NCBI GenBank assembly: GCA_025449115.1
Contig: JAHLKC010000068.1
Location: forward strand, 140,394 to 204,393
Direction of reading: 5' to 3'
Length of the DNA: 64,000 bases
DNA from: Chytridium lagenaria
Taxonomy: Eukaryota > Chytridiomycota > Chytridiomycetes > Chytridiales > Chytridiaceae
Position 1 is the first letter of the stretch, and the number at the start of each line of letters is the position of its first letter. This document shows, one piece after another, positions 1-64,000 of this stretch. Position numbers and translations under genes: made by a program. The notes under the pieces were generated by a model. The model saw nothing but the letters and a program-made list of their open reading frames with translations. It did not search any database and was not told the DNA's origin.

Positions 1-530
1 GCAAAGGAATCAGCACCCAAATAAACTGACCGAAGATCAAAGATCAACCAATATAGACCCAATAAATCCAGGGTGGAGCAACTTACCTCCGATAATCGGT
101 CAAACCAGGTCTGAAATGCTGGATTCCCAAACCTCGACTTTCCTTCCTTCATAGCTGGATTTCCTCACACCATCCCTCCAACTTAGTTAAGCAATCCATG
201 AGGGCGAGTACAATCTTAAAACACGCAAATAGAACAATTAGAATTGATTTACTATGTATACAGACAGTGGATGTTAGGTGATAAATGCATAAAGTGATAG
301 ACGCTGACCTCAGACTCCATAACCTTGGTGGACAAGGGAGTGTTTTTAACGGACGCATTCAGCCTCTCGACAAAGCCCATGTACTCATTGTATGTATCAG
401 AGGTTTGCCACCTCTCCAAGTCTTCCTTTGACAAGATGGCCTTTGTGGGCTCCCTGAAGCTGTCAGCTTTAGGGGTTGCAGCTGCAGCGACAACTGATGC
501 TGGTGAAGTGTCCTCTGGAATGTTGATCAT
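1..530 (-). CDS. PTPA: PTPA, PP2A phosphatase activator (peptidyl-prolyl isomerase), N-terminal part only
   Basis: The gene runs off the left edge. Exon 1 is about 309-530 and exon 2 about 87-214, separated by a GT-AG intron at 215-308; the next donor is at 86. The reading shows family blocks in order: a WQTSDTYNEYMGFVERLN-like helix, the CLTKLEGW segment, then SRFGNPAFQTWF, which matches the strongly conserved RFGN.A.R.W block of PTPA/Rrd proteins. The family activates and remodels the PP2A catalytic subunit in cytosol and nucleus. Exon 2 needs one extra base near 159 (CC to CCC) to connect EEI with MKEGKSRFGN, which I take as a sequence indel. Met at 530 was chosen because the upstream Met at 596 adds residues unlike the family; this is not certain. 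Confidence 0.82.
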
Positions 531-1822
531 TTTTCGAAATAACCCTGAGTGTAACTCCAACACGACCATATGCATTCTCATAATACAGTTCCCCATGTTT
601 ATGCGTTAGAGAGAATGTTCCACTGAAAGATAAGTCTGTGATTACGATGTGTATTTTATGTACTTTATTTGAGTATCAATATAGGAATGCCAGATGATGG
701 TGCGCAAGCGTGCTTTTCAATTCAAGATTAAGCAAAAGCTTCGATTCCGAGTTGCACATTGAACCGGTATAAAAGAAGTCGAAAGTAGGCGAAATCTCAC
801 ATCGTATTAGGCTGTTGTATTAAACAGCAATTTTATAGAATTCCTTTTGATTATCACAGCCATTCATTCCGCTAGCCTTCTCAAATCCTTGTTCCTGACT
901 TGCAAAGTGCTGCTCTGTTTATCATCTATGGTTTTACCATAAGTATTTGGGGAACTAAAAAATAGGGGTGCAATCGACAAAACCTTCTTCTAGGTTTTCT
1001 CTATGTACTTGCTGACGGGAGGGACTAGGTTTTCTTTATGTATTTCCTGGACTGGAGGGACTAATGGAAGGCTTCGCAGCGAGAGGACTTTGAACGTGCT
1101 CATTGGTACCAGACATGACCCCGAAGGTCGTATTGTGGGACAAAATGTAGACCACACCCACCACTTCAAACCCATGAAACTTTTGGTCATACTCCGTGAT
1201 GGCCGCACTTCAGAAAAAATAAAAAAATTATCCCGCGCTCACTCCCCAATGGTCCCCAATAATGGTCCCCAAAACATCTTTATTCACCCGTCGAACTCGA
1301 ACGTAAAGAAAACCCCCTTGGCCGTTAGAGCGAATACCTGTGTTCAGTCTTTTTTTTTGGTTTTAGTTTTGGAATCATAGACTCCCTCTCTTCACTGCCC
1401 AAAAAGGCTCTTTCTTCAAAAGAAAAGAAAAGTGAAAATAAGGAATAAAGAAACACGGGGGTGATAAGGGCTCGAACAGACGTTCCTATACTGCAAGATT
1501 TCTTTAAGTCTCTTTCGGGCCCCTTTCAGTAGGGAGCAGCAAGGGGTTGTTAGAGAAAGTGAGGGAGAACCGTAACAAAGAAAAAAGATAATCCGGTCTA
1601 GTCGGTGAGGAACTTTTTTAGTGATAGCTAAAGCGCTGGGAAAGCGAGGTTTCTGTCTTGTAAGAAACTCTCGCATTAAGATCACAGCTCACGTCTTGTT
1701 ATCACACCATACCACACCGCACCAACTTTAGCCCTTCATCCTCAATCTATCGAACTAGAAATCTTTATTTGGTCGACCCCAAACTGTGAATTTTTCCAAA
1801 ACCAAACGGGACACTGCCTCTA
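531..1822. other. Intergenic region with short repeats, no gene supported
   Basis: Between the divergent PTPA and HMG-box genes. It holds the 35-bp tandem repeat annotated separately and, at about 1063-1210, a stretch open in both strands that could be debris of a mobile element, but I see no recognisable transposase, reverse transcriptase or integrase motif. The last about 350 bases should hold the HMG-box gene promoter and 5' UTR; no specific site can be named. Confidence 0.5.
992..1062. repeat. Imperfect tandem repeat, two units of about 35 bp
   Basis: Two adjacent units (992-1026 and 1027-1062) both begin AGGTTTTCT and end GGAGGGACT or GGGAGGGACT, with a diverged middle. No function is apparent. 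Confidence 0.75.
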
Positions 1823-4104
1823 ATGGAACCCCCTCCAGACGAGGCCTCCAACTCGCCGTACATGCAGCCAAAGCCGTCATCGCAGAAGACTCCGACACAT
1901 TCATCTTCGCAGAAACCGCATTCAAAACAGCACCATCAGCAGCAGCATCAACAGCGGCAGCAACAACAGCAACCACAGCAGCAACATGATCTGGCAGAGC
2001 ATATACAGTCATCCAATGCCGAAAGGGCGCAATCTCCTCGATATCTTGAACTTCTCAATTCTACCCGACTGCCACCCCAACATCTGCTCAACCTTTTCAA
2101 TCACCAGATCACCAGCAACATCAACCACCGCATCATCCTTCAGGGCCCACATCTTTTGCTCACCACATGTCAACAGCTCCTCCTGATCATCACCTCCAAC
2201 AATCCGCCCAAGGTTACATGAGGTCTTATCCGCTTGGGCCTATCTCACATCCTACCCATGTTCGAAATATCTCCGATTCTTCTCAATCCTCCGCCACTCC
2301 GTCCCGCAATGTCCCCCTTCACCACTTACACGCCTCAACAACAGGTCACTACTCATCACAACGCATGGATCCATCTATCGCTCCCTCATCGTCAGAAAGG
2401 ACATATGAGCCCCTACATATGCGAAATGACAGTCAAGGGAGCGGCGCGCCTTCTATGGCTCCGCCAACGGACTTTCAGGCAGGATTTCCCCAGTCAGCGC
2501 CGTACCGCAGCAGGACTGCGTCTACCGATGCGCTTATTATGCCTCAGCAAGGGCACAATCCCCACCCGGCATTCCGATTACAGCAGCTTTGGAGCCTGCT
2601 TAATGCCTGTGCTACGGGACGGAGAACGTGGATGAAGGATCAGGTTCGTCCTTGGAGTGACTTCTCCGCTTTTGATTTTAGACTGCATCATTTTATATTG
2701 TTGATTGCCCAATATTTCACGTTTCTATACTTAAACCATTGACAAAATGTTTCATATCACCTTTTCTCTCGCTCTTAATTACCTCTTTATCCCATTTTTT
2801 AACGTTACCATTTAAACCGACAGATTATGAATAACTTTAGCAGCGTCATGGCTGGCCTTGACGGTTTAAGTGGAGTTATACTAGAGTCCGGACTGGTTTC
2901 CGACGCTCCCGAATTCTATCCTCGTTCTTTTTCTCAAACTGCTCCACCTATGGCCGATCTTTCTGTTTACCCACAGCGCGTATCAGAAGAGGCCCCACCA
3001 CCTTCAGCCTATCCGTATTCTTCCCTACAACCTAACGAAAGATCTCCTCCTGATACGTTTCCTCCACGCCTGCAACCTCAACCTATTGCTTTTAAAACAG
3101 GAGGAGCGGGCTTATCCACATCAGCTTCCGCGCATCAAGTTCCTACTACATCTACACCCGTTACGAAATCAAGGGGCTCATCAGCCACTATTAACCCTTC
3201 CACAGCAGCCACAGCACCGACACAGTCAAGCTCAAGATCCAAGAAGCCCCCGAGAGATCCGAGGATGCCAAAGCAGCCCATGACGTCGTACTTGCTCTAT
3301 TGTAGAGATGTAAGGGAGGATGTGAAGGCCAAGTTTCCGAATATGACGCAAACCGAGGTTGCTACGCAAATGGGGAGGATGTGGAACGAAGTCCCCGAGG
3401 ACAATAAAAAGGTAATTAGGTCTTCCGCCCATGTTTTCGAAAATCCTCTATGTACCAAGAATAACATGGTTTATTCTTTGTTACATTATTTTAGCGATAC
3501 GACGAGATGGCCCATCTTCTTCGGGACCAATACAACAACGCGATGATGGCCTATCGCATGCAACAAGCCCTTGAGAACAGCGGTGCTAGCGGCACCCCAA
3601 CCGAAGACGCCACGCACGCGTCACATACCCAAGCCGCTCACCCCGCGATTCCTGATACTACATCTGTCTCTCAGAACGATATTGGACCATCCATTCCAGC
3701 AAAGCCAGTAGCGTCTTCTAACGGCGCTACACCGGGAACCGGTCGACAAAGAGGATCCGGCAAACGCGGCCGTGGCGCAAGTTCATCTCACACACACCCG
3801 TCCGCTATTGCACCACTACCTTTTCACGTTCCTCCGCGCTCCCCATAACCTTGACATCGGCCCAACTCCACCAGAGACCATGCCTCCGTCGACAACGACT
3901 TCGATCCCAGGGTCTGCGCCGTCATCTGCACCGTCGTCCCCAGGGCCCGTGACTCATCCGGAGGAGCGTGTCAACGCGAATGGAGTTTCCAGAAAAAGAA
4001 GAGAAAAGGAAAGTGACGGCGAAATAATTGAAAAAATTGGGATAGATGAGCAAGATGATGTGAAAGATGAATATGAGAAGATTGCGCCACCTGCTGCCGA
4101 ATGA
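1823..4104 (+). CDS. HMG-box DNA-binding protein with a long Gln/Ser/Pro-rich N-terminus
   Basis: Exons are about 1823-2643, 2824-3411 and 3495-4104. The N-terminal half is low complexity: a His/Gln-rich tract (about 1920-1985), then Ser/Pro/His-rich sequence. A single HMG box starts at about 3255 with RMPKQPMTSYLLYCRD and contains FPNMTQTEVATQMGRMW; the intron at 3412-3494 interrupts it, and it resumes with RYDEMAHLLRDQYNNAM. A basic GRQRGSGKRGRG segment and an acidic tail follow. HMG boxes bind the minor groove and bend DNA; a nuclear transcriptional or chromatin role is inferred. Frame breaks near 2050 and 3845 are needed to join the natural-looking reading frames; without the second, the protein would stop at 3848. 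Start Met at 1823 opens the poly-Gln frame. Confidence 0.8.
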
Positions 4105-5857
4105 GCAAACTCGGCTTGCTTTTGCTTTTATTTGTTACTTATTTTTAAGAAGTCACCACGTTTTTTCGGCGTTTTGATGCGATGAGATTTTTGTTTCTCT
4201 TTTATCTCGCTCGTTTTCTACGTGTTTGTCTCGTTATCTTACCGCTTGCTTCAGTCTTTGGTTCTCTTTTATTGAAGTTTATCATTGCCGTTTTCATAGA
4301 TTTGTACCTCCATGATTCCATTCCTCTCTTCCCCCATTTTTTATTTCAATTTTGCAGTAACCCCATATCGCTTCTTCGGTTTCGTCACTATCACTCCCTC
4401 TTTCTTTCGTTATGTCTTTTTTTTTTTTTGTTGGTTTTTTTGAAAGCATTTTTCTCCTCTCACTAAAATCCCGCCCTCCTCTTACGCACCCTCTTTTTTT
4501 TCCCTTTTCCCTTGAGGTCGTTCAGCCTCAGGAGTCTAGACCTGGGAGAACGGTTTTGCTTGGCTTGGGATCATACCTTTATGCTACCTGTGTTTTCGGA
4601 CATCCGAAAGTATGAGTAAGCCACGTAGGCCTAGACAGCTGCCCACCTGTTTCTCAAAACGAGCCACGCGTTCTCCTTGGCTTTGTTCATTGTGGTATTC
4701 GCTCCTCAACTTTAAACCTCCTCAATCTGATACTTTGTTTCAGATTTTTTCGCAACCCCTTCACACCTTGTTTTTTAGACTTTGAAACCGTTACAACCCA
4801 GTCTTACCCCTTTTATGTTCGATCATTCATTGTTTGATAAAGTTTCTTATTTATGTTGAAGTGAAATCTGGGGGTCCATCTGCCTTTTTTCTACATTTTT
4901 TTGCTGTAGGCCATGCGATCCAGCGTTTGTCACAACAACTGCTAAAAAAAAAAAATAACTCGATAAGTTTATTTGATCCCGTAACTACGAATATGTAGAG
5001 GAGTCAAACTCTTTTCCGCTCTATGTCATTTTCATACCGTTGAAAACCTGCAATCGCTTGTAGCCCGACACTTCCTAATTAACTCTTGACATAATATAAC
5101 AAGAGTTTTTTAAAGTCAATATTATTAATATATGCCAGCCATTTGACCGAATTACTGTGTCGTCCTCTTCTCATCATGCTACAAGTTAAATTTCACCTCT
5201 TAAAACGATCTTTTGTCCAGACATGAAATAAAAAGGGCAATGAACGTATGATGGTGTTATGGACGTATTGGGAAACCAATTTGTTTCAAATAAGAAAAAA
5301 GGCTCTTTAGACGGACACCGAAAAGGTAGAGCATCCACAACATCAGCTTTTGAACGCTTTTTTTGGCACCCCCTCAAGACCCACCACATCACCAACAACA
5401 ACAACAGCATAAAAAAAAAGAAAAGAAAAAAAAAAAAAACCACCAAGAGAAATAATAGGGGATATCTTCCACAACAAACACCATCATCTCGCACCAAATG
5501 CATCATCCCAAATCCGCAATCCAGCACAACAAAAGATGAAATACAAAAAGAAGGCTAACAACAGAAGAGGACAAAATAAACAATTGGGCACCACAGTCAA
5601 AAAAAAAAAAGAAGAAGAAAGAAATGGAAAGTAGGAAGGTGGGAAAACACAGCACGGCGAGAATCGCGTGACATAACAGAAACGGGATGCGGCAGATATA
5701 AAGAAAATGTTGAGGTGTAATCCGGGATGGCAATAAAACGAGCCTCCACTCGAAGGTGGCAAAATAATTGACACAACAGAACAGTAATTCAGCTTAAAAG
5801 TGAAAGAAATTTCCAACACTCCCGTCACTAAATGACCGTAATCAAAACACCATTCCA
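4105..5857. other. Intergenic region between convergent genes
   Basis: T-rich on the left, A-rich on the right, with several homopolymer runs (for example near 4417 and 5425). It lies between the 3' ends of the HMG-box gene and U2A'. The open frames here are low-complexity products of the T/A richness and none looks coding. Confidence 0.6.
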
Positions 5858-7125
5858 TCATTCCTCGTCTTCATCCTCCTCCATATCATTTTCCCCCGCA
5901 CTCGGAGTCGGAACAGCGGCCACTTTCCCTTTCACCCCAGGTACCACCCCACCCTCCAGCTGTCTCTTGAGTCGCTCAATCTCTTCTAAAGTCGATGCAT
6001 TCTTAATGGCCTCTCTAATTCTTGCAGCTTCCTCGGGACTAACTCCGGGGAGCGGAGCGTTTCGTGAGGGCGCCTTCTTCGGGATTCCTTCTCCAGGCTC
6101 AAAGGTCCCCTTTGTGGATGAGAGAGATGCAGCAAGCTGCTTGCCGGATTCAGATGCAAAGAGTGTCTTCGATTCTGCGCGTTCCTATTAATTAAAAGTC
6201 AGTTGATAGTTTAATTTAATTTTTTGAGGAAGAAAACGTCAGCATCTGATAAAATTACCATCAATGACAAAGCAAGAACATACACATTTGAAAAAAAAAC
6301 TTACCCTATCCCACACATGTTTAAAATCCAAAACCCTGACCTTAGGGCATCTGAAAATAACATACAGCCGATAATGTTTCTTCATCGCAACAGGGTTATC
6401 CATTAAACTCAAGTGTGTCAGCTCCTTAAACGCCGACAACACATCCAAATCTCCCAGCTCTGCAATCTGGTTATTCGTCAAGATCAAGGCGGTAAGATTG
6501 GGAGTCTTTTTCGGGACCTCGGGGTCGATTTTTTGGATACGGTTGTTGGAGAGAAGGAGACATTTAAGACGAGTCATTGGGGGGAAGTTGTCGAGCTTGC
6601 GGAGGTCATTGTTGGTGAAATCGATGGTATCATTTTGATCCTGTTGGTGTTTGACGGCACGATGGGTAAGATGGGTTTCGAGTCCATGTGAAGATTTGTT
6701 TAGCAAAGAAATATAGTATGGGTATAGGCCGACATAGATTGAAGATAGTAGCGAGACTATAGTCGTATCAGCCCTCCTTTAGAGAATGCAACGCCATTCC
6801 ATAGTTATGCAAAATAACGGAACAAGCATCACTCAAGCTGACGAAAACTGAGGGTGAAAATCGGGCTCACCTTGGTAATCGCCAAGTTTTCGATTTTAGT
6901 TATCTTAAGACCTGCATGCCGTCAAGGAATAAGTAATGAAGTTCGTCAGCATTCATGCGACAGTCCAACGACAACAACGGTGTCCGGTTTCCACCCATCC
7001 CTTAATCAAAACAAATGACAACAAAACGCCTCCGCTTTCACACCTCTCAAATCCAATGCTCTGTCCTTCACAGGGTCGAGGTAGGATGGTGCCTGCGAGA
7101 GCACCTCGTAGTCGAGCTTGACCAT
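5858..7125 (-). CDS. LEA1: U2 snRNP component A' (leucine-rich repeat protein)
   Basis: Four exons join cleanly: 7044-7125, 6871-6911 (41 nt), 6305-6640 and 5858-6184, with GT-AG introns and compatible phases. The N-terminus MVKLDYEVL...DRALDLRG matches the U2A' start, followed by ENLAITKDQNDTIDF, leucine-rich repeats (LLLSNNRIQKI, LILTNNQIAELGDL, LSLMDNPV) and the family block KKHYRLYVIFRCPKVRVLDF. The last exon has the typical ASTLEEIERLKRQL helix and an acidic tail ending in DEDEE. U2A' binds U2B'' and stem-loop IV of U2 snRNA, stabilising U2 snRNP for branch-point recognition in the nucleus. No frame break is needed here. Its start codon faces the neighbouring plus-strand gene. Confidence 0.95.
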
Positions 7126-7203
7126 GTCGTTGTTGAGAGCGCAGTCCCACTTGCTGGTGCTGGACTTGCTTTTTTTTTCTGACCTTCTGCAAAAATTCTT
7201 TGA

Positions 7204-8342
7204 TGGAACCTCCGAGACCCCCGCCAAAGGATGGGATTGTGATGACTGGGTTCACTCTCATGCGTCACGACGGGACATAGTCGAAGATTCACCTCGAGTG
7301 GTTTTGGAACTGGCAGAGTCACAGCTATTCCTTAAGGATATTCCGTCAGCAAATGCATCACTCATTCCTTTCGCAGAGCATCTTATTTCTCGGATAGGTT
7401 AGTACCTTTTCACTTCCTTCTTCTCCTTTCATCACGCTTCTTAAATATGTTTACATCATTAGTGTGAACATATCCATGAATGTGATACTAAGATATCATC
7501 AAGTGGAGTTTCATTAAAGGCTTCTAGACTTGTATTAAGCTTGATTACTGCTCATTGTCCATTTTGTCAAAACAGAGTCTCTCTCACGGCATACCCGTGC
7601 CATCAGCAACGACATCCCCTCCGCCACCTCCGTGCTGGTCACAGTGGTGGACCACTACCTTCTCCGTCGCGATCTCGAAATAACGCGCGGCTCATTCCAA
7701 GACGCCGACCACATTCTCTCCCTTCGTTCCCGCGTCTCCATCACCGCCAAACTCCTCACAGACATCTACAATCGCCAACGCAACCCAGACACGTGGGATG
7801 ATCAACGCCAAGCTGGATCTCCGTCTCACATGGCTGAAAAGACGGCTGAAGCGAGAATCAAGGAGCTGTCGGATACTGCGAGAAGCTGTTATGTGCATGT
7901 TGTGAAAAAGGGTCCGGATCATTCTGAGGAAAAATGGCTGTTGCGGAGCAGGTTGTGGAGTACCTTGGGGTGGGCTTCAGAAGCTCGTTAAGGATCTGGC
8001 GGCATCGTTGCCGTCGGGTGCTATTGGGGCCGCAAGAGCAATAAACGCACCGGACGTGAAAAGATGGATGGTTGACGTGTGCACAGATTTGCAAATCAAG
8101 GTATGCAATGCGTTGAACTTAGACTGCTTGAGCTTATGACTTGGAAACACTTGAACTAGGTATCGTTATTAGAACTAACTGAATATTTTGAAAAGGTGTT
8201 GGATGCCATCGAAGGTCAGGATCTGCGACTTCGAAGACGACAGGCAAATCGAAACGTGGATGCTATCATTCATATTCTGGATGAGCAAAGAGATATGTTA
8301 CTCCACGTTGAGCGCGAATTGAAAAGACTATCAGAACTCTGA
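7204..8342 (+). CDS. Unrecognised helical protein with a C-terminal coiled coil
   Basis: I do not recognise the family. Visible parts: an exon ending at about 7396 (DIVEDSPRVVLELAESQ), a second from about 7577 to 8100, and a last one from 8160 to the stop at 8342, with a clean GT-AG intron at 8101-8159. The protein is charged and helical; its end (IIHILDEQRDMLLHVERELK) looks like a coiled coil, suggesting a subunit of a complex. The 5' end is uncertain: Met at 7204 gives a plausible Pro-rich start but needs a one-base shift near 7280, whereas the frame joined to the second exon opens further upstream, overlapping the U2A' start. Another frame break is needed near 7970. Divergent from U2A' and probably sharing its promoter. 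Confidence 0.6.
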
Positions 8343-8764
8343 ATCTTCATTGGCGCGTATTCTATTGTAAATAATTTAAACCGTAGTTTACCATTATTGC
8401 ATGCGTTTTCGCAGTATAATTATTTATTGTAGAGGCCAACATGTTTTTTGTTTTTCATTGATCAAGTGAGCTGTTTCTTGCATTCAACAATCTTTCCTTT
8501 TTGTTACCGTCCAAGATTTCCAAGACTTTACCTCGTTGCAAAAAAAATACTCCGTCTTACCCTATCTGCGGACCACGCATTGTTGGATAGAAGAATCCAA
8601 AGATTGAGTGAAATTTTGCATTATTGTTTCATGAGTAGCATTTAGTGTACTAGTGCATGGATAAAGACAATTACAAAGAATGTCCACATAAAACGTCAAC
8701 GCATTTCTCCCTTTTCCATCGTATCAGACATCTCGGAATCCTAACAATCGTCGCATTCTTCATC
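8343..8764. other. Intergenic region, promoter side of secreted-protein gene
   Basis: AT-rich, between two plus-strand genes. It should contain the upstream gene's 3' UTR and the downstream gene's promoter. No specific motif was identified. Confidence 0.4.
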
Positions 8765-10076
8765 ATGGTCCATATTCATCTCCCCTCCTCCCTCTTCGCG
8801 ACAACCATTGTTGCCAGCGTCCTCGTCTCCTCATGCTCCGCCCAGACCTTTTCCTGCTGGCCCATCAACAACACTGGATCGCTCTACGATTTCATCACCT
8901 GTCTTTCAAAGCATTACATTCCCGCCGATTACATCAAGACTCGAGCTGAATTCGACGCAAAGCTTCCTGTGGCTGGTTTGACCATGTTAGCGGCGGATAT
9001 GCTTGCGAATGGATGCCCCACGCAGGTGCCGTCGGATGTGCAGGGATTGTGGAGGTGAAGGTTATTCAGGATACGGCTGTTGGAAGGAACTTTTGCGTTG
9101 CTGCGGAGACGACGGTATGTTTTGTCGTTGATTCATCTTGCGTCAATGTTGCAAATGTGAATTTGCAATATCGTCATGCAGCATGATCAATACGAAAAAA
9201 GCCAACTTTGTATTCTTTCTTTCCTGGTATTGCCTTCTAATCTGATGCGCATAACAGATTGACAGTAAAAGCCGCTTTACAAAAGGTTGGGGCGTTTTTG
9301 TGGTTCCATTTGGGGCTGGTGAACGGGAAGGAGCAGGTCTGCACCTTCAAGCTCCGCATCCGATATTCGATGGAAGCACTGACCTTGTCGCTGCCGATCT
9401 CTTCCGAAATGTTCAAGGATTTGTAAGTTTATAACCCAAACCCTTTTTTTTTTTCTTAAAATCAATAATTACCCAATAACCTTATTCAATTATGTAAAAG
9501 CGATCCCTTCTTCTTGCCACACGGCACCGTAACGCGTATCAGGTGGACTCCACCTGCACACCAAACAGTGGGTACAGTCTCACGGATCCTACGCACAGTG
9601 ATGGCGAGCCCTTTTTCAACTTTGCTTCCGCCATCCTTCAATATCAAAATGCAACCACCTGCTCTGATTCCAACTGCGGTATCCTCCAGCTCCACGGAAA
9701 GGGCGCCAATACATGTTCCTCTGATACGTTTTTCCTCTCTGCCGGAACGGGTGTCGCGAGCGTGTACAACAACAACCCCACATGGCACGTGAATCGTATG
9801 GCGACGGCGCTTTTGCAGAGTAAGCCGGTGGGAAGTAACTGGACGGCAGGGACTCCTGCTAGCTCCTCGTGTACGCTCACGGCTACGAGGAATGTTGTGG
9901 GGAAGATCGTGAACGGGATTTCCTTTGCACAGGTTTGCAGTGGGACTGTCACGTCGTCAAAGGTGACGGGGAGGTTTTCGCATATTGAGACGGCGCAAGC
10001 AGGAAGGGAGATTACCGAGGAGGTTTTAGGGGTGTGGAGGAATGCGTTTACTGGAATCTTTAATGGAACGTATTAA
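8765..10076 (+). CDS. Secreted protein with PHP and QLHG motifs, possible hydrolase
   Basis: Exons 8765-9114, 9258-9422 and 9501-10076. The start was chosen because Met at 8765 begins a good signal peptide (about 24 residues ending SSCSAQ). The mature part has many Cys and several N-glycosylation sequons. Ordered motifs are GWGVFVVPFGAGE, LQAPHPIFDGSTD, LLLATRHRNA and GILQLHGKGA. The combination of a His-Pro-His-type site, Asp, and a late His resembles the layout of zinc-dependent amidohydrolase-like folds (for example N-formylglutamate amidohydrolase or poly-gamma-glutamate hydrolase), but I cannot assign a family or substrate. One frame break near 9047 (GGG to GGGG) is needed to join exon 1. 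An extracellular or wall role is inferred from the signal peptide only. Confidence 0.75.
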
Positions 10077-10620
10077 TAATATGTATTATTTATATTCAAT
10101 AGATAGATGGATGGATAGATAGTACTTTAATATTATTAATTCATTTTACATACATTTTACTCATCCATTGAAGGTAACACACACTGTATGCTGCTGAGGT
10201 GACACGAGTGTATTTGTAATAAAGTTTGTTTGTGTTGGACTCGATCTCATTCTGTAATAAATAAATATTAATAAATAAATAATGATGATGTTGTATTTAT
10301 TTACATAACGACTATAACTGACCTGTCTACCTATGTTATGTGGCTATGCAAAGTGAATTATATTACAAGTCAAACTTTATTTATTATTATTTTATTATTA
10401 ATTATATATGAAAAAAGGGCATCGCCTCAATTCGCCTCATCATCCATCCATCCATCCATCCATCCATCCAACCCACCCATTCTTACTACTATATACCTAT
10501 ATACATACATACATACATTCCTGTTGTTCATTGATAATTATATATTATTTACATTCATAGGTACCATCAACCACCACCATCATCCATCAACCGTCATTCA
10601 TCATTCATCAATTATAACAA
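10077..10620. other. AT-rich intergenic region with microsatellites
   Basis: Very AT-rich, with TAGATAGATGGATGG-type repeats near 10,100, AATAAATAATAAAT stretches near 10,260, and a CATC microsatellite annotated separately. It separates the secreted-protein gene from the cyclin gene and probably holds the cyclin promoter. Confidence 0.5.
10441..10470. repeat. CATC/TCCA tetranucleotide microsatellite
   Basis: About seven perfect CATC units, followed by degenerate CCACC/CATC sequence. Likely length-polymorphic. Confidence 0.85.
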
Positions 10621-11916
10621 ATGACTTCAATCTACACAAAGGCATCTTCATTGATCCCACCTCCTACTTCTCTCTTTGCTTCTCTGTCCATATCGTCTTC
10701 CATCAACAACAGTAACAACAACAACAGTAACAATAATAATAATAAGACCATGCCTATCCCTTCCCCTTCTTCTCCATCTTCTTTCACCACTTCTGCTTCC
10801 ACTGCAGCTGCTGTGGAACCATTGGCCACTCTCGCTTCCAATCTCACCATCAGCTTGGTCTACGAAAGGCTTTGCGGACCAGCAGCCGTGCAGAGGCATC
10901 AACTTCAGCAAAAGGCAGTCGCGGAAGCTCCTCAATCTCCCGTCTCTCCATCTTCAGCAGTAACAGCAGAATCTTTCACACCGTCTCCTCAATCAACACT
11001 GTCCCCCACAAGCGCTTCCACAATGGGCCTTAAAAGAAGGTCGTCCAACACGGGTGGCCCGGCTCTATCAGTAGTCACATCAAACCTTGGCGCCAAATCC
11101 CATCTCTCTGCTGCTGTCTCTGCGACAGAGTCTGCATGTTCCTTCCGCACACCCGTCTCTCCCCCATTCTCTCCCGCACACACTCTTTACGAAAAAACTC
11201 AAAGTCAGATGATGCCGTTCCCAGAGTCACCAAAGAGAAGGCGAACTGCCGATGGATGGGCTGAAGTTCAGATCGTGGAACCCACCACACCAACCCCAGA
11301 CCGCTCGCCTGTACCATCAACCCCCTCGACACCTTCCACAGCCTCCACTCTGACACCAACCTCCCCAAACCCGTTAAGCGACAACTACTTTCATGCTGTC
11401 AAAACCCGTCTCCAGACCTACCACCAAACACATGTTCTCACCCGTCTCGTCTCTGCGGCCCTTCGCACACGTCTCTTGCCTTCCCACGTCGTTACCCTCG
11501 CTCTTTATCACGTCTGGCGTCTTCTCCAACTCTCCACCCTTCCCAACCACATTGCAACCCCTGACAAGCTCCTCCTCGCTGGACTCATGCTCGCGGAAGC
11601 TTCTCTCGTAGACCGCCCCATTTCAACAAGGTCCTGGGCAAAAATCTATGGTGCCGCTCTTTGTCCCACGTGGGCAGTTCAAAGATTCGCCGCTGCTGGC
11701 GTCAAGGCACCTTGGATGCCTACACCCGCAGAAGTTGCTGCAATCAAGATGGATGCATTGAATGCGTTGAACTTTAACATTCATATCAATGAGAGAGTTT
11801 ATGCTGGCTGGTTGGTGGCCATTGAGAACTCGACAAAAGCCTCGATTGCCTTGGAAAAGGCCGCTGCTGCCGTTGAGGCCGGATCGGGCACACCTCCCCT
11901 GTCTCCTCTTCCTTGA
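10621..11916 (+). CDS. Pho80/Pcl-type cyclin with a long Ser/Pro-rich N-terminus
   Basis: One uninterrupted 431-residue reading frame. Residues 1 to about 250 are low complexity: an Asn tract, then Ser/Thr/Pro-rich sequence with many SP/TP sites, as expected of a CDK-pathway protein. Residues about 250-405 form a cyclin N-like domain: VLTRLVSAALRTRLLPSHV, ALYHVWRLLQ, DKLLLAGLMLAEASLVDRP, SWAKIYG, and the closing IKMDALNALNFNIHINERVY helix typical of Pho80/Pcl cyclins, which partner Pho85-type kinases. In yeasts that group controls phosphate response, polarity and glycogen metabolism. The domain assignment is firm; which Pcl subgroup it belongs to is not determined. Met at 10621 starts right after the AT-rich leader; a later Met at 10750 is also possible. 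Confidence 0.82.
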   Translation: MTSIYTKASSLIPPPTSLFASLSISSSINNSNNNNSNNNNNKTMPIPSPSSPSSFTTSASTAAAVEPLATLASNLTISLVYERLCGPAAVQRHQLQQKAVAEAPQSPVSPSSAVTAESFTPSPQSTLSPTSASTMGLKRRSSNTGGPALSVVTSNLGAKSHLSAAVSATESACSFRTPVSPPFSPAHTLYEKTQSQMMPFPESPKRRRTADGWAEVQIVEPTTPTPDRSPVPSTPSTPSTASTLTPTSPNPLSDNYFHAVKTRLQTYHQTHVLTRLVSAALRTRLLPSHVVTLALYHVWRLLQLSTLPNHIATPDKLLLAGLMLAEASLVDRPISTRSWAKIYGAALCPTWAVQRFAAAGVKAPWMPTPAEVAAIKMDALNALNFNIHINERVYAGWLVAIENSTKASIALEKAAAAVEAGSGTPPLSPLP

Positions 11917-12792
11917 ATTCATTCGCTATTTCCTTTCTATCTTATTTTTATATCTCTATCGTATCGGTCCTAGCGACCATTCTCGCCTGTTTAATTGTTT
12001 AGACGTATTCTTTTGTTGCTCGTTCGTTGATACCTTTGAACGATACTGGATTATTTATTTATTTTATGACCATTAATGAATAATTAATTGATACACATTC
12101 TGTTTTACTTCTATGATGGATTATTCAAAGAGCCTGGCATAATCTTAACCTCCTTGTCCATGCCGTCAGGAGTTTGAGAGGATCAATTCTAATGATGCTT
12201 ATGAAAAGCAATCGTACCATTTTTACTTGCGTATGATCATTGCGTTTATAGGCTGCTTGGAAATACTCAAAGTTCAATTAAAGAACACCACTGACTGACG
12301 CCACAATGATGGCGACGTGAGTGGTGAGGCTTTACTCAGCTGTGTTGTTGGTCAGAAGTCTGTCTTCTCGCGTCTCCTCTGACCAAGAACACGCGTGATG
12401 TGTCCCGATTCCTGAATCCATCTCTCTCTCGCTCTCTATGATCTAATACAAATCTCTCTTTACGGACTTCCATCACCTAAAATCACTCGGAATCATTTTT
12501 ATCTCTTTTGCTTTTATTAAGATAAATTTATATCTATTATCGCGTGCTTGCGAATAAACTTCTTCTGGGGCGTTCAGCCTCGCTGTCTCGTGGTGATGAG
12601 CTGATTGACCACAGGCTCCGTTTATTATTAGGATTTAGGGTTTGTTTTTTTTAAAATTCCTTTTTTTTTTTTTTTTTTTTAGGGCTTTTCGGTGAGCAGG
12701 AAAGTGACACCTTCTGTGTTGGTTTCCTCAAAAGACGCCAGCAAGTCTCCCAACGCCGATCATTCGTCTCCCTTTCTCGTATACTTTAAATT
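11917..12792. other. Intergenic region between two plus-strand genes
   Basis: Contains AT-rich 3' sequence after the cyclin gene and a 20-T run at 12,661-12,680. No RNA gene or coding segment was recognised. Confidence 0.5.
12661..12680. repeat. Poly-T tract (20 nt)
   Basis: Uninterrupted run of 20 T about 110 bases upstream of the Prm10-like start codon. Such tracts are common in fungal promoters; the length itself may be uncertain in this assembly. Confidence 0.8.
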
Positions 12793-15700
12793 ATGGACGA
12801 GCGCAGGATCCGCGATGGCCCTCATGCTGCCGCCATGAATGACGGTTCGGTTACAACCAGAGAACATCCCTCCGATCAACATCAACCACCACAACCCTCC
12901 CTTCCTGTCAACTTCATACCCTCAGAAGCAGCTCCTCAGCATTCCCGGAACTGGTTGAAATGGGGCAAGAATTCCTCAAACCGTCGGAAGAAGTCATGCT
13001 GTCAAACGCATTAAACGATCGTCCTCCCGACGTCGAGAAGCAGCACCAACGCAAACTCGTCCCAACCCATCCATCCTTCTACACCGTCAAGCTGCAACGT
13101 CAACCATATCGTCCATCTCCATATCCTCCTCACTCCAACTTCAGATCTATCACGGAGTAATCGACCAAGAGGGCTAATGCGTGATTATCCTGATCTCACG
13201 GACTTGGACAGTGTACTATGGATCATGATCATTTCGGATCACTTAGTTCAAGGATCTCATCTACTAACCCAATCTCAACCTCACCCCGTCTTTGAACGCC
13301 GGAACCAGTCCTCATCGATACGATTCTAACCCTGCACACATAAGTCTGGGAAAAAGTGCCTCTCGACATCTTCCCCTCCTTCAACCCCATCCACCAATGA
13401 CACTTCCGCACCCTTTGTCCGCCGAAACTCCAACTTTGGTTGGCTATCCTTTGGCAAACCCTCCTCCCCCATCTCCGTCCCCCTCGCCTCCGCTCCGTCG
13501 CAGCCCAACAAACCGCCATGTCCTTAAACTCCACCACCACGTCCCCGCCTCCATCTCACCTGCAATACCATCCCACGTCGCGGTTCCACCATCGGACCCA
13601 CCCATCAAGACGAATCCACAGACGTACCTCATATTCACGCTCTCTCGTTTCCTCGTCGTCACGCCTCGGATGTGTCACGTCCGAACTCACCATCGTCGGA
13701 TCGTCCGGTTTTCGTGGCCGCTGATCTGCCGTTACCGCATCGTGATTATATGAATTCTTTGTCGAGGCCGCGTTGCCTGCTATGGAAAGGATGGATGGGA
13801 ATGCGGGGGAAGATAAGGCCGTGGTGTTGAAAGGTGCGGGTGCGGAGTTGGTGCAGAATGTGGTGTTGGATTTGAGTTCTGGCGAACTACAAAAGGTGGA
13901 TATGCGAACGCCTGAGGAGGAAGATAAGGCTGTTTTAAAAGATGCACCGTTCTTGATATCAGATAGTGTTGTCTCGGAGAAAGATAACGCGGCTTTGGAA
14001 AAGCCTATTCAAGAACCTCTTAATGGTATGGGATGCTTGATTATACTTGCAAGTGCTCATGATATAATTTTAATTCAGATAAAACCACTACCGCCGCGGA
14101 AGTCATTCCAGATAGCTCACCTGAATCATCCCCATCCTTATCTCCATCATCTCTCCTAAGCCTCTCGTCCTCCATGCCACGAACATCACCTGAACCCATC
14201 CCAACCTCAATTCACAACGCCGACAATACCTCAAGCCAAAGCATCAAATCCGTCCCATCGGTAGACGAAGAACCCGACTATAATTCTGACAGCGTCAACG
14301 GTAACGACAGCACGGCTCCACCTTCCTCCTCCACGTCCTCTCCTTACACAAGAAACTCAACACCCTCGTTATCTCCTCTCCCTACCGACCCTCCCCGTCA
14401 TCGCCAATCCCGATTACGGTCCTACCAGTTCCTTTTTTCCGGTACCTCAAAACATCGCGTTGAAGAATCCTCAACCGCGTCTCAAGCCGAGACATTCGAC
14501 ACTGAGGCAACAAAAGACGCATCTATTGATCCTACCCCAATCGAACCCGAAAAACCCCGTAGAACACGTAAACACACTCACTCTGTCTTTCTCAACACCC
14601 AATCCCGTTGGTCCCTATCCCTCTCTTCCGTTCCTTATCCGCCCCAAACATCGACCTCATCCTCACTGAAGAAACAACCCTACAACCTCCACCCCACCTG
14701 CGACATGGACGGTCTACACCCAGTTGACGCATCCTCCCATCACCCCGCTCGTCACAGTCTCGACGTGGTGGTCGCCGCCAACATCTGGGTGTCACTGAAT
14801 CCGAACTCCCCGTATCCTAGCAGAGGAAGGGATCAGCCGATGGGCCGCAGTGAAAGCCACCTCCATCAAAACAACCTCCCGACAACGTCAGCAGGTCATA
14901 TAAACGACATCCATCCCCGCATTCTCATAAACAAGGCGTCGCGTCGTCCTCTGCGTCTTTTGCGTCAAGATCGTCTCGGGGATCGAGGGTCATGGAATGT
15001 CACGTGCGGATTCCATCACGTCCATGGAATCGAACCGCGAACATCGATTGAATAGGTCTGGGACGCTGGGTTTGGAAAAGGAGGGTGAAAGGAGGAGACG
15101 GAGGAGGTCTGGGTATGTTGCGGATGAGGTTGAGGAGGAGGGATCGTTTGATGAAAGTGGTGCGTCGGAGAGTGATGACGTGCCAAGGAGACCGCCAGTG
15201 TTGCCGAGAGCGTTGAGGAGGGAGTCGGAGAAACGGTATAGGGAACGGGATAGGGTGGTGTCTTCAGCGGCGTCGACGAGGTCTTCCAGGTCTTCAAAAT
15301 CGTCAAAGTCGGCGAGACGACGAGAGCGGGATGTGGCGGTTCAAGAACGTCATGGAGGTGGTGGAGGGGTGACGACGCGTGACGTTGATGACGTGAAATT
15401 GGATGCGGTTGTGGTGGATATGAATGGGATTGTGGGGATTGTGGATGATACGGGGATGGGTGGGAAGAGGCCTGCGAGGAGGAAGACTGTGAAGGAATCG
15501 AGTGGTAGTGTGCTTCTTTGCTGTTACGAGCTGCTTTTACGGGGACGGGAAGAGTGGAGATGATAAAGTGTCAACACATACGATTGTTCAAGGGTTAGAT
15601 GATGATGATATGGTAAAGAGTCTATTTATTTATTTTGATATTTAACTTACGTCATACTGGTGCAGGCTGTGAAGAGGGATTTTTTGATAAAGTTATCACG

Positions 15701-17426
15701 AACGTTGCAATGTATGGAGCGCCTTCGCATCGTTTGGAGTATCATCTTTCCTTGTGTCCAAGACGTTAGAGGTAAAGCTGATTACATTGTCTTCCCAGTA
15801 AGGGTTGCGAGAATGTATAAAGCTGATAGAGGTTTTAGGAATGATTATGATCTCATTTGGAGGTGAGAGTAGTCACTCGAACACGCATATCGTGAAAACA
15901 GCGCAAGGTTTGTTTTTAAAATTATAATATTTGTTAAAGATTTATTTGCAAACAGGCTTCAACATGGGAAAACTCGCCCAAGTCAACGCCCTTTGCCTCA
16001 CTCTCACCCATGCTCATTGAGTCTACGATGCCGTCGACCTTTTGGAGGCCGTTAAAGCCGACAACGACTACCCTTGGTATATTATCCTTGCAACGTAAGC
16101 CCCACCCATTTTACCACGCTAACCTCTTTCAGTTTCCAGTCACCTCCTTACTCTCTGTATCCTCGGATTCGGTGGAAACTGGGTTGATGCCATGATAGCC
16201 GCGGTCCTTGGACTTTTTGTTGGCATCCTATCGTTGCTGAGTGAACGCTATTCGAGCGTCACGTATCTTTTAGAGTTTTTCGCGAGGTATGTCTTTTCCA
16301 GTATTATGGGGGGTTTTTTTTCTCTAATGGTGTGATAGTTGTGTACGGCTTTTATCGCGAGGTCGCTACAGTGGATTCTGGGTCACGTGGGATCTGCTTT
16401 AATTATATTGCGATTGTGTTGAGTTCGATCGCGATTCTGCTTCCGGGTTTGTCGTTGACGATCAGTATCATTGAACTGTCTACAAGGAATATGGTGTCAG
16501 GGACTGTGAGACTTTTTGGGGCATTGTTTACGGCCATGTTGTTGGGATTTGGGATGACGATTGGTGGAGCTTTGGTATGTCTTTTTTGTCTTTTCTTTAT
16601 TTGCATCCTTTTTTTTCATTATTTTCATCCTATTTTTTTTAATGGTAATGATTCTTATATTCTTTGTAGGTGTTCTGGAATAGCTATCCAAGTTCGGGGA
16701 CTACTTCGTCGGCTTGTGGGGCGCCTCAGAATCCGCTTTGGGCGTTGTTGTTGTTTTGGCCAATGTCGTTTGCGGTTAATATTTTCTTTCAGGCGAACAT
16801 GCATCAGGTTAATAACTTATCCTTGATTCTTGTCAGATTTTGCTGTTCATTTTTTTTTATGACGGCCCGTTTTTTTTGTCATGGACCTTTTTTTTTTGAT
16901 GTTGCGTTTCGCTTCTGGCGTATCCTCTCTATTTTTATCGAGTTTCTCTTTATGCGTTTCCTTTCCACTTAGCCCCTCTCTCTCAGCTCCTGACCTCATT
17001 CTTTTCTTTTCTCCATTCTATTTCTTTTCACAGTGGCCCATCATGACCGCCTCCGCCGCATTAGGCTGGATCACCTCCCTTCTTCTCAACATGGCCCCCC
17101 ATTTCCAAACCAACGCCTCCGCCGTCACCGCCATCTCCTCCCTCGTGATAGGTCTCGTCTCAAACCTCCATTCCCGTCTCACCCACGATGTAGCGGTCGC
17201 CCCGGTCCTCTCTGGTATTCTCCTTCAAGTTCCAGGATCCCTTGGTGTTCGATCGTCATTGTCGTTCTTTGTGTCAACGTCGCAAAGCAATCAGAGTATT
17301 GTCGATGGAGTGCAGTTTACGTTTCAAATGTTGACTATTGGGATGTCGTTAGCGTTGGGGTTGTTTGTGGCTACGTTTTTGGTATGGCCGTTGAGGGGGC
17401 CAAAGTACAAGTACCTGACGATTTAG
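12793..17426 (+). CDS. Prm10/ThrE-like multispanning membrane protein
   Basis: The C-terminal half is a ThrE/Prm10 domain (threonine/serine exporter-like, DUF1212). It starts at about 15,668 with RDFLIKLSRTLQ, then GAPSHRLEYHLSL, KADYIVFP, an exon at about 15,839-15,901 with MIMISFGGESSHSNTHIVKT, and MGKLAQVNALCL, followed by about ten membrane segments (for example DAMIAAVLGLFVGILSLL, IAIVLSSIAILLPGLSLTIS, WPIMTASAALGWITSLLL), stopping at 17,426. The N-terminal part (12,793 to about 15,560) is long, disordered, Ser/Pro-rich then Arg/Ser-rich (RRRRRSGYVADEVEEEGSF), spread over several frames and introns, so exact exons are unreliable. Fungal members are membrane proteins of poorly known function; transport of small amino acids is inferred from the bacterial family. 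Several one-base frame breaks, for example near 15,714, 15,760 and 15,776. The 5' portion could be a separate gene. Confidence 0.75.
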
Positions 17427-17589
17427 TATTAAACCGGACAAAAACTAATTTTAAAATACTTCCAATCCCCTTTTTTTTAAGGTGCACATATATATATATT
17501 TAATACAAGAAATATAACGAGAATCTATTAGACAATATTACAATATCCTAAATTTACTAAGGAATATCAAACCGCAACATCAACACTCT

Positions 17590-19788
17590 TCACTTTGCGC
17601 TTATCGCATATCCATCTGCAAACGGATTCTCCTCTTCCACAACCTCATTTGATTGCGGTGTGAATGTAGGCTTCCCATCCCCCGAAATCTCCTCCAAACT
17701 CAACCCCTTTGTCTCCGGAATCCACATCGTAACAGCAGCCCCCAATAACATGAAAACCCAAACCCCACAAAAAGCCCCGAAATAGAAGCATTCCGTCCCC
17801 CAATATCCTTCAACGGTCCAAACAAATACACGGCGATAATAGCGCCAAGTTTCCCACTGGACGCAGATATACCTATGACATGTTTAGAGCAGGGTTAAAA
17901 AAACAACATGGAACTCTTACCATGACATGTTGTCCGGAAACGTGTTGGGAAGACTTCACTGGGAAGAATAAAGGTCGTGGTGTTGGGACCAAAGTTGAAG
18001 AAAAAGGAGGAGATGGTGTAGATTGCGACAAAGGCTGCGGCGGGGATGCGGTTGAAGCCTCCGGCGAGGACGAAGAGAGTGACTGAGAGGATTAAAAAAG
18101 CCCATGATTTGAATGCGAGTGCGTCCAAGTCTTTCAACTACAGAAAGGTAGGAAATGAAATTACAAAAAAATAGAAGAAGGAAGGATATTTATGACTTAG
18201 TATTTACCTGTAAAGACAGTCACCCAATAGCCAGGAACTGTAGATATTTGAGTCAGAATAAAAAAATTGGTAGATTGTATGCATCATTTGAATAAATCAA
18301 AAAGATTGCGTCTTACCGGTTCCTAAACATGAAATGATCACATTACCAACAGCCTGTGTCCATAGGTCATTAAAAACTGTAGAGCGATCGGAGAATCTAA
18401 TTACTGTCAGGTTTTTAAAATAGAAAGGGTATTTCGTACCCTATAGCCTGCAACAATACACTCTGGTTCAATTGAACACCATAAAACCCAATCTACATTT
18501 GATCAGTAAATGTGAAAAGGCAACTCCAAATCCTCACATCTAGCGCAAACCACGCTATTGAGCATCCTAAAAGAATCTTGAGGTTACTCCATACCCCAAA
18601 ATGCCTCCAAAATGAATTGCTATGGTGAGGTAAGGTTGATGCAGAGAGATTGCCCCCAACAGGTCTTAATGGTGTCAGCGATTCCTGAGAGCTTTGTCTC
18701 CCTCCCATCAACGGCTCCACTTCCATCTCCGGTTGTCCGCGTCCACCTTCCGCCGCCGCCATATCCTTTAATGCTATCTTCACATTCTGTGTATATTGAG
18801 GTGTTTCCGGCATAGACAGTCTAGCGGTGATAGTAAACAACCCAGGTACAGCTCCGAAGGCTAGGCACAATCGCCAAACGTTATCGAGATGCGCTACGTC
18901 TTGCTCGACTTTGTCCCGGAAGGCGGCGAGAGAGGCGACGGCGACAATGGAGCCGAAAAGAATGCCGAAACCTTGCATTGCGAAGACGAGGGCGATAGTC
19001 ATACCGCGACGGTGTTTATCCGCAAATTCGGAGGTGATGACGGCTATTATGTTAAAGTAAGACTGGAACGCCGCAATTGTAATTACCGCTTAAAGGATCT
19101 AGGTTATTGTCAGTTTACTCGTCACCAAAAAATGGGATTCTTACAGTCTCCACCGATGCCAATTCCAAGAATAAACCTCCAGAACGCCTGCAAGTGTCAA
19201 TAAAGCAAGCATGACCGAAACGTGGAGAAAGACATACAAGATATATCAGGTTGGGTGTTGTAGCTCCTTGTAAAGCTACAGTTGCAGACGCCAGCGTTGC
19301 CAATATAATAAGAAAAAGTTCCAGACCGTATATCTGATACAGGCGTTAATCACGAAAAAAAAGGAGAGGGCGCTGTTTACTCTCTGCCGTCCAAGTTTAT
19401 CAGCCAGTACACCAAACATCAGTTGTCCAATGAGGGTCCCGACTGTTGCTGCTCCCTTTACTAATCCATCCTCAAATGGCGGAATGCGGTCATCGTAGTA
19501 AATGTAGGAGATCATGGGCATGACCAGGTTACTTATGATGCATGAGATTCGGCATAGAGGCTATGATGCTGAGCATGGCTTACATGATAAATAGGTCGTA
19601 GGCCTACATGATGTCAATATGTATGAAGCCATCACCTCAAGTCAAATACTCGGAAAGTCTCAACTCACATCTACAAAAAACCCAACCCCAGCAACCAACA
19701 CTCGAGACAGCTGCGTTCTGGTCATCCCCAATAACATGATCCTCCTCTCCTTCTGGTCGTCCTCCTCCACGGCCACATTGGGAAGCAT
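17590..19788 (-). CDS. PHO84: Pho84-type inorganic phosphate transporter (MFS, phosphate:H+ symporter)
   Basis: The first exon (19,669-19,788) encodes MLPNVAVEEDD and the start of helix 1, RVLVAGVGFFVD. A 20-nt exon (19,584-19,603) adds AYDLFI. The next gives NLVMPMISYIYY, then DGLVKGAATVGTLIGQLMFG and the MFS signature GVLADKLGRQR. Later blocks are ITSEFADKHRRGMTIALVFAMQ, a long cytoplasmic loop before SFWRHFGVWSNLKILLG, and FILPSEVFPTRFRTTCHG, AIIAVYLFGPL and PETKGLSLEEISG near the end. This order fits the Pho84 family of plasma-membrane phosphate permeases. At least eight exons. One frame break near 17,797 (TTT to TTTT) joins the last two helices. The start codon lies only about 50 bases from that of the divergent UbiB kinase. 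Confidence 0.88.
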
Positions 19789-19837
19789 CGCAGTGTCTCT
19801 CACCTACATGCAAAAGTTGCACAAGATATATAAATAT

Positions 19838-21770
19838 ATGTTTAGAACCATCTTGTTGAGACACTTGACATCTGGAAGGGCAGGGTTTTCAACCTCCCAA
19901 ACATCGTCACGATGGTGGAGCCAGCCGTTACGGTATCCACGACGCACTTTGATGGTATTTGCAACGGGAACCGCGTCAGTGGCAGTCACGCTAAGTTTGA
20001 GAAAAGTGGAAAATGAGCCAGCATCTATAGTTCACATCGTTCCTCACACTGAAACAAGGGCAGTCGTCACTCTTCCAAGAGACAAAGAGAACACCCTTAC
20101 GGCTCTTCCTGTCCGTTTAGCTTGCCGAGGCATTTACCTCGCAGTTCTCTTCACCCCACTCGTTATCACCTTCCCGATCTGTATATATTCTGGGGGGAGG
20201 CATATCCTTAGTGACCCTAAAACCGACATCTCGCCCTCATCATACTGGTGGATCCATCTCCTCACCGCTACATTAGAACAAGCTGGCCCTCTTTGGATTA
20301 AGCTATCACAATGGGGGTCTTCGAGGGCCGACGTGCTCGAACGGGAATTTGTCGCATTCTAGGTAGACTGCGAAGTCATGTCACTCCACACTTTTCAATC
20401 ATACCAAAACCGTCTTGGGAAACCTCCCAGGAGTCGCTGGAGAAGCAAACTTGATCCAATGCTTTACAGAATTTGACGCCAAACCGGTTGGAGTTGGCGC
20501 CGTGAGCCAAGTGTATCGCGCAAGATTGAAACCTGGTGTTGTCCGAAAACTCAATCTCGCAAAGGATACGGGGGAAGTGGCTGTCAAAGTTTTGCATCCT
20601 CTTGTTGAGGACAGTATTTACCTTGATAGTGTTATTCTACGCGGATGCGGTCGATTCATTTCATATATCGTTCCAAGTATGCAATACTTGGCCATGAACG
20701 AAGAGCTTATGACCTTCTCCAACATGATGGAACAGCAGCTGGATCTTCGATGCGAGGCGAAAAATCTTACGCGGTTGGTTAGCGAATGCTCTTAGTAGTG
20801 TTGATATAATCTTTGCTTTAGTTTTAGACAAAACTTTGCAAAGGAAGGAATCCCAGTTATATTTCCTCACCCAGTTACCGAGCTGACGACCAAACAAGTC
20901 CTTGTCGAAAGCTTTCACGAAGGTGTGCCTTTGTCCGCATTCCTTGAATCAAACCCTACCGTATATGACGAAGATCTCTCCCAAGTCGGGATTCGCGCTT
21001 TTTTGGTAACGCCTTCCTTTTAAATAGCATTAATCGACTTCGAAGAAAATGACTTTGAGACACAATTTCACCCATGGTAAGCTTTTTTATATCCGGATAT
21101 CTAATCATCTCTTAGCGGATCTTCATCCCGGAAACGCACTCATCACCTTTTTTAAGCCGTCCCGTCCCCACCCCACCATTATCCCCGCTTACGAAAGAGA
21201 CAATGCTATCAGTCCGCCCGAAATGCACCGTCTGCTCCAAAGTGCACACTCAATAGACGAGTTCCGCTCCACCCTCACCGATCTTTGGAAGAAAGGGTAA
21301 AATAAATTTTTTTTACAACCTTCACTCACTATTTGACCAGCTACAAACCCGCCATCATCGCCTTAGACGTTGGTCTTGTTTCCGAACTCCTCCCCCACAA
21401 CTCCCGAAACCTCACCGACGTCTTCACAGCAGCCGTCAACGGCGACGGCGACACCATCGCCAACCTCCTCACCTCCCGCTGTCGCAACCCCTCCCTAGTC
21501 ATCGACATCCCCATGGTTCGCGCTAAAATGCGTCATCTCGTCCAAGATGTCACGCCGAGACTTGGGCGTGGAGAAAAAGTCTTACCGTTGTCTCAACTCC
21601 ACAGCGCGGATGTGGTTGTGAGGGCTGCCGAGATGTTTCGCACACATCGGATAGGAATGGATGGAGATTGGATTTCGTTGTTTGTCGCGGCAGCGTTGAT
21701 TGAAGGGATTGGGAGGAAGTTGGATTCAGATTTGGATTTGTTTGAGGTCCTTGCTGATGAGATAAAATAA
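19838..21770 (+). CDS. UbiB/ABC1 atypical kinase, ADCK2-like, mitochondrial
   Basis: The N-terminus MFRTILLRHLTSGRAGFSTS is Arg/Ser-rich and lacks acidic residues, as in a mitochondrial targeting sequence. Next comes a hydrophobic segment, then the ADCK2-type block EQAGPLWIKLSQWGSSRADV, the Ala-rich loop GVGAVSQVYRARL, VAVKVLHP with the catalytic Lys, LVESFHEGVPL, HGDLHPGN, split by an intron (catalytic loop), and LDVGLVSEL in place of the usual DFG, which is normal for ADCK2. Stop at 21,770. UbiB proteins act in mitochondrial lipid and coenzyme Q homeostasis; ADCK2 is linked to lipid metabolism and its biochemical substrate is unclear. Two frame breaks near 20,350 and 20,394 are both mended by adding one T to a T run. 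An earlier Met at 19,808 is possible. Confidence 0.87.
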
Positions 21771-22091
21771 GACGGCTTGTCTTTTTATTTTTTTTAAATT
21801 TTCGTTAATATGTTGAAGGAAGAGGGTGAGTTGATAACAGAGTTTACGTTAAAGGCGTTCAACACCACTCGCGGCTCGGTTTTATACAAATTTCACAAGC
21901 GTTGGAAACCGCGCATTTTGTTATTATTAAAATATGTTATAGAAAGGTTGCAGCGTAAAGAGGTGCAGGAATGAATATCCTTGGTATATCCGCAATCTCG
22001 AAAACTATTTCGTATACCCACATCTCGAATCATACCCCCATCTAAAAATAAAAAAAAATCACATCAGAAGCCAAAAAGAAATTCAAAAAAC
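21771..22091. other. Short gap between convergent 3' ends
   Basis: AT-rich sequence between the stop of the UbiB kinase and the stop of the alpha/beta hydrolase. No gene seen. Confidence 0.5.
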
Positions 22092-25000
22092 CTACTTATT
22101 ACTCCAATACCCTGCTGCAAATACTCCACCTCCACCTTTAGTCCCAGCGCCCCCAAAAGGCGATCCATCTCCTGCCGTCCATCCCGTAGCGGGATCCCCG
22201 TACTCGTCGCCGACAACCATGTAATCAGGGACCATCAAGCCGGTTCGGAAGGGAACGGTCCAGACGGCGACGGAAGCCAAGTTCGTCAGTTACCAGCGAG
22301 GAAGAGACCCATAAGTGTGCGCGTAGGTGAGGGTGCGAGGAAGATGATACCTAATAAAATTTAGATGTTTGGAAAAGAGTGAAAATGATTACCTGTTCCT
22401 TGGGCCTCGTATTTTTTACGGTCAATTTGGAACCCTCCCGATTCCAAAAATTGGACTGAAAAAGAAAGAATTTAAGCATTATGCATAAAAACACCAATTG
22501 TAACAATTTCATAAAAGGAAATACGTAAACCCCACGCCGCAATTATAAAAGTCCCAAAAACCACTCACCCATGATAGCCCCTCCCTCCCCCTCCCTCCGT
22601 CTCGTAAACGAATTATCCTTTGGACCTCCCAGCACAATCATATGATACTTTGCCGCAAGTCCGTCCCTCACATCCACATCCCTAATAATCTGCGTCCCAC
22701 CCCTTCCAAACATATACCACGACGCTGCAAGATTCTGCGCCGCCTTCCTGTACACCGATATATCAATCACTGTAGGGTTGGATGGAATCACAATGAGAAA
22801 TTGATGCGTGAGAATCTAGGAGCGGCGTTTAGAGGTGAGAATGCGAAAGGAACGGGACTTACTTGAGCGGCCGGGCCGTAGGTGCTGGAGTAACGTTCAA
22901 CACTAATCCAGAGGAGGTCGGTGGCGACCTAAACACAAAAAAACACAAAGGTCAATTACTAGCTTTCACAAAGCCTCTCAAACCAAATGAACTAAACATC
23001 GCCATTCAAATAAATTAAAAAATAAATAAATCATGAAGCCTCGAAGTCCAGACTCACAGAAAAAATACAACCTAAAATTACAAAAAACACCTCACCTTCC
23101 ACTCCGCCTCACCGTCCTCCCTCAAATACGACGGCCCAATCTTTGGCGGCTCTGCAAAGTCCGTCCCATCAATCGACCAACTGTCAATCTTAACTCTCTC
23201 ATCCTTCCCCCATCCAAATCTCCTCACATTCGTCGTATTCAGAATCCACCGATTCCCATCCCTATGCACACGAATAGAAGCAAGTCTACAAACCCCGTCA
23301 TCATCAATACACAAAATATAAAAGTAAAAGTGTTTTTACCTGTACGGTACCTCCAACTGTAAAATCCTTATACTCCCCTTCGACCCCGACGACGCCGGAT
23401 TCAAAGTACTCAAAGTAAACGCGTCGGGAAGTGGCGGGTGCGGCAAACCAGGATTTCGTTCAGGATCAACATGTTTATCCAAAAACTCTTGCAATGTATC
23501 ATCATTCACAACACCCTCAAACCAATGGCCCTGACCAGGAACTTCCGAGATACTACAAAAATAAGGATCAGGCGTCAGGAGGGGATATTTACTTGACGGA
23601 AACCGGATTCCTGTTCCATTCATTCACAAGCCTCACAAGACGTCTCGTGTTTAGCGGCGGAACGTTATCGTCGTTTCCACCCGTCCTCGCAAGAATAGGT
23701 ACTCCAGCCTACCCAAATATCAAACACCACTCCTATAAAAATCACTCACCATATTCGCCGCATATAAATCAATATCATTTTCCGCAATAGACGATTCCAT
23801 AATCTCCGCAAATCAATAAAGGCTATAAGAACGCTTCCACTTACCCCTCTAAACACTGGATCTGCATAAGCATCCCCAACCCTCATATAATATGGTGTAT
23901 AAAACTGTATCTTCAGGTATCCGGAGGCAGGTATAGCTACAAAACATCAACATGAAAAATGGCAATGCAAACCATACCCGCTAAAGCTCTATCAGGATGA
24001 TGACTCGTCATCCACCATGCACCCTGTCCACCGTTACTATGCCCTGAAAGATATAAGAAAATAACAAGAAATAGGGGGCATCGGGGGGAGAGTAATACCT
24101 GTATACACTAGTCGATTCTCATCAATCGCCAAACTTTGTTGGAGATGAAGGGGGACACCATGCATATGTGAAAGGTAGATGACAGCCATTTCAACGTTTT
24201 TGAATGACGGTCCGTGCCAATCGAAACCCCTGATATATTATAAATACAAAAACCTTTTTGGAAAATAATTCAAAAACTTACCATGGCGTTCTTCCGGTTG
24301 GGAATAACATCTATGCCGGAATGAAACATTAAAAAGAGTAAATGATAAGGAGTGCAAAAATAGGAGGCAGGAAATATACCCAAGCGTACTCCTGCTGCCG
24401 ATACGCTTCCGTCCAAAACGGTGATGCAGCTTCAACGCCAGCTCTGAAAAGAATTTTAGTTACACTCCAACGGTGATGAAAAACACCCGAATAAGACCTA
24501 CCCATGCCAATGCCAAAACTACAGGACAACTCGGCTTCCCTCCATACGAACAAGCCTTCTTCGGGGGCCTCGCCATAGCTACAAAAATCATAGAAGTTAG
24601 CAACCACCAAATCTTCAAAGCCCGTCAAAAAAAAAACAACTAATCAACTCACCATACTGCACGCTCCCATCATAATCAACAAAAGTCAGTTTATACGCGT
24701 CCCCCCATTTCCTTCTAGCAAGGTTGTACCTTCCCGCAGATACATTAAAAGTGACAAAGGAGTCAAGGTCGATCATTTGAAGCGTAATGTCAACATAGTC
24801 GGGGACTTTGGGAAGAGTGTCAGGGAAATGAACTTCAACGGGAAGCGGGTAGACTTGACCAGGGCCAAGTTTGACGCTGAAGATGATGGGTATGCTGGCT
24901 TCGAGCTTTAAAAGATTTAGTAAAGAAGATTGTGAACGATAACGATGTAAATTAAAATTATAGAAAGAAAATGCACGAAAAAACCCATAGTGCCTATTAT

Positions 25001-26237
25001 ATACGCATATTTTAAAAAAATTTGTGCCATAAAAGTGCGAAGAATGGAATCATTTCCGCGTTTAAGAGCTGCGCCGTACAAGAGCGAGGGGAAAGGAATA
25101 GAATTATACCTGCGTTCCATCATTCGCCACTCCAACCACATCCAAAATTTGCACCCACCCCTCCTCCGAATACTCAATATTCGTCAACACTCCCGGCTCC
25201 CCATTCGTCATTTCGTCAATATCGCCAACAGTGCTCACCCCGCCCCCCATCTTTGGCGGCAAACTCTGTCCCGTGATATTACAATTCATCACCGTCACAG
25301 AAAAATACGGCGTGATGAGTCGTCCATCCATAATTTCCGGAGAAATTCCGTCTTCGGGAAACACGACAATGCCTTTATGAGGCCCCTCGAGGTCAATGGG
25401 GGTAAATGTACCAGAGAAGAGAACTTTGGGAGGGACGGCACTAAAATATAGCGGTCAGCGCCAAATTGTATTGTGACAACGTACCCTCCGAAAAGTCTGA
25501 CGTCCATAACAGCGCAAATGTAAATCATGTGGTATCCTTCCTCGAGATAAACGGCCGACCCTGATGAATGCGAATACCCATAAACGTTTGCAATAAACGC
25601 CCTATCATCAATCTTGAATGACACCACATGCATGAAACTCGCAAGGTAAATTCCTGATTTCGGAACATGGAATTCACCCCTAAAATACGTTGCATGATGA
25701 AGCGACGTCCACCCTAAAAATCTCGGTTTAGATAAAAACAAAACTAGAGAAACATTCCATACCGAATGGATCTTGGTTGAATTCCCACCGAACAGAAGAA
25801 TGTCTGACAGGACCAACGGTTTGGTCTTGGTTTGTGCGAATCTTGGACCATTTGACGAAACCCCCGTCGGCAAGTTCAGAGGGATACCTGTCAGTCTGAG
25901 AAAACGGGAGATTCTCGAACCCGCCTTAACCAAATAAATATACAAACGATGAAAGTTGGTTACCGTAAGCGCTTAAAGGGTCTGTTCCGAGTTCACGAGC
26001 GCCTATCGCAAAGGGGCCGAGTAACTAGAGAGTGGGTGGTAAGTTGAGGGGGATACCCAGACATGAATGTAGAAAAGCGGGACTTACCTCCCATTCGACG
26101 GGGAGGAGAGGGGTGTTGGGGTCACCCGTGTTAATGGGTAGGTCTTGGTCAAAGGCGTTTTGAACAATGAACTGTTCTGCCGCGGCCAAGCATGACGGTA
26201 AGAGGAGGAGAAGGCCAAAGAGACCTCGAGACCGCAT
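22092..26237 (-). CDS. Secreted S9/prolyl-oligopeptidase-like alpha/beta hydrolase
   Basis: Starts at 26,237 with a signal peptide (MRSRGLFGLLLLLPSCLAAA). Many small exons follow. The N-terminal half is beta-rich and includes YFRGEFHVPKSGIYLASF, resembling a sugar- or membrane-facing PA14-like sandwich, and a second segment with VYPLPVEVHFP. The catalytic half has FPTGRTPWGFDWHGPS, then the nucleophile elbow YTGHSNGGQGAWW (Ser), TGGNDDNVPP (Asp) and PGQGHWF (His), so a full Ser-Asp-His triad in the right order. C-terminal part: VAVWTVPFRTGLMVPDYMV and GVFAAGYW before the stop at 22,092. The fold is that of S9-type peptidases or related esterases; substrate unknown. At least one frame break near 22,275. 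Estimated length is 900 or more residues. Confidence 0.78.
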
Positions 26238-26364
26238 GGCAACGAAATTTGGTAACAGAAATTGTCACCCCCGCTCATGTCCAGACAATAAATATGAAGG
26301 GGGCAGCTTTACGTGTAGTTATTCGTTCTTTATTAATTACAATCGTCTTTTTCTAGCAGGGTAT

Positions 26365-27672
26365 CTACTCCTTCTTCTTATTGCTGTCAGTCTTCTTTGC
26401 AGGTCTTGCCTTTCCTTTGCGAGATACGAGCGACGGTAAAAGTCGATAAAGAGGAGGAGGAAGTGCCGTTGATGGCCATCGAGAAGAGGAAGGCGTTCCA
26501 GCCAGCACAAGATTTGGTGTAGTGAAAGTAGACATACGGTTACTGAGGAGGAAGGACATAGAGATTGGAAGATTGTCCGGAAGTCAAGTGTTTCTATTTT
26601 ATATGTTAGAGGACGGGTTTTGTGTTTTCATTGGTACGTACCTTAAACCAGACGTTTTGACTAGCGAGGAAGCGTAGTAGTAGTAATACCTGTAAAGTGT
26701 AATTTAGAATGTGGAGAAGTAGTAGGTTTTCTAAGTTCAAGATTTTTAAGCTTACATGAAGACGTGAACAAGCGTGTTGGCCATCATACCAATGCTGCAA
26801 AGGAATTTTTTATCAGTACGTCATGATAATATACCACATTGCTTATCGAAAAAACGATACCATATTGGAGCCAAGTCCAGACCATCAAGATCACAAATGC
26901 ATGATGGTACCAGTGCAGAAAGATAAGAGGTTTCTGATGATTGTTCAAGTCAAGAGATTAGAGCTTAAAACCGGCGAAATAATTATAGAAAACATCATTA
27001 CTTTTTCAAAACCAAGATGACAGTGTCCAAAAGCTCGTAGAATTTACTAATGTAGTAAATGTACATGGTGTAGTAGAGAGGGCCTTGCACGTTTGCAGCT
27101 TCGGTCGTGCAAAAGACTTCATCAATACCACGGGTCTATCACATTTTTAAGGCCATTATTAGATTCAAAGGACGAAAGCGGTGTCTTCTTTGAATAAGTT
27201 TAAAGGTGATATGCACTTACGTATGCGATCTTGGCAATCTCGGTGATGGTACCAAGGAACATGGCGAGTGACCAGAGACAGAGGATCATGTTGTGCGCAG
27301 CAGTGATTCCCGTTAGCTTGAAAGGCTCACGACCGCTCATGTACATCTAAGTTGCAAGTGTTAAATGTGGATGAACATCGATATTGAGTGCTGATGGATT
27401 ACCCTGAGTCCAATGATTGTGCTAAAGTAAATGACCCAGGCGATGGCAATGACCTATTAAAATATGTTAAACGTGTGTCAGTGATTGTAAACAAGGGTAC
27501 CAGATGAATGGGAATTGAATGAATGAATGTTAATTACCCTCAGATTCGACAACGGAGTTGTGCCCACAGCCCATCTGAACCCAAACGGTGACCATAGCTG
27601 CTCCCATTCCCACTTTGTGATATCGAGGTCAAGCGAGAATGGACCCGTAAGAAATTCGGTGATGTAGTCCAT
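26365..27672 (-). CDS. ELO: ELO-family very-long-chain fatty acid elongase (3-ketoacyl-CoA synthase)
   Basis: The first exon (from 27,672, MDYITEFLTGPFSLDLD) encodes a lumenal or cytosolic head. Following exons carry AIAWVIYFSTIIGLRMYMSG, AHNMILCLWSLAMFLGTI, the family block YYISKFYELLDTVILVLKK, the histidine box HWYHH in FLHWYHHAFVILMVW, NTLVHVFMYYYYYASSL, and QSCAGWNAFLFSMAINGT. The end, DSNKKKE, fits a KKXX-type ER retrieval signal. ELO enzymes catalyse the first condensation step of fatty-acid elongation in the ER membrane, feeding sphingolipid acyl chains. About seven short exons. Two frame breaks in the last exon are needed to reach the Lys-rich tail; otherwise the tail is Arg-rich. It lies head-to-tail downstream of nothing obviously related. 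Confidence 0.88.
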
Positions 27673-28072
27673 TTCAATTTGACTTTATCCCCTTCTCAGT
27701 TTTGAATCGCGTAAAGCACCGTCGTTTGCTGTGTGTGTATGCGGACGGATGGATGGGATGTACCGATCTAGTTTGTGTAACTTAAATTTTTCCGCATATT
27801 ATTATCCATTCTGTTCGGACTCGGACGTCATTCAGACATCAGATATCGTTAAATAGTTAATACTCACTGACACCTGTACTGTAGAGGTACATATTGATAA
27901 TTTTAAAGCTTTAATATACGCACATAGTAATATATAAGGTAATAAAGACGACAACTGCACGTAAATAAAAAAGTACACTTTCGAATCATTGCGGTAAAGA
28001 TCTTTATTAGCATTTTAAGTTTCCATTAGGTCCGGCGGGTACATTTTCTCTATACGAGCGCGCTGCAACAAC
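27673..28072. other. AT-rich intergenic region
   Basis: Contains the promoter side of the elongase gene (minus strand) and the 3' flank of the next minus-strand gene. Nothing else recognised. Confidence 0.45.
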
Positions 28073-29028
28073 TTATATATTCCTCGTAAGCATACTGGGC
28101 CGTCCACTGGCGACAGCAGTCGAAGTGCTGCTCCTCAGAGCCTCAGCATAAGACATCTTAAGAGGAGCCTCGAGAACAGGAGCTCTTTGCGGGTGGGCAA
28201 AGTGTACTTGACGCAAAACGAATGGATGGGCCTTGCTCTCTGAGATTTGGGTTGGTAGAGGCGCGGAGGAGGACGGAGGATGGGGTTTTTACAGTCTTAC
28301 AGGGAGAAAAGGGCGGGTTTCCGGGCATCGGAGGGGTAGGGTGGTCGAGGATTTGAGAAGCGGTTGGGGAAGTTGGCGTTTCAGGCGGGGTGGGTAAAAC
28401 GTGTTCTTGATAGGGACGTCTTGATGGATCGAGTCAGTGATGGGGATCGGGTTTGTGGAAGCAGCAGCCTTCCTTGTGACAATCGCAGCGACTTCTTCTT
28501 TAGAAAGGAGCACAATAGGCGCTTCCGCATTCGTTTTTTTGGTAGAAATGGTTGGGGGTTTACAGCACCTGCCTTGAGGCGGTTGGGCAGAGGCTTCGCT
28601 GTCGTAAAAGTTTCGGGCTTCGTGGCCGGAGCTTGTGAGGAATGGCCGTGGACACGTGAGTACCGACGACGTATGCGTAGCTAGATCTCCGACCAGCGTC
28701 GATGTCGGAGACAAATGCGGTGAGTCGAATGTCGGTAGGTGGTGAGAGCAGCGAAAAGTCTGCAGGCTGCGGACGGTGCGACTGCAGTTGAGGTAAGTAA
28801 TGGAAAAGAGTGGATTAGTTAAGGGAAGAGGAGAAGGGAGGTAAAAAGGAGTGAGGTTTCGATGAGAGAAGTGAAGCTCACCTTGGCGGGTGCATTATAA
28901 TAGGGGTTGGCACGGCGGTGAAGCTCATCCAGGGCGGGGCTAGGGCGAGGGGGTAAGAGCCAGCTGGTTTGCTGGGCCGTGAGGTGTACAGTCTGGGGCA
29001 CACGGTGGTGATGAGCAATCTTGGTCAT
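28073..29028 (-). CDS. Unrecognised small protein, structure uncertain
   Basis: No family recognised. The first exon from Met at 29,028 (MTKIAHHHRVPQ ... RRANPYYNAPAK) ends at a plausible donor near 28,880. A second exon begins near 28,784. Natural-looking segments then appear in different frames: LTAFVSDIDAGRRSSYAYVV, IVLLSKEEVAAIVTRKAAAS, and, just before the stop at 28,073, VLEAPLKMSYAEALRSSTS. The protein is Pro/Ser/Arg-rich and probably disordered. A GTAAGA donor near 28,287 and an acceptor near 28,225 suggest a further intron. Frame breaks make the exact reading unsure. It might be two shorter products. Confidence 0.4.
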
Positions 29029-30047
29029 GTTGAGAACAGGTATATGCGTGTATGAAGTGAAGATGAGAGATTTGGAGAGGGATCGTGTCAGCTATTTATG
29101 TGCGTGGATGTAAAAGATGTTCTACATTGTAAACAAACTTGATTCGCTGTAAATGAAGCTTGTAAATTCCTTTGTCGCGTTCATCTCACACGAACGTTAT
29201 TTTGTTCGCGTAAATCCTCACATTTTTGGTCTCCTCATCCATCAGTGATTCATGAGACGTTAACGAAACTTCTGATACGTCTGATGTTATACCAGCTGTA
29301 AATCTTAAAAAACATCCTTTGTCGCGCTCCGATAACACATTTGCTTTTAATTCGCGTTAAAGTGTGAGAGATCACCTCACTGAATTATAAGGCTGAAACT
29401 GTAGTGTATTTTCCTGTCCATAAGATGTTGAGATTGGTTGGTTGGTCTCTGAGCATGATGTTCATTTGAGAGCGGATGGAAAGTTCTAGAGGTCATGCAG
29501 ATGCTTGAGACACGTTAAAAAAATGGAGCTTGATGACGCCAGAGAAAATAAAAACCACTCTGATTACGCGCCTTTAGTCGTCTCCACTCCCACGTCTATG
29601 AATTACGCGTATACGCACGTAATCACCCTAGTGTAATTTAGGAAGAAGTCGTAATTCCATGTTTCATGTATTGATTAATGTGTAAAGTTTAGAACGTACC
29701 TACAGGTTGTATGGAAAAAATATTAGTATTTCTGTATTAGTATTATCACTAGGTATAGGTAAATAGGTATATACCTTTTTATTTATTAATATATAGGTTA
29801 TCAGGTTACAACCTGGTATCACAGAATAATATCACAGGTGGATACGATTGTCACACAAGACAAAGGCTTGTTCCCACTTGGTTTCCACTTGTCCGTCATA
29901 ATTTTACACACATCCCTTTGAGTGACCACAACCTGGGTAAATACAAATAATAATTATATGGAAAAACTGCCTTTTTTTATGTAATATTAAAATAAATAAT
30001 AGTAAAAAATTACTTTGATAATTAATAACTATTAGAGAGAGAGAGAG
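29029..30047. other. AT-rich intergenic region between divergent genes
   Basis: About 1 kb between the start of the unrecognised gene (minus) and the metalloprotease start (plus). Contains AT-rich microsatellite-like sequence (29,700-29,810, 29,940-30,030) and a short GA repeat immediately before the ATG at 30,048. No coding segment recognised. Confidence 0.5.
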
Positions 30048-31740
30048 ATGGAAGACGGCGTCTCTAACAGGGATGCTGTTGCTGCCATGATCCCTGATGG
30101 AGAACCGTCGATTCAGGAGGCGCTAAAAGATAATACTAAAGAACAAGTCTCAGGGACAGATAACAGTGACTCTGTTGAATTGGGAAAAGATGTCAATGAA
30201 GAGTCGACTGCCAGTACACCTCCACCCATCTCAATGAGTTACAGTGACGTCCCTAGATACGATCGCATCTCTCCTTTCGACTCTACTGTCGTGGAATCAT
30301 GGGATGCTGGTGATGCTCTTCCTCTTTCCACCGCCCGTCTGCTTGCATCCCCCATCGGACAGTCCACATCAACGACTCCCGCCAACGCAACAGACTCCAA
30401 CCCTTTCAGATTTGCATTCACCTGCACCGCCAACCAAACTCTCTGTGATCTTGCAAAGACTGCATTTGTTTCGGCTGGATACCGCATTGGAAAATCTCTG
30501 CAGATATCGCAACCCATCATTGTCTCTGCCAACTTTTACTCCTTCTGCAGGGGTCTGGATGGCAAGTCTTCATGCAGCAATTCCACCGCTTCAAGAGCTC
30601 CCGTTGGAAGAGCATCTCCTTCCGCTTACTTTGCTGCAAAACCAAAGTCTTCCTCCTCCAAGATGTACTACTTCTACCCTCAAGCCTTGGTCAAGCAGCT
30701 CTCTGTGGATGCTTCACCGACCTTTTCTTCCACCGATATCCTGGCCGAGTTCAACAGTGACGTCTCCTTCTACTACGCAAGTGTGAGTGTCATTTAAATG
30801 AATCCAATCTGGTTGCTTTTTTTTAATGATCATTTTTCTAAATCTATACCAAATATACAATCCAGTCTGGAAGACCAATTGGTCCAAACGAGATTGATCT
30901 CGAGTTTGTAATTGCTCACGAGCTCACACACGGTCTCGGTTTGACACTGGATGGACAGATTACTCTACCTTTGGTCAGAGCGACCCTGCTCTAGCCCTTC
31001 CTGCCAATACCAAACCCTTCCTGGCACCTGGATTCTTTATGCAAGGACCCTCTTCTGCTTCTGCTAACGTCATCAACTGGCAGCCCCTCGCAGCCTTTGA
31101 CTCGGTTGTAGCGGACTCTACATCAAAGGAATCTCTTGCTGCCATTGGCGAGCGTCTCTTCCGTGCTTACCCAGGCTCAAAGTCTTTCCCTATTCCGCTA
31201 AAGGATTTCATCCAAGGCTTCGCCACTAATAAGGATGCCCTCGACGCAGGGGCTTTGGTTCAGTCCATCGTCACCCGAGGAAATGCCTCCCTCACACTTA
31301 ACACTGCCGCCGACCCCAACCTCTCCCTCAAGCTCAACACCCCGAAAACCTTCCAACCAGGAACCTCTATCTCCCACGCCGACTTTAATACCTACTTTTT
31401 CTCCCCCGATTTTCTCATGATCCCCGCTGTCGGAGGCTGGGCGGGGACCACCTTGGATGGTATCATTCAAAACGTGACCACTGGCGTCCCCGCATCAGCT
31501 CTCGGATCTCTCGGTTCTGGGGGTATCCTACGGCCTAGCACCCTTGCTGTTCTTAATGCCCTTGGCTGGAGTGTTGTCAACCCGTCTTTTGCAACTACCG
31601 CGGCACCTAGCCTTGAACTGAACAAGAATCCCTCCACCACGTTTTTTGATTCCTCCGCGCCAACCTTCTCCCCACTTTCCATTCCTCTCGTTTCCATCGT
31701 CCTAATCTTTACGCTTCTTTTCCAGCGCCTTTTCGTTTAA
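30048..31740 (+). CDS. HEXXH zinc metalloprotease, probably surface-anchored
   Basis: Exon 1 is 30,048 to about 30,782; the intron ends at an acceptor near 30,865. The zinc site is VIAHELTHGLGF (HEXXH). Before it are FRFAFTCTANQTLC and SAGYRIGKSLQISQPIIVSA, after it many sequons. The extreme C-terminus (IPLVSIVLIFTLLFQRLF) is a hydrophobic segment preceded by small residues, suiting a GPI anchor or membrane tail. A frame break near 30,941 (TT to TTT) restores GFDTGWTDYSTFGQS. The third zinc ligand is not obvious: Asp sits two residues after the motif's second Gly, one short of the metzincin position. The chosen N-terminus (MEDGVSNRDAV) is acidic and lacks a signal peptide, which is odd for such a protein; the true start may be in an unseen upstream exon. 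Confidence 0.72.
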
Positions 31741-31951
31741 ACCTTTCCTTGAAAAACAGTTACTTTTAGCTCTCTTTTAGGCGGTTCCTTGAAGAAAGTT
31801 TAGACATGAATAAATAATGAACCTTTGAAAATTTTCATCCGAACGAGGTTTTCGAACGTTTTTGCTTCCAACTCGCAAAACAACCTCAGCACAGACCAAA
31901 GAGTACCCCATCACCAACTCACCGCAACCCCACGCGAACCACATCTCTCGA

Positions 31952-34911
31952 ATGGGTGTGCCCGGTCTCTGGAGATATCTAGAAACGCCCGACACATGCA
32001 CATCCGTTCCTCTCCCCCTTTTGTGTGCAGACCGTCTTCAACTCCAATCGCACCCTAATACACCTACATCCATGGAGCGTAGCAGGGTTCTACCCGATTC
32101 AACGGCCTTTCGAGCCCATAAGTCGTTGCTGAACTTTGGGGCGACCAATACAGCCAAGATAAGGAGTTATGCGGAAGAAGGGGCGAAGATGAGAGCAATG
32201 TTGGGGGTGAAGGAGGATATGGGTGCGGGGTATCATCCGTTGAGGGTTGCGATTGATGTTAGGTAAGTTGGATAGCGTTAGGATCATTGTAAAAGCTGTG
32301 GTTTTGAAAGAAATAGCCTCGTTCAGTGTATAAACTTTTGCTTTGTTTGTAGTTGTATTTGGTAACGGGTCTTTTTTTACATCTTCCTTTTTGAACAGTG
32401 CGTGGTTTTATCCTTCAAAGATGGTTCCGTCTGAACAAGAATCAGGAGGTGGGTTGGATAAGCTTTTTTGGAACTTTTTTTCTGCGAGGTGTTGCTGAGC
32501 TCTAAAGCGTCTGTCCTGTTTTTCTAATGACTTTATATTTTCAGGCTCGAATCCTATAATCAGGAATGCGTTTTTCAAATGCCTCAAGCTCGTCAAACTT
32601 GGTATCATACCCGTAAGTCCCATCAATCCTTCATCGCTACCACAACATCACTCGTTTCTCAACATTTTTACGTTATTGGACCTTTCCCTTCCATCATCTA
32701 CTGGGTTACTTGCTGATTGCTATCATTTTGGGGAAAAAAAGGTGTTTGTGTTTGATTCTCTCACTCGCCGACCGAGCGTAAAGAGGACAGCTATGTTCAA
32801 GTCCGCCGGCGGGACTCACCCTGAATTGTTAGAACAGCTTCGAAGGATGGCCAAGTTGTTCAAATTTCCTGTATTGGATGCAGCAACGGAAGCCGAGGCT
32901 GAGTGTGCCGTGAGTACACCCCCATCAATACCCCCAACTCTCCCTCATACTAACCCTCGCCACTTTCCCGCAGCGCCTCAATGCCCTCGGTATCGTTGAC
33001 GGGGTTTTCTCCAACGATGTTGATTGCCTTCTCTTTGGTGGCCAGATTGTGTTGAGGTCTACTCTTGAGAAGGATGCGGATGTGGATGATGGGGATGTTG
33101 TTAGGACGCCTGTGAAGAAGAAGAGAAGGGTTGATGGGAAGGCTGCTGCTCGTCGGGTTGCCAATTTCGTGGACGTGATGAGTGCTGACAGGATTGAAAG
33201 TGGGGTTGGGATGAATAGGAATAGGTTGGTGGCGGCGGCGATGTTGGCAGGATCGGATTGTAAGTTGATTGCTTGGTTTCGCCTTTCCTTGTTTTTCTTG
33301 TTTCTAGGGATCTCTGCTTTTGAGCCTAGTCGTTGAATGTTTGAAATTGAAATGGATATAGTCTGTTCGCTTCTTTTAAGCTGGCTCTCACTTTCTTTTG
33401 CTGCCCTTTCTAAATAGACACCTCAGGTATCAGTAATATTGGTACCAAGACGGCTTTTGAAATCGCTCGAACTGGTCTGGCTGACTCTGTCATGGACGCA
33501 GCTCTTGGACAGGATTTCGAGGCTCTCTCCATTGCCCGCGATGACCTTGAAACCGAGATTCGGACCAACCGATCTAAGAAACTACGCAGCCGGCGCGATG
33601 TTTCCCTCCCCCATGATTTTCCTCAACCCGACGTGTTCAAAGCCTACATGGACCCCGTTCTCGCGCTTGACGGTAATGAGGCGCTTGGAGGGGAGATTGA
33701 GGATATGTGCCGGGAGTGGATGGAAGGGAGTTGGATGTGGGGATGAGGGGGTTTATGAGGATGGTGTTAAAGTGGAGTGAGGAGACGACGGAGGCAAAGA
33801 TGGTTTCGCTTGTAGTGCCGGCTTTGAGGAATCGCAGGATGAGGATTGAGGCACATAAAAGGGCGATGGGGTTGACGGAGGAGATGTTTGAGGAGGTTGA
33901 GAAGGATGCTGAGAGGAGGGTTGAGGATATGAAGAAGGGACGGAGGAGTTTGTCGAGGTCTTCGTCTGTAGTTCCGGAAGGGAAGATTACAAATTTCTTT
34001 GCGGTTAGGAAGAGTAGTAGTTTTACGGCCGGGTTGGTGAGGGTTAAGACAGAGGAGGGGGAGCTTGGGAGCCCGTCCGCGTCTCCTTTTGTGGAGTCAC
34101 CTGTGAATGGGATGATGGATTCGACGCTTGTGAATGAAGTTGTGTCTGTGAGGGTTTCAAAGGAGGGTGTTGAGATGGCTAAAGTGAGGGTATCGCATGA
34201 ACTCTTCGCGTCTCGTATCCTTGGAAGCTCTACCTCTTCTTATGAGAGTCGATCGTTGAGCAGCACCAACCCGTTTCTCACAAACCCTACTGCGAATGAC
34301 GAAGACGACGAGGACGAGGCGGTTGAATCCGATTGCGAATGGATCGAAGCGTCCATTGCAAGAGTCATTGCCCCCAACGCCTTTTACACATTCAAGGCTC
34401 AGTATGTCAGCAAATACCCCAAACGTCGACCCGCCACCCCTAGTACGAAGCCAAGCCTTGTGGACTTGGGACTCCTCAAGTTCACAAGCCTGTACCTCGA
34501 AAGGGGGCGTTCCAATTCGCCCTTGAAAGCATCACCCCATCCTCGACGTGCGGGACACCCACGACCCCAAAGTTTGGTGCACAGCGAGCAACGTTGGAGG
34601 CTGAGAGGGCGTTTTGGGATAAGCCACCGATTTCGGGGGAACCTGCGGTGATGTCGTTGACGCCTTATGTGAGAGATGAGTTTGAGAGCGATGATGATGA
34701 ACGAGGGAAACGGCGGTGGGAGGAGGATGACGAGGAGAGTGTGTTGAGAGCGCCGAGGAAAAGGAAGGTGGCGGCGACGTTGGAGGATATTAGTTATAAG
34801 GTGCGGCCAGAGTCACCTTTGATGGGGAGGGGTCTGGATGATGAGTTTGAGGAGTTTGATGGGTTTGGGGGATGGTGGGGGAGAGGGGGGATGAGAGAGT
34901 TCGGTCTGTGA
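31952..34911 (+). CDS. GEN1: GEN1/YEN1-like XPG-family structure-specific endonuclease
   Basis: Starts MGVPGLWRYLE, the usual XPG-N opening. Exon 1 ends at 32,262; exon 2 begins at 32,399, joining VAIDVSAWFYPSK (first metal Asp). Then NAFFKCLKLVKLGIIPVFVF, the XPG-I block DAATEAEAECA (paired Glu ligands), SNDVDCLLFGGQIVLRS, and, in the helix-two-turn-helix, AMLAGSDY and GISNIGTKTAFEIAR. After the nuclease core comes a chromodomain-like stretch (APNAFYTFKAQYVSKYPKRR) as in GEN1, and a disordered, acidic, basic tail ending at 34,911. The family resolves Holliday junctions and 5' flaps in the nucleus. EGKITNFF near 33,980 resembles a PCNA-binding box. Frame breaks near 33,731 and 34,510 are needed. 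Numerous SP/TP sites. Confidence 0.85.
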
Positions 34912-35881
34912 AAGCGTTGTTTGGGAGTCCGTTTTAGTTTATTTGTGCGGTCCCCTAGTACCCAGTATACAAACCCAAAGTCTTAGGCTTTCTTTCCTTC
35001 TTTTTTCAATTTTTTTATAACACCTCTCCCCCTGCTATTGATTGTGTCGACGTACACTGCCCGCCCGCCCGTAAACTTTTTTTGCTATTTAGGAATCCCA
35101 ATTCTTGGTGTTTTGTGGATATTATATTTTTTTTGTCTTATCCTTATTGCTTATTGATCACCCCCTTTTACCCGACTTACCCTTTTTTTATTCTGTTGTT
35201 GTTTCTTTTGAAGAATGCGTATATTGAGCACGCTGTGATTCGTTTGTTTTCTTTTTTATTTACTCTTGTATATTGTGTGTAAGACTCGAACAACCCCCCC
35301 CCCCCCCCCCCCCAATCCATCTTCCCCTCCCACCTTGTTTGTAATAGCATATTATCTTTTTTTTATCGATGCTTCTTTTGATTCCCCCCAAATTCCCACT
35401 TGTATTGTGACTTATTATTTTTTGTATCTGGGTTGAATGTGATATTTGAGAAGAATGATGATTTCTTTTTTATTCTTTTTTCTGGATTATGTTGGAAATT
35501 GGCTATCGTGGTGTTGGAGTTTGTAAAAAACGAACGCGTCAGTGTCTCTAAGGACCAGGATTGCAAGTTTACGTTAATCATCTATGACCGTGATGAATTA
35601 ATAACCTATGGCGCGCTACGCAGTGAGTATGATAAAGGAAAGTCGACATAGACGTACACTTTCAACCTAAACAATAAAAAATCAAATACATGGAAACTTC
35701 TTTGCGCACTGTTTCAAGATGTGAAACGCCGATGCTCCTTAATGGTTTACATGGGGCGAGTTTTTCGACGACTGAAAGATGTATGCGCACTATGTGGAAA
35801 AAAAGAAAGGTCGACATCTTATTTTTACAAAGGAAAACGCAAAGGGGCGTTTCCAAAAAACAACATGACGATATGACCTCT
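34912..35881. other. Intergenic region left of the inverted repeat
   Basis: T-rich sequence after the nuclease stop, a C20 tract at 35,294-35,313 and then unassigned sequence up to the outer edge of the visible left arm. No gene recognised. The left arm may extend into this region, since its partner runs off the window. Confidence 0.5.
35294..35313. repeat. Poly-C tract (20 nt)
   Basis: Uninterrupted run of 20 C, unusual in this sequence where other long homopolymers are A or T. Confidence 0.85.
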
Positions 35882-38800
35882 GGGGCGGTTCAAACAAACA
35901 GAGGCAAAGAAAGGATAGGTATACACAAGAAAAACACGTATGTAAAATACACGAAAAATCAACAAGATAATGTGAGGGCCCGAAAAGGCACGCCATGAAC
36001 AAAGGTCGTGCTGAATAAATACGAATGAGACCGCTATGGTTCAAGAGGGCGGGAATAAATAAAATGGCCACAAATCAAGGGCGGCGACACGGAAAAGTAA
36101 ACAGTTTTTCAAAAAGCTTACGAAGATAAAAAAAACAACAAAACAAAACAAAACAAAACAAGGGAGGAAAAACAAGAGAAGGAGAGAGAGGGAGAGAGAG
36201 AGAGGGAGAGTGAGAGATAGAAAGGTATGAGTGTGATTTGTACATAAACAAGTGTCGACAACCGCACACACGACAAGACAGGGGCACGACGCGGTGGAAA
36301 AGCTCGTCATGTCGTTTGGTGATAAGCTTTCGAAACGGTCAGTTGGCGCTCAAACAATAGTTGGGTGGTGTGAGGTGTCGATGATAACGGCGGAGAAGGT
36401 TTTCTTTGGGTGGAGTAAAATGGAGGTGTCGAGTTTGATGGTTTGCGAAAGATTGAGGAGAAATTGATGGATAGTGAGTTTGGGTTGAGTGTCAATAAGC
36501 GGCGACGTAGATACCAGTTCGGGAAAGTAAGAGAGGGGTTAAAAGAATTGGGTAGGTGTGAGTTGGGTAGGTGTGAAAGAGAGTTAAAAAACAATCAACC
36601 ATCCTAAAGCCAAAGAGAGAAAACCCATAAGTAATAAATAGGACCACGTTACACCACCAGTCAAAGGCACCAAAGAATCTCCTGAAAAAATCTCCTTAGA
36701 AGCAAACATCCACCAAAAGAATAAAGAAATATGACTAAAATACCCCACAATAGACAGGGGATAACGAAGGGGAATTCCGACACAACCAAATCCTTCAAAA
36801 GAAAATCAATAAACTACAAATTCCCAATATCATCAAAATAAAAATAGAATGAACCCTTAAACAACGGAAAAAAGTCAAAGGATGCCCTAACGTCCAAAAA
36901 AAAAAAGAGAAGTTCTGGCCAAATTCTTCCTGGTCATCCTTCACCTAAGCTCCCCAAAAGTCCTCCCACCCGCACACTCCAAAGCAGCACGTCCAAACTC
37001 GCCAGCACCGCATCCCTGGCCAACATTTCCGAACCCAGCAGAACCCTGCGGCGGCAAAGCAAGAGATAAGGTATTGGTGCTATTCGGCACCACGCAGTAC
37101 GAAGATGTGCCAGAGAGCGAAGCAAAACGTATCATTGGGCGGGGACTTGGGAGGACAAAGTTGCAATATGCTGGTTCGAATCAACGGAGTGTTGCCCGGG
37201 AAACGGCAAGGCCAGGGCGTAATCCAATGGCGAAAGATCAGACAGCAACATGTCAAGGACACCATCGCCAACGTCTTGAGAAGGGCCGGGCAAGGACTCT
37301 GTTGCATTCAAGTTTGAAAGCGAGTTCATGCAGTTAACGAAGGCGGGGTCAATTCCATTTAATTTCCCTTGCGTGGGCTGCGGTTAAAGAAGGGAGATAG
37401 GTAACAATATGAGAGATATTAATTAAGGATTCTACGACACAACAAATAGTAAATAGGTACTTACGATAAAACTCTCCAACACAGCCTGAGGAACTTCCGC
37501 TGGCGTCGAAATGGCCCGCTTTTTCCTTCTGCAAGTAGCAAAGACGCGAAGCGAGATGTCGTCTTGTGCTGCAACTGCAACTTCTTGGTCCAAGCCCACC
37601 TCATCCTCTTCATCTACACACGGAGACCATGTCGATGACTGCCCTGGCGTAGAGACTCCACAAGAGACCATGCCAGAACGCTCTCCTCCCATCGTGCGAA
37701 CCTTCGGACCGCGCCGAGCAACCGCCTGAGCAATAGAGGAAGCCAGTAAAGGGGCTGGAGAACCACCGTGGTCACCGCTGATGTTCTGAGGCGACGAACC
37801 CCAAGACTGCCCAGGCAAAGGCACCAGCTTGGCGTCGAGTGTGGAGGGAGCCGGAGACCAGAAGGGTGGTGGAGGCGGGAACTGCATCACTGCACCTGGG
37901 AATGCCTGGAGGCTCTCTGCAGCCTGAGCGGCCTGTCTATCCATCGGTGTGTCTTGCTTGGGCGAAAGTGCCGGCGTGACATAGTGACTAGAAACGTCGA
38001 GCTTTGGCTTGGGGGCAACGGCGACCGAGGCAGGAATTTCGATAACACCCTCCATTGCAGAGTTAGCCCGAGGAGTAACTGGGTCTTGAACGCTCTTTGT
38101 AGCTTCAGTCACGCTAGTAGGAACGATCGAAAGACCAGGAAGGGACTCAAGTATCCCTTCCATTCCAGAAGATGGCTCCGAGACTCCCACGACGTCTTGA
38201 TTTCCCGCACCCCTCACAGCGCCCGGGAAAATAGGAGCCTTTTGCAAAATGAAACAGATTAGTTCAAATCACAGCTGGTGGCGAAATAGAATTACTTACC
38301 GACTGGTGAGAAGAGTCAAAAGGGATGAGGTCTGGCTGTTGCGCGTTTCCAGCTTAATGTCTGATTGCCGTCTTGCGCACAGGGTGGACCGCCAAGGGCC
38401 ACAGTCTCACAGTTGCTGATGCCCATACCGACGTCATTAATAGAAGACTGAGTCAAAAATAATAGATTTGAACGGTTAGTTTAAACGAAACAATAGCGCT
38501 GTATGAAGAATTAAATTAAGAAAAAACTCTTACCTGATGTTGTTGTGACAAAAGCATGGATAGAACACCATCAAGCTCATTTGAATGCTTAAGATAAAGA
38601 GCCTTCTCCTCTTTCATGGACTGGATGACCGCTTCCGCAGAAGACAGGTCGACGATCAGGCGCTCTGTTTCCTTCTTGATCTCATTGACGGAGGCAAGCT
38701 CAGCGACCAAACGCTGATTCTCGATTTGAATCTTCTCCAACTCACGGGACTGAGCCTGGATCTGACTCTTCAGGTTGGTCTCATTCTCCTGCAAGCTCTT

Positions 38801-41580
38801 CAGCTTGACAAGAATCCTGGGATCATTCTTGAAATACTTGGGCGAGGTTGAATCTCAACGGAGCGCGAGGTCAACGAATTGGTTTGACAGTCAATGGACG
38901 TGACGGACGCGGAAACCTGGCAGCCCGTTGAGTTGCACGTGACTGTCTCCGTTTGCACAGACGTGGATGGTGGTGCAGCAGTCTGAGCTCCAGAGGTAGC
39001 TGTGGCTGGTAAGCTGATCTGAGTAGCCACGGAACTTGCAGTGACGGCCGAATCACAGTCTTCAAGAGTCGACGTGCCAACATTTTCAGTCGTGACCGTT
39101 TCTCCAACCTTTTTATTGGCGGTGGATGTTGATGTTGACGTGCTCCTGTTCCTTTTGTTGATGGCAGGGGAGTTCTTCACCCTGAAATCGGGACAATTTC
39201 GGAATTTTCTTTCTTTGTCGGAAGTCAACCCTCCAAACATCCCCAAGAACCCAAGCTCCTGAGTCGGAGTGGAGCTTTCTTTCATACTCGAGTACTTGAG
39301 GCCGTTCAAACTCACAACCAGGTCATCGATGGAAGCATTCTCTGCTGGTGCAGGGGGATGGCGCGATTCTATCGCGTTGATTCCCACTGAGACCACCGTC
39401 GCCTCACTTTTAGCTTCAGCCTCAGCCTCAGAGTTTGCAGACTCAACAACGACAGCGCTGGAAGCTTGAGGAAGGACCGGCTCAGCGTTATCAGCCGTAA
39501 CTTCGGGAACGGTGACCTTAAGGGAGACGACATTGTTTGGCACCAGCTGAATCGCTGGGGTGACCTGGATCACCGCACCGTTGGAGAAGCCGGACTTTTC
39601 CATGGCAATGCTGACGCTGCCAGTATTTGAAGCGTCAACAACCGCATCACTCTCCAAAATCTCAGGCCGAGCAGTGGTAGTGACCGCACACTCGAGGTGG
39701 GAGCTTGGGGATGTAGTGGACCCTTGGGTCTCTGGTACAACGCTAGAGGATGCCGACTCGTCAGGCCTTTTTGAGGCCTCAGAAATTTTGTTCCGGAGTG
39801 ATAACCTTGACTTCCACATTAGAACCCTTGAACCCAGTCTCCACCTTCACTGGAGTCTTCAACGCTTCAGCGTTTTCTGTCTCCGCACGATAGTCCTCGC
39901 TTGAGGCTTCCTCAGGTTCAGTAGCTTCATTGCCGCCGGCACTTGTGACGTAGGAGAGGGGACTGGATTGTTGAGAACCGTCGACTATCTCAATTGGAGA
40001 AAGACCAATGTCGTTAACAACAACGTCCGTCTTCTGGAATTTTTCTCCATCCGACGTCTTTGAAGCCAGCACCGTCTCGGTGACGGTAACAGCCTTCTTT
40101 AAATCAGCAAGCTTTGATGGAGCGGCAGGACGGAAACCTCGAGAGACTACAGGAACATGTGACTTGGTTGATGCGATCCCCACTGATGCAGGTTGGAGGG
40201 CAGACCTGGCCTTGAGCGAAGAGGTTGCAAGAGGCTTCCTTACCGGTTCAGCTGTAACAATATGCTTAGGAGCTTCCGTTTTCACCGCTTTTCCCTCCTC
40301 TGCCGCCTCCTTCGATCGTATCACCTTATCGGCAACAAAGATCTTTGAAGGTACGGCAAGTTTCGAAAGGGAAGCCTTCGACGAAGCAGGCGGAGGGACA
40401 GCTTGATGCCTCATGGGAACGTTTGGCTTGAGGTTGGTGGACGGCATAGAAGCGGACTTGGCGGTCAGGACAGTCTTGGAGTGATGTGCGGCCATAGTCT
40501 CTTTAACAGGTGCGGCTGCACCAACTCTCTTCAAAGCATTTTCTCCCGACCCTTTCGGTCGATGTCGCTCGTCTTCTGAACCTTCCTCTCAACTGCCGAA
40601 GTACCAGCGCAAACGCCAACCACTTTCTCTTCAAGATGGGGTCGACCGGTGCTGCTCTGGGTCGGATTGGGGTGCTCCAAGTCTTTTCTGACGGTGCTGC
40701 AACATTATAGTTCCAGGCGTTCTTGAAGGGGGGTCGAAGTTCCAAAGCGTTTGCGGCTGATGACGAGGAAAGAGCGTTCTTGCGCTCGTCGGCCTTTGGA
40801 GGCGTCTCTTGCCTGTTCGCCCAGTTCTTCCTCGCCTCCTCCTTGGTAGGGTGCATCTGACCTCCTTCACCACCTTTGCGGGCCCTGCGCTTCTTGTGGA
40901 TGTGGGGAGAATGCTGGGTGTGGGTTTGGTGGTGCTGCTGCTGCGCAGGCGGGAGGGGAGAGGCAACTCTTGGCTGGATACTTTCCTGACCCGGCCGCAG
41001 TTTGTTTGCTGAAGACGAGGAGGTTGAATGCCCAATGTCTTACCGTCTGGTCGTTCTTTTAGAATCTGACGGGGGGCTTAGGGATTCCGGTGATGAACTC
41101 ATTGGGCTTTTGATCTTTCCCTTGTCGACGAGAGTGGTGAGAGCAATGGCTCTGTCGGCATGGAGTAATGGGCCAGTTTCTTCAAGTCAAATGCTCAGCA
41201 GCTTTCTCGCTCTCAATGGAATTCTCGACGGAGGGAACGGAATAGTTGACTCCATGGTAGGGTCTGCATGGGATCTGTGGTGATGACTGCGTTTGCAGAG
41301 TCCTTAAGGACGGGGTCTGTGACGGGGAAGACGTCTCCCCCGATCATTGTTTTCTCTCTGTATGTTGGGATACCGTTGAAAGCGAAGGTTGGAAAAAACG
41401 GAAAACTATTACGGGGGGAGCCAGCAGACTTTTTATCCAGAAAAATACCAACTGCGGATAGGTGGTCAGGCTGGACAGGTGGACGGAAAAGACTTTTGAG
41501 TGAGATGAAGCGGAAGTTGAACTGAAGGCATCGTCTTTGTATTTTTTTTTATTTTGATCTGACATGTGCAATGCATTTTT
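35882..41580. repeat. Left arm of large inverted repeat
   Basis: The reverse complement of this segment matches 58,225-64,000 nearly throughout, including coding sequence, introns, the untranslated tail and the GA/AAAAC microsatellites near 36,130-36,210. Similarity fades on the inner side at about 41,580, after the shared ATTTTGATCTGACAT block. The arms differ by scattered substitutions and many one-base homopolymer length differences. The outer limit is set only by the end of the window. Confidence 0.93.
36941..41347 (-). CDS. Unrecognised large protein, left-arm copy
   Basis: Same protein as the right-arm gene, transcribed outward. Start MIGGDVFPVTDP at 41,347; stop at 36,941 after GGRTFGELR. 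Order of visible parts: KPNEFIKGIPKLSRQILKE near the N-terminus; a basic His-rich stretch; a PTKEEARKNWANRQETPPK segment; a long Ala/Ser/Thr/Lys-rich low-complexity region; KYSSMKESSTPTQELGFLG; a coiled coil (LQENETNLKSQIQAQSRELE onward, about 38,520-38,810); then a Pro/Ser-rich tail (MQFPPPPPFWSP) with basic CRRKKRA. Introns lie near 38,440-38,530, 38,250-38,300 and 37,379-37,466. No catalytic domain recognised; a scaffold or RNA/cytoskeleton-associated role is speculation. This copy has frame breaks near 38,850, 40,540-40,720 and 37,126. Confidence 0.72.
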
Positions 41581-42073
41581 CCCCCTGTGGTTTAAATTAT
41601 ATTCTTTTCCGTGTCGTCCTTTTATTTCGAGATTTTCTTGTTCAAAGTTCTGCTTAAAGTACAAACTTACCCGATTCTATTAATAAATTTGAAAACATTG
41701 TCGTTAAGAATTTAACGTTTGTGTTTTCTTTCAAAAAACAAAATAAAGTAATGCATAGAATTCAAATGTAGAATCGACCAGGATGATCGTAAGTAGTGAA
41801 ATTCTGCCAGTCGAGATAAAAAAAAATATAGCAAACTACAAATATGAAAAAAAATATAATTAACAAATATGTAAGCGATAAAAACGGTCTAGTATAGACA
41901 GGTACATGGCCTGTAGTCAAAAACATAAAAGAGTTGGTAAAAGAATCAAGTAAGAACAAAACAAGCAGACCGTCCGACAAAAATATATGTATACTAATAA
42001 CCACATAAAGAAAACGGGTCCAAAACATAGAATACTCTGTCGGGAAAAGAGTAAAATCCCACTAAAATATCTT
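41348..42073. other. Gap spanning the inner edge of the left arm
   Basis: About 230 bases of arm sequence upstream of the left-arm gene, then unique AT-rich sequence up to the stop of the TIR-NACHT-WD40 gene. No gene seen. Confidence 0.5.
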
Positions 42074-45000
42074 TCACACATGAATAATAACCACAAACCC
42101 TGCCGGCGTTCCAATCGCCACAATCCTGCCCTGAAAACTCGTTAAATTTCCCCTCAACGTCGCCGGCACCCACAACCTCCTCGTCCCATTCTCTTTCCGG
42201 TCCATCATCCATCCATCCTCCTGTAACACCCAAACCGTTGAAAACGCGCCTGGTCGAATCACATCCCCAGGAACAGGTGACCCATGTTTCTCCTCCGTCT
42301 CCGTCTCAGGTGTCTTAATAGCATCTCCAGTGAGGTTACTCACAGACAGCTTTTTGGCAACCGCCACACCGTTTACTGATACAACGGTAGGACGCCGGAA
42401 TAAAAGAGGGGAGCCTTGTCTCCTCGTTGACGAATCATGGAACGGCTCCTCTTCATCGTCATCAGGCATCCCACCAGAAGCCCCTCCATCAGTTAATCCA
42501 AGCATTTCAGCTTTCGCCACTCTCCTTGCGGCTTCCTCCCAACTTCCCACATTCAGCGAACGCGTTTCAATGACACGTACAAGCCTGCCAGTTTCCGCGT
42601 TCCACACGCGCACGGTCGAATCAGCACCTGCGGACGTGACAAACCGTCCATCGACGCTCACAGCTAGAGCGCGAACGGTATCCCCATGCCCGTCATCTTC
42701 CGCCGCAGCCGCGCGTAACGAAAGCGGCGAAAGCGGTGACGTAACATTAGCTGGTGTCCCGGCAGCTTTCGACGATAAAGCCGTTGGCAATAACATCTGT
42801 ACAGAAGTTGGTAACATCAAACCCCCAGAGTTCCGCGCTGGATCGCATTCCCATACCCTCACAGTGCGATCATCACTCCCCGAAACAATGCGTCTTCCAT
42901 CAGGTGACACCGCCACGCAATTCACGCTGTTCGTATGTCCCTCCAATATCTGCACACATCGACCCGTCTCCATCTCCCAAACCCTCACTGTGGTGTCTTT
43001 AGACCCAGACACGACCCATCGTCCATCCGGACTCACACAAACAGCATTGACAACGTTCGCATGTCCATCGAGAATACGTACGGCTTTTCCGCTATTCATA
43101 TCCCAAATCCTAACAGTCCGATCCTCTCCACACGACACAATCCACCGTCCATCAGGCCCAACCGCAACCCCACAAACTGCCCCCGTATGTCCCTTCAAAG
43201 TCCAAACGGTCTCCCCATTCTTCGCATCCTGCACCAAAACACTATCCGCTCCACCACCTAAAATCACAATTCTCCCACCATCAGGTGTCATAGCTAATCC
43301 ATTCACACCCCACGTCTTCCCTTTTGCGCTCCTCACACAACGTCCCGTCGCCGCATCCCACGTTTTTACCATGCCATCAGCACCCCCAGAGACAATCCAC
43401 CGTCCATCCGCACTACACGTCACATTCCACACCTGATCTCCGTGTCCCTCCAACGTTCGTGCCAGCATCCCTGTTTCAGCGTCAAACACACGGACAGCGC
43501 GATCGTGGCCACCACTGACGATCCAGCGACCATCCATGGATACGCAGACGGTTGAGACGGTCCGTGTGTGTGCGCGTAAGGTCCATAAGCAGGGATGCCA
43601 TTGTTCAGGGGTGCCACGGACGACTCTAGGGACGCGTCGGAATGATGGGGAGGACGAGGCGAAACGGTGGAGACGTGGAGAGTAGGTGCGGTAGAGGTGG
43701 GACGCGGGGGGTGAGAAGGGGAGGGCGGAGATGTAGATGTGGTAGGAGGAGGCTGTGAGGGGGTAATAGAAGTCTTGGAGGAAACGTTGAGCGTCTCGGA
43801 CTAGGTGTTTTGTTTGCGCTAGATCGAGAGGTGGGTTGGGGGAGGCTATAGATTGTTGGAGAAGCTTGGTGATAGATGCTGGGACGGGGCCAGAGTCGTC
43901 GGAGAGGGAGGCGGCGGTGAGGGAGGGAGAGGAATTAAGTGAAGAAGGTTTTGCTTTATTTGCAAGGGATGCAGCGGCTGTAGCGGCGTTGGCGAGGTTG
44001 CGTTGGAAAAAGGTCATGACGGAGGAAAGAGCCGTGGCGGGTTTGATGGAATGAAGGTACAGCGCGAGAGCGCGAAGAGAAATAAAGGCGGTGGAACCAA
44101 TGGATGACATCAGGAGAGATGTTCAAGCCATTCCAAAAGTTTTTCAGAACAGACGAGACAGGTGAGTTCTTCAACCGCCTTAAGGATTTTAGGATCCACT
44201 GCGGCAGCCATCGCAGCGGAGGCAGCGGCGGATTGGAGAGCTGGGGTACCGGGAGTTGCGGTGACCATTCCATTTGGGGCTGCAACGACGTCGGCTGCAG
44301 TAGGAGAATCTGATATCATTTGACCCAGAGCGAGAAGGTGAAAACACCAGTGTTTAATCGCATATCGGAGTTCATCAGATACTTTCCCCTGAAAACGGCC
44401 CTCCAGGTCTGGGATTTCAGCGTTAAGCCATGCAACAGGATCCTCAAGATCCAATGGGTTAGGTCGAAGGCCTGTCATGAGAAGAACCATGCAGCGAAGG
44501 GAAAGATCCGCCTCAGCCTTTGCGATGTTGATACGGAACCGCTCATCCACACATCGATCAGATGTTAAAAAGTCTTTAAAATCTGTATGAGAAAGTCGGA
44601 GGCGAGGTGAGGGCAGAGGGGCTGGGGTAAATCCGATGCCGTTCATGTTGGCGCTCGCGTTAACGGAAGTAAAATCAGATTCATCGCAAAATTCTACAAA
44701 ACTTGCAATTTTGTACAGTGTTCTTCTAGTGTCGACTAAGCTCATGTCAAGGAGTTTGGAGAGAACAGGGATGCTAATGGGTTCTTTGATGACGAGCATT
44801 GCGCCCACCACGCGTCGGAACATCTCAACCTCCGTGTAATCACCTGCTCCCAACCTGGACTCAAGGAGTCCATGGTAGACTTTATCCAGTCCAACTGGGA
44901 ACGTCTCGAGTGATGCCAAGAGCTGTGCAGGGCTGGTTGCAATGCCACCAGCAGTTCGAAGTGGTTCGAATGCGAGGTGAAGCCACAAAAATTGACCCAG

Positions 45001-47036
45001 AGACTTTCCCGTAAGGATAGCAGATGCCTCATGATAGTCATCTTCGGTGATAGCCGGCAAAATAGATCTAATAAGCGAGCCAGCGTAAGCAAATAGGTCT
45101 TTTCTCTGCATCATCCCAAACAACTCCACTTCCGCCGGTTTAAGAGGTGCAAGTTGCTCTTGAATGCCTTGATCCATTGCTGATGTAAAAATAAATCTAA
45201 CTTCTAACGGAAACTTATCCCATTCACCCACGATAGCATTAATAAGATCCTTTCTGGGTTCCACCGGCATCGCGTCAATCCCGTCAATAATAATAACAAG
45301 CGTATCTTTTCTCAATTCTCCAGCCTCAGCAGCAGCTACAAGTGGGTCTACCAATAACTTCCTAATCCTCTGCGGAGTTGACGTCTCTCTATCCGCCACA
45401 TCTACCGCATTCCCACAAACACTTAATAGCGTCTCCTTCATACTCTCCATCTCCAGCGCCAATCTGTACGCCAGGGTGTTAATGATGGTGGATGGAAGTA
45501 AGCGATCAGAATGATCAGGGCGGATCTGGAACCACGATAACCTCACATTTCTTGGTGGAGTGGTGCACCATCGAGCCATTGCAACAGACTTTCCGTTCCG
45601 AGGGTCCGACGAGCCATAAAGCTTTGTGAGCGATACGATGGTCTTTTTCAACCCAGCTAGAGAGTTGATCGTGAAGCCAGACTCGAGTGGCACGGTGGCA
45701 CTTTTCAGCAAGATGTTCCATTTCTTTGGCGTGGCCAAGAGGTTTTAGCCATACACGTAAAAGTTCGAGGCCCTTTGGGACAACTGGCTTTTGTTGGTTT
45801 TTGAAGAGAGTTGGGACGTGCGGGTATTGGGGAGCTAAGACGGAGGAAGGCGGAACCACGTCTTGACCTTGTGGGTGTTCCAGGGGGGGAGAAATGGGAA
45901 GGGTTGGAAGTGGTCGATAAACGGTTCAAAATTTCGGATGGAAGAAGTATAGAGGTTCCATCGGTAAACTTTGTTGAGAGCCGAGCCTTTGAGGGCGACG
46001 GCAGTTCGGAAGCTCCTGCTGCGACAAGGATGGACTTGAGGAGATCCTCCATGACGGCTTTCCATTCATCTGCATCCCTGTCAAACGTTTCGGCAAGTTG
46101 CAGACCAATATGCCCTGCGGTCAGAATCTCTGACCAAGACCGCTGAAGGCGCGATGTGATGACAGGGACAAAGGGTCGACGAATCTCGTCCGCGTAGAGC
46201 ATTTCCTTTTTGGAAATCGGATCATCCTATGCGGAAGAAGGTGTTTGAGTACGCAACCCAGCAATACATAATTATTACCTCATAGGATGGAGTGACGAGT
46301 GGGCAGAAGATGGCGCATTCAGAGATGAGAAACGGATCATACGGCTTGGTGTCTTCAGTAGCATCCACAGTTGCCACCTCAAGGTCCAGACTCGCCAGGG
46401 AAGCTCTGATTTGTTGGCAAGCTCATGATCCACAGGACTATTGAAAAGATGTCAGATGCCATGCACAAAATGTTCTGTCCCTATAAAAAGCAATCATCCA
46501 CTCACTTAAAACTCAGAAACACATCGTAACGAATATCCGGTGTTCCAACAGAGACTTCTTCATTCTCATATGGCGCTGCATGGAATGCGTCAGATTCCGT
46601 CTGAAGAACTAGAATGATCATGATGCCGAAACCTACCAGCAAGCTCGGATTCTTCGAGATCCTTCAACAGATGCGAGTCAGCAGTAGGGAGGGCTTCATC
46701 GTTTGCCGATGGCTCTGCCTGAAGGCGCCGCGATTGATGAGATGAGGAAGAGCTGATGATCCGCCTAAAAAAACCGATGGTAAAGGAATATTAGGGACAT
46801 CACGATGAAGACAGTTTGAATAGAAAGAGTTGATCACCATTCGGCATTGGAGCATCTGATATTGAATCTGTATGGTCGTGAATGTGGTAAGTAATAGCAG
46901 AGCCAAATGAAGACTGAGTACCTCTGTTGAAAATGAGAGAGAACTTTGCTTCAAGTGATGTTGATGCCGCAGATGGCTTTGGCCTTGGAGACGAGGCGGG
47001 TGACGATGAGAGGGATGACGGTGCGGCAGGTGCCAT
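42074..47036 (-). CDS. TIR-NACHT-WD40 STAND receptor (NLR-like)
   Basis: Three domains in order. TIR: exon 46,506-46,575 ends with IRYDVFLSFN (box 1), exon 46,279-46,437 has LEVATVDAT and ISECAIFCPLVTPSYE, and the exon from 46,226 gives SKKEMLYADE (candidate catalytic Glu) and RRPFVPVI (box 2). NACHT/STAND: KALWLVGPS then GKSVAMARW at about 45,590 (Walker A, two one-base breaks inside), DTLVIIIDGIDAMP (Walker B), VRFIFTSAM (sensor 1), then HTDFKDFLTS and a helical region. C-terminal WD40 propeller: seven clear repeats and a degenerate eighth (about 43,570-42,075), with repeated DGRWIVSGG. Frame break at 44,112 joins LEWLEHLS to MSSIGSTAF. Such proteins sense ligands through the repeats and signal through the N-terminal domain. 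N-terminal exons (46,637-46,764; 46,922-47,036) are tentative. Confidence 0.86.
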
Positions 47037-47671
47037 AGTATGGTGTGGTATGTAATGGTTAAACTGCGTGATGACGTTCGGAGGTGACGTCGACGGGTGA
47101 TGAATTGGTTGGTGTCGTTGTTGAATGGGAAGTCGAATGACGAATAAAGTCAAAGAACGACGCGCGAAATCTTTTGAGATTAAAGGTATGTGTAACCCTT
47201 TGTTTCAATTCTCTGGAATTCCGATGCTGAATTGTCACCTCCCTTTCAAATGGCCATTTTAAGGGTTATTTCTTTATTAATAAATAAATAGGTATTTACA
47301 TAGTGAATAGTAGAGAAGCCTCACCATCTGGAACTGAAGGGGGTTATTTTTTAACCATATCTTGAAGGGGGTTGGACGTTCTCAACCTTCTTGTTGCCGA
47401 CGCTTCCCATTCAAAGAATGTTCCATCTAAAACATGAAGGATGCAACATCCGTCGCGACCCGCAGCGTGATTCCAAAGAGATAGCTGTATGGCATTTTAT
47501 AACATATATTTCATAAAAGATGCCCATCAAGTAAAACTTAAATATTTTTCTTACTTTACTTCAACTATCAAAAAAAAAGCAGATATGAAAAGCATCAAAA
47601 ACTCATGGTGAGGTGTGTGGGGGTAATACTAAATAAAGACACGGAGATCGAGAGGGCTAGAGATATGGTTT
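47037..47671. other. Intergenic region upstream of the NLR-like gene
   Basis: Between the tentative NLR start and the LIM gene stop, both on minus. It should hold the NLR promoter. A Met further upstream at 47,153 is in frame with the tentative first exon. No RNA gene recognised. Confidence 0.45.
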
Positions 47672-48798
47672 TTATCGCACGCTGCCCTCTGTGTGCATAA
47701 AAGACGCGCCAGCAGCATATCCATATCCCTTAGGCCCAAACTTTTTACCGTGGCATGCTCTGCAATAGATTACGTTGTCTTTTTCAGCAACTGTCGTAGA
47801 GTCGACGCCTAGATAAAATTAGATGGTTAGCGGAAAGAAGGACTGAAGGGTTCAGGCTTACTCTTGTTGCAGTCGGTGCACCTAAACACAACTTATGGTA
47901 TTTGACACCCCCAGGCCCCAGCACTTGCTCTGCAAAGTACACCGTCTTAGTACATCGTGGGCAAGCATTACTCGATAACGCAAGGGTATTGCTCAGCTTG
48001 GTCTTTTCCGCAAGGTGCTGGGTCGATGAACTTGCAGATGATGATCCAAGAGTGCCGGATCCGAGATCAGAAAGGGAACCCCCGTGGGTGGAGTTGAGGG
48101 GGGTGAAAACTTTTGCTCAGAGGTGATAGTGGAATCAGTGGAGAGGACGCCGGCGCCGCCGCCAAATCCGTAGCCTGTGGATCGGAGTTGGAATAGAGAA
48201 GAGGTGTGGGAGAAATAAGACAAAGCGGATACCTTTGGGGCCAAACTTCTTTCCATAACATCTAACATAACCGATAACAATTAGAATCAAATCAAAGTAC
48301 ATCAAAACAAAAGCATACAAAGGAGAGGACCGCGTCGCTTACGTTTTGCAGTAGGCTTCCTTATCGCGCTCCGTTACATTTGTTGAATCAAGTCTTTTGT
48401 TACATTCCTAATTACGGACAGGAATATCTGCTTTAGAACCCCTTTCCCAAAAAGGAATGATGAAGCTCTTACCTTGCATGTCAGACACTGGTAAAGAGTA
48501 TCCGGATCATAACAAGAAAAATCACATTGTTAAAAGATAATGATTGCAATATAACCATGAAGGGCGATATGGCTAAAGCCCCTACCGTCTTATGCCACAT
48601 TCCACCAGGGCCAGTGATCTACAACAAAGGGTAAGGTGAGTAAACATGAGTTAAAGCCTATATGAATGTTGGGATAGATATCATAGCAATACCATGTACG
48701 ATAAAAAGGAGACGGAATTGCATAGTTACCTGCTCCGCCATATAGACGGCCTTGGTGCATCGAGGACATGACGGAGCTCCTCCAAATGTCGGGGGCAT
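47672..48798 (-). CDS. CRP-type protein with two LIM domains
   Basis: Exons: 48,730-48,798; 48,586-48,618 (33 nt); 48,473-48,487 (15 nt); 48,343-48,407; 48,233-48,261 (29 nt); about 47,860-48,174; about 47,672-47,812. All junctions are GT-AG and in phase. LIM1: CPRCTKAVYMAEQ, GGMWHKTCLTCKECNKRLD, EAYCKTCYGKKFGPKG, then the glycine-rich YGFGGGAGVLSTD that defines the CRP group. A Ser-rich linker follows, then LIM2: CPRCTKTVYFAEQVLGPGG, CTDCNKS, VIYCRACHGKKFGPKGYGY. Each LIM binds two zinc ions and mediates protein contacts; CRP proteins bind actin and alpha-actinin in the cytoskeleton and nucleus. One frame break near 47,883 (TTAGG to TTAAGG) restores the LIM2 Cys spacing. Confidence 0.88.
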
Positions 48799-49168
48799 TG
48801 ATGCAAAGGTATGTAAACAAATTTGGAAATTTTCAGTTGTCGCTTCATCTTCACCAAACTACGCGTGCTCAGAAGCCAGAATTGATGGAGGGTTTTTATG
48901 TTTAAGCGCAGCAGCATTTATTATGTTGGAAGTGCGAGTATTGAAGAAATGCGTATCTTTTTGAATGTGAAAGAGGTATATTACGGTATATTATTTTTTA
49001 CGAAGAAGATACAATTATACCCCAGACAAGCCAGCCTTTTGTAATCAACATGCACATCTCAATGCAGCGAACATAAGTACTATCCAGAGCCCACCTAATG
49101 TTTCTTCGCATGTCTGGGTATACGTATTCATCGAGCAGAAGAAGCGGCAAAATTGTCTTTATTTTCAA
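48799..49168. other. Divergent promoter region
   Basis: 370 bases between the LIM gene start (minus) and the carboxypeptidase start (plus), likely a shared promoter. No specific site recognised. Confidence 0.5.
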
Positions 49169-51115
49169 ATGTTGATACCTCTCGCCCTCCTTGGTAGCCT
49201 TGTGGCCTCCACATATGCAGTCTCATGGAAGGCCGAAACCGAGCTTAAATTCCCGAACCTCAGCCTCCTCTCAGCTGGCATCGATTTCCCCGGCAATGAC
49301 TCTGCTTCAGGGCCTGTGAGATTTGAAGGCGAGCAGGTCAGTCAACCTTTCTTGCTTGACCCCACCTCCTCCATGCACGCATCCCTTGACGCATAGTAAT
49401 TAATATTCCCTCTAGATTTGGCGAATCAATCTACCCACCGACAAGTCAGTCGAGAGCATCATGCTCCTCCGTGATGTAAAAACCGCCTTTTCTTCCACCT
49501 TTGGCTCACACTTCTTTCAAAAGGTGGTTCCTACCATTGACTTCTGGTCCGAACCCCGTCTCGGCCGCACCGTCGACATCCGCATTGTAAGCCCCGACGC
49601 CGGCCAAGCCCTCACCGACTACCTAACCTTTTTCAATCTCTCCCACACGATTATGATTCCGGATCTCCAAGCAGCCATAGACAAGCAAAACCACCTTGAA
49701 GTTGACATGGATGCTCCTGAGCAGTTTGTATTGGATGTTGGAATGAAGGGGACCAAAGAGTACTTTTCCAAATATAGAAAGTTGGAGGAGATTCATGGGT
49801 TTATGGAAATGCTGAATGAGACTTACCCGGATATGGTTGAATTCATGTCGGTTGGAGAGACTTACGAGGGGAGGACGCAGACGGGGATTCATATTCGCGC
49901 ACCCGGATCGAAGGGGAAGGGGTTGAAGAAGAAGGAGTTTGTTTTCCATGGCGGACAGCATGCTAGGGTGAGGAGTTCTCTGATGTTTTGTGTCATTCAG
50001 AGAGAGGGTGATTAAAACTAATGAAATCTACGTGTTTGCGCCTTTCTTTTATTAGGAATGGATTGGTCCCGCCGTCGTTCAATGGATCGCGTCCGAACTC
50101 CTTAGTGGCTACGGAAAGGATAAATCCACCACCAAAATTCTTGACAACTTCGATTTCACCATCATCCCCGTGTTGAATGTAGACGGGTATACCTACACTC
50201 ACACCACCAACAGAATGGTGAGCATGCCTGTAAAAAGCTATAAATTGACTTTTTTTTTCTTAAGTGGAGGAAGAACCGTCAGCCTAACAAGGGCACCACT
50301 TGTGTTGGTATTGACCCTAATAGGAACTGGGACTACAAGTGGGGAGGAGGTGGTGCTTCTGGAAACCCTTGCGGAGACACTTACTATGGAGATAAGCCTT
50401 TTGCGTGAGTCTATATTCTTTCGATCTTTTACGAGACACCTTTTGAGCGTGTTTTTGACTTTCTTTCCGTAGCGCCGCAGAGACCAAGAACATTGCTGAT
50501 GTGAGTTTTGACTAAATTCCTTTGTTTTCCATCCCAAAACTAAACTTTTTTGCCAAAACCCATCAGTACCTCCTCTCACGCGCCCCCAATGTCATTTCGT
50601 ACATTGACTTCCACGCCTACTCCCAGCTTTGGATGTTCCCATACAGCTACGACTGCGACCTCTATGCCGATAAAATCGTAGAGGATGCTGGAAAGGAGGC
50701 GGCCAAGGCTCTTAAAGCCGTTCATGGAAAATCGTTTGCCGTTGGCAGTGTTTGTAATATCATTTATCCTGCAAGCGGGAGTAGTGTCGACTGGGCCTAT
50801 GTTATCGGAAATGTCTCTTTTCCTTATGGATTGGAGTTGAGGGATACGGTGAGTTCAGTTTGGGTTCGGTTTTTTGTTTTCTCGATGTGATGGAGGCTTA
50901 ACGTTTTTTTGGATTTTCTAGGGATTCTACGGATTTAGTAAGAGCGTTTTTGGTTTTTTTTCGTATTCGAGCATATAAATCGCCTGCACCCTACTGACGT
51001 GGATTTCTTCTTGTTATTTGCAGTGCTTCCCGCGAAACAAATCATCCCGTCTGGAGAGGAGATGTTTGCTGCCATCCAGGCGCTCGCTCTTTTCATTCTT
51101 AAGAAGGCGATGTAA
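49169..51115 (+). CDS. Secreted M14A zinc carboxypeptidase precursor
   Basis: Exons 49,169-49,336; 49,416-49,967; 50,056-50,217; 50,265-50,404; 50,471-50,498; 50,567-50,848; 50,922-50,937 (16 nt); 51,024-51,115, all GT-AG and in phase, no frame break needed. A signal peptide ([17 protein letters not shown]) is followed by a propeptide with the [10 protein letters not shown] region. Catalytic part: [13 protein letters not shown] (zinc His and Glu), [16 protein letters not shown] (substrate Arg), [17 protein letters not shown] (third zinc His), and GLELRDTGFYGF (catalytic Glu). It is a digestive-type metallocarboxypeptidase removing C-terminal residues; specificity pocket not resolved. Expected to be secreted as a zymogen. 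Confidence 0.93.
50922..50937 (+). other. 16-nt microexon of the carboxypeptidase gene
   Basis: Flanked by CTAG and GTAAGA; encodes GFYGF plus one base, completing the catalytic ELRDTGFYGF motif. Skipping it would remove five active-site-proximal residues and shift the frame. Confidence 0.85.
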
Positions 51116-51278
51116 ACTGCTACGATATCGTGTGTTGACCTCCTCAAATAAAGACGATCTTACTCTGTCTATTATAAAGCATATATCAAGATGCATGATA
51201 AGTATGTCTTTCTCGGTAGAATGGACCCGGAACAAATTTTGTGTTCGTTGAGAGCCTCATTGCAACAACTCCATCATC

Positions 51279-52844
51279 ATGGTTGAAGCTTCGATGCTCG
51301 CCTGCTTCTACCAGGTGTTTGAAGTGTATGCGTTATGCGTGATCTTCCACAAGGTAAATGCATACGCCGTTTATCGTCTTGCGCATGTATCTGTTGAACC
51401 CAAAGCTTACGATCCAATGTCACCAGGTCATCCCAGCTGTCGTCCGCGAGGGGTACTGTTGCGATTTCAAGGGAAACAAGCTCAGTTACCGTCTGAACGG
51501 TCTTGCTGTCCTTCTCGCTGTTGACGGAACCTACGGTCTTCTCGTAAGTTGTCACGCACGTTTCTCCAGAGACCTAACGTTGATAGTGTTGGTTGGGTCT
51601 TAAAGACGCTTCATTCCTCGCCGACAACTTCCTGTCTTGCTCCATCTCTGGTGTGATCATTGGAATCCTTGCTTCCATCGCCTTCTTTATCCGTGGGTAC
51701 ACTCAACCCCCCATTGATGTTCTTTACTCCCGATGCGTCACAGCCGACATGGTCGCGTCCGGCCCATCCACAGGATCCTCAAAGACCCCACCTGCCCCGA
51801 CGTTGCTCCGTCATCCGGCGCTTGTCGGAAAACGCACGATGGCATTGGATTTTTGGAACGGATTTGAGTTTAACCCGCGCGTCTTTGGGGTGGATATCAA
51901 AATGATGTTGTATTGTTGGGGTGCGACGCTTTTGCATTTGAATTTGTTGTCGATAGCGGCGAGACATGTGGAGTTGAATGGGGGGATGTCGTTTGCGATG
52001 GGGAGTTATGTGGCGATGTTGACGGTCTTTTTGGTTGAGTATAATTACTTTGAGCATGTGCATTTGTATACATATGATTTGTTTGCGGAGAAGATCGGGT
52101 AAGTGGTGGATGAACTTTTCCTTTTCATATTGCTTTCATTACGGTATTATGTATATGAATTTAACAATACTAAAACATTTAAAGATTCAAGTTGCTATTT
52201 GGCTGTCTTGGGTTCTACCCTTTTGTTTACTGCATCGGTATGCACTGCATTCTTTTCGAAAGTTTCTTTGTATTTCTTATACTTTTGATTTAAACTAGGC
52301 GGTACCGTTCTTTACGATTACGCTCCATCTAAATTTGCCGACCAGACCGACATATCACCCGCCATGGCGGTCCTTACGGTGATGCTTTACTGCACCGGAT
52401 GGCTCCTCACCCGTGGTCCCAACATGCAAAAATACTATTTCAAGCTTGACCCTCAATACCCCACCTTCCTTTACGGCCTCATCCCACAAAGGGCACTTCC
52501 AGGAACTAGAATTGTCGTCAGTGGATTCTGGGGGATGAGCAGACACATCAATTATCTGTAAGCCCCCTTTATATCGATGCCACGTCTTTTCATCGCTGAC
52601 TCGGATCTAATTTATTTTTTTTAGCGGCGAGATCACTCAGAGTGTCGCTCTTGCTATTCCGTGCTTCCTTGTGACGGCTCATTGGGGACTTGCGCTTGTG
52701 CCGTGGATTTACCCGTTGTATTATGTGGGTCTTTTTGTGCCGAGAGAGCGCGACGATCATGAGATTTGTAAGAAGAAATATGGGAAGGATTGGGATACTT
52801 ATTGCCGCCTGGTTCCGTGGAGGATTGTGCCATATGTGTACTAA
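51279..52844 (+). CDS. ERG24: Delta(14)-sterol reductase family (ERG24/ERG4-like) membrane enzyme
   Basis: Exons 51,279-51,353; 51,427-51,543; 51,587-52,098; 52,185-52,237; 52,299-52,557; 52,625-52,844, in phase. Blocks: GNKLSYRLNGLAVLLAVDG, DFWNGFEFNPRVFGVDIK, a multi-helix core, FWGMSRHINYLGE, and the C-terminal family signature HEICKKKYGKDWDTYCRLV followed by PWRIVPYVY. The family are NADPH-dependent ER enzymes; Erg24 reduces the C14 double bond in ergosterol synthesis, Erg4 the C24(28) bond. The GFEFNPR and DYAPS features fit Erg24/lamin-B-receptor type, but Erg4 cannot be excluded. The N-terminus is short compared with typical Erg24, so an upstream exon coding for the first helix may be missed. 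No frame break was needed. Confidence 0.88.
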
Positions 52845-53244
52845 ATGGGCATTTAGGCTCTGTCTCGCGCTCTCTCTCCCACCTTCCATCACTCTATTTC
52901 TCCTGAAACCTTATTCTTTTTGTATTTGGATGATCTTTGTGTGTGTGTGTGTGTGTGTGTGTGTTGATGCTGCTGTTGCTACGTATGTACAAAACATATA
53001 TTTTTTTTATGTATGTATGTACAAGACGGAGTAAAAACAAAAGGGGAATAAAAACCCGAAGAGCCTCGTGTGTTTTTTCTTTTTTTTAATATGAAAAAAG
53101 CCAAGGGATGTTGTTTATTTATTGTTGCAGAAAAAGGGAAGGAAAAAAAAAAAAGAAGACATTGTATGACACACTTGAGACACGACAAATCATTTCATAA
53201 GGGGGTTTTTGGAGAGAAGACGGGGATAAGCAAACTACCTAGCC
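52845..53244. other. Intergenic region with TG microsatellite
   Basis: Contains the reductase 3' flank, a TG repeat, T- and A-rich stretches, and the formin 5' leader. Confidence 0.5.
52938..52964. repeat. TG dinucleotide microsatellite
   Basis: About thirteen TG units in a row, about 95 bases past the sterol reductase stop codon, probably in its 3' UTR or flank. Confidence 0.88.
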
Positions 53245-56200
53245 ATGGAGGGCATCATCGATGATGAGTTTGTAAAGCATCTGGTAAGTTAAAAGATACA
53301 TGGATGAATACATGAACTTGAGAATACACCTCACTCTCTACTCTACCCTACTCTGCTCTGCTTCTCCTCCTTTTTTACATATTCGAATGTGGGTTTGACA
53401 ACTAACTCTATGATACAGGATGCCTTCAACATCCAGGGCATCGCCCGTGAACGGATGCTCGCCATGTCCCAAGAGGATCGTCAAGTGCTTCTAGCAAAAT
53501 GGAAACGAGGGTCTTCTTTCGCACCACCCACTCAGACCGCGCCGCCTCGTGTTCTCTCTAGTCTTCCTAGAAGTAATAGTGGGAGGTCGATTGATAGTGA
53601 TGTCTCAACGGGAAGTAATCCTCGACCGGCTCCTCCTAGGACTCAGTCAAAGTCAAAGTTGATGCCGCAGAAGAAGGGAGGCGATACAAAGATGAATCTA
53701 AATATTGCATTGCATTACGTTTTGGTAAGTTTAGACGCTTTCCAAACCTTTTGCGGTCAAGACGATGTATAAAGAGATCGTTGCTTTTCTCAAAGCATAT
53801 GGATGATATGAAAAAGACTCATGCTTTTGATAGGATTCGCTTAATGTGACAGAGGAAACTCGACACCAAGTCTTTACGCAAACGACCGAGGAGCAGAAGC
53901 AGCAAATAGTCCAAAAATACTTTAACCGGATCAAGGAGGAGGAAAAGGCGCAAATTGGTGAATTTGCTGATAATGGCAGTGGTTCGGAGAACGTTGACCC
54001 CATCTCTGAATTCGACGCGGTTAAGTACATTGATGAGATGCCGGAAGATGCTTTAGATCAAGAGCTGGAACTGGCGTTCTCGGATCCCGATATGAACATC
54101 ACTGGGGATGCGGGATCGAATTTGATCAGGAATATGTCGGAGGGTAGTAAGAGGCATTTCTTGAAGCAATTTGTAAGGAAGAAGAATGAGGGAGAGAAGG
54201 CGGGTTTAAGAAAAAGTTCGCAGAAGTCGCAGAGGTCAGTCGTGGAGGAAAGGCCGGTTACAGGGACACCTTCAGATGACTCATCGTTATGGAGACAACC
54301 ACCGGAGTTTTTCTTGAAAAACATTAGCAGGAAGTAAGCGAATATGGTCAACATTAATAGTGAAGGGGAACAAATAATAACCTTTTTTATTGCTGAAGGC
54401 ATGAATCACTTCGACTTCTTGAACGTGATCTCGTCAACCTTCGCATTCACCTTTCCCTTGCGACCTCCGACGGTATCAATTCTTTTCTTGACTGTGAGGT
54501 CGACGTTGACGGCATGACCCAAACCTGGAGTGACTCCCTCGACGCAGCCCTCTCCCGTCTTACATTCTCAACCACCAAATCATCGTCATATAGAGATATT
54601 GTTAATATCGGTGAACTGAGATTGAGCGCGTTACAAAGTCTCAGCATATTGATTAATCACGGGAAAGCGCAAGAGGCATTGTTATCGTCGTTTTCACTTT
54701 TATCGAAAATCACGGGGTATTTGTTTGATTTTCCGGAACCTAGTCAAAGTGTTGGACAGGATGCCGTGTCTTTTATTAAGGTGAAGATGGCGGTGGTGGA
54801 TGTTTTAGGTTCTATCTGTTTGTTCTCTGTGGATGGGTTTAGGTAATCTTCGACTCCAAACGGGCTTAGTTCCAAATTTTAGCGGATAAAGTTGACTGAT
54901 CACATGTTTATTGTATAGACTTGTCCTTCATGTTCTGGAAAGCATCTCCGATATCCGTCGATCTTCTTCCCGCTTCCTTCCCCTCGTCTCCTCTATCCTC
55001 AACCCCTCATAGACCGTGAAGCCTACGAACATCTCGACGCCGGCTTCCTCAACAACGCCACAGATCCCATGAAATCCTTTGGCGAACAAGACCTTATCTG
55101 GAATTTCCGATCCTCTTTTGTTATCTTCCTTGTTGCGCTGGCTTCCGCACCTGAGGAGTCTTTGGATCGGTTGAAGATTAGACTGGAGATGGAGGCTGCC
55201 GGGTTAAATTTGGCGTTCAGGTCAATGCTTGCGTGGACACCACCGGAGATTGTGAGAGAGCATGTGGAGCTATATTACACGGATAAGGCGGAGGATACGG
55301 AGGAGCTTCAACAGCTATACAAGGAATTGAACATGGATACCAGGTAAGATCTGTTTTATTGAAGGGATATTAGCGAAAAGCAGAATATTTCTCCTTTCTT
55401 CCTTATTTCATTCTTGCTTACATAAAACTACCACATTTAGAACTCCCGAAGAAATCCTAAGCTGGCTTATGGAGCTCCTCGCCGACGTCCAATTCAGTGA
55501 CTACGCCTACCACCTCGTCCTGAAAACCCTGAGCAACCTCGCCCACTTCACCTCTCTCCTCGCTACAGATCCCACCAAGTTCTCCCTTGAGATCATGGAA
55601 GAAATTATGCGTGAAGAAACCCTTGATTCTCTTTCTTTCCTCCAGAAGCTCACAAGTTTCCTGTGCGAGTCCACCGCGTCGCAGAATGGGGATTCCAAGT
55701 CGGCGTTGGATAAACGTGGGCGACATGAGATGGTGGCCGGACGGTTGGGTGAGATGGTGAGAAAACATTTTGGGGGTACGGAGAGATGACTGGGCAGGCT
55801 GTGGAGACGGTTTCCGTAGTTGGGAAACGTACCGTTGTGAGGGCCCAAAGCCCCGTTGCGAATGGTGCTCCACAGAGGGAAGCAAGTTTAGCTAAAAGCC
55901 TGACTCAGCCAAAACGGAGTGTATCGGCTGTGAGAGTAAGCATCTTGCACTAAATATTTGCCCTTGTTATACATTCTAATAATTTATGTATCTTTTAGCC
56001 CGTCGCGGCACCTGAACCAGTAGCGCCTGAATCTCCTGTGATTTCTGCACAGGAATCAGCATTTTACACGAATGAAATGGAGAAATTGAAGAGGAAAAAA
56101 ACACAGGCTCTTAGTGCAGCTAGGGCTGCGACGGATCGGATTGACGATGTAGAGGCTGTGCCGGCAAAAGCGCTTCCGGAGAGGTCTGAGATGGTGGGGG

Positions 56201-58108
56201 AGATTGTCAAGAAGTCTGGTGGAGAGAAGATTAGGGTAAATTTTTTAATGTCGCGTTTTAATCTCGTGGGGGTTTCCTCTTTTTATCTTTAGCTGCTGTG
56301 GAATTATTATTTTTTTTGCCTTCTGCTCTACTTCAAACTCTTATCGCCTTCCTTAATTTAACGCTTGCTTTCTTTCCAGTCCGTTCGTTGGACTAAGATT
56401 CCCGACGAAACCATCAAAGGTACCGTCTGGGAGGACATTGTCGCAGAATCCTACTTTACAGCAGGTTCCTTTTCCGATGTTATTGTTGACGACAACGAGC
56501 GTGATGCTCTCCTTGAACTTTTCGCTCTCAGCGAACAACAAGCTATTGCTGTTGCCGTTGCAGAGCAGGAAGCGAAACCTCTTCTTGACCCTAAACGTGC
56601 AAGGAATATGGAAATATTGCTTCGTGGATTGAGAGTGCCGTTTTTGCAGCTCAGAGATGCTGTCGTTGAGATGAATGAGGAGGTTCTGACGTTGGAGAGA
56701 TTGGAGATTCTTTCTCGGTGTATGCCGACATTAGAGGAGGTAGTTTATCGATATTGATTATTTGTTGACACGATTTCTTTATTAGATGGATAACGTAATC
56801 TCCTACGACGGCCCCATTACCAACCTCGGCTACGCAGAGCGCTTTATCCTCACCTTCGCCACCCTCGACAACCCGTCCGACCACGTCCTCTCCCTTATCT
56901 TCCGCCAAACCTTTTCCGAAGACCTCCAAGAGATCGACAAGGACATTCAAACGGTCCTCGCAGCATCCCGCACCATCCTTTCGAGCACACGCCTAAAACG
57001 TATCCTTAGAGTTGTGCTTATTATAGGAAACAGTCTGAGCGGGTCTGCTGAAGGCGTTGCTTGTGGGTTTGATGTTGAGTCGCTTTTGAAATTGGCCGAC
57101 GTGAAGGCGGATGAGGCTGCGGGGATGTTTGAGAGCGCACCGACTTTGCTGCATTATGTTGGGAAGAGGGTGTATGAGATTGATGAGGGATGCTCTTAAG
57201 GTGACAGATGAGCTGGATGGGTTGAAGGGAGCGACCAAAAGTTAGTCTTAATCATATTCTAGTTTTTTGTCTTTTCGCTTATGACTTCATCATTTCTATG
57301 CCTTTCTTTTTTCATTCAGCTTGACTTCTCTTATACCCTTTTTCCTCTTGATTCACTTCGATTCTCTTGAGTTCTACTAAACCGATTATTATTACCAGTC
57401 TCTCTTCCCGACCTTCTCGACACTGCTACCTCCTTCAACGGCCGCCTCTCCGCTCTCAATAACCTCCTCCGTATTCGCAAAACCTCTGGCCTCACAGACC
57501 GTTTTGATGATGTAATGGGGAAGTTCTCTATAGAAGTGGAGGAAAGAGTCACTCGACTAAGCTCCAGAATTAAAGAAATGGAATCATCTCTTGGGAAGCT
57601 TACGCGTTATCTTGGTGCAGACCGAAAACCTGCACCTATTGCCGCTGGACATATCTTTTCGAATCTGTTCAGGTTTTCAGAGATGCTTTCGGTATGGTTT
57701 TTTTTAATTTGTTGGGTTATTCGAGTTTTATTGACAATTCCCTTAGAAATCCCACGCCGAGAACCTTCAAACCCTCTCCATCCTTCAAGACCGCGCTCTC
57801 CGTGACAACCCTCTCATGAAAGGTCTTCACGATGCCAAATCGCGTCTCAAGCCTGTCCCCAACCAAGAACCCTTCCTTCGTCGTCTCACAGTCGCACGGC
57901 CAAAAATCTCTTACATGGCCGTTAATCTTGACGATGATAACAGCAGTGCCACCAGCGTTGCGAGAATGTCGAGGGAAAAGACTATGTTTAAGACGGTTTT
58001 GGCCGCGAGGAAGACGGCGAGGAGGGCAACGAAATTTGGAAGGAAGGCGACGGTCGCCGCAGGGAAGAGGAGGAAGCGATGCCGCAAGCTATTCAGGATC
58101 TTTTGTGA
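53245..58108 (+). CDS. Formin (GBD/FH3-FH2) without a visible FH1 proline tract
   Basis: Eleven exons: 53,245-53,283; 53,416-53,727; 53,834-54,333; 54,399-54,842; 54,919-55,342; 55,441-55,935; 55,999-56,236; 56,380-56,739; 56,786-57,240; 57,399-57,691; 57,747-58,108. The N-terminus (EGIIDDEFVKHLDAFNIQGI, QEDRQVLLAKWK) is a GBD/FH3 opening, with armadillo-like helices to about 55,780. FH2 runs from SVRWTKIPDETIKGTVWEDI to the C-terminus, with PTLEEMDNVISYDGPITNLG, FDVESLLKLADVKA, LLHYVGKRVYE and LPDLLDTATSFNGRLSALNN. Formins nucleate and elongate actin filaments, activated by Rho GTPases. Frame breaks near 55,010, 55,785, 57,190 and 58,060. The stop at 58,108 assumes a break in the last exon; otherwise it ends at 58,205. 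Confidence 0.88.
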
Positions 58109-58445
58109 TAATTTTCTGTATCCTTTCTATCCTTTCTCCTTTGACCTTTTATTATTTCCGTCGTTTTTCACCGAGCAGCAACGATTTATGTTAGATAAAA
58201 TTTAGACACAAGACACGATTTCGCAAAAAAATGCATTACATATGTCAGATCAAAAACAAAATTACACGACGACGCCATCAGTTCAACTTCCGCTTCATCT
58301 CACTCAAAAGTCTTTTCCGTCCACCTGTCCAGCCTGTCCGCAGTTGGTATTTTTCTGGATAAAAAGTCTGCTGCTCCCTCCATAATAGTTTTCCGTTTTC
58401 CCAACTTTCTCTTTCAACGGTATCCCAACACAGTGAGAGAAGACA

Positions 58446-61400
58446 ATGATCGGGGGAGACGTCTTCCCCGTCACAGACCCCGTCCTTAAGGACTCTGCAA
58501 ACGCAGTCATCACCACAGACCCCCGTGCAGACCCTACCATGGAGTCAACTATTCCCGTTCCCTCCGTCGAGAATTCCATTGAGAGCGAGAAAGCTGCTGA
58601 GCATTTGACCTTTGAAGAAACTGGCCCCATTACCTCCATGCCCGACAGAGCCATTGCTCTCACCACTCCCGTCGACAAGGGAAAGATCAAAAAGCCCAAT
58701 GAGTTCATCAAAGGAATCCCTAAGCTCTCCCGTCAGATTTTAAAAGAACGACCAGACGGTAAGACATTGGCATTCAACACTCTCGTCTTCAGCAAACAAA
58801 CTGCGGCCGGGTCAGGAAAGTATCCAGCCAAGAGGTTGCCTCTTCCCCTCCCGCCTGCCGCCAGCAGCAGGCACCACCAAACCCACACCCAGCATTCTCC
58901 CCACATCCACAAGAAGCGCAGGGCCCGCAAAGGTGGTGAAGGAGGTCAGGATGCACCCTACCAAGGAGGAGGCGAGGAAGAACTGGGCGAACAGGCAAGA
59001 GACGCCTCCAAAGGCCGACGAGCGCAAGAACGCTCTTTCCTCGTCATCAGCCGCAAACGCTTTGGAACTTCGACCCCACTTCAAGAACGCCTGGAACTAT
59101 AATGTTGCAGCACCCGTCAGAAAAGGACTTGGAGCACCCCAAGTCCGACCCAGAGCAGCACCGGTCGACCCCATCCTTGAAGAGAAAGTGGTTGGCGTTT
59201 GCGCTGGTACTTCGGCAGTTGAGAGGAAGGTTCAGAAGACGAGCGACATCGACCGAAAGGGTCGGGAGAAAATGCTTTGAAGAGAGTTGGTGCAGCCGCA
59301 CCTGTTAAAGAGACTATGGCCGCACATCACTCCAAGACTGTCCTGACCGCCAAGTCCGCTTCTATGCCGTCCACCAACCTCAAGCCAAACGTTCCCATGA
59401 GGCATCAAGCTGTCCCTCCGCCTGCTTCGTCGAAGGCTTCCCTTTCGAAACTTGCCGTACCTTCAAAGATCTTTGTTGCCGATAAGGTGATACGATCGAA
59501 GGAGGCGGCAGAGGAGGGAAAAGCGGTGAAAACGGAAGCTCCTAAGCATATTGTTACAGCTGAACCGGTAAGGAAGCCTCTTGCAACCTCTTCGCTCAAG
59601 GCCAGGTCTGCCCTCCAACCTGCATCAGTGGGGATCGCATCAACCAAGTCACATGTTCCTGTAGTCTCTCGAGGTTTCCGTCCTGCCGCTCCATCAAAGC
59701 TTGCTGATTTAAAGAAGGCTGTTACCGTCACCGAGACGGTGCTGGCTTCAAAGACGTCGGATGGAGAAAAATTCCAGAAGACGGACGTTGTTGTTAACGA
59801 CATTGGTCTTTCTCCAATTGAGATAGTCGACGGTTCTCAACAATCCAGTCCCCTCTCCTACGTCACAAGTGCCGGCGGCAATGAAGCTACTGAACCTGAG
59901 GAAGCCTCAAGCGAGGACTATCGTGCGGAGACAGAAAACGCTGAAGCGTTGAAGACTCCAGTGAAGGTGGAGACTGGGTTCAAGGGTTCTAATGTGGAAG
60001 TCAAGGTTATCACTCCGGAACAAAATTCTGAGGCCTCAAAAAGGCCTGACGAGTCGGCATCCTCTAGCGTTGTACCAGAGACCCAAGGGTCCACTACATC
60101 CCCAAGCTCCCACCTCGAGTGTGCGGTCACTACCACTGCTCGGCCTGAGATTTTTCAGAGCGATGCGGTTTTTGACGCTTCAAATACTGGCAGCGTCAGC
60201 ATTGCCATGGAAAAAGTCCGGCTTCTCCAACGGTGCGGTGATCCAGGTCACCCCAGCGATTCAGCTGGTGCCAAACAATGTCGTCTCCCTTAAGGTCACC
60301 GTTCCCGAAGTTACGGCTGATAACGCTGAGCCGGTCCTTCCTCAAGCTTCCAGCGCTGTCGTTGTTGAGTCTGCAAACTCTGAGGCTGAGGCTGAAGCTA
60401 AAAGTGAGGCGACGGTGGTCTCAGTGGGAATCAACGCGATAGAATCGCGCCATCCCCTGCACCAGCAAGGAATGCTTCCATCGATGACCTGGTTGTGAGT
60501 TTGAACGGCCTCAAGTACTCGAGTATGAAGAAAGCTCCACTCCGACTCAGGAGCTTGGGTTCTTGGGGATTTTGGAGGGTTGACTTCCGACAAAGAAAGA
60601 AAATTCCGAAATTGTCCCGATTTCAGGGTGAAGAACCCCCCTGCCATCAACAAAAGGAACAAGAGCACGTCAACATCAACATCCACCGCCAATAAAAAGG
60701 TTGGAGAAACGGTCACGACTGAAAATGTTGGCACGTCGACTCCTTGAAGACTGTGATTCGGCCGTCACTGCAAGTTTCCGTGGCTACTCAGATCAGCTTA
60801 CCAGCCACAGCTACCTCTGGAGCTCAGACCGCTGCACCACCATCCACGTCTGTGCAAACGGAGACAGTCACGTGCAACTCAACGGGCTGCCAGGTTTCCG
60901 CGTCCATCACGTCCATTGACTGTCAAACCGATTCGTTGACCTCACGCTCCGTTGAGATTCAGACCTCGCCCAAGTATTTCAAGAATGATCCCAGGATTCT
61001 TGTCAAGCTGAAGAGCTTGCAGGAGAATGAGACCAACCTGAAGAGTCAGATCCAGGCTCAGTCCCGTGAGTTGGAGAAGATTCAAATCGAGAATCAGCGT
61101 TTGGTCGCCGAGCTTGCCTCCGTCAATGAGATCAAGAAGGAAACAGAGCGCCTGATCGTCGACCTGTCTTCTGCGGAAAGCGGTCATCCAGTCCATGAAA
61201 GAGGAGAAGGCTCTTTATCTTAAGCATTCAAATGAGCTTGATGGTGTTCTATCCATGCTTTTGTCACAACAACATCAGGTAAGAGTTTTTTCTTAGTTTA
61301 ATTCTTCATACAGCGCTATTGTTTCGTTTGAACTAACCGTTCAAATCTATTATTTTTGGCTCAGTCTTCTATTAATGATGTCGGTATGGGCATCAGCAAC

Positions 61401-62868
61401 TGTGAGACCGTGGCCCTTGACGGTCTACCCTGTGCGCAAGACGGCAATCAGACATTAAGAGCTGGAAACGCGCAACAGCCAGACCTCATCCCTTTGACTC
61501 TTCTCACCAGTCGGTAAGTAATTCTATTTCGCCACCAGCTGTGATTTGAACTAATCTGTTTCATTTTGCAAAAGGCTCCTATTTTCCCAGGCGCTGTGAG
61601 GGGTGCAGGAAATCAAGACGTCGTGGGAGTCTCGGAGCCATCTTCTGGAATGGAAGGGATACTTGAGTCCCTTCCTGGTCTTTCGATCGTTCCTACTAGC
61701 GTGACTGAAGCTACAAAGAGCGTTCAAGACCCAGTTACTCCTCGGGCTAACTCTGCAATGGAGGGTGTTATCGAAATTCCTGCCTCGGTCGCCGTTGCCC
61801 CCAAGCCAAAGCTCGACGTTTCTAGTCACTATGTCACGCCGGCACTTTCGCCCAAGCAAGACACACCGATGGATAGACAGGCCGCTCAGGCTGCAGAGAG
61901 CCTCCAGGCATTCCCAGGTGCAGTGATGCAGTTCCCGCCTCCACCACCCTTCTGGTCTCCGGCTCCCTCCACACTCGACGCCAAGCTGGTGCCTTTGCCT
62001 GGGCAGTCTTGGGGTTCGTCGCCTCAGAACATCAGCGGTGACCACGGTGGTTCTCCAGCCCCTTTACTGGCTTCCTCTATTGCTCAGGCGGTTGCTCGGC
62101 GCGGTCCGAAGGTTCGCACGATGGGAGGAGAGCGTTCTGGCATGGTCTCTTGTGGAGTCTCTACGCCAGGGCAGTCATCGACATGGTCTCCGTGTGTAGA
62201 TGAAGAGGATGAGGTGGGCTTGGACCAAGAAGTTGCAGTTGCAGCACAAGACGACATCTCGCTTCGCGTCTTTGCTACTTGCAGAAGGAAAAAGCGGGCC
62301 ATTTCGACGCCAGCGGAAGTTCCTCGGCTGTGTTGGAGAGTTTTATCGTAAGTACCTATTTACTATTTGTTGTGTCGTAGAATCCTTAATTAATATCTCT
62401 CATATTGTTACCTATCTCCCTTCTTTAACCGCAGCCCACGCAAGGGAAATTAAATGGAATTGACCCCGCCTTCGTTAACTGCATGAACTCGCTTTCAAAC
62501 TTGAATGCAACAGAGTCCTTGCCCGGCCCTTCTCAAGACTTGGCGATGGCGTCCTTGACATGTTGCTGTCTGATCTTTCGCCATTGGATTACGCCCTGGC
62601 CTTGCCGTTTCCCGGGCAACACTCCGTTGATTCGAACCAGCATATTGCAACTTTGTCCTCCCAAGTCCCGCCCAATGATACGTTTGCTTCGCTCTCTGGC
62701 ACATCTTCGTACTGCGTGGTGCCGAATAGCACCAATACCTTATCTCTTGCTTTGCCGCCGCAGGGTTCTGCTGGGTTCGGAAATGTTGGCCAGGGATGCG
62801 GTGCTGGCGAGTTTGGACGTGCTGCTTTGGAGTGTGCGGGTGGGAGGACTTTTGGGGAGCTTAGGTGA
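58446..62868 (+). CDS. Unrecognised large protein, right-arm copy
   Basis: Same protein as the left-arm gene, in outward orientation. Starts MIGGDVFPVTDP at 58,446 (alternative Met 58,542) and stops at 62,868. Corresponding parts: KPNEFIKGIPKLSRQILKE, PTKEEARKNWANRQETPPK, a low-complexity Ala/Ser/Lys region (59,300-60,400), coiled coil with SLQENETNLKSQIQAQ (about 61,010-61,200), and the tail with NDTFASLSGTSSYCVVPNS (here in the correct frame). Introns near 61,280-61,365, 61,515-61,575 and 62,349-62,434. Frame breaks near 58,950, 59,275, 60,214, 60,760 and 61,180 sit at different places from those of the left copy. Where one copy breaks, the other is usually open, so the shared ancestral frame is intact. 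Confidence 0.72.
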
Positions 62869-64000
62869 AGGATGACCAGGAAGAATTTGGCCAGAACTTC
62901 TCTTTTTTTTTTTTTGACGTTAGGGCATCCTTTGTTTTTCCGTTGTTTAAGGGTTCATTCTATTTTTATTTTGATGATATTGGGAATTTGTAGTTTATTG
63001 ATTTTCTTTTGAAGGATTTGGTTGTGTCGGAATTCCCCTTCGTTATCCCCTGTCTATTGTGGGGTATTTTAGTCATATTTCTTTATTCTTTTGGTGGATG
63101 TTTGCTTCTAAGGAGGATTTTTTCAGGAGATTCTTTGGTGCCTTTGACTGGTGGTGTAACGTGGTCCTATTATTACTTATGGGTTTTCTCTCTTTGGCTT
63201 TAGGATGGTTGATTGTTTTTTAACTCTCTTCACACCTACCCAACTCACACCTACCCAATTCTTTTAACCCCTCTCTTACTTTCCCGAACTGGTATCTACG
63301 TCGCCGCTTATTGACACTCAACCCAAACTCACTATCCATCAATTTCTCCTAATCTTTCGCAAACCATCAAACTCGACAACCTCCATTTTACTCACCCAAA
63401 GAAAACCTTCTCCGCCGTTATCATCGACACCTCACACCACCCAACTATTGTTTGAGCGCCAACTGACCGTTTCGAAAGCTTATCACCAAACGACATGACG
63501 AGCTTTTCCACCGCGTCGTGCCCCTGTCTTGTCGTGTGTGCGGTTGTCGACACTTGTTTATGTACAAATCACACTCATACCTTTCTATCTCTCACTCCCT
63601 CTCTCTCTCTCTCCCTCTCTCTCCTTCTCTTGTTTTTCCTCCCTTGTTTTGTTTTGTTTTGTTTTGTTGTTTTTTTTATCTTCGTAAGCTTTTTGAAAAC
63701 TGTTTACTTTTCCGTGTCCGCCCTTGATTTGTGGCCATTTTATTTATTCCCGCCCTCTTGAACCATAGCGGTCTCATTCGTATTTATTCAGCACGACCTT
63801 TGTTCATGGCGTCTTTTCGGGCCCTCACATTATCTTGTTGATTTTTCGTGTATTTTACATACGTGTTTTTCTTGTGTATACCTATCCTTTCTTTGCCTCT
63901 GTTTTGATCCCGCCCAGAGGCCTCGTGCATTACGTTTATGCTTCCCTTTCTTATTGTTTATACTCTGTTTTCTTTGCCTCTGTTTGTTTTGAACCGCCCC
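62869..64000. other. 3' flank of the right-arm gene, within the arm
   Basis: Mirrors 35,882-36,940. Contains TC-rich and TTTTG microsatellites (about 63,590-63,672). An 88-residue open frame (63,495-63,761) exists in both arms, but its Ser/Leu/Phe-rich composition follows the microsatellite and I do not call it a gene. Confidence 0.55.

Follow-up and report, generated by a model that had tools for sequence, protein, structure and literature searches.

Gene structure of the locus

The window, which is the whole stretch of 64,000 nucleotides that was analysed, carries on its minus strand one gene in which a TIR domain, a NACHT NTPase and a WD40 propeller follow each other. This bears out the original prediction of a TIR-NACHT-WD40 receptor in a fungal genome, and the three domains have the same order in P0001, a protein of the chytrid Phlyctochytrium planicorne. 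The features are the following.

42074..47036, minus strand, whole TIR-NACHT-WD40 gene, ATG at 47036 and stop at 42074-42076, from open reading frames and translation
46922..47036, minus strand, proposed exon 1, an N-terminal extension (...LEAKFSLIFNR), from translation
46868-46921 and 46765-46837, minus strand, proposed introns flanking exon 2, predicted from GT/AG signals
46838..46867, minus strand, proposed small exon 2 (SISDAPMPN), predicted from resemblance to P0001 and GT/AG signals
46506..46764, minus strand, predicted exon or exons through TIR box 1, with a possible frame change at about 46.73 kb and an unsure junction at about 46.60 kb
46029..46534, minus strand, TIR domain from IRYDVFLSF to DLLKSI, exons and two introns, from TIR_2 scores and hhalign
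46438..46505, minus strand, TIR intron A, phase 2, immediately 3' of box 1
46279..46437, minus strand, TIR middle exon, in which the frame changes at about 46.42 kb
46227..46278, minus strand, TIR intron B, phase 0, five codons 5' of KKE
46203..46205, minus strand, codon of the candidate catalytic Glu (in KKE)
45805..46028, minus strand, Ser/Pro-rich linker in which the TIR frame continues, matching the P0001 linker; the frame changes at about 45.80 kb
45181..45606, minus strand, NACHT NTPase (NPHP3_N match), Pfam E 9e-7
43589..45180, minus strand, NACHT-to-propeller region, aligning with P0001 and P0002; the frame changes at about 44.12 kb
42569..43588, minus strand, seven-bladed WD40 propeller, Pfam WD40 E 2e-70
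42077..42568, minus strand, conserved C-terminal segment ending in VAIGTPAGFVVIIHV, 60% identity with P0001

The exons upstream of 46.53 kb are proposed as a tentative structure. Exon 1 resembles residues 2-15 of P0001, but the tblastn match that contains them is weak (E 2.2). For the region between the NACHT domain and the propeller we infer a winged-helix and helical nature.

Domain content

The motifs on which the TIR assignment was first based were all confirmed on the minus strand, with YDVFLSF at 46528-46508, SKKEMLYADE at 46214-46185 and RRPFVPVI at 46181-46158. The TIR exon piece alone gave no Pfam match. When the exons were joined, with an X at the break, the piece matched TIR_2, with E 5.8e-5 and a score of 24.0 bits where the Pfam cut-off is 28 bits, and no other Pfam family, so that a HET domain was not found in it. 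The single HET match in the genome is located on C89. The corresponding stretch of P0001 matches TIR_2 with E 4.5e-9 and 37.3 bits, above the same cut-off, and the window and P0001 TIRs together gave 97.8% in hhalign against the TIRs of paralogs of the TIR-Sel1 type. In a profile search of the PDB the window and P0001 TIRs matched TIRAP, at E values of 0.56 and higher, and also a flax TIR at E 1.4; these are weak matches, ranked under an IglF entry. The 13 designed SAKe proteins at the top of that search were discounted, as the match comprised a stretch of 20 residues only. An AlphaFold model of 137 residues of the P0001 TIR (pLDDT 41.1, pTM 0.31) was too poor for use. In PADLOC neither the NACHT nor the TIR exon pieces from the window had a match, and P0001 matched a single model, by way of its propeller.

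The NACHT domain was identified by an NPHP3_N match (NACHT group) in 44113-45744 with 29.7 bits, above the Pfam cut-off of 24.8. The Walker B motif LVIIIDGID is present within 45268-45300 on the minus strand. At the Walker A motif, about 45.58-45.61 kb, there is a frame change in the assembly, and the motif is intact in P0001 and P0002.

The WD40 match lies in 42077-44119. Of the seven to eight blades predicted, seven were counted, and the conserved C-terminal segment comes after them. Conservation is highest in the propeller, where the window and P0001 are 77% identical, compared with 46% in the TIR domain. Within the window protein the blades are on average 46% and at most 62% identical to each other, while orthologous blades of the window and P0001 are 64-93% identical. 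The strong internal conservation of the repeats that marks the HNWD family was not found in the window propeller. That no other part of the protein is as well conserved as the propeller, among the few sequences compared, points to a conserved component of the cell or a guarded self protein as the ligand, more probably than to a rapidly changing strain marker.

Related sequences

By sequence comparison the gene is fungal and closest to chytrid genes. P0001 is 54% identical over 99% of the X-joined window query, whose start lies at about 46.60 kb. It is a predicted gene model and the sole other sequence with the full architecture that can be regarded as an ortholog; its three domains are in one open frame, with the Glu kept and Walker A and B intact. 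The linker identity of 37% between the two is affected by the partly out-of-frame linker in the joined query. The P0002 model (P. bullatum) begins within the NACHT domain and does not include a TIR, and its AlphaFold prediction (overall pLDDT 41.7) has blocks of at least 70 confined to the propeller. The NACHT-WD40 part of P0001 matches a Colletotrichum NACHT-WD40 protein, P0023, with a BLASTP value of 3e-29 that is partly owed to the WD40 repeats.

With residues 80-880 of P0001 as query, only P0001 and P0002 were among the matches listed (7992 candidates scored, shared 5-residue words required), and with residues 76-222 only P0001 was found, again among proteins sharing 5-residue words; absence from either search is weak evidence. 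One further protein, P0013 (1401 amino acids), has TIR_2, NPHP3_N and WD40 in that order, all above their cut-offs. It shares the domain order with the window, but its identity is 24% over just 23% of the query. Models of prokaryotic defence TIRs match its TIR, and P0013 probably brought the three modules together independently. A scan of genome contigs for P0013 found no relative.

The same genome contains three TIR-Sel1-type genes (L010, L011 and L013) of the same TIR subgroup as the receptor, in which Sel1 repeats replace the NACHT and WD40 domains. Introns A and B are found in all three at the same columns and in the same phases, intron B being a predicted one in one gene. Since both introns are shared, these genes are close kin of the receptor TIR.

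The TIR active site

The window, P0001 and all three TIR-Sel1-type paralogs share the Glu of the KKE motif, and the profile of the paralog TIRs matches SARM1 with the KE pair aligned. The BB-loop signature and an aromatic residue four positions before the Glu are important for a TIR of the NADase type, as in SARM1. In the window and P0001 TIRs the BB-loop signature is degenerate, with no recognisable D...G loop. The residue four positions before the Glu is I in the window and T in P0001, neither of them aromatic; its pairing with the aromatic residue of SARM1 is by count only, as HMMER places the SARM1 W in an insertion. Two of the Sel1-type TIRs, unlike the receptor TIR, keep a BB loop of the form VWMD..xM.G, and the Sel1-type TIRs likewise have no aromatic residue at the counted position. 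Of these features the receptor TIR retains the Glu alone. NAD cleavage by it is therefore no more than a possibility, and the degenerate loop and the missing aromatic residue weaken the enzyme reading.

Proposed function and alternatives

We consider it fairly probable that the protein is a receptor of the STAND/NLR type, belongs to the fungal NACHT-WD40 group and has a putative N-terminal TIR output and ligand-triggered assembly. In the resting state the propeller would hold an ATP-dependent NACHT switch shut. Contact of a ligand with the propeller would let the NACHT domains form a ring and bring several TIR domains close to each other; the clustered TIRs might then use the retained Glu to cleave NAD+ or a related nucleotide, or else they might recruit further TIR proteins. 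Growth arrest or cell death would be the outcome.

The locus itself allows three other readings. The reading frame is broken at least four times over 5 kb in the assembly, and the indels inferred in the original prediction are indeed present in it as frame changes. A tblastn search with P0001 places three of them, at about 45.80, 45.60 and 44.12 kb, and a comparison of the frames with P0001 places a fourth at about 46.42 kb. An intron is not needed as the cause of the change in the linker, where P0001 shows the TIR frame continuing to about 45.80 kb. If the breaks were genuine, this would be a decaying copy, dead in the sequenced strain. Such a number of frame changes within 5 kb would fit that reading, but similar breaks are found elsewhere: HSP70 matches in the assembly shift frame at three places (neighbours overlap by 7 or 1 bases, or are 2 bases apart), and a pair of inverted copies of 5.7 kb in the window shows 44 indels (34 single-base) and 73 substitutions in a MAFFT alignment, or 52 gap openings and 50 mismatches in BLAST. 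According to the ORF coordinates each of these copies is open where its partner is broken. The stretches between the breaks of the receptor gene are moreover matched to P0001 at 40-62% (tblastn). The frame breaks are most likely assembly noise, and a dead gene is improbable. A still smaller chance is given to the TIR exons being a separate adjacent gene, fused by an artefact of gene prediction. The P0002 model, with its start inside the NACHT domain, agrees with this, but no stop interrupts the sequence between 46226 and about 45.80 kb, which leads from the TIR Glu across the linker, and P0001 unites the same parts in one model with a matching linker sequence. The name POC1, given by the sources to P0002 and, as POC1 centriolar protein A, to P0001, would suggest a structural WD40 protein; the matches to NPHP3_N and TIR_2 speak against it, as to our knowledge POC1 has neither domain, and of all readings this one is the hardest to credit.

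A more serious alternative, although we regard it as rather unlikely, concerns the output. The receptor TIR may be a non-enzymatic scaffold that recruits separate TIR proteins, such as TIR-Sel1, by TIR-TIR contact, and it would be these that act. The absence of a recognisable BB-loop signature and of the aromatic residue in the receptor, whereas two Sel1-type TIRs keep the loop, is in line with this, as is the close kinship indicated by the two shared introns. Against it, a mere scaffold would have no need of the Glu, which both the window and P0001 retain, and the aromatic residue is missing from the Sel1-type TIRs as well. A bolder proposal, which we put forward with considerable doubt, is that a conserved chytrid TIR-NLR guards a conserved self component with a slow-changing propeller and signals through TIR-Sel1 partners, the TIR exons of receptor and partners going back to one ancestral TIR gene with two introns. 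If true, early fungi would have had their own sensor-and-executor TIR pathway.

Comparison with known systems

In SARM1 and the plant TNLs the TIR domain sits on an oligomerising platform, with partner domains other than the NACHT and WD40 domains seen here. The window TIR has the position of the Glu in common with SARM1, while the residues around it differ. TIR receptors are described as central in plant, animal and bacterial immunity, whereas the fungal receptors studied are described as using mostly HET, a TIR-related domain. As described, HET-E, HET-D and HET-R of Podospora (the HNWD family) have the same plan as the window protein, a TIR-related N-terminal effector followed by NACHT and WD40, but they carry HET at the N-terminus where the window protein carries TIR. 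The repeats of known allorecognition receptors evolve concertedly, and the window propeller contrasts with them.

TIR-bearing NLRs in Chytridiomycota have been reported earlier (PMC9815663). From the description given there they likewise have an N-terminal TIR on a chytrid NLR, a likeness of description and not of sequences or full architectures. TIR receptors in chytrids are thus already known and the present gene is another member. The presence of TIR-NACHT-WD40 in at least two chytrids, together with TIR-Sel1 kin that share the introns, provides material for asking if early fungi had true TIR immune signalling that was later replaced.

Domain structure and relatives of the gene

The gene carries a TIR domain, a NACHT-group NTPase and a WD40 propeller, as the original prediction had it. 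The sequence lies on contig C68 (140394-204393) of an assembly of 41.9 Mb in 356 contigs, with the features as follows.

Features in the window
42074-47036, minus strand: TIR-NACHT-WD40 gene, ATG at 47036 and stop at 42074 (ORFs and translation)
42077-44119, within the gene: WD40, E 2e-70 (hmmscan)
44113-45744, within the gene: NPHP3_N, a NACHT-group NTPase, E 9e-7 and 29.7 bits, where the cut-off is 24.8 (hmmscan)
35896-41580 and 58227-63904: inverted duplication, 5.7 kb, 98% identity, second copy at the contig end

The protein search scored 7994 candidates and resulted in at least 40 proteins. Among the matches listed two are clear relatives, and the closest belong to the chytrid genus Phlyctochytrium. 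P0001 from P. planicorne (1481 aa) has 54% identity over 99% of the query and P0002 from P. bullatum (1122 aa) has 58% over 76%; both are named POC1 centriolar protein A in the source. The P0002 model, which begins within the NACHT domain, lacks a TIR, either through loss or because the gene model is short. For the remaining 38 proteins among the matches listed, query coverage is 10-31%. P0013, one of these, has TIR_2, NPHP3_N and WD40 each above cut-off, with 24% identity across 23% of the query.

The TIR exon piece of the window alone gave no match with hmmscan. With the preceding exons joined, and an X at the break, TIR_2 reached 24.0 bits (E 5.8e-5), below the 28-bit cut-off, while the TIR stretch of P0001 was above it (37.3 bits, E 4.5e-9). 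The TIR assignment is therefore based on P0001 and the paralogs and not on the window by itself. In the scan of the whole P0001 protein the best 25 of 62 families were all WD40-like.

Frame breaks

The tblastn runs matching P0001 shift frame along the gene. The shift between 46279 and 46226 is an intron (intron B), and in the middle exon of the TIR, near 46.42 kb, two frames match P0001 in turn. Near 45.80, 45.60 and 44.12 kb the frame changes within coding sequence, with neighbouring runs overlapping or 8 bases apart. The coding sequence thus changes frame at least four times. An additional change near 46.73 kb is possible, and could be avoided by alternative splice sites.

Such breaks could mark a dead copy, but this is improbable. 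Assembly noise is the most likely cause, because HSP70 matches in the same assembly change frame at three places with no room between the matches, and because the 5.7-kb inverted copies are rich in indels and each has an open frame at the breaks of the other (ORF coordinates). Some HSP70 matches also contain in-frame stops. A MAFFT alignment of the inverted copies shows 44 indels, 34 of them single-base, and 73 substitutions; with BLAST there are 50 mismatches and 52 gap openings. The duplication itself may be an assembly artefact or recent.

TIR genes in the same genome

TIR_2 matches five other places in the genome at E <= 0.01, and three of these exceed the cut-off; the window gene is absent from the matches at this threshold. 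Sel1 repeats were found with Pfam in L010 and L013, and L011 contains repeat sequence that matches theirs by eye. Two of these TIR-Sel1-type genes on C36 are separated by long open stretches (L010:6148-7892, L011:1-2328) that encode a short ADKPAEHGSARGSVV-type repeat. The locus L012 (C25:108001-118000) has ankyrin repeats and a TIR-like start, where TIR_2 scores 24.1 bits on a single exon and stays under the cut-off. L009 (C36:97001-107000) is above the TIR_2 cut-off, and its C-terminal pieces gave no Pfam match above cut-off.

Two introns have the same sites in the window gene and the three Sel1-type genes. Intron A follows directly after box 1 (YDVFLSF) in phase 2 and intron B lies five codons before the KKE motif in phase 0. 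L010 shows both positions clearly. The corresponding exons of L011 and L013 contain their own frame changes, and intron B of L011 was placed from the other genes because it is 42 bases long with no stop. L009 has, by our reading, an intron near position A that is not identical, and the intron layout of L012 differs from that of the window gene.

A profile of the window and P0001 TIRs matched a profile of two Sel1-type TIRs over 110 columns at a probability of 97.8%, and this alignment pairs the KKE blocks. Against PDB the Sel1-type profile gave seven matches at E <= 1, all SARM1 chains (E 0.006 to 0.037). The shared introns and the profile matches suggest that common descent within the fungus is more likely than a separate gain from bacteria.

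Candidate catalytic pocket

Residues of the D/G loop and an aromatic residue four positions before the catalytic Glu matter for NAD cleavage. The candidate Glu is retained in the window gene, P0001 and three paralogs. The D/G loop is kept in two Sel1-type TIRs and is not recognisable in the window and P0001 TIRs. At Glu-4, by counting, SARM1 has W (placed in an insertion by HMMER), the window I and P0001 T; the Sel1-type TIRs have N, likewise not aromatic. From these residues enzyme activity of the TIR is possible, and is not to be assumed.

Other NACHT and HET loci and published reports

None of the eight other loci above the NPHP3_N cut-off had a window-type TIR within about 5 kb, using a four-row profile that a diverged TIR could escape. 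One of the eight, L037, is a helicase according to Pfam. Three NACHT-group loci without a window-type TIR, L031 (C76), L032 (C35) and L033 (C8), have WD40 repeats nearby. The only HET-domain match found in the genome is L036:3572-4735 on C89 (E 4.2e-7).

The rarity of TIR in this position, claimed originally, is a fair description; TIR-bearing NLRs in chytrids are not new, as according to PMC9815663 TIR had been reported in NLRs from plants, bacteria and Chytridiomycota, to which that paper adds TIR-like effectors of Pezizomycotina. Other papers state that no NLRs were found in chytrids in 2014 (PMC4986451), treat HET domains as TIR-like (PMC12881547) and contain a single mention of TIR in fungi (PMC7075850). 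Nothing was found on TIR with Sel1 in fungi or chytrids, or on TIR NOD-like receptors in early-diverging fungi, in a literature search with most subscription journals outside its scope, and absence is unproven.

Conservation of the propeller

The more interesting points of the gene are the introns that its TIR shares with the Sel1-type genes and the conservation of the propeller, which has seven blades. Between the window and P0001 the propeller is 77% identical, the C-terminal segment 60%, the helical part 54%, the NACHT and following region 52%, and the TIR 46%. The figure for the linker, 37%, comes partly from the wrong frame. Blades within the window protein are on average 46% identical (maximum 62%), and orthologous blades 64-93% between the window and P0001 and 55-83% between the window and P0002. 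The HNWD family is described, in excerpts of published work, as having strong internal repeat conservation and concerted evolution; in the three sequences compared here, the propeller is unlike that family.
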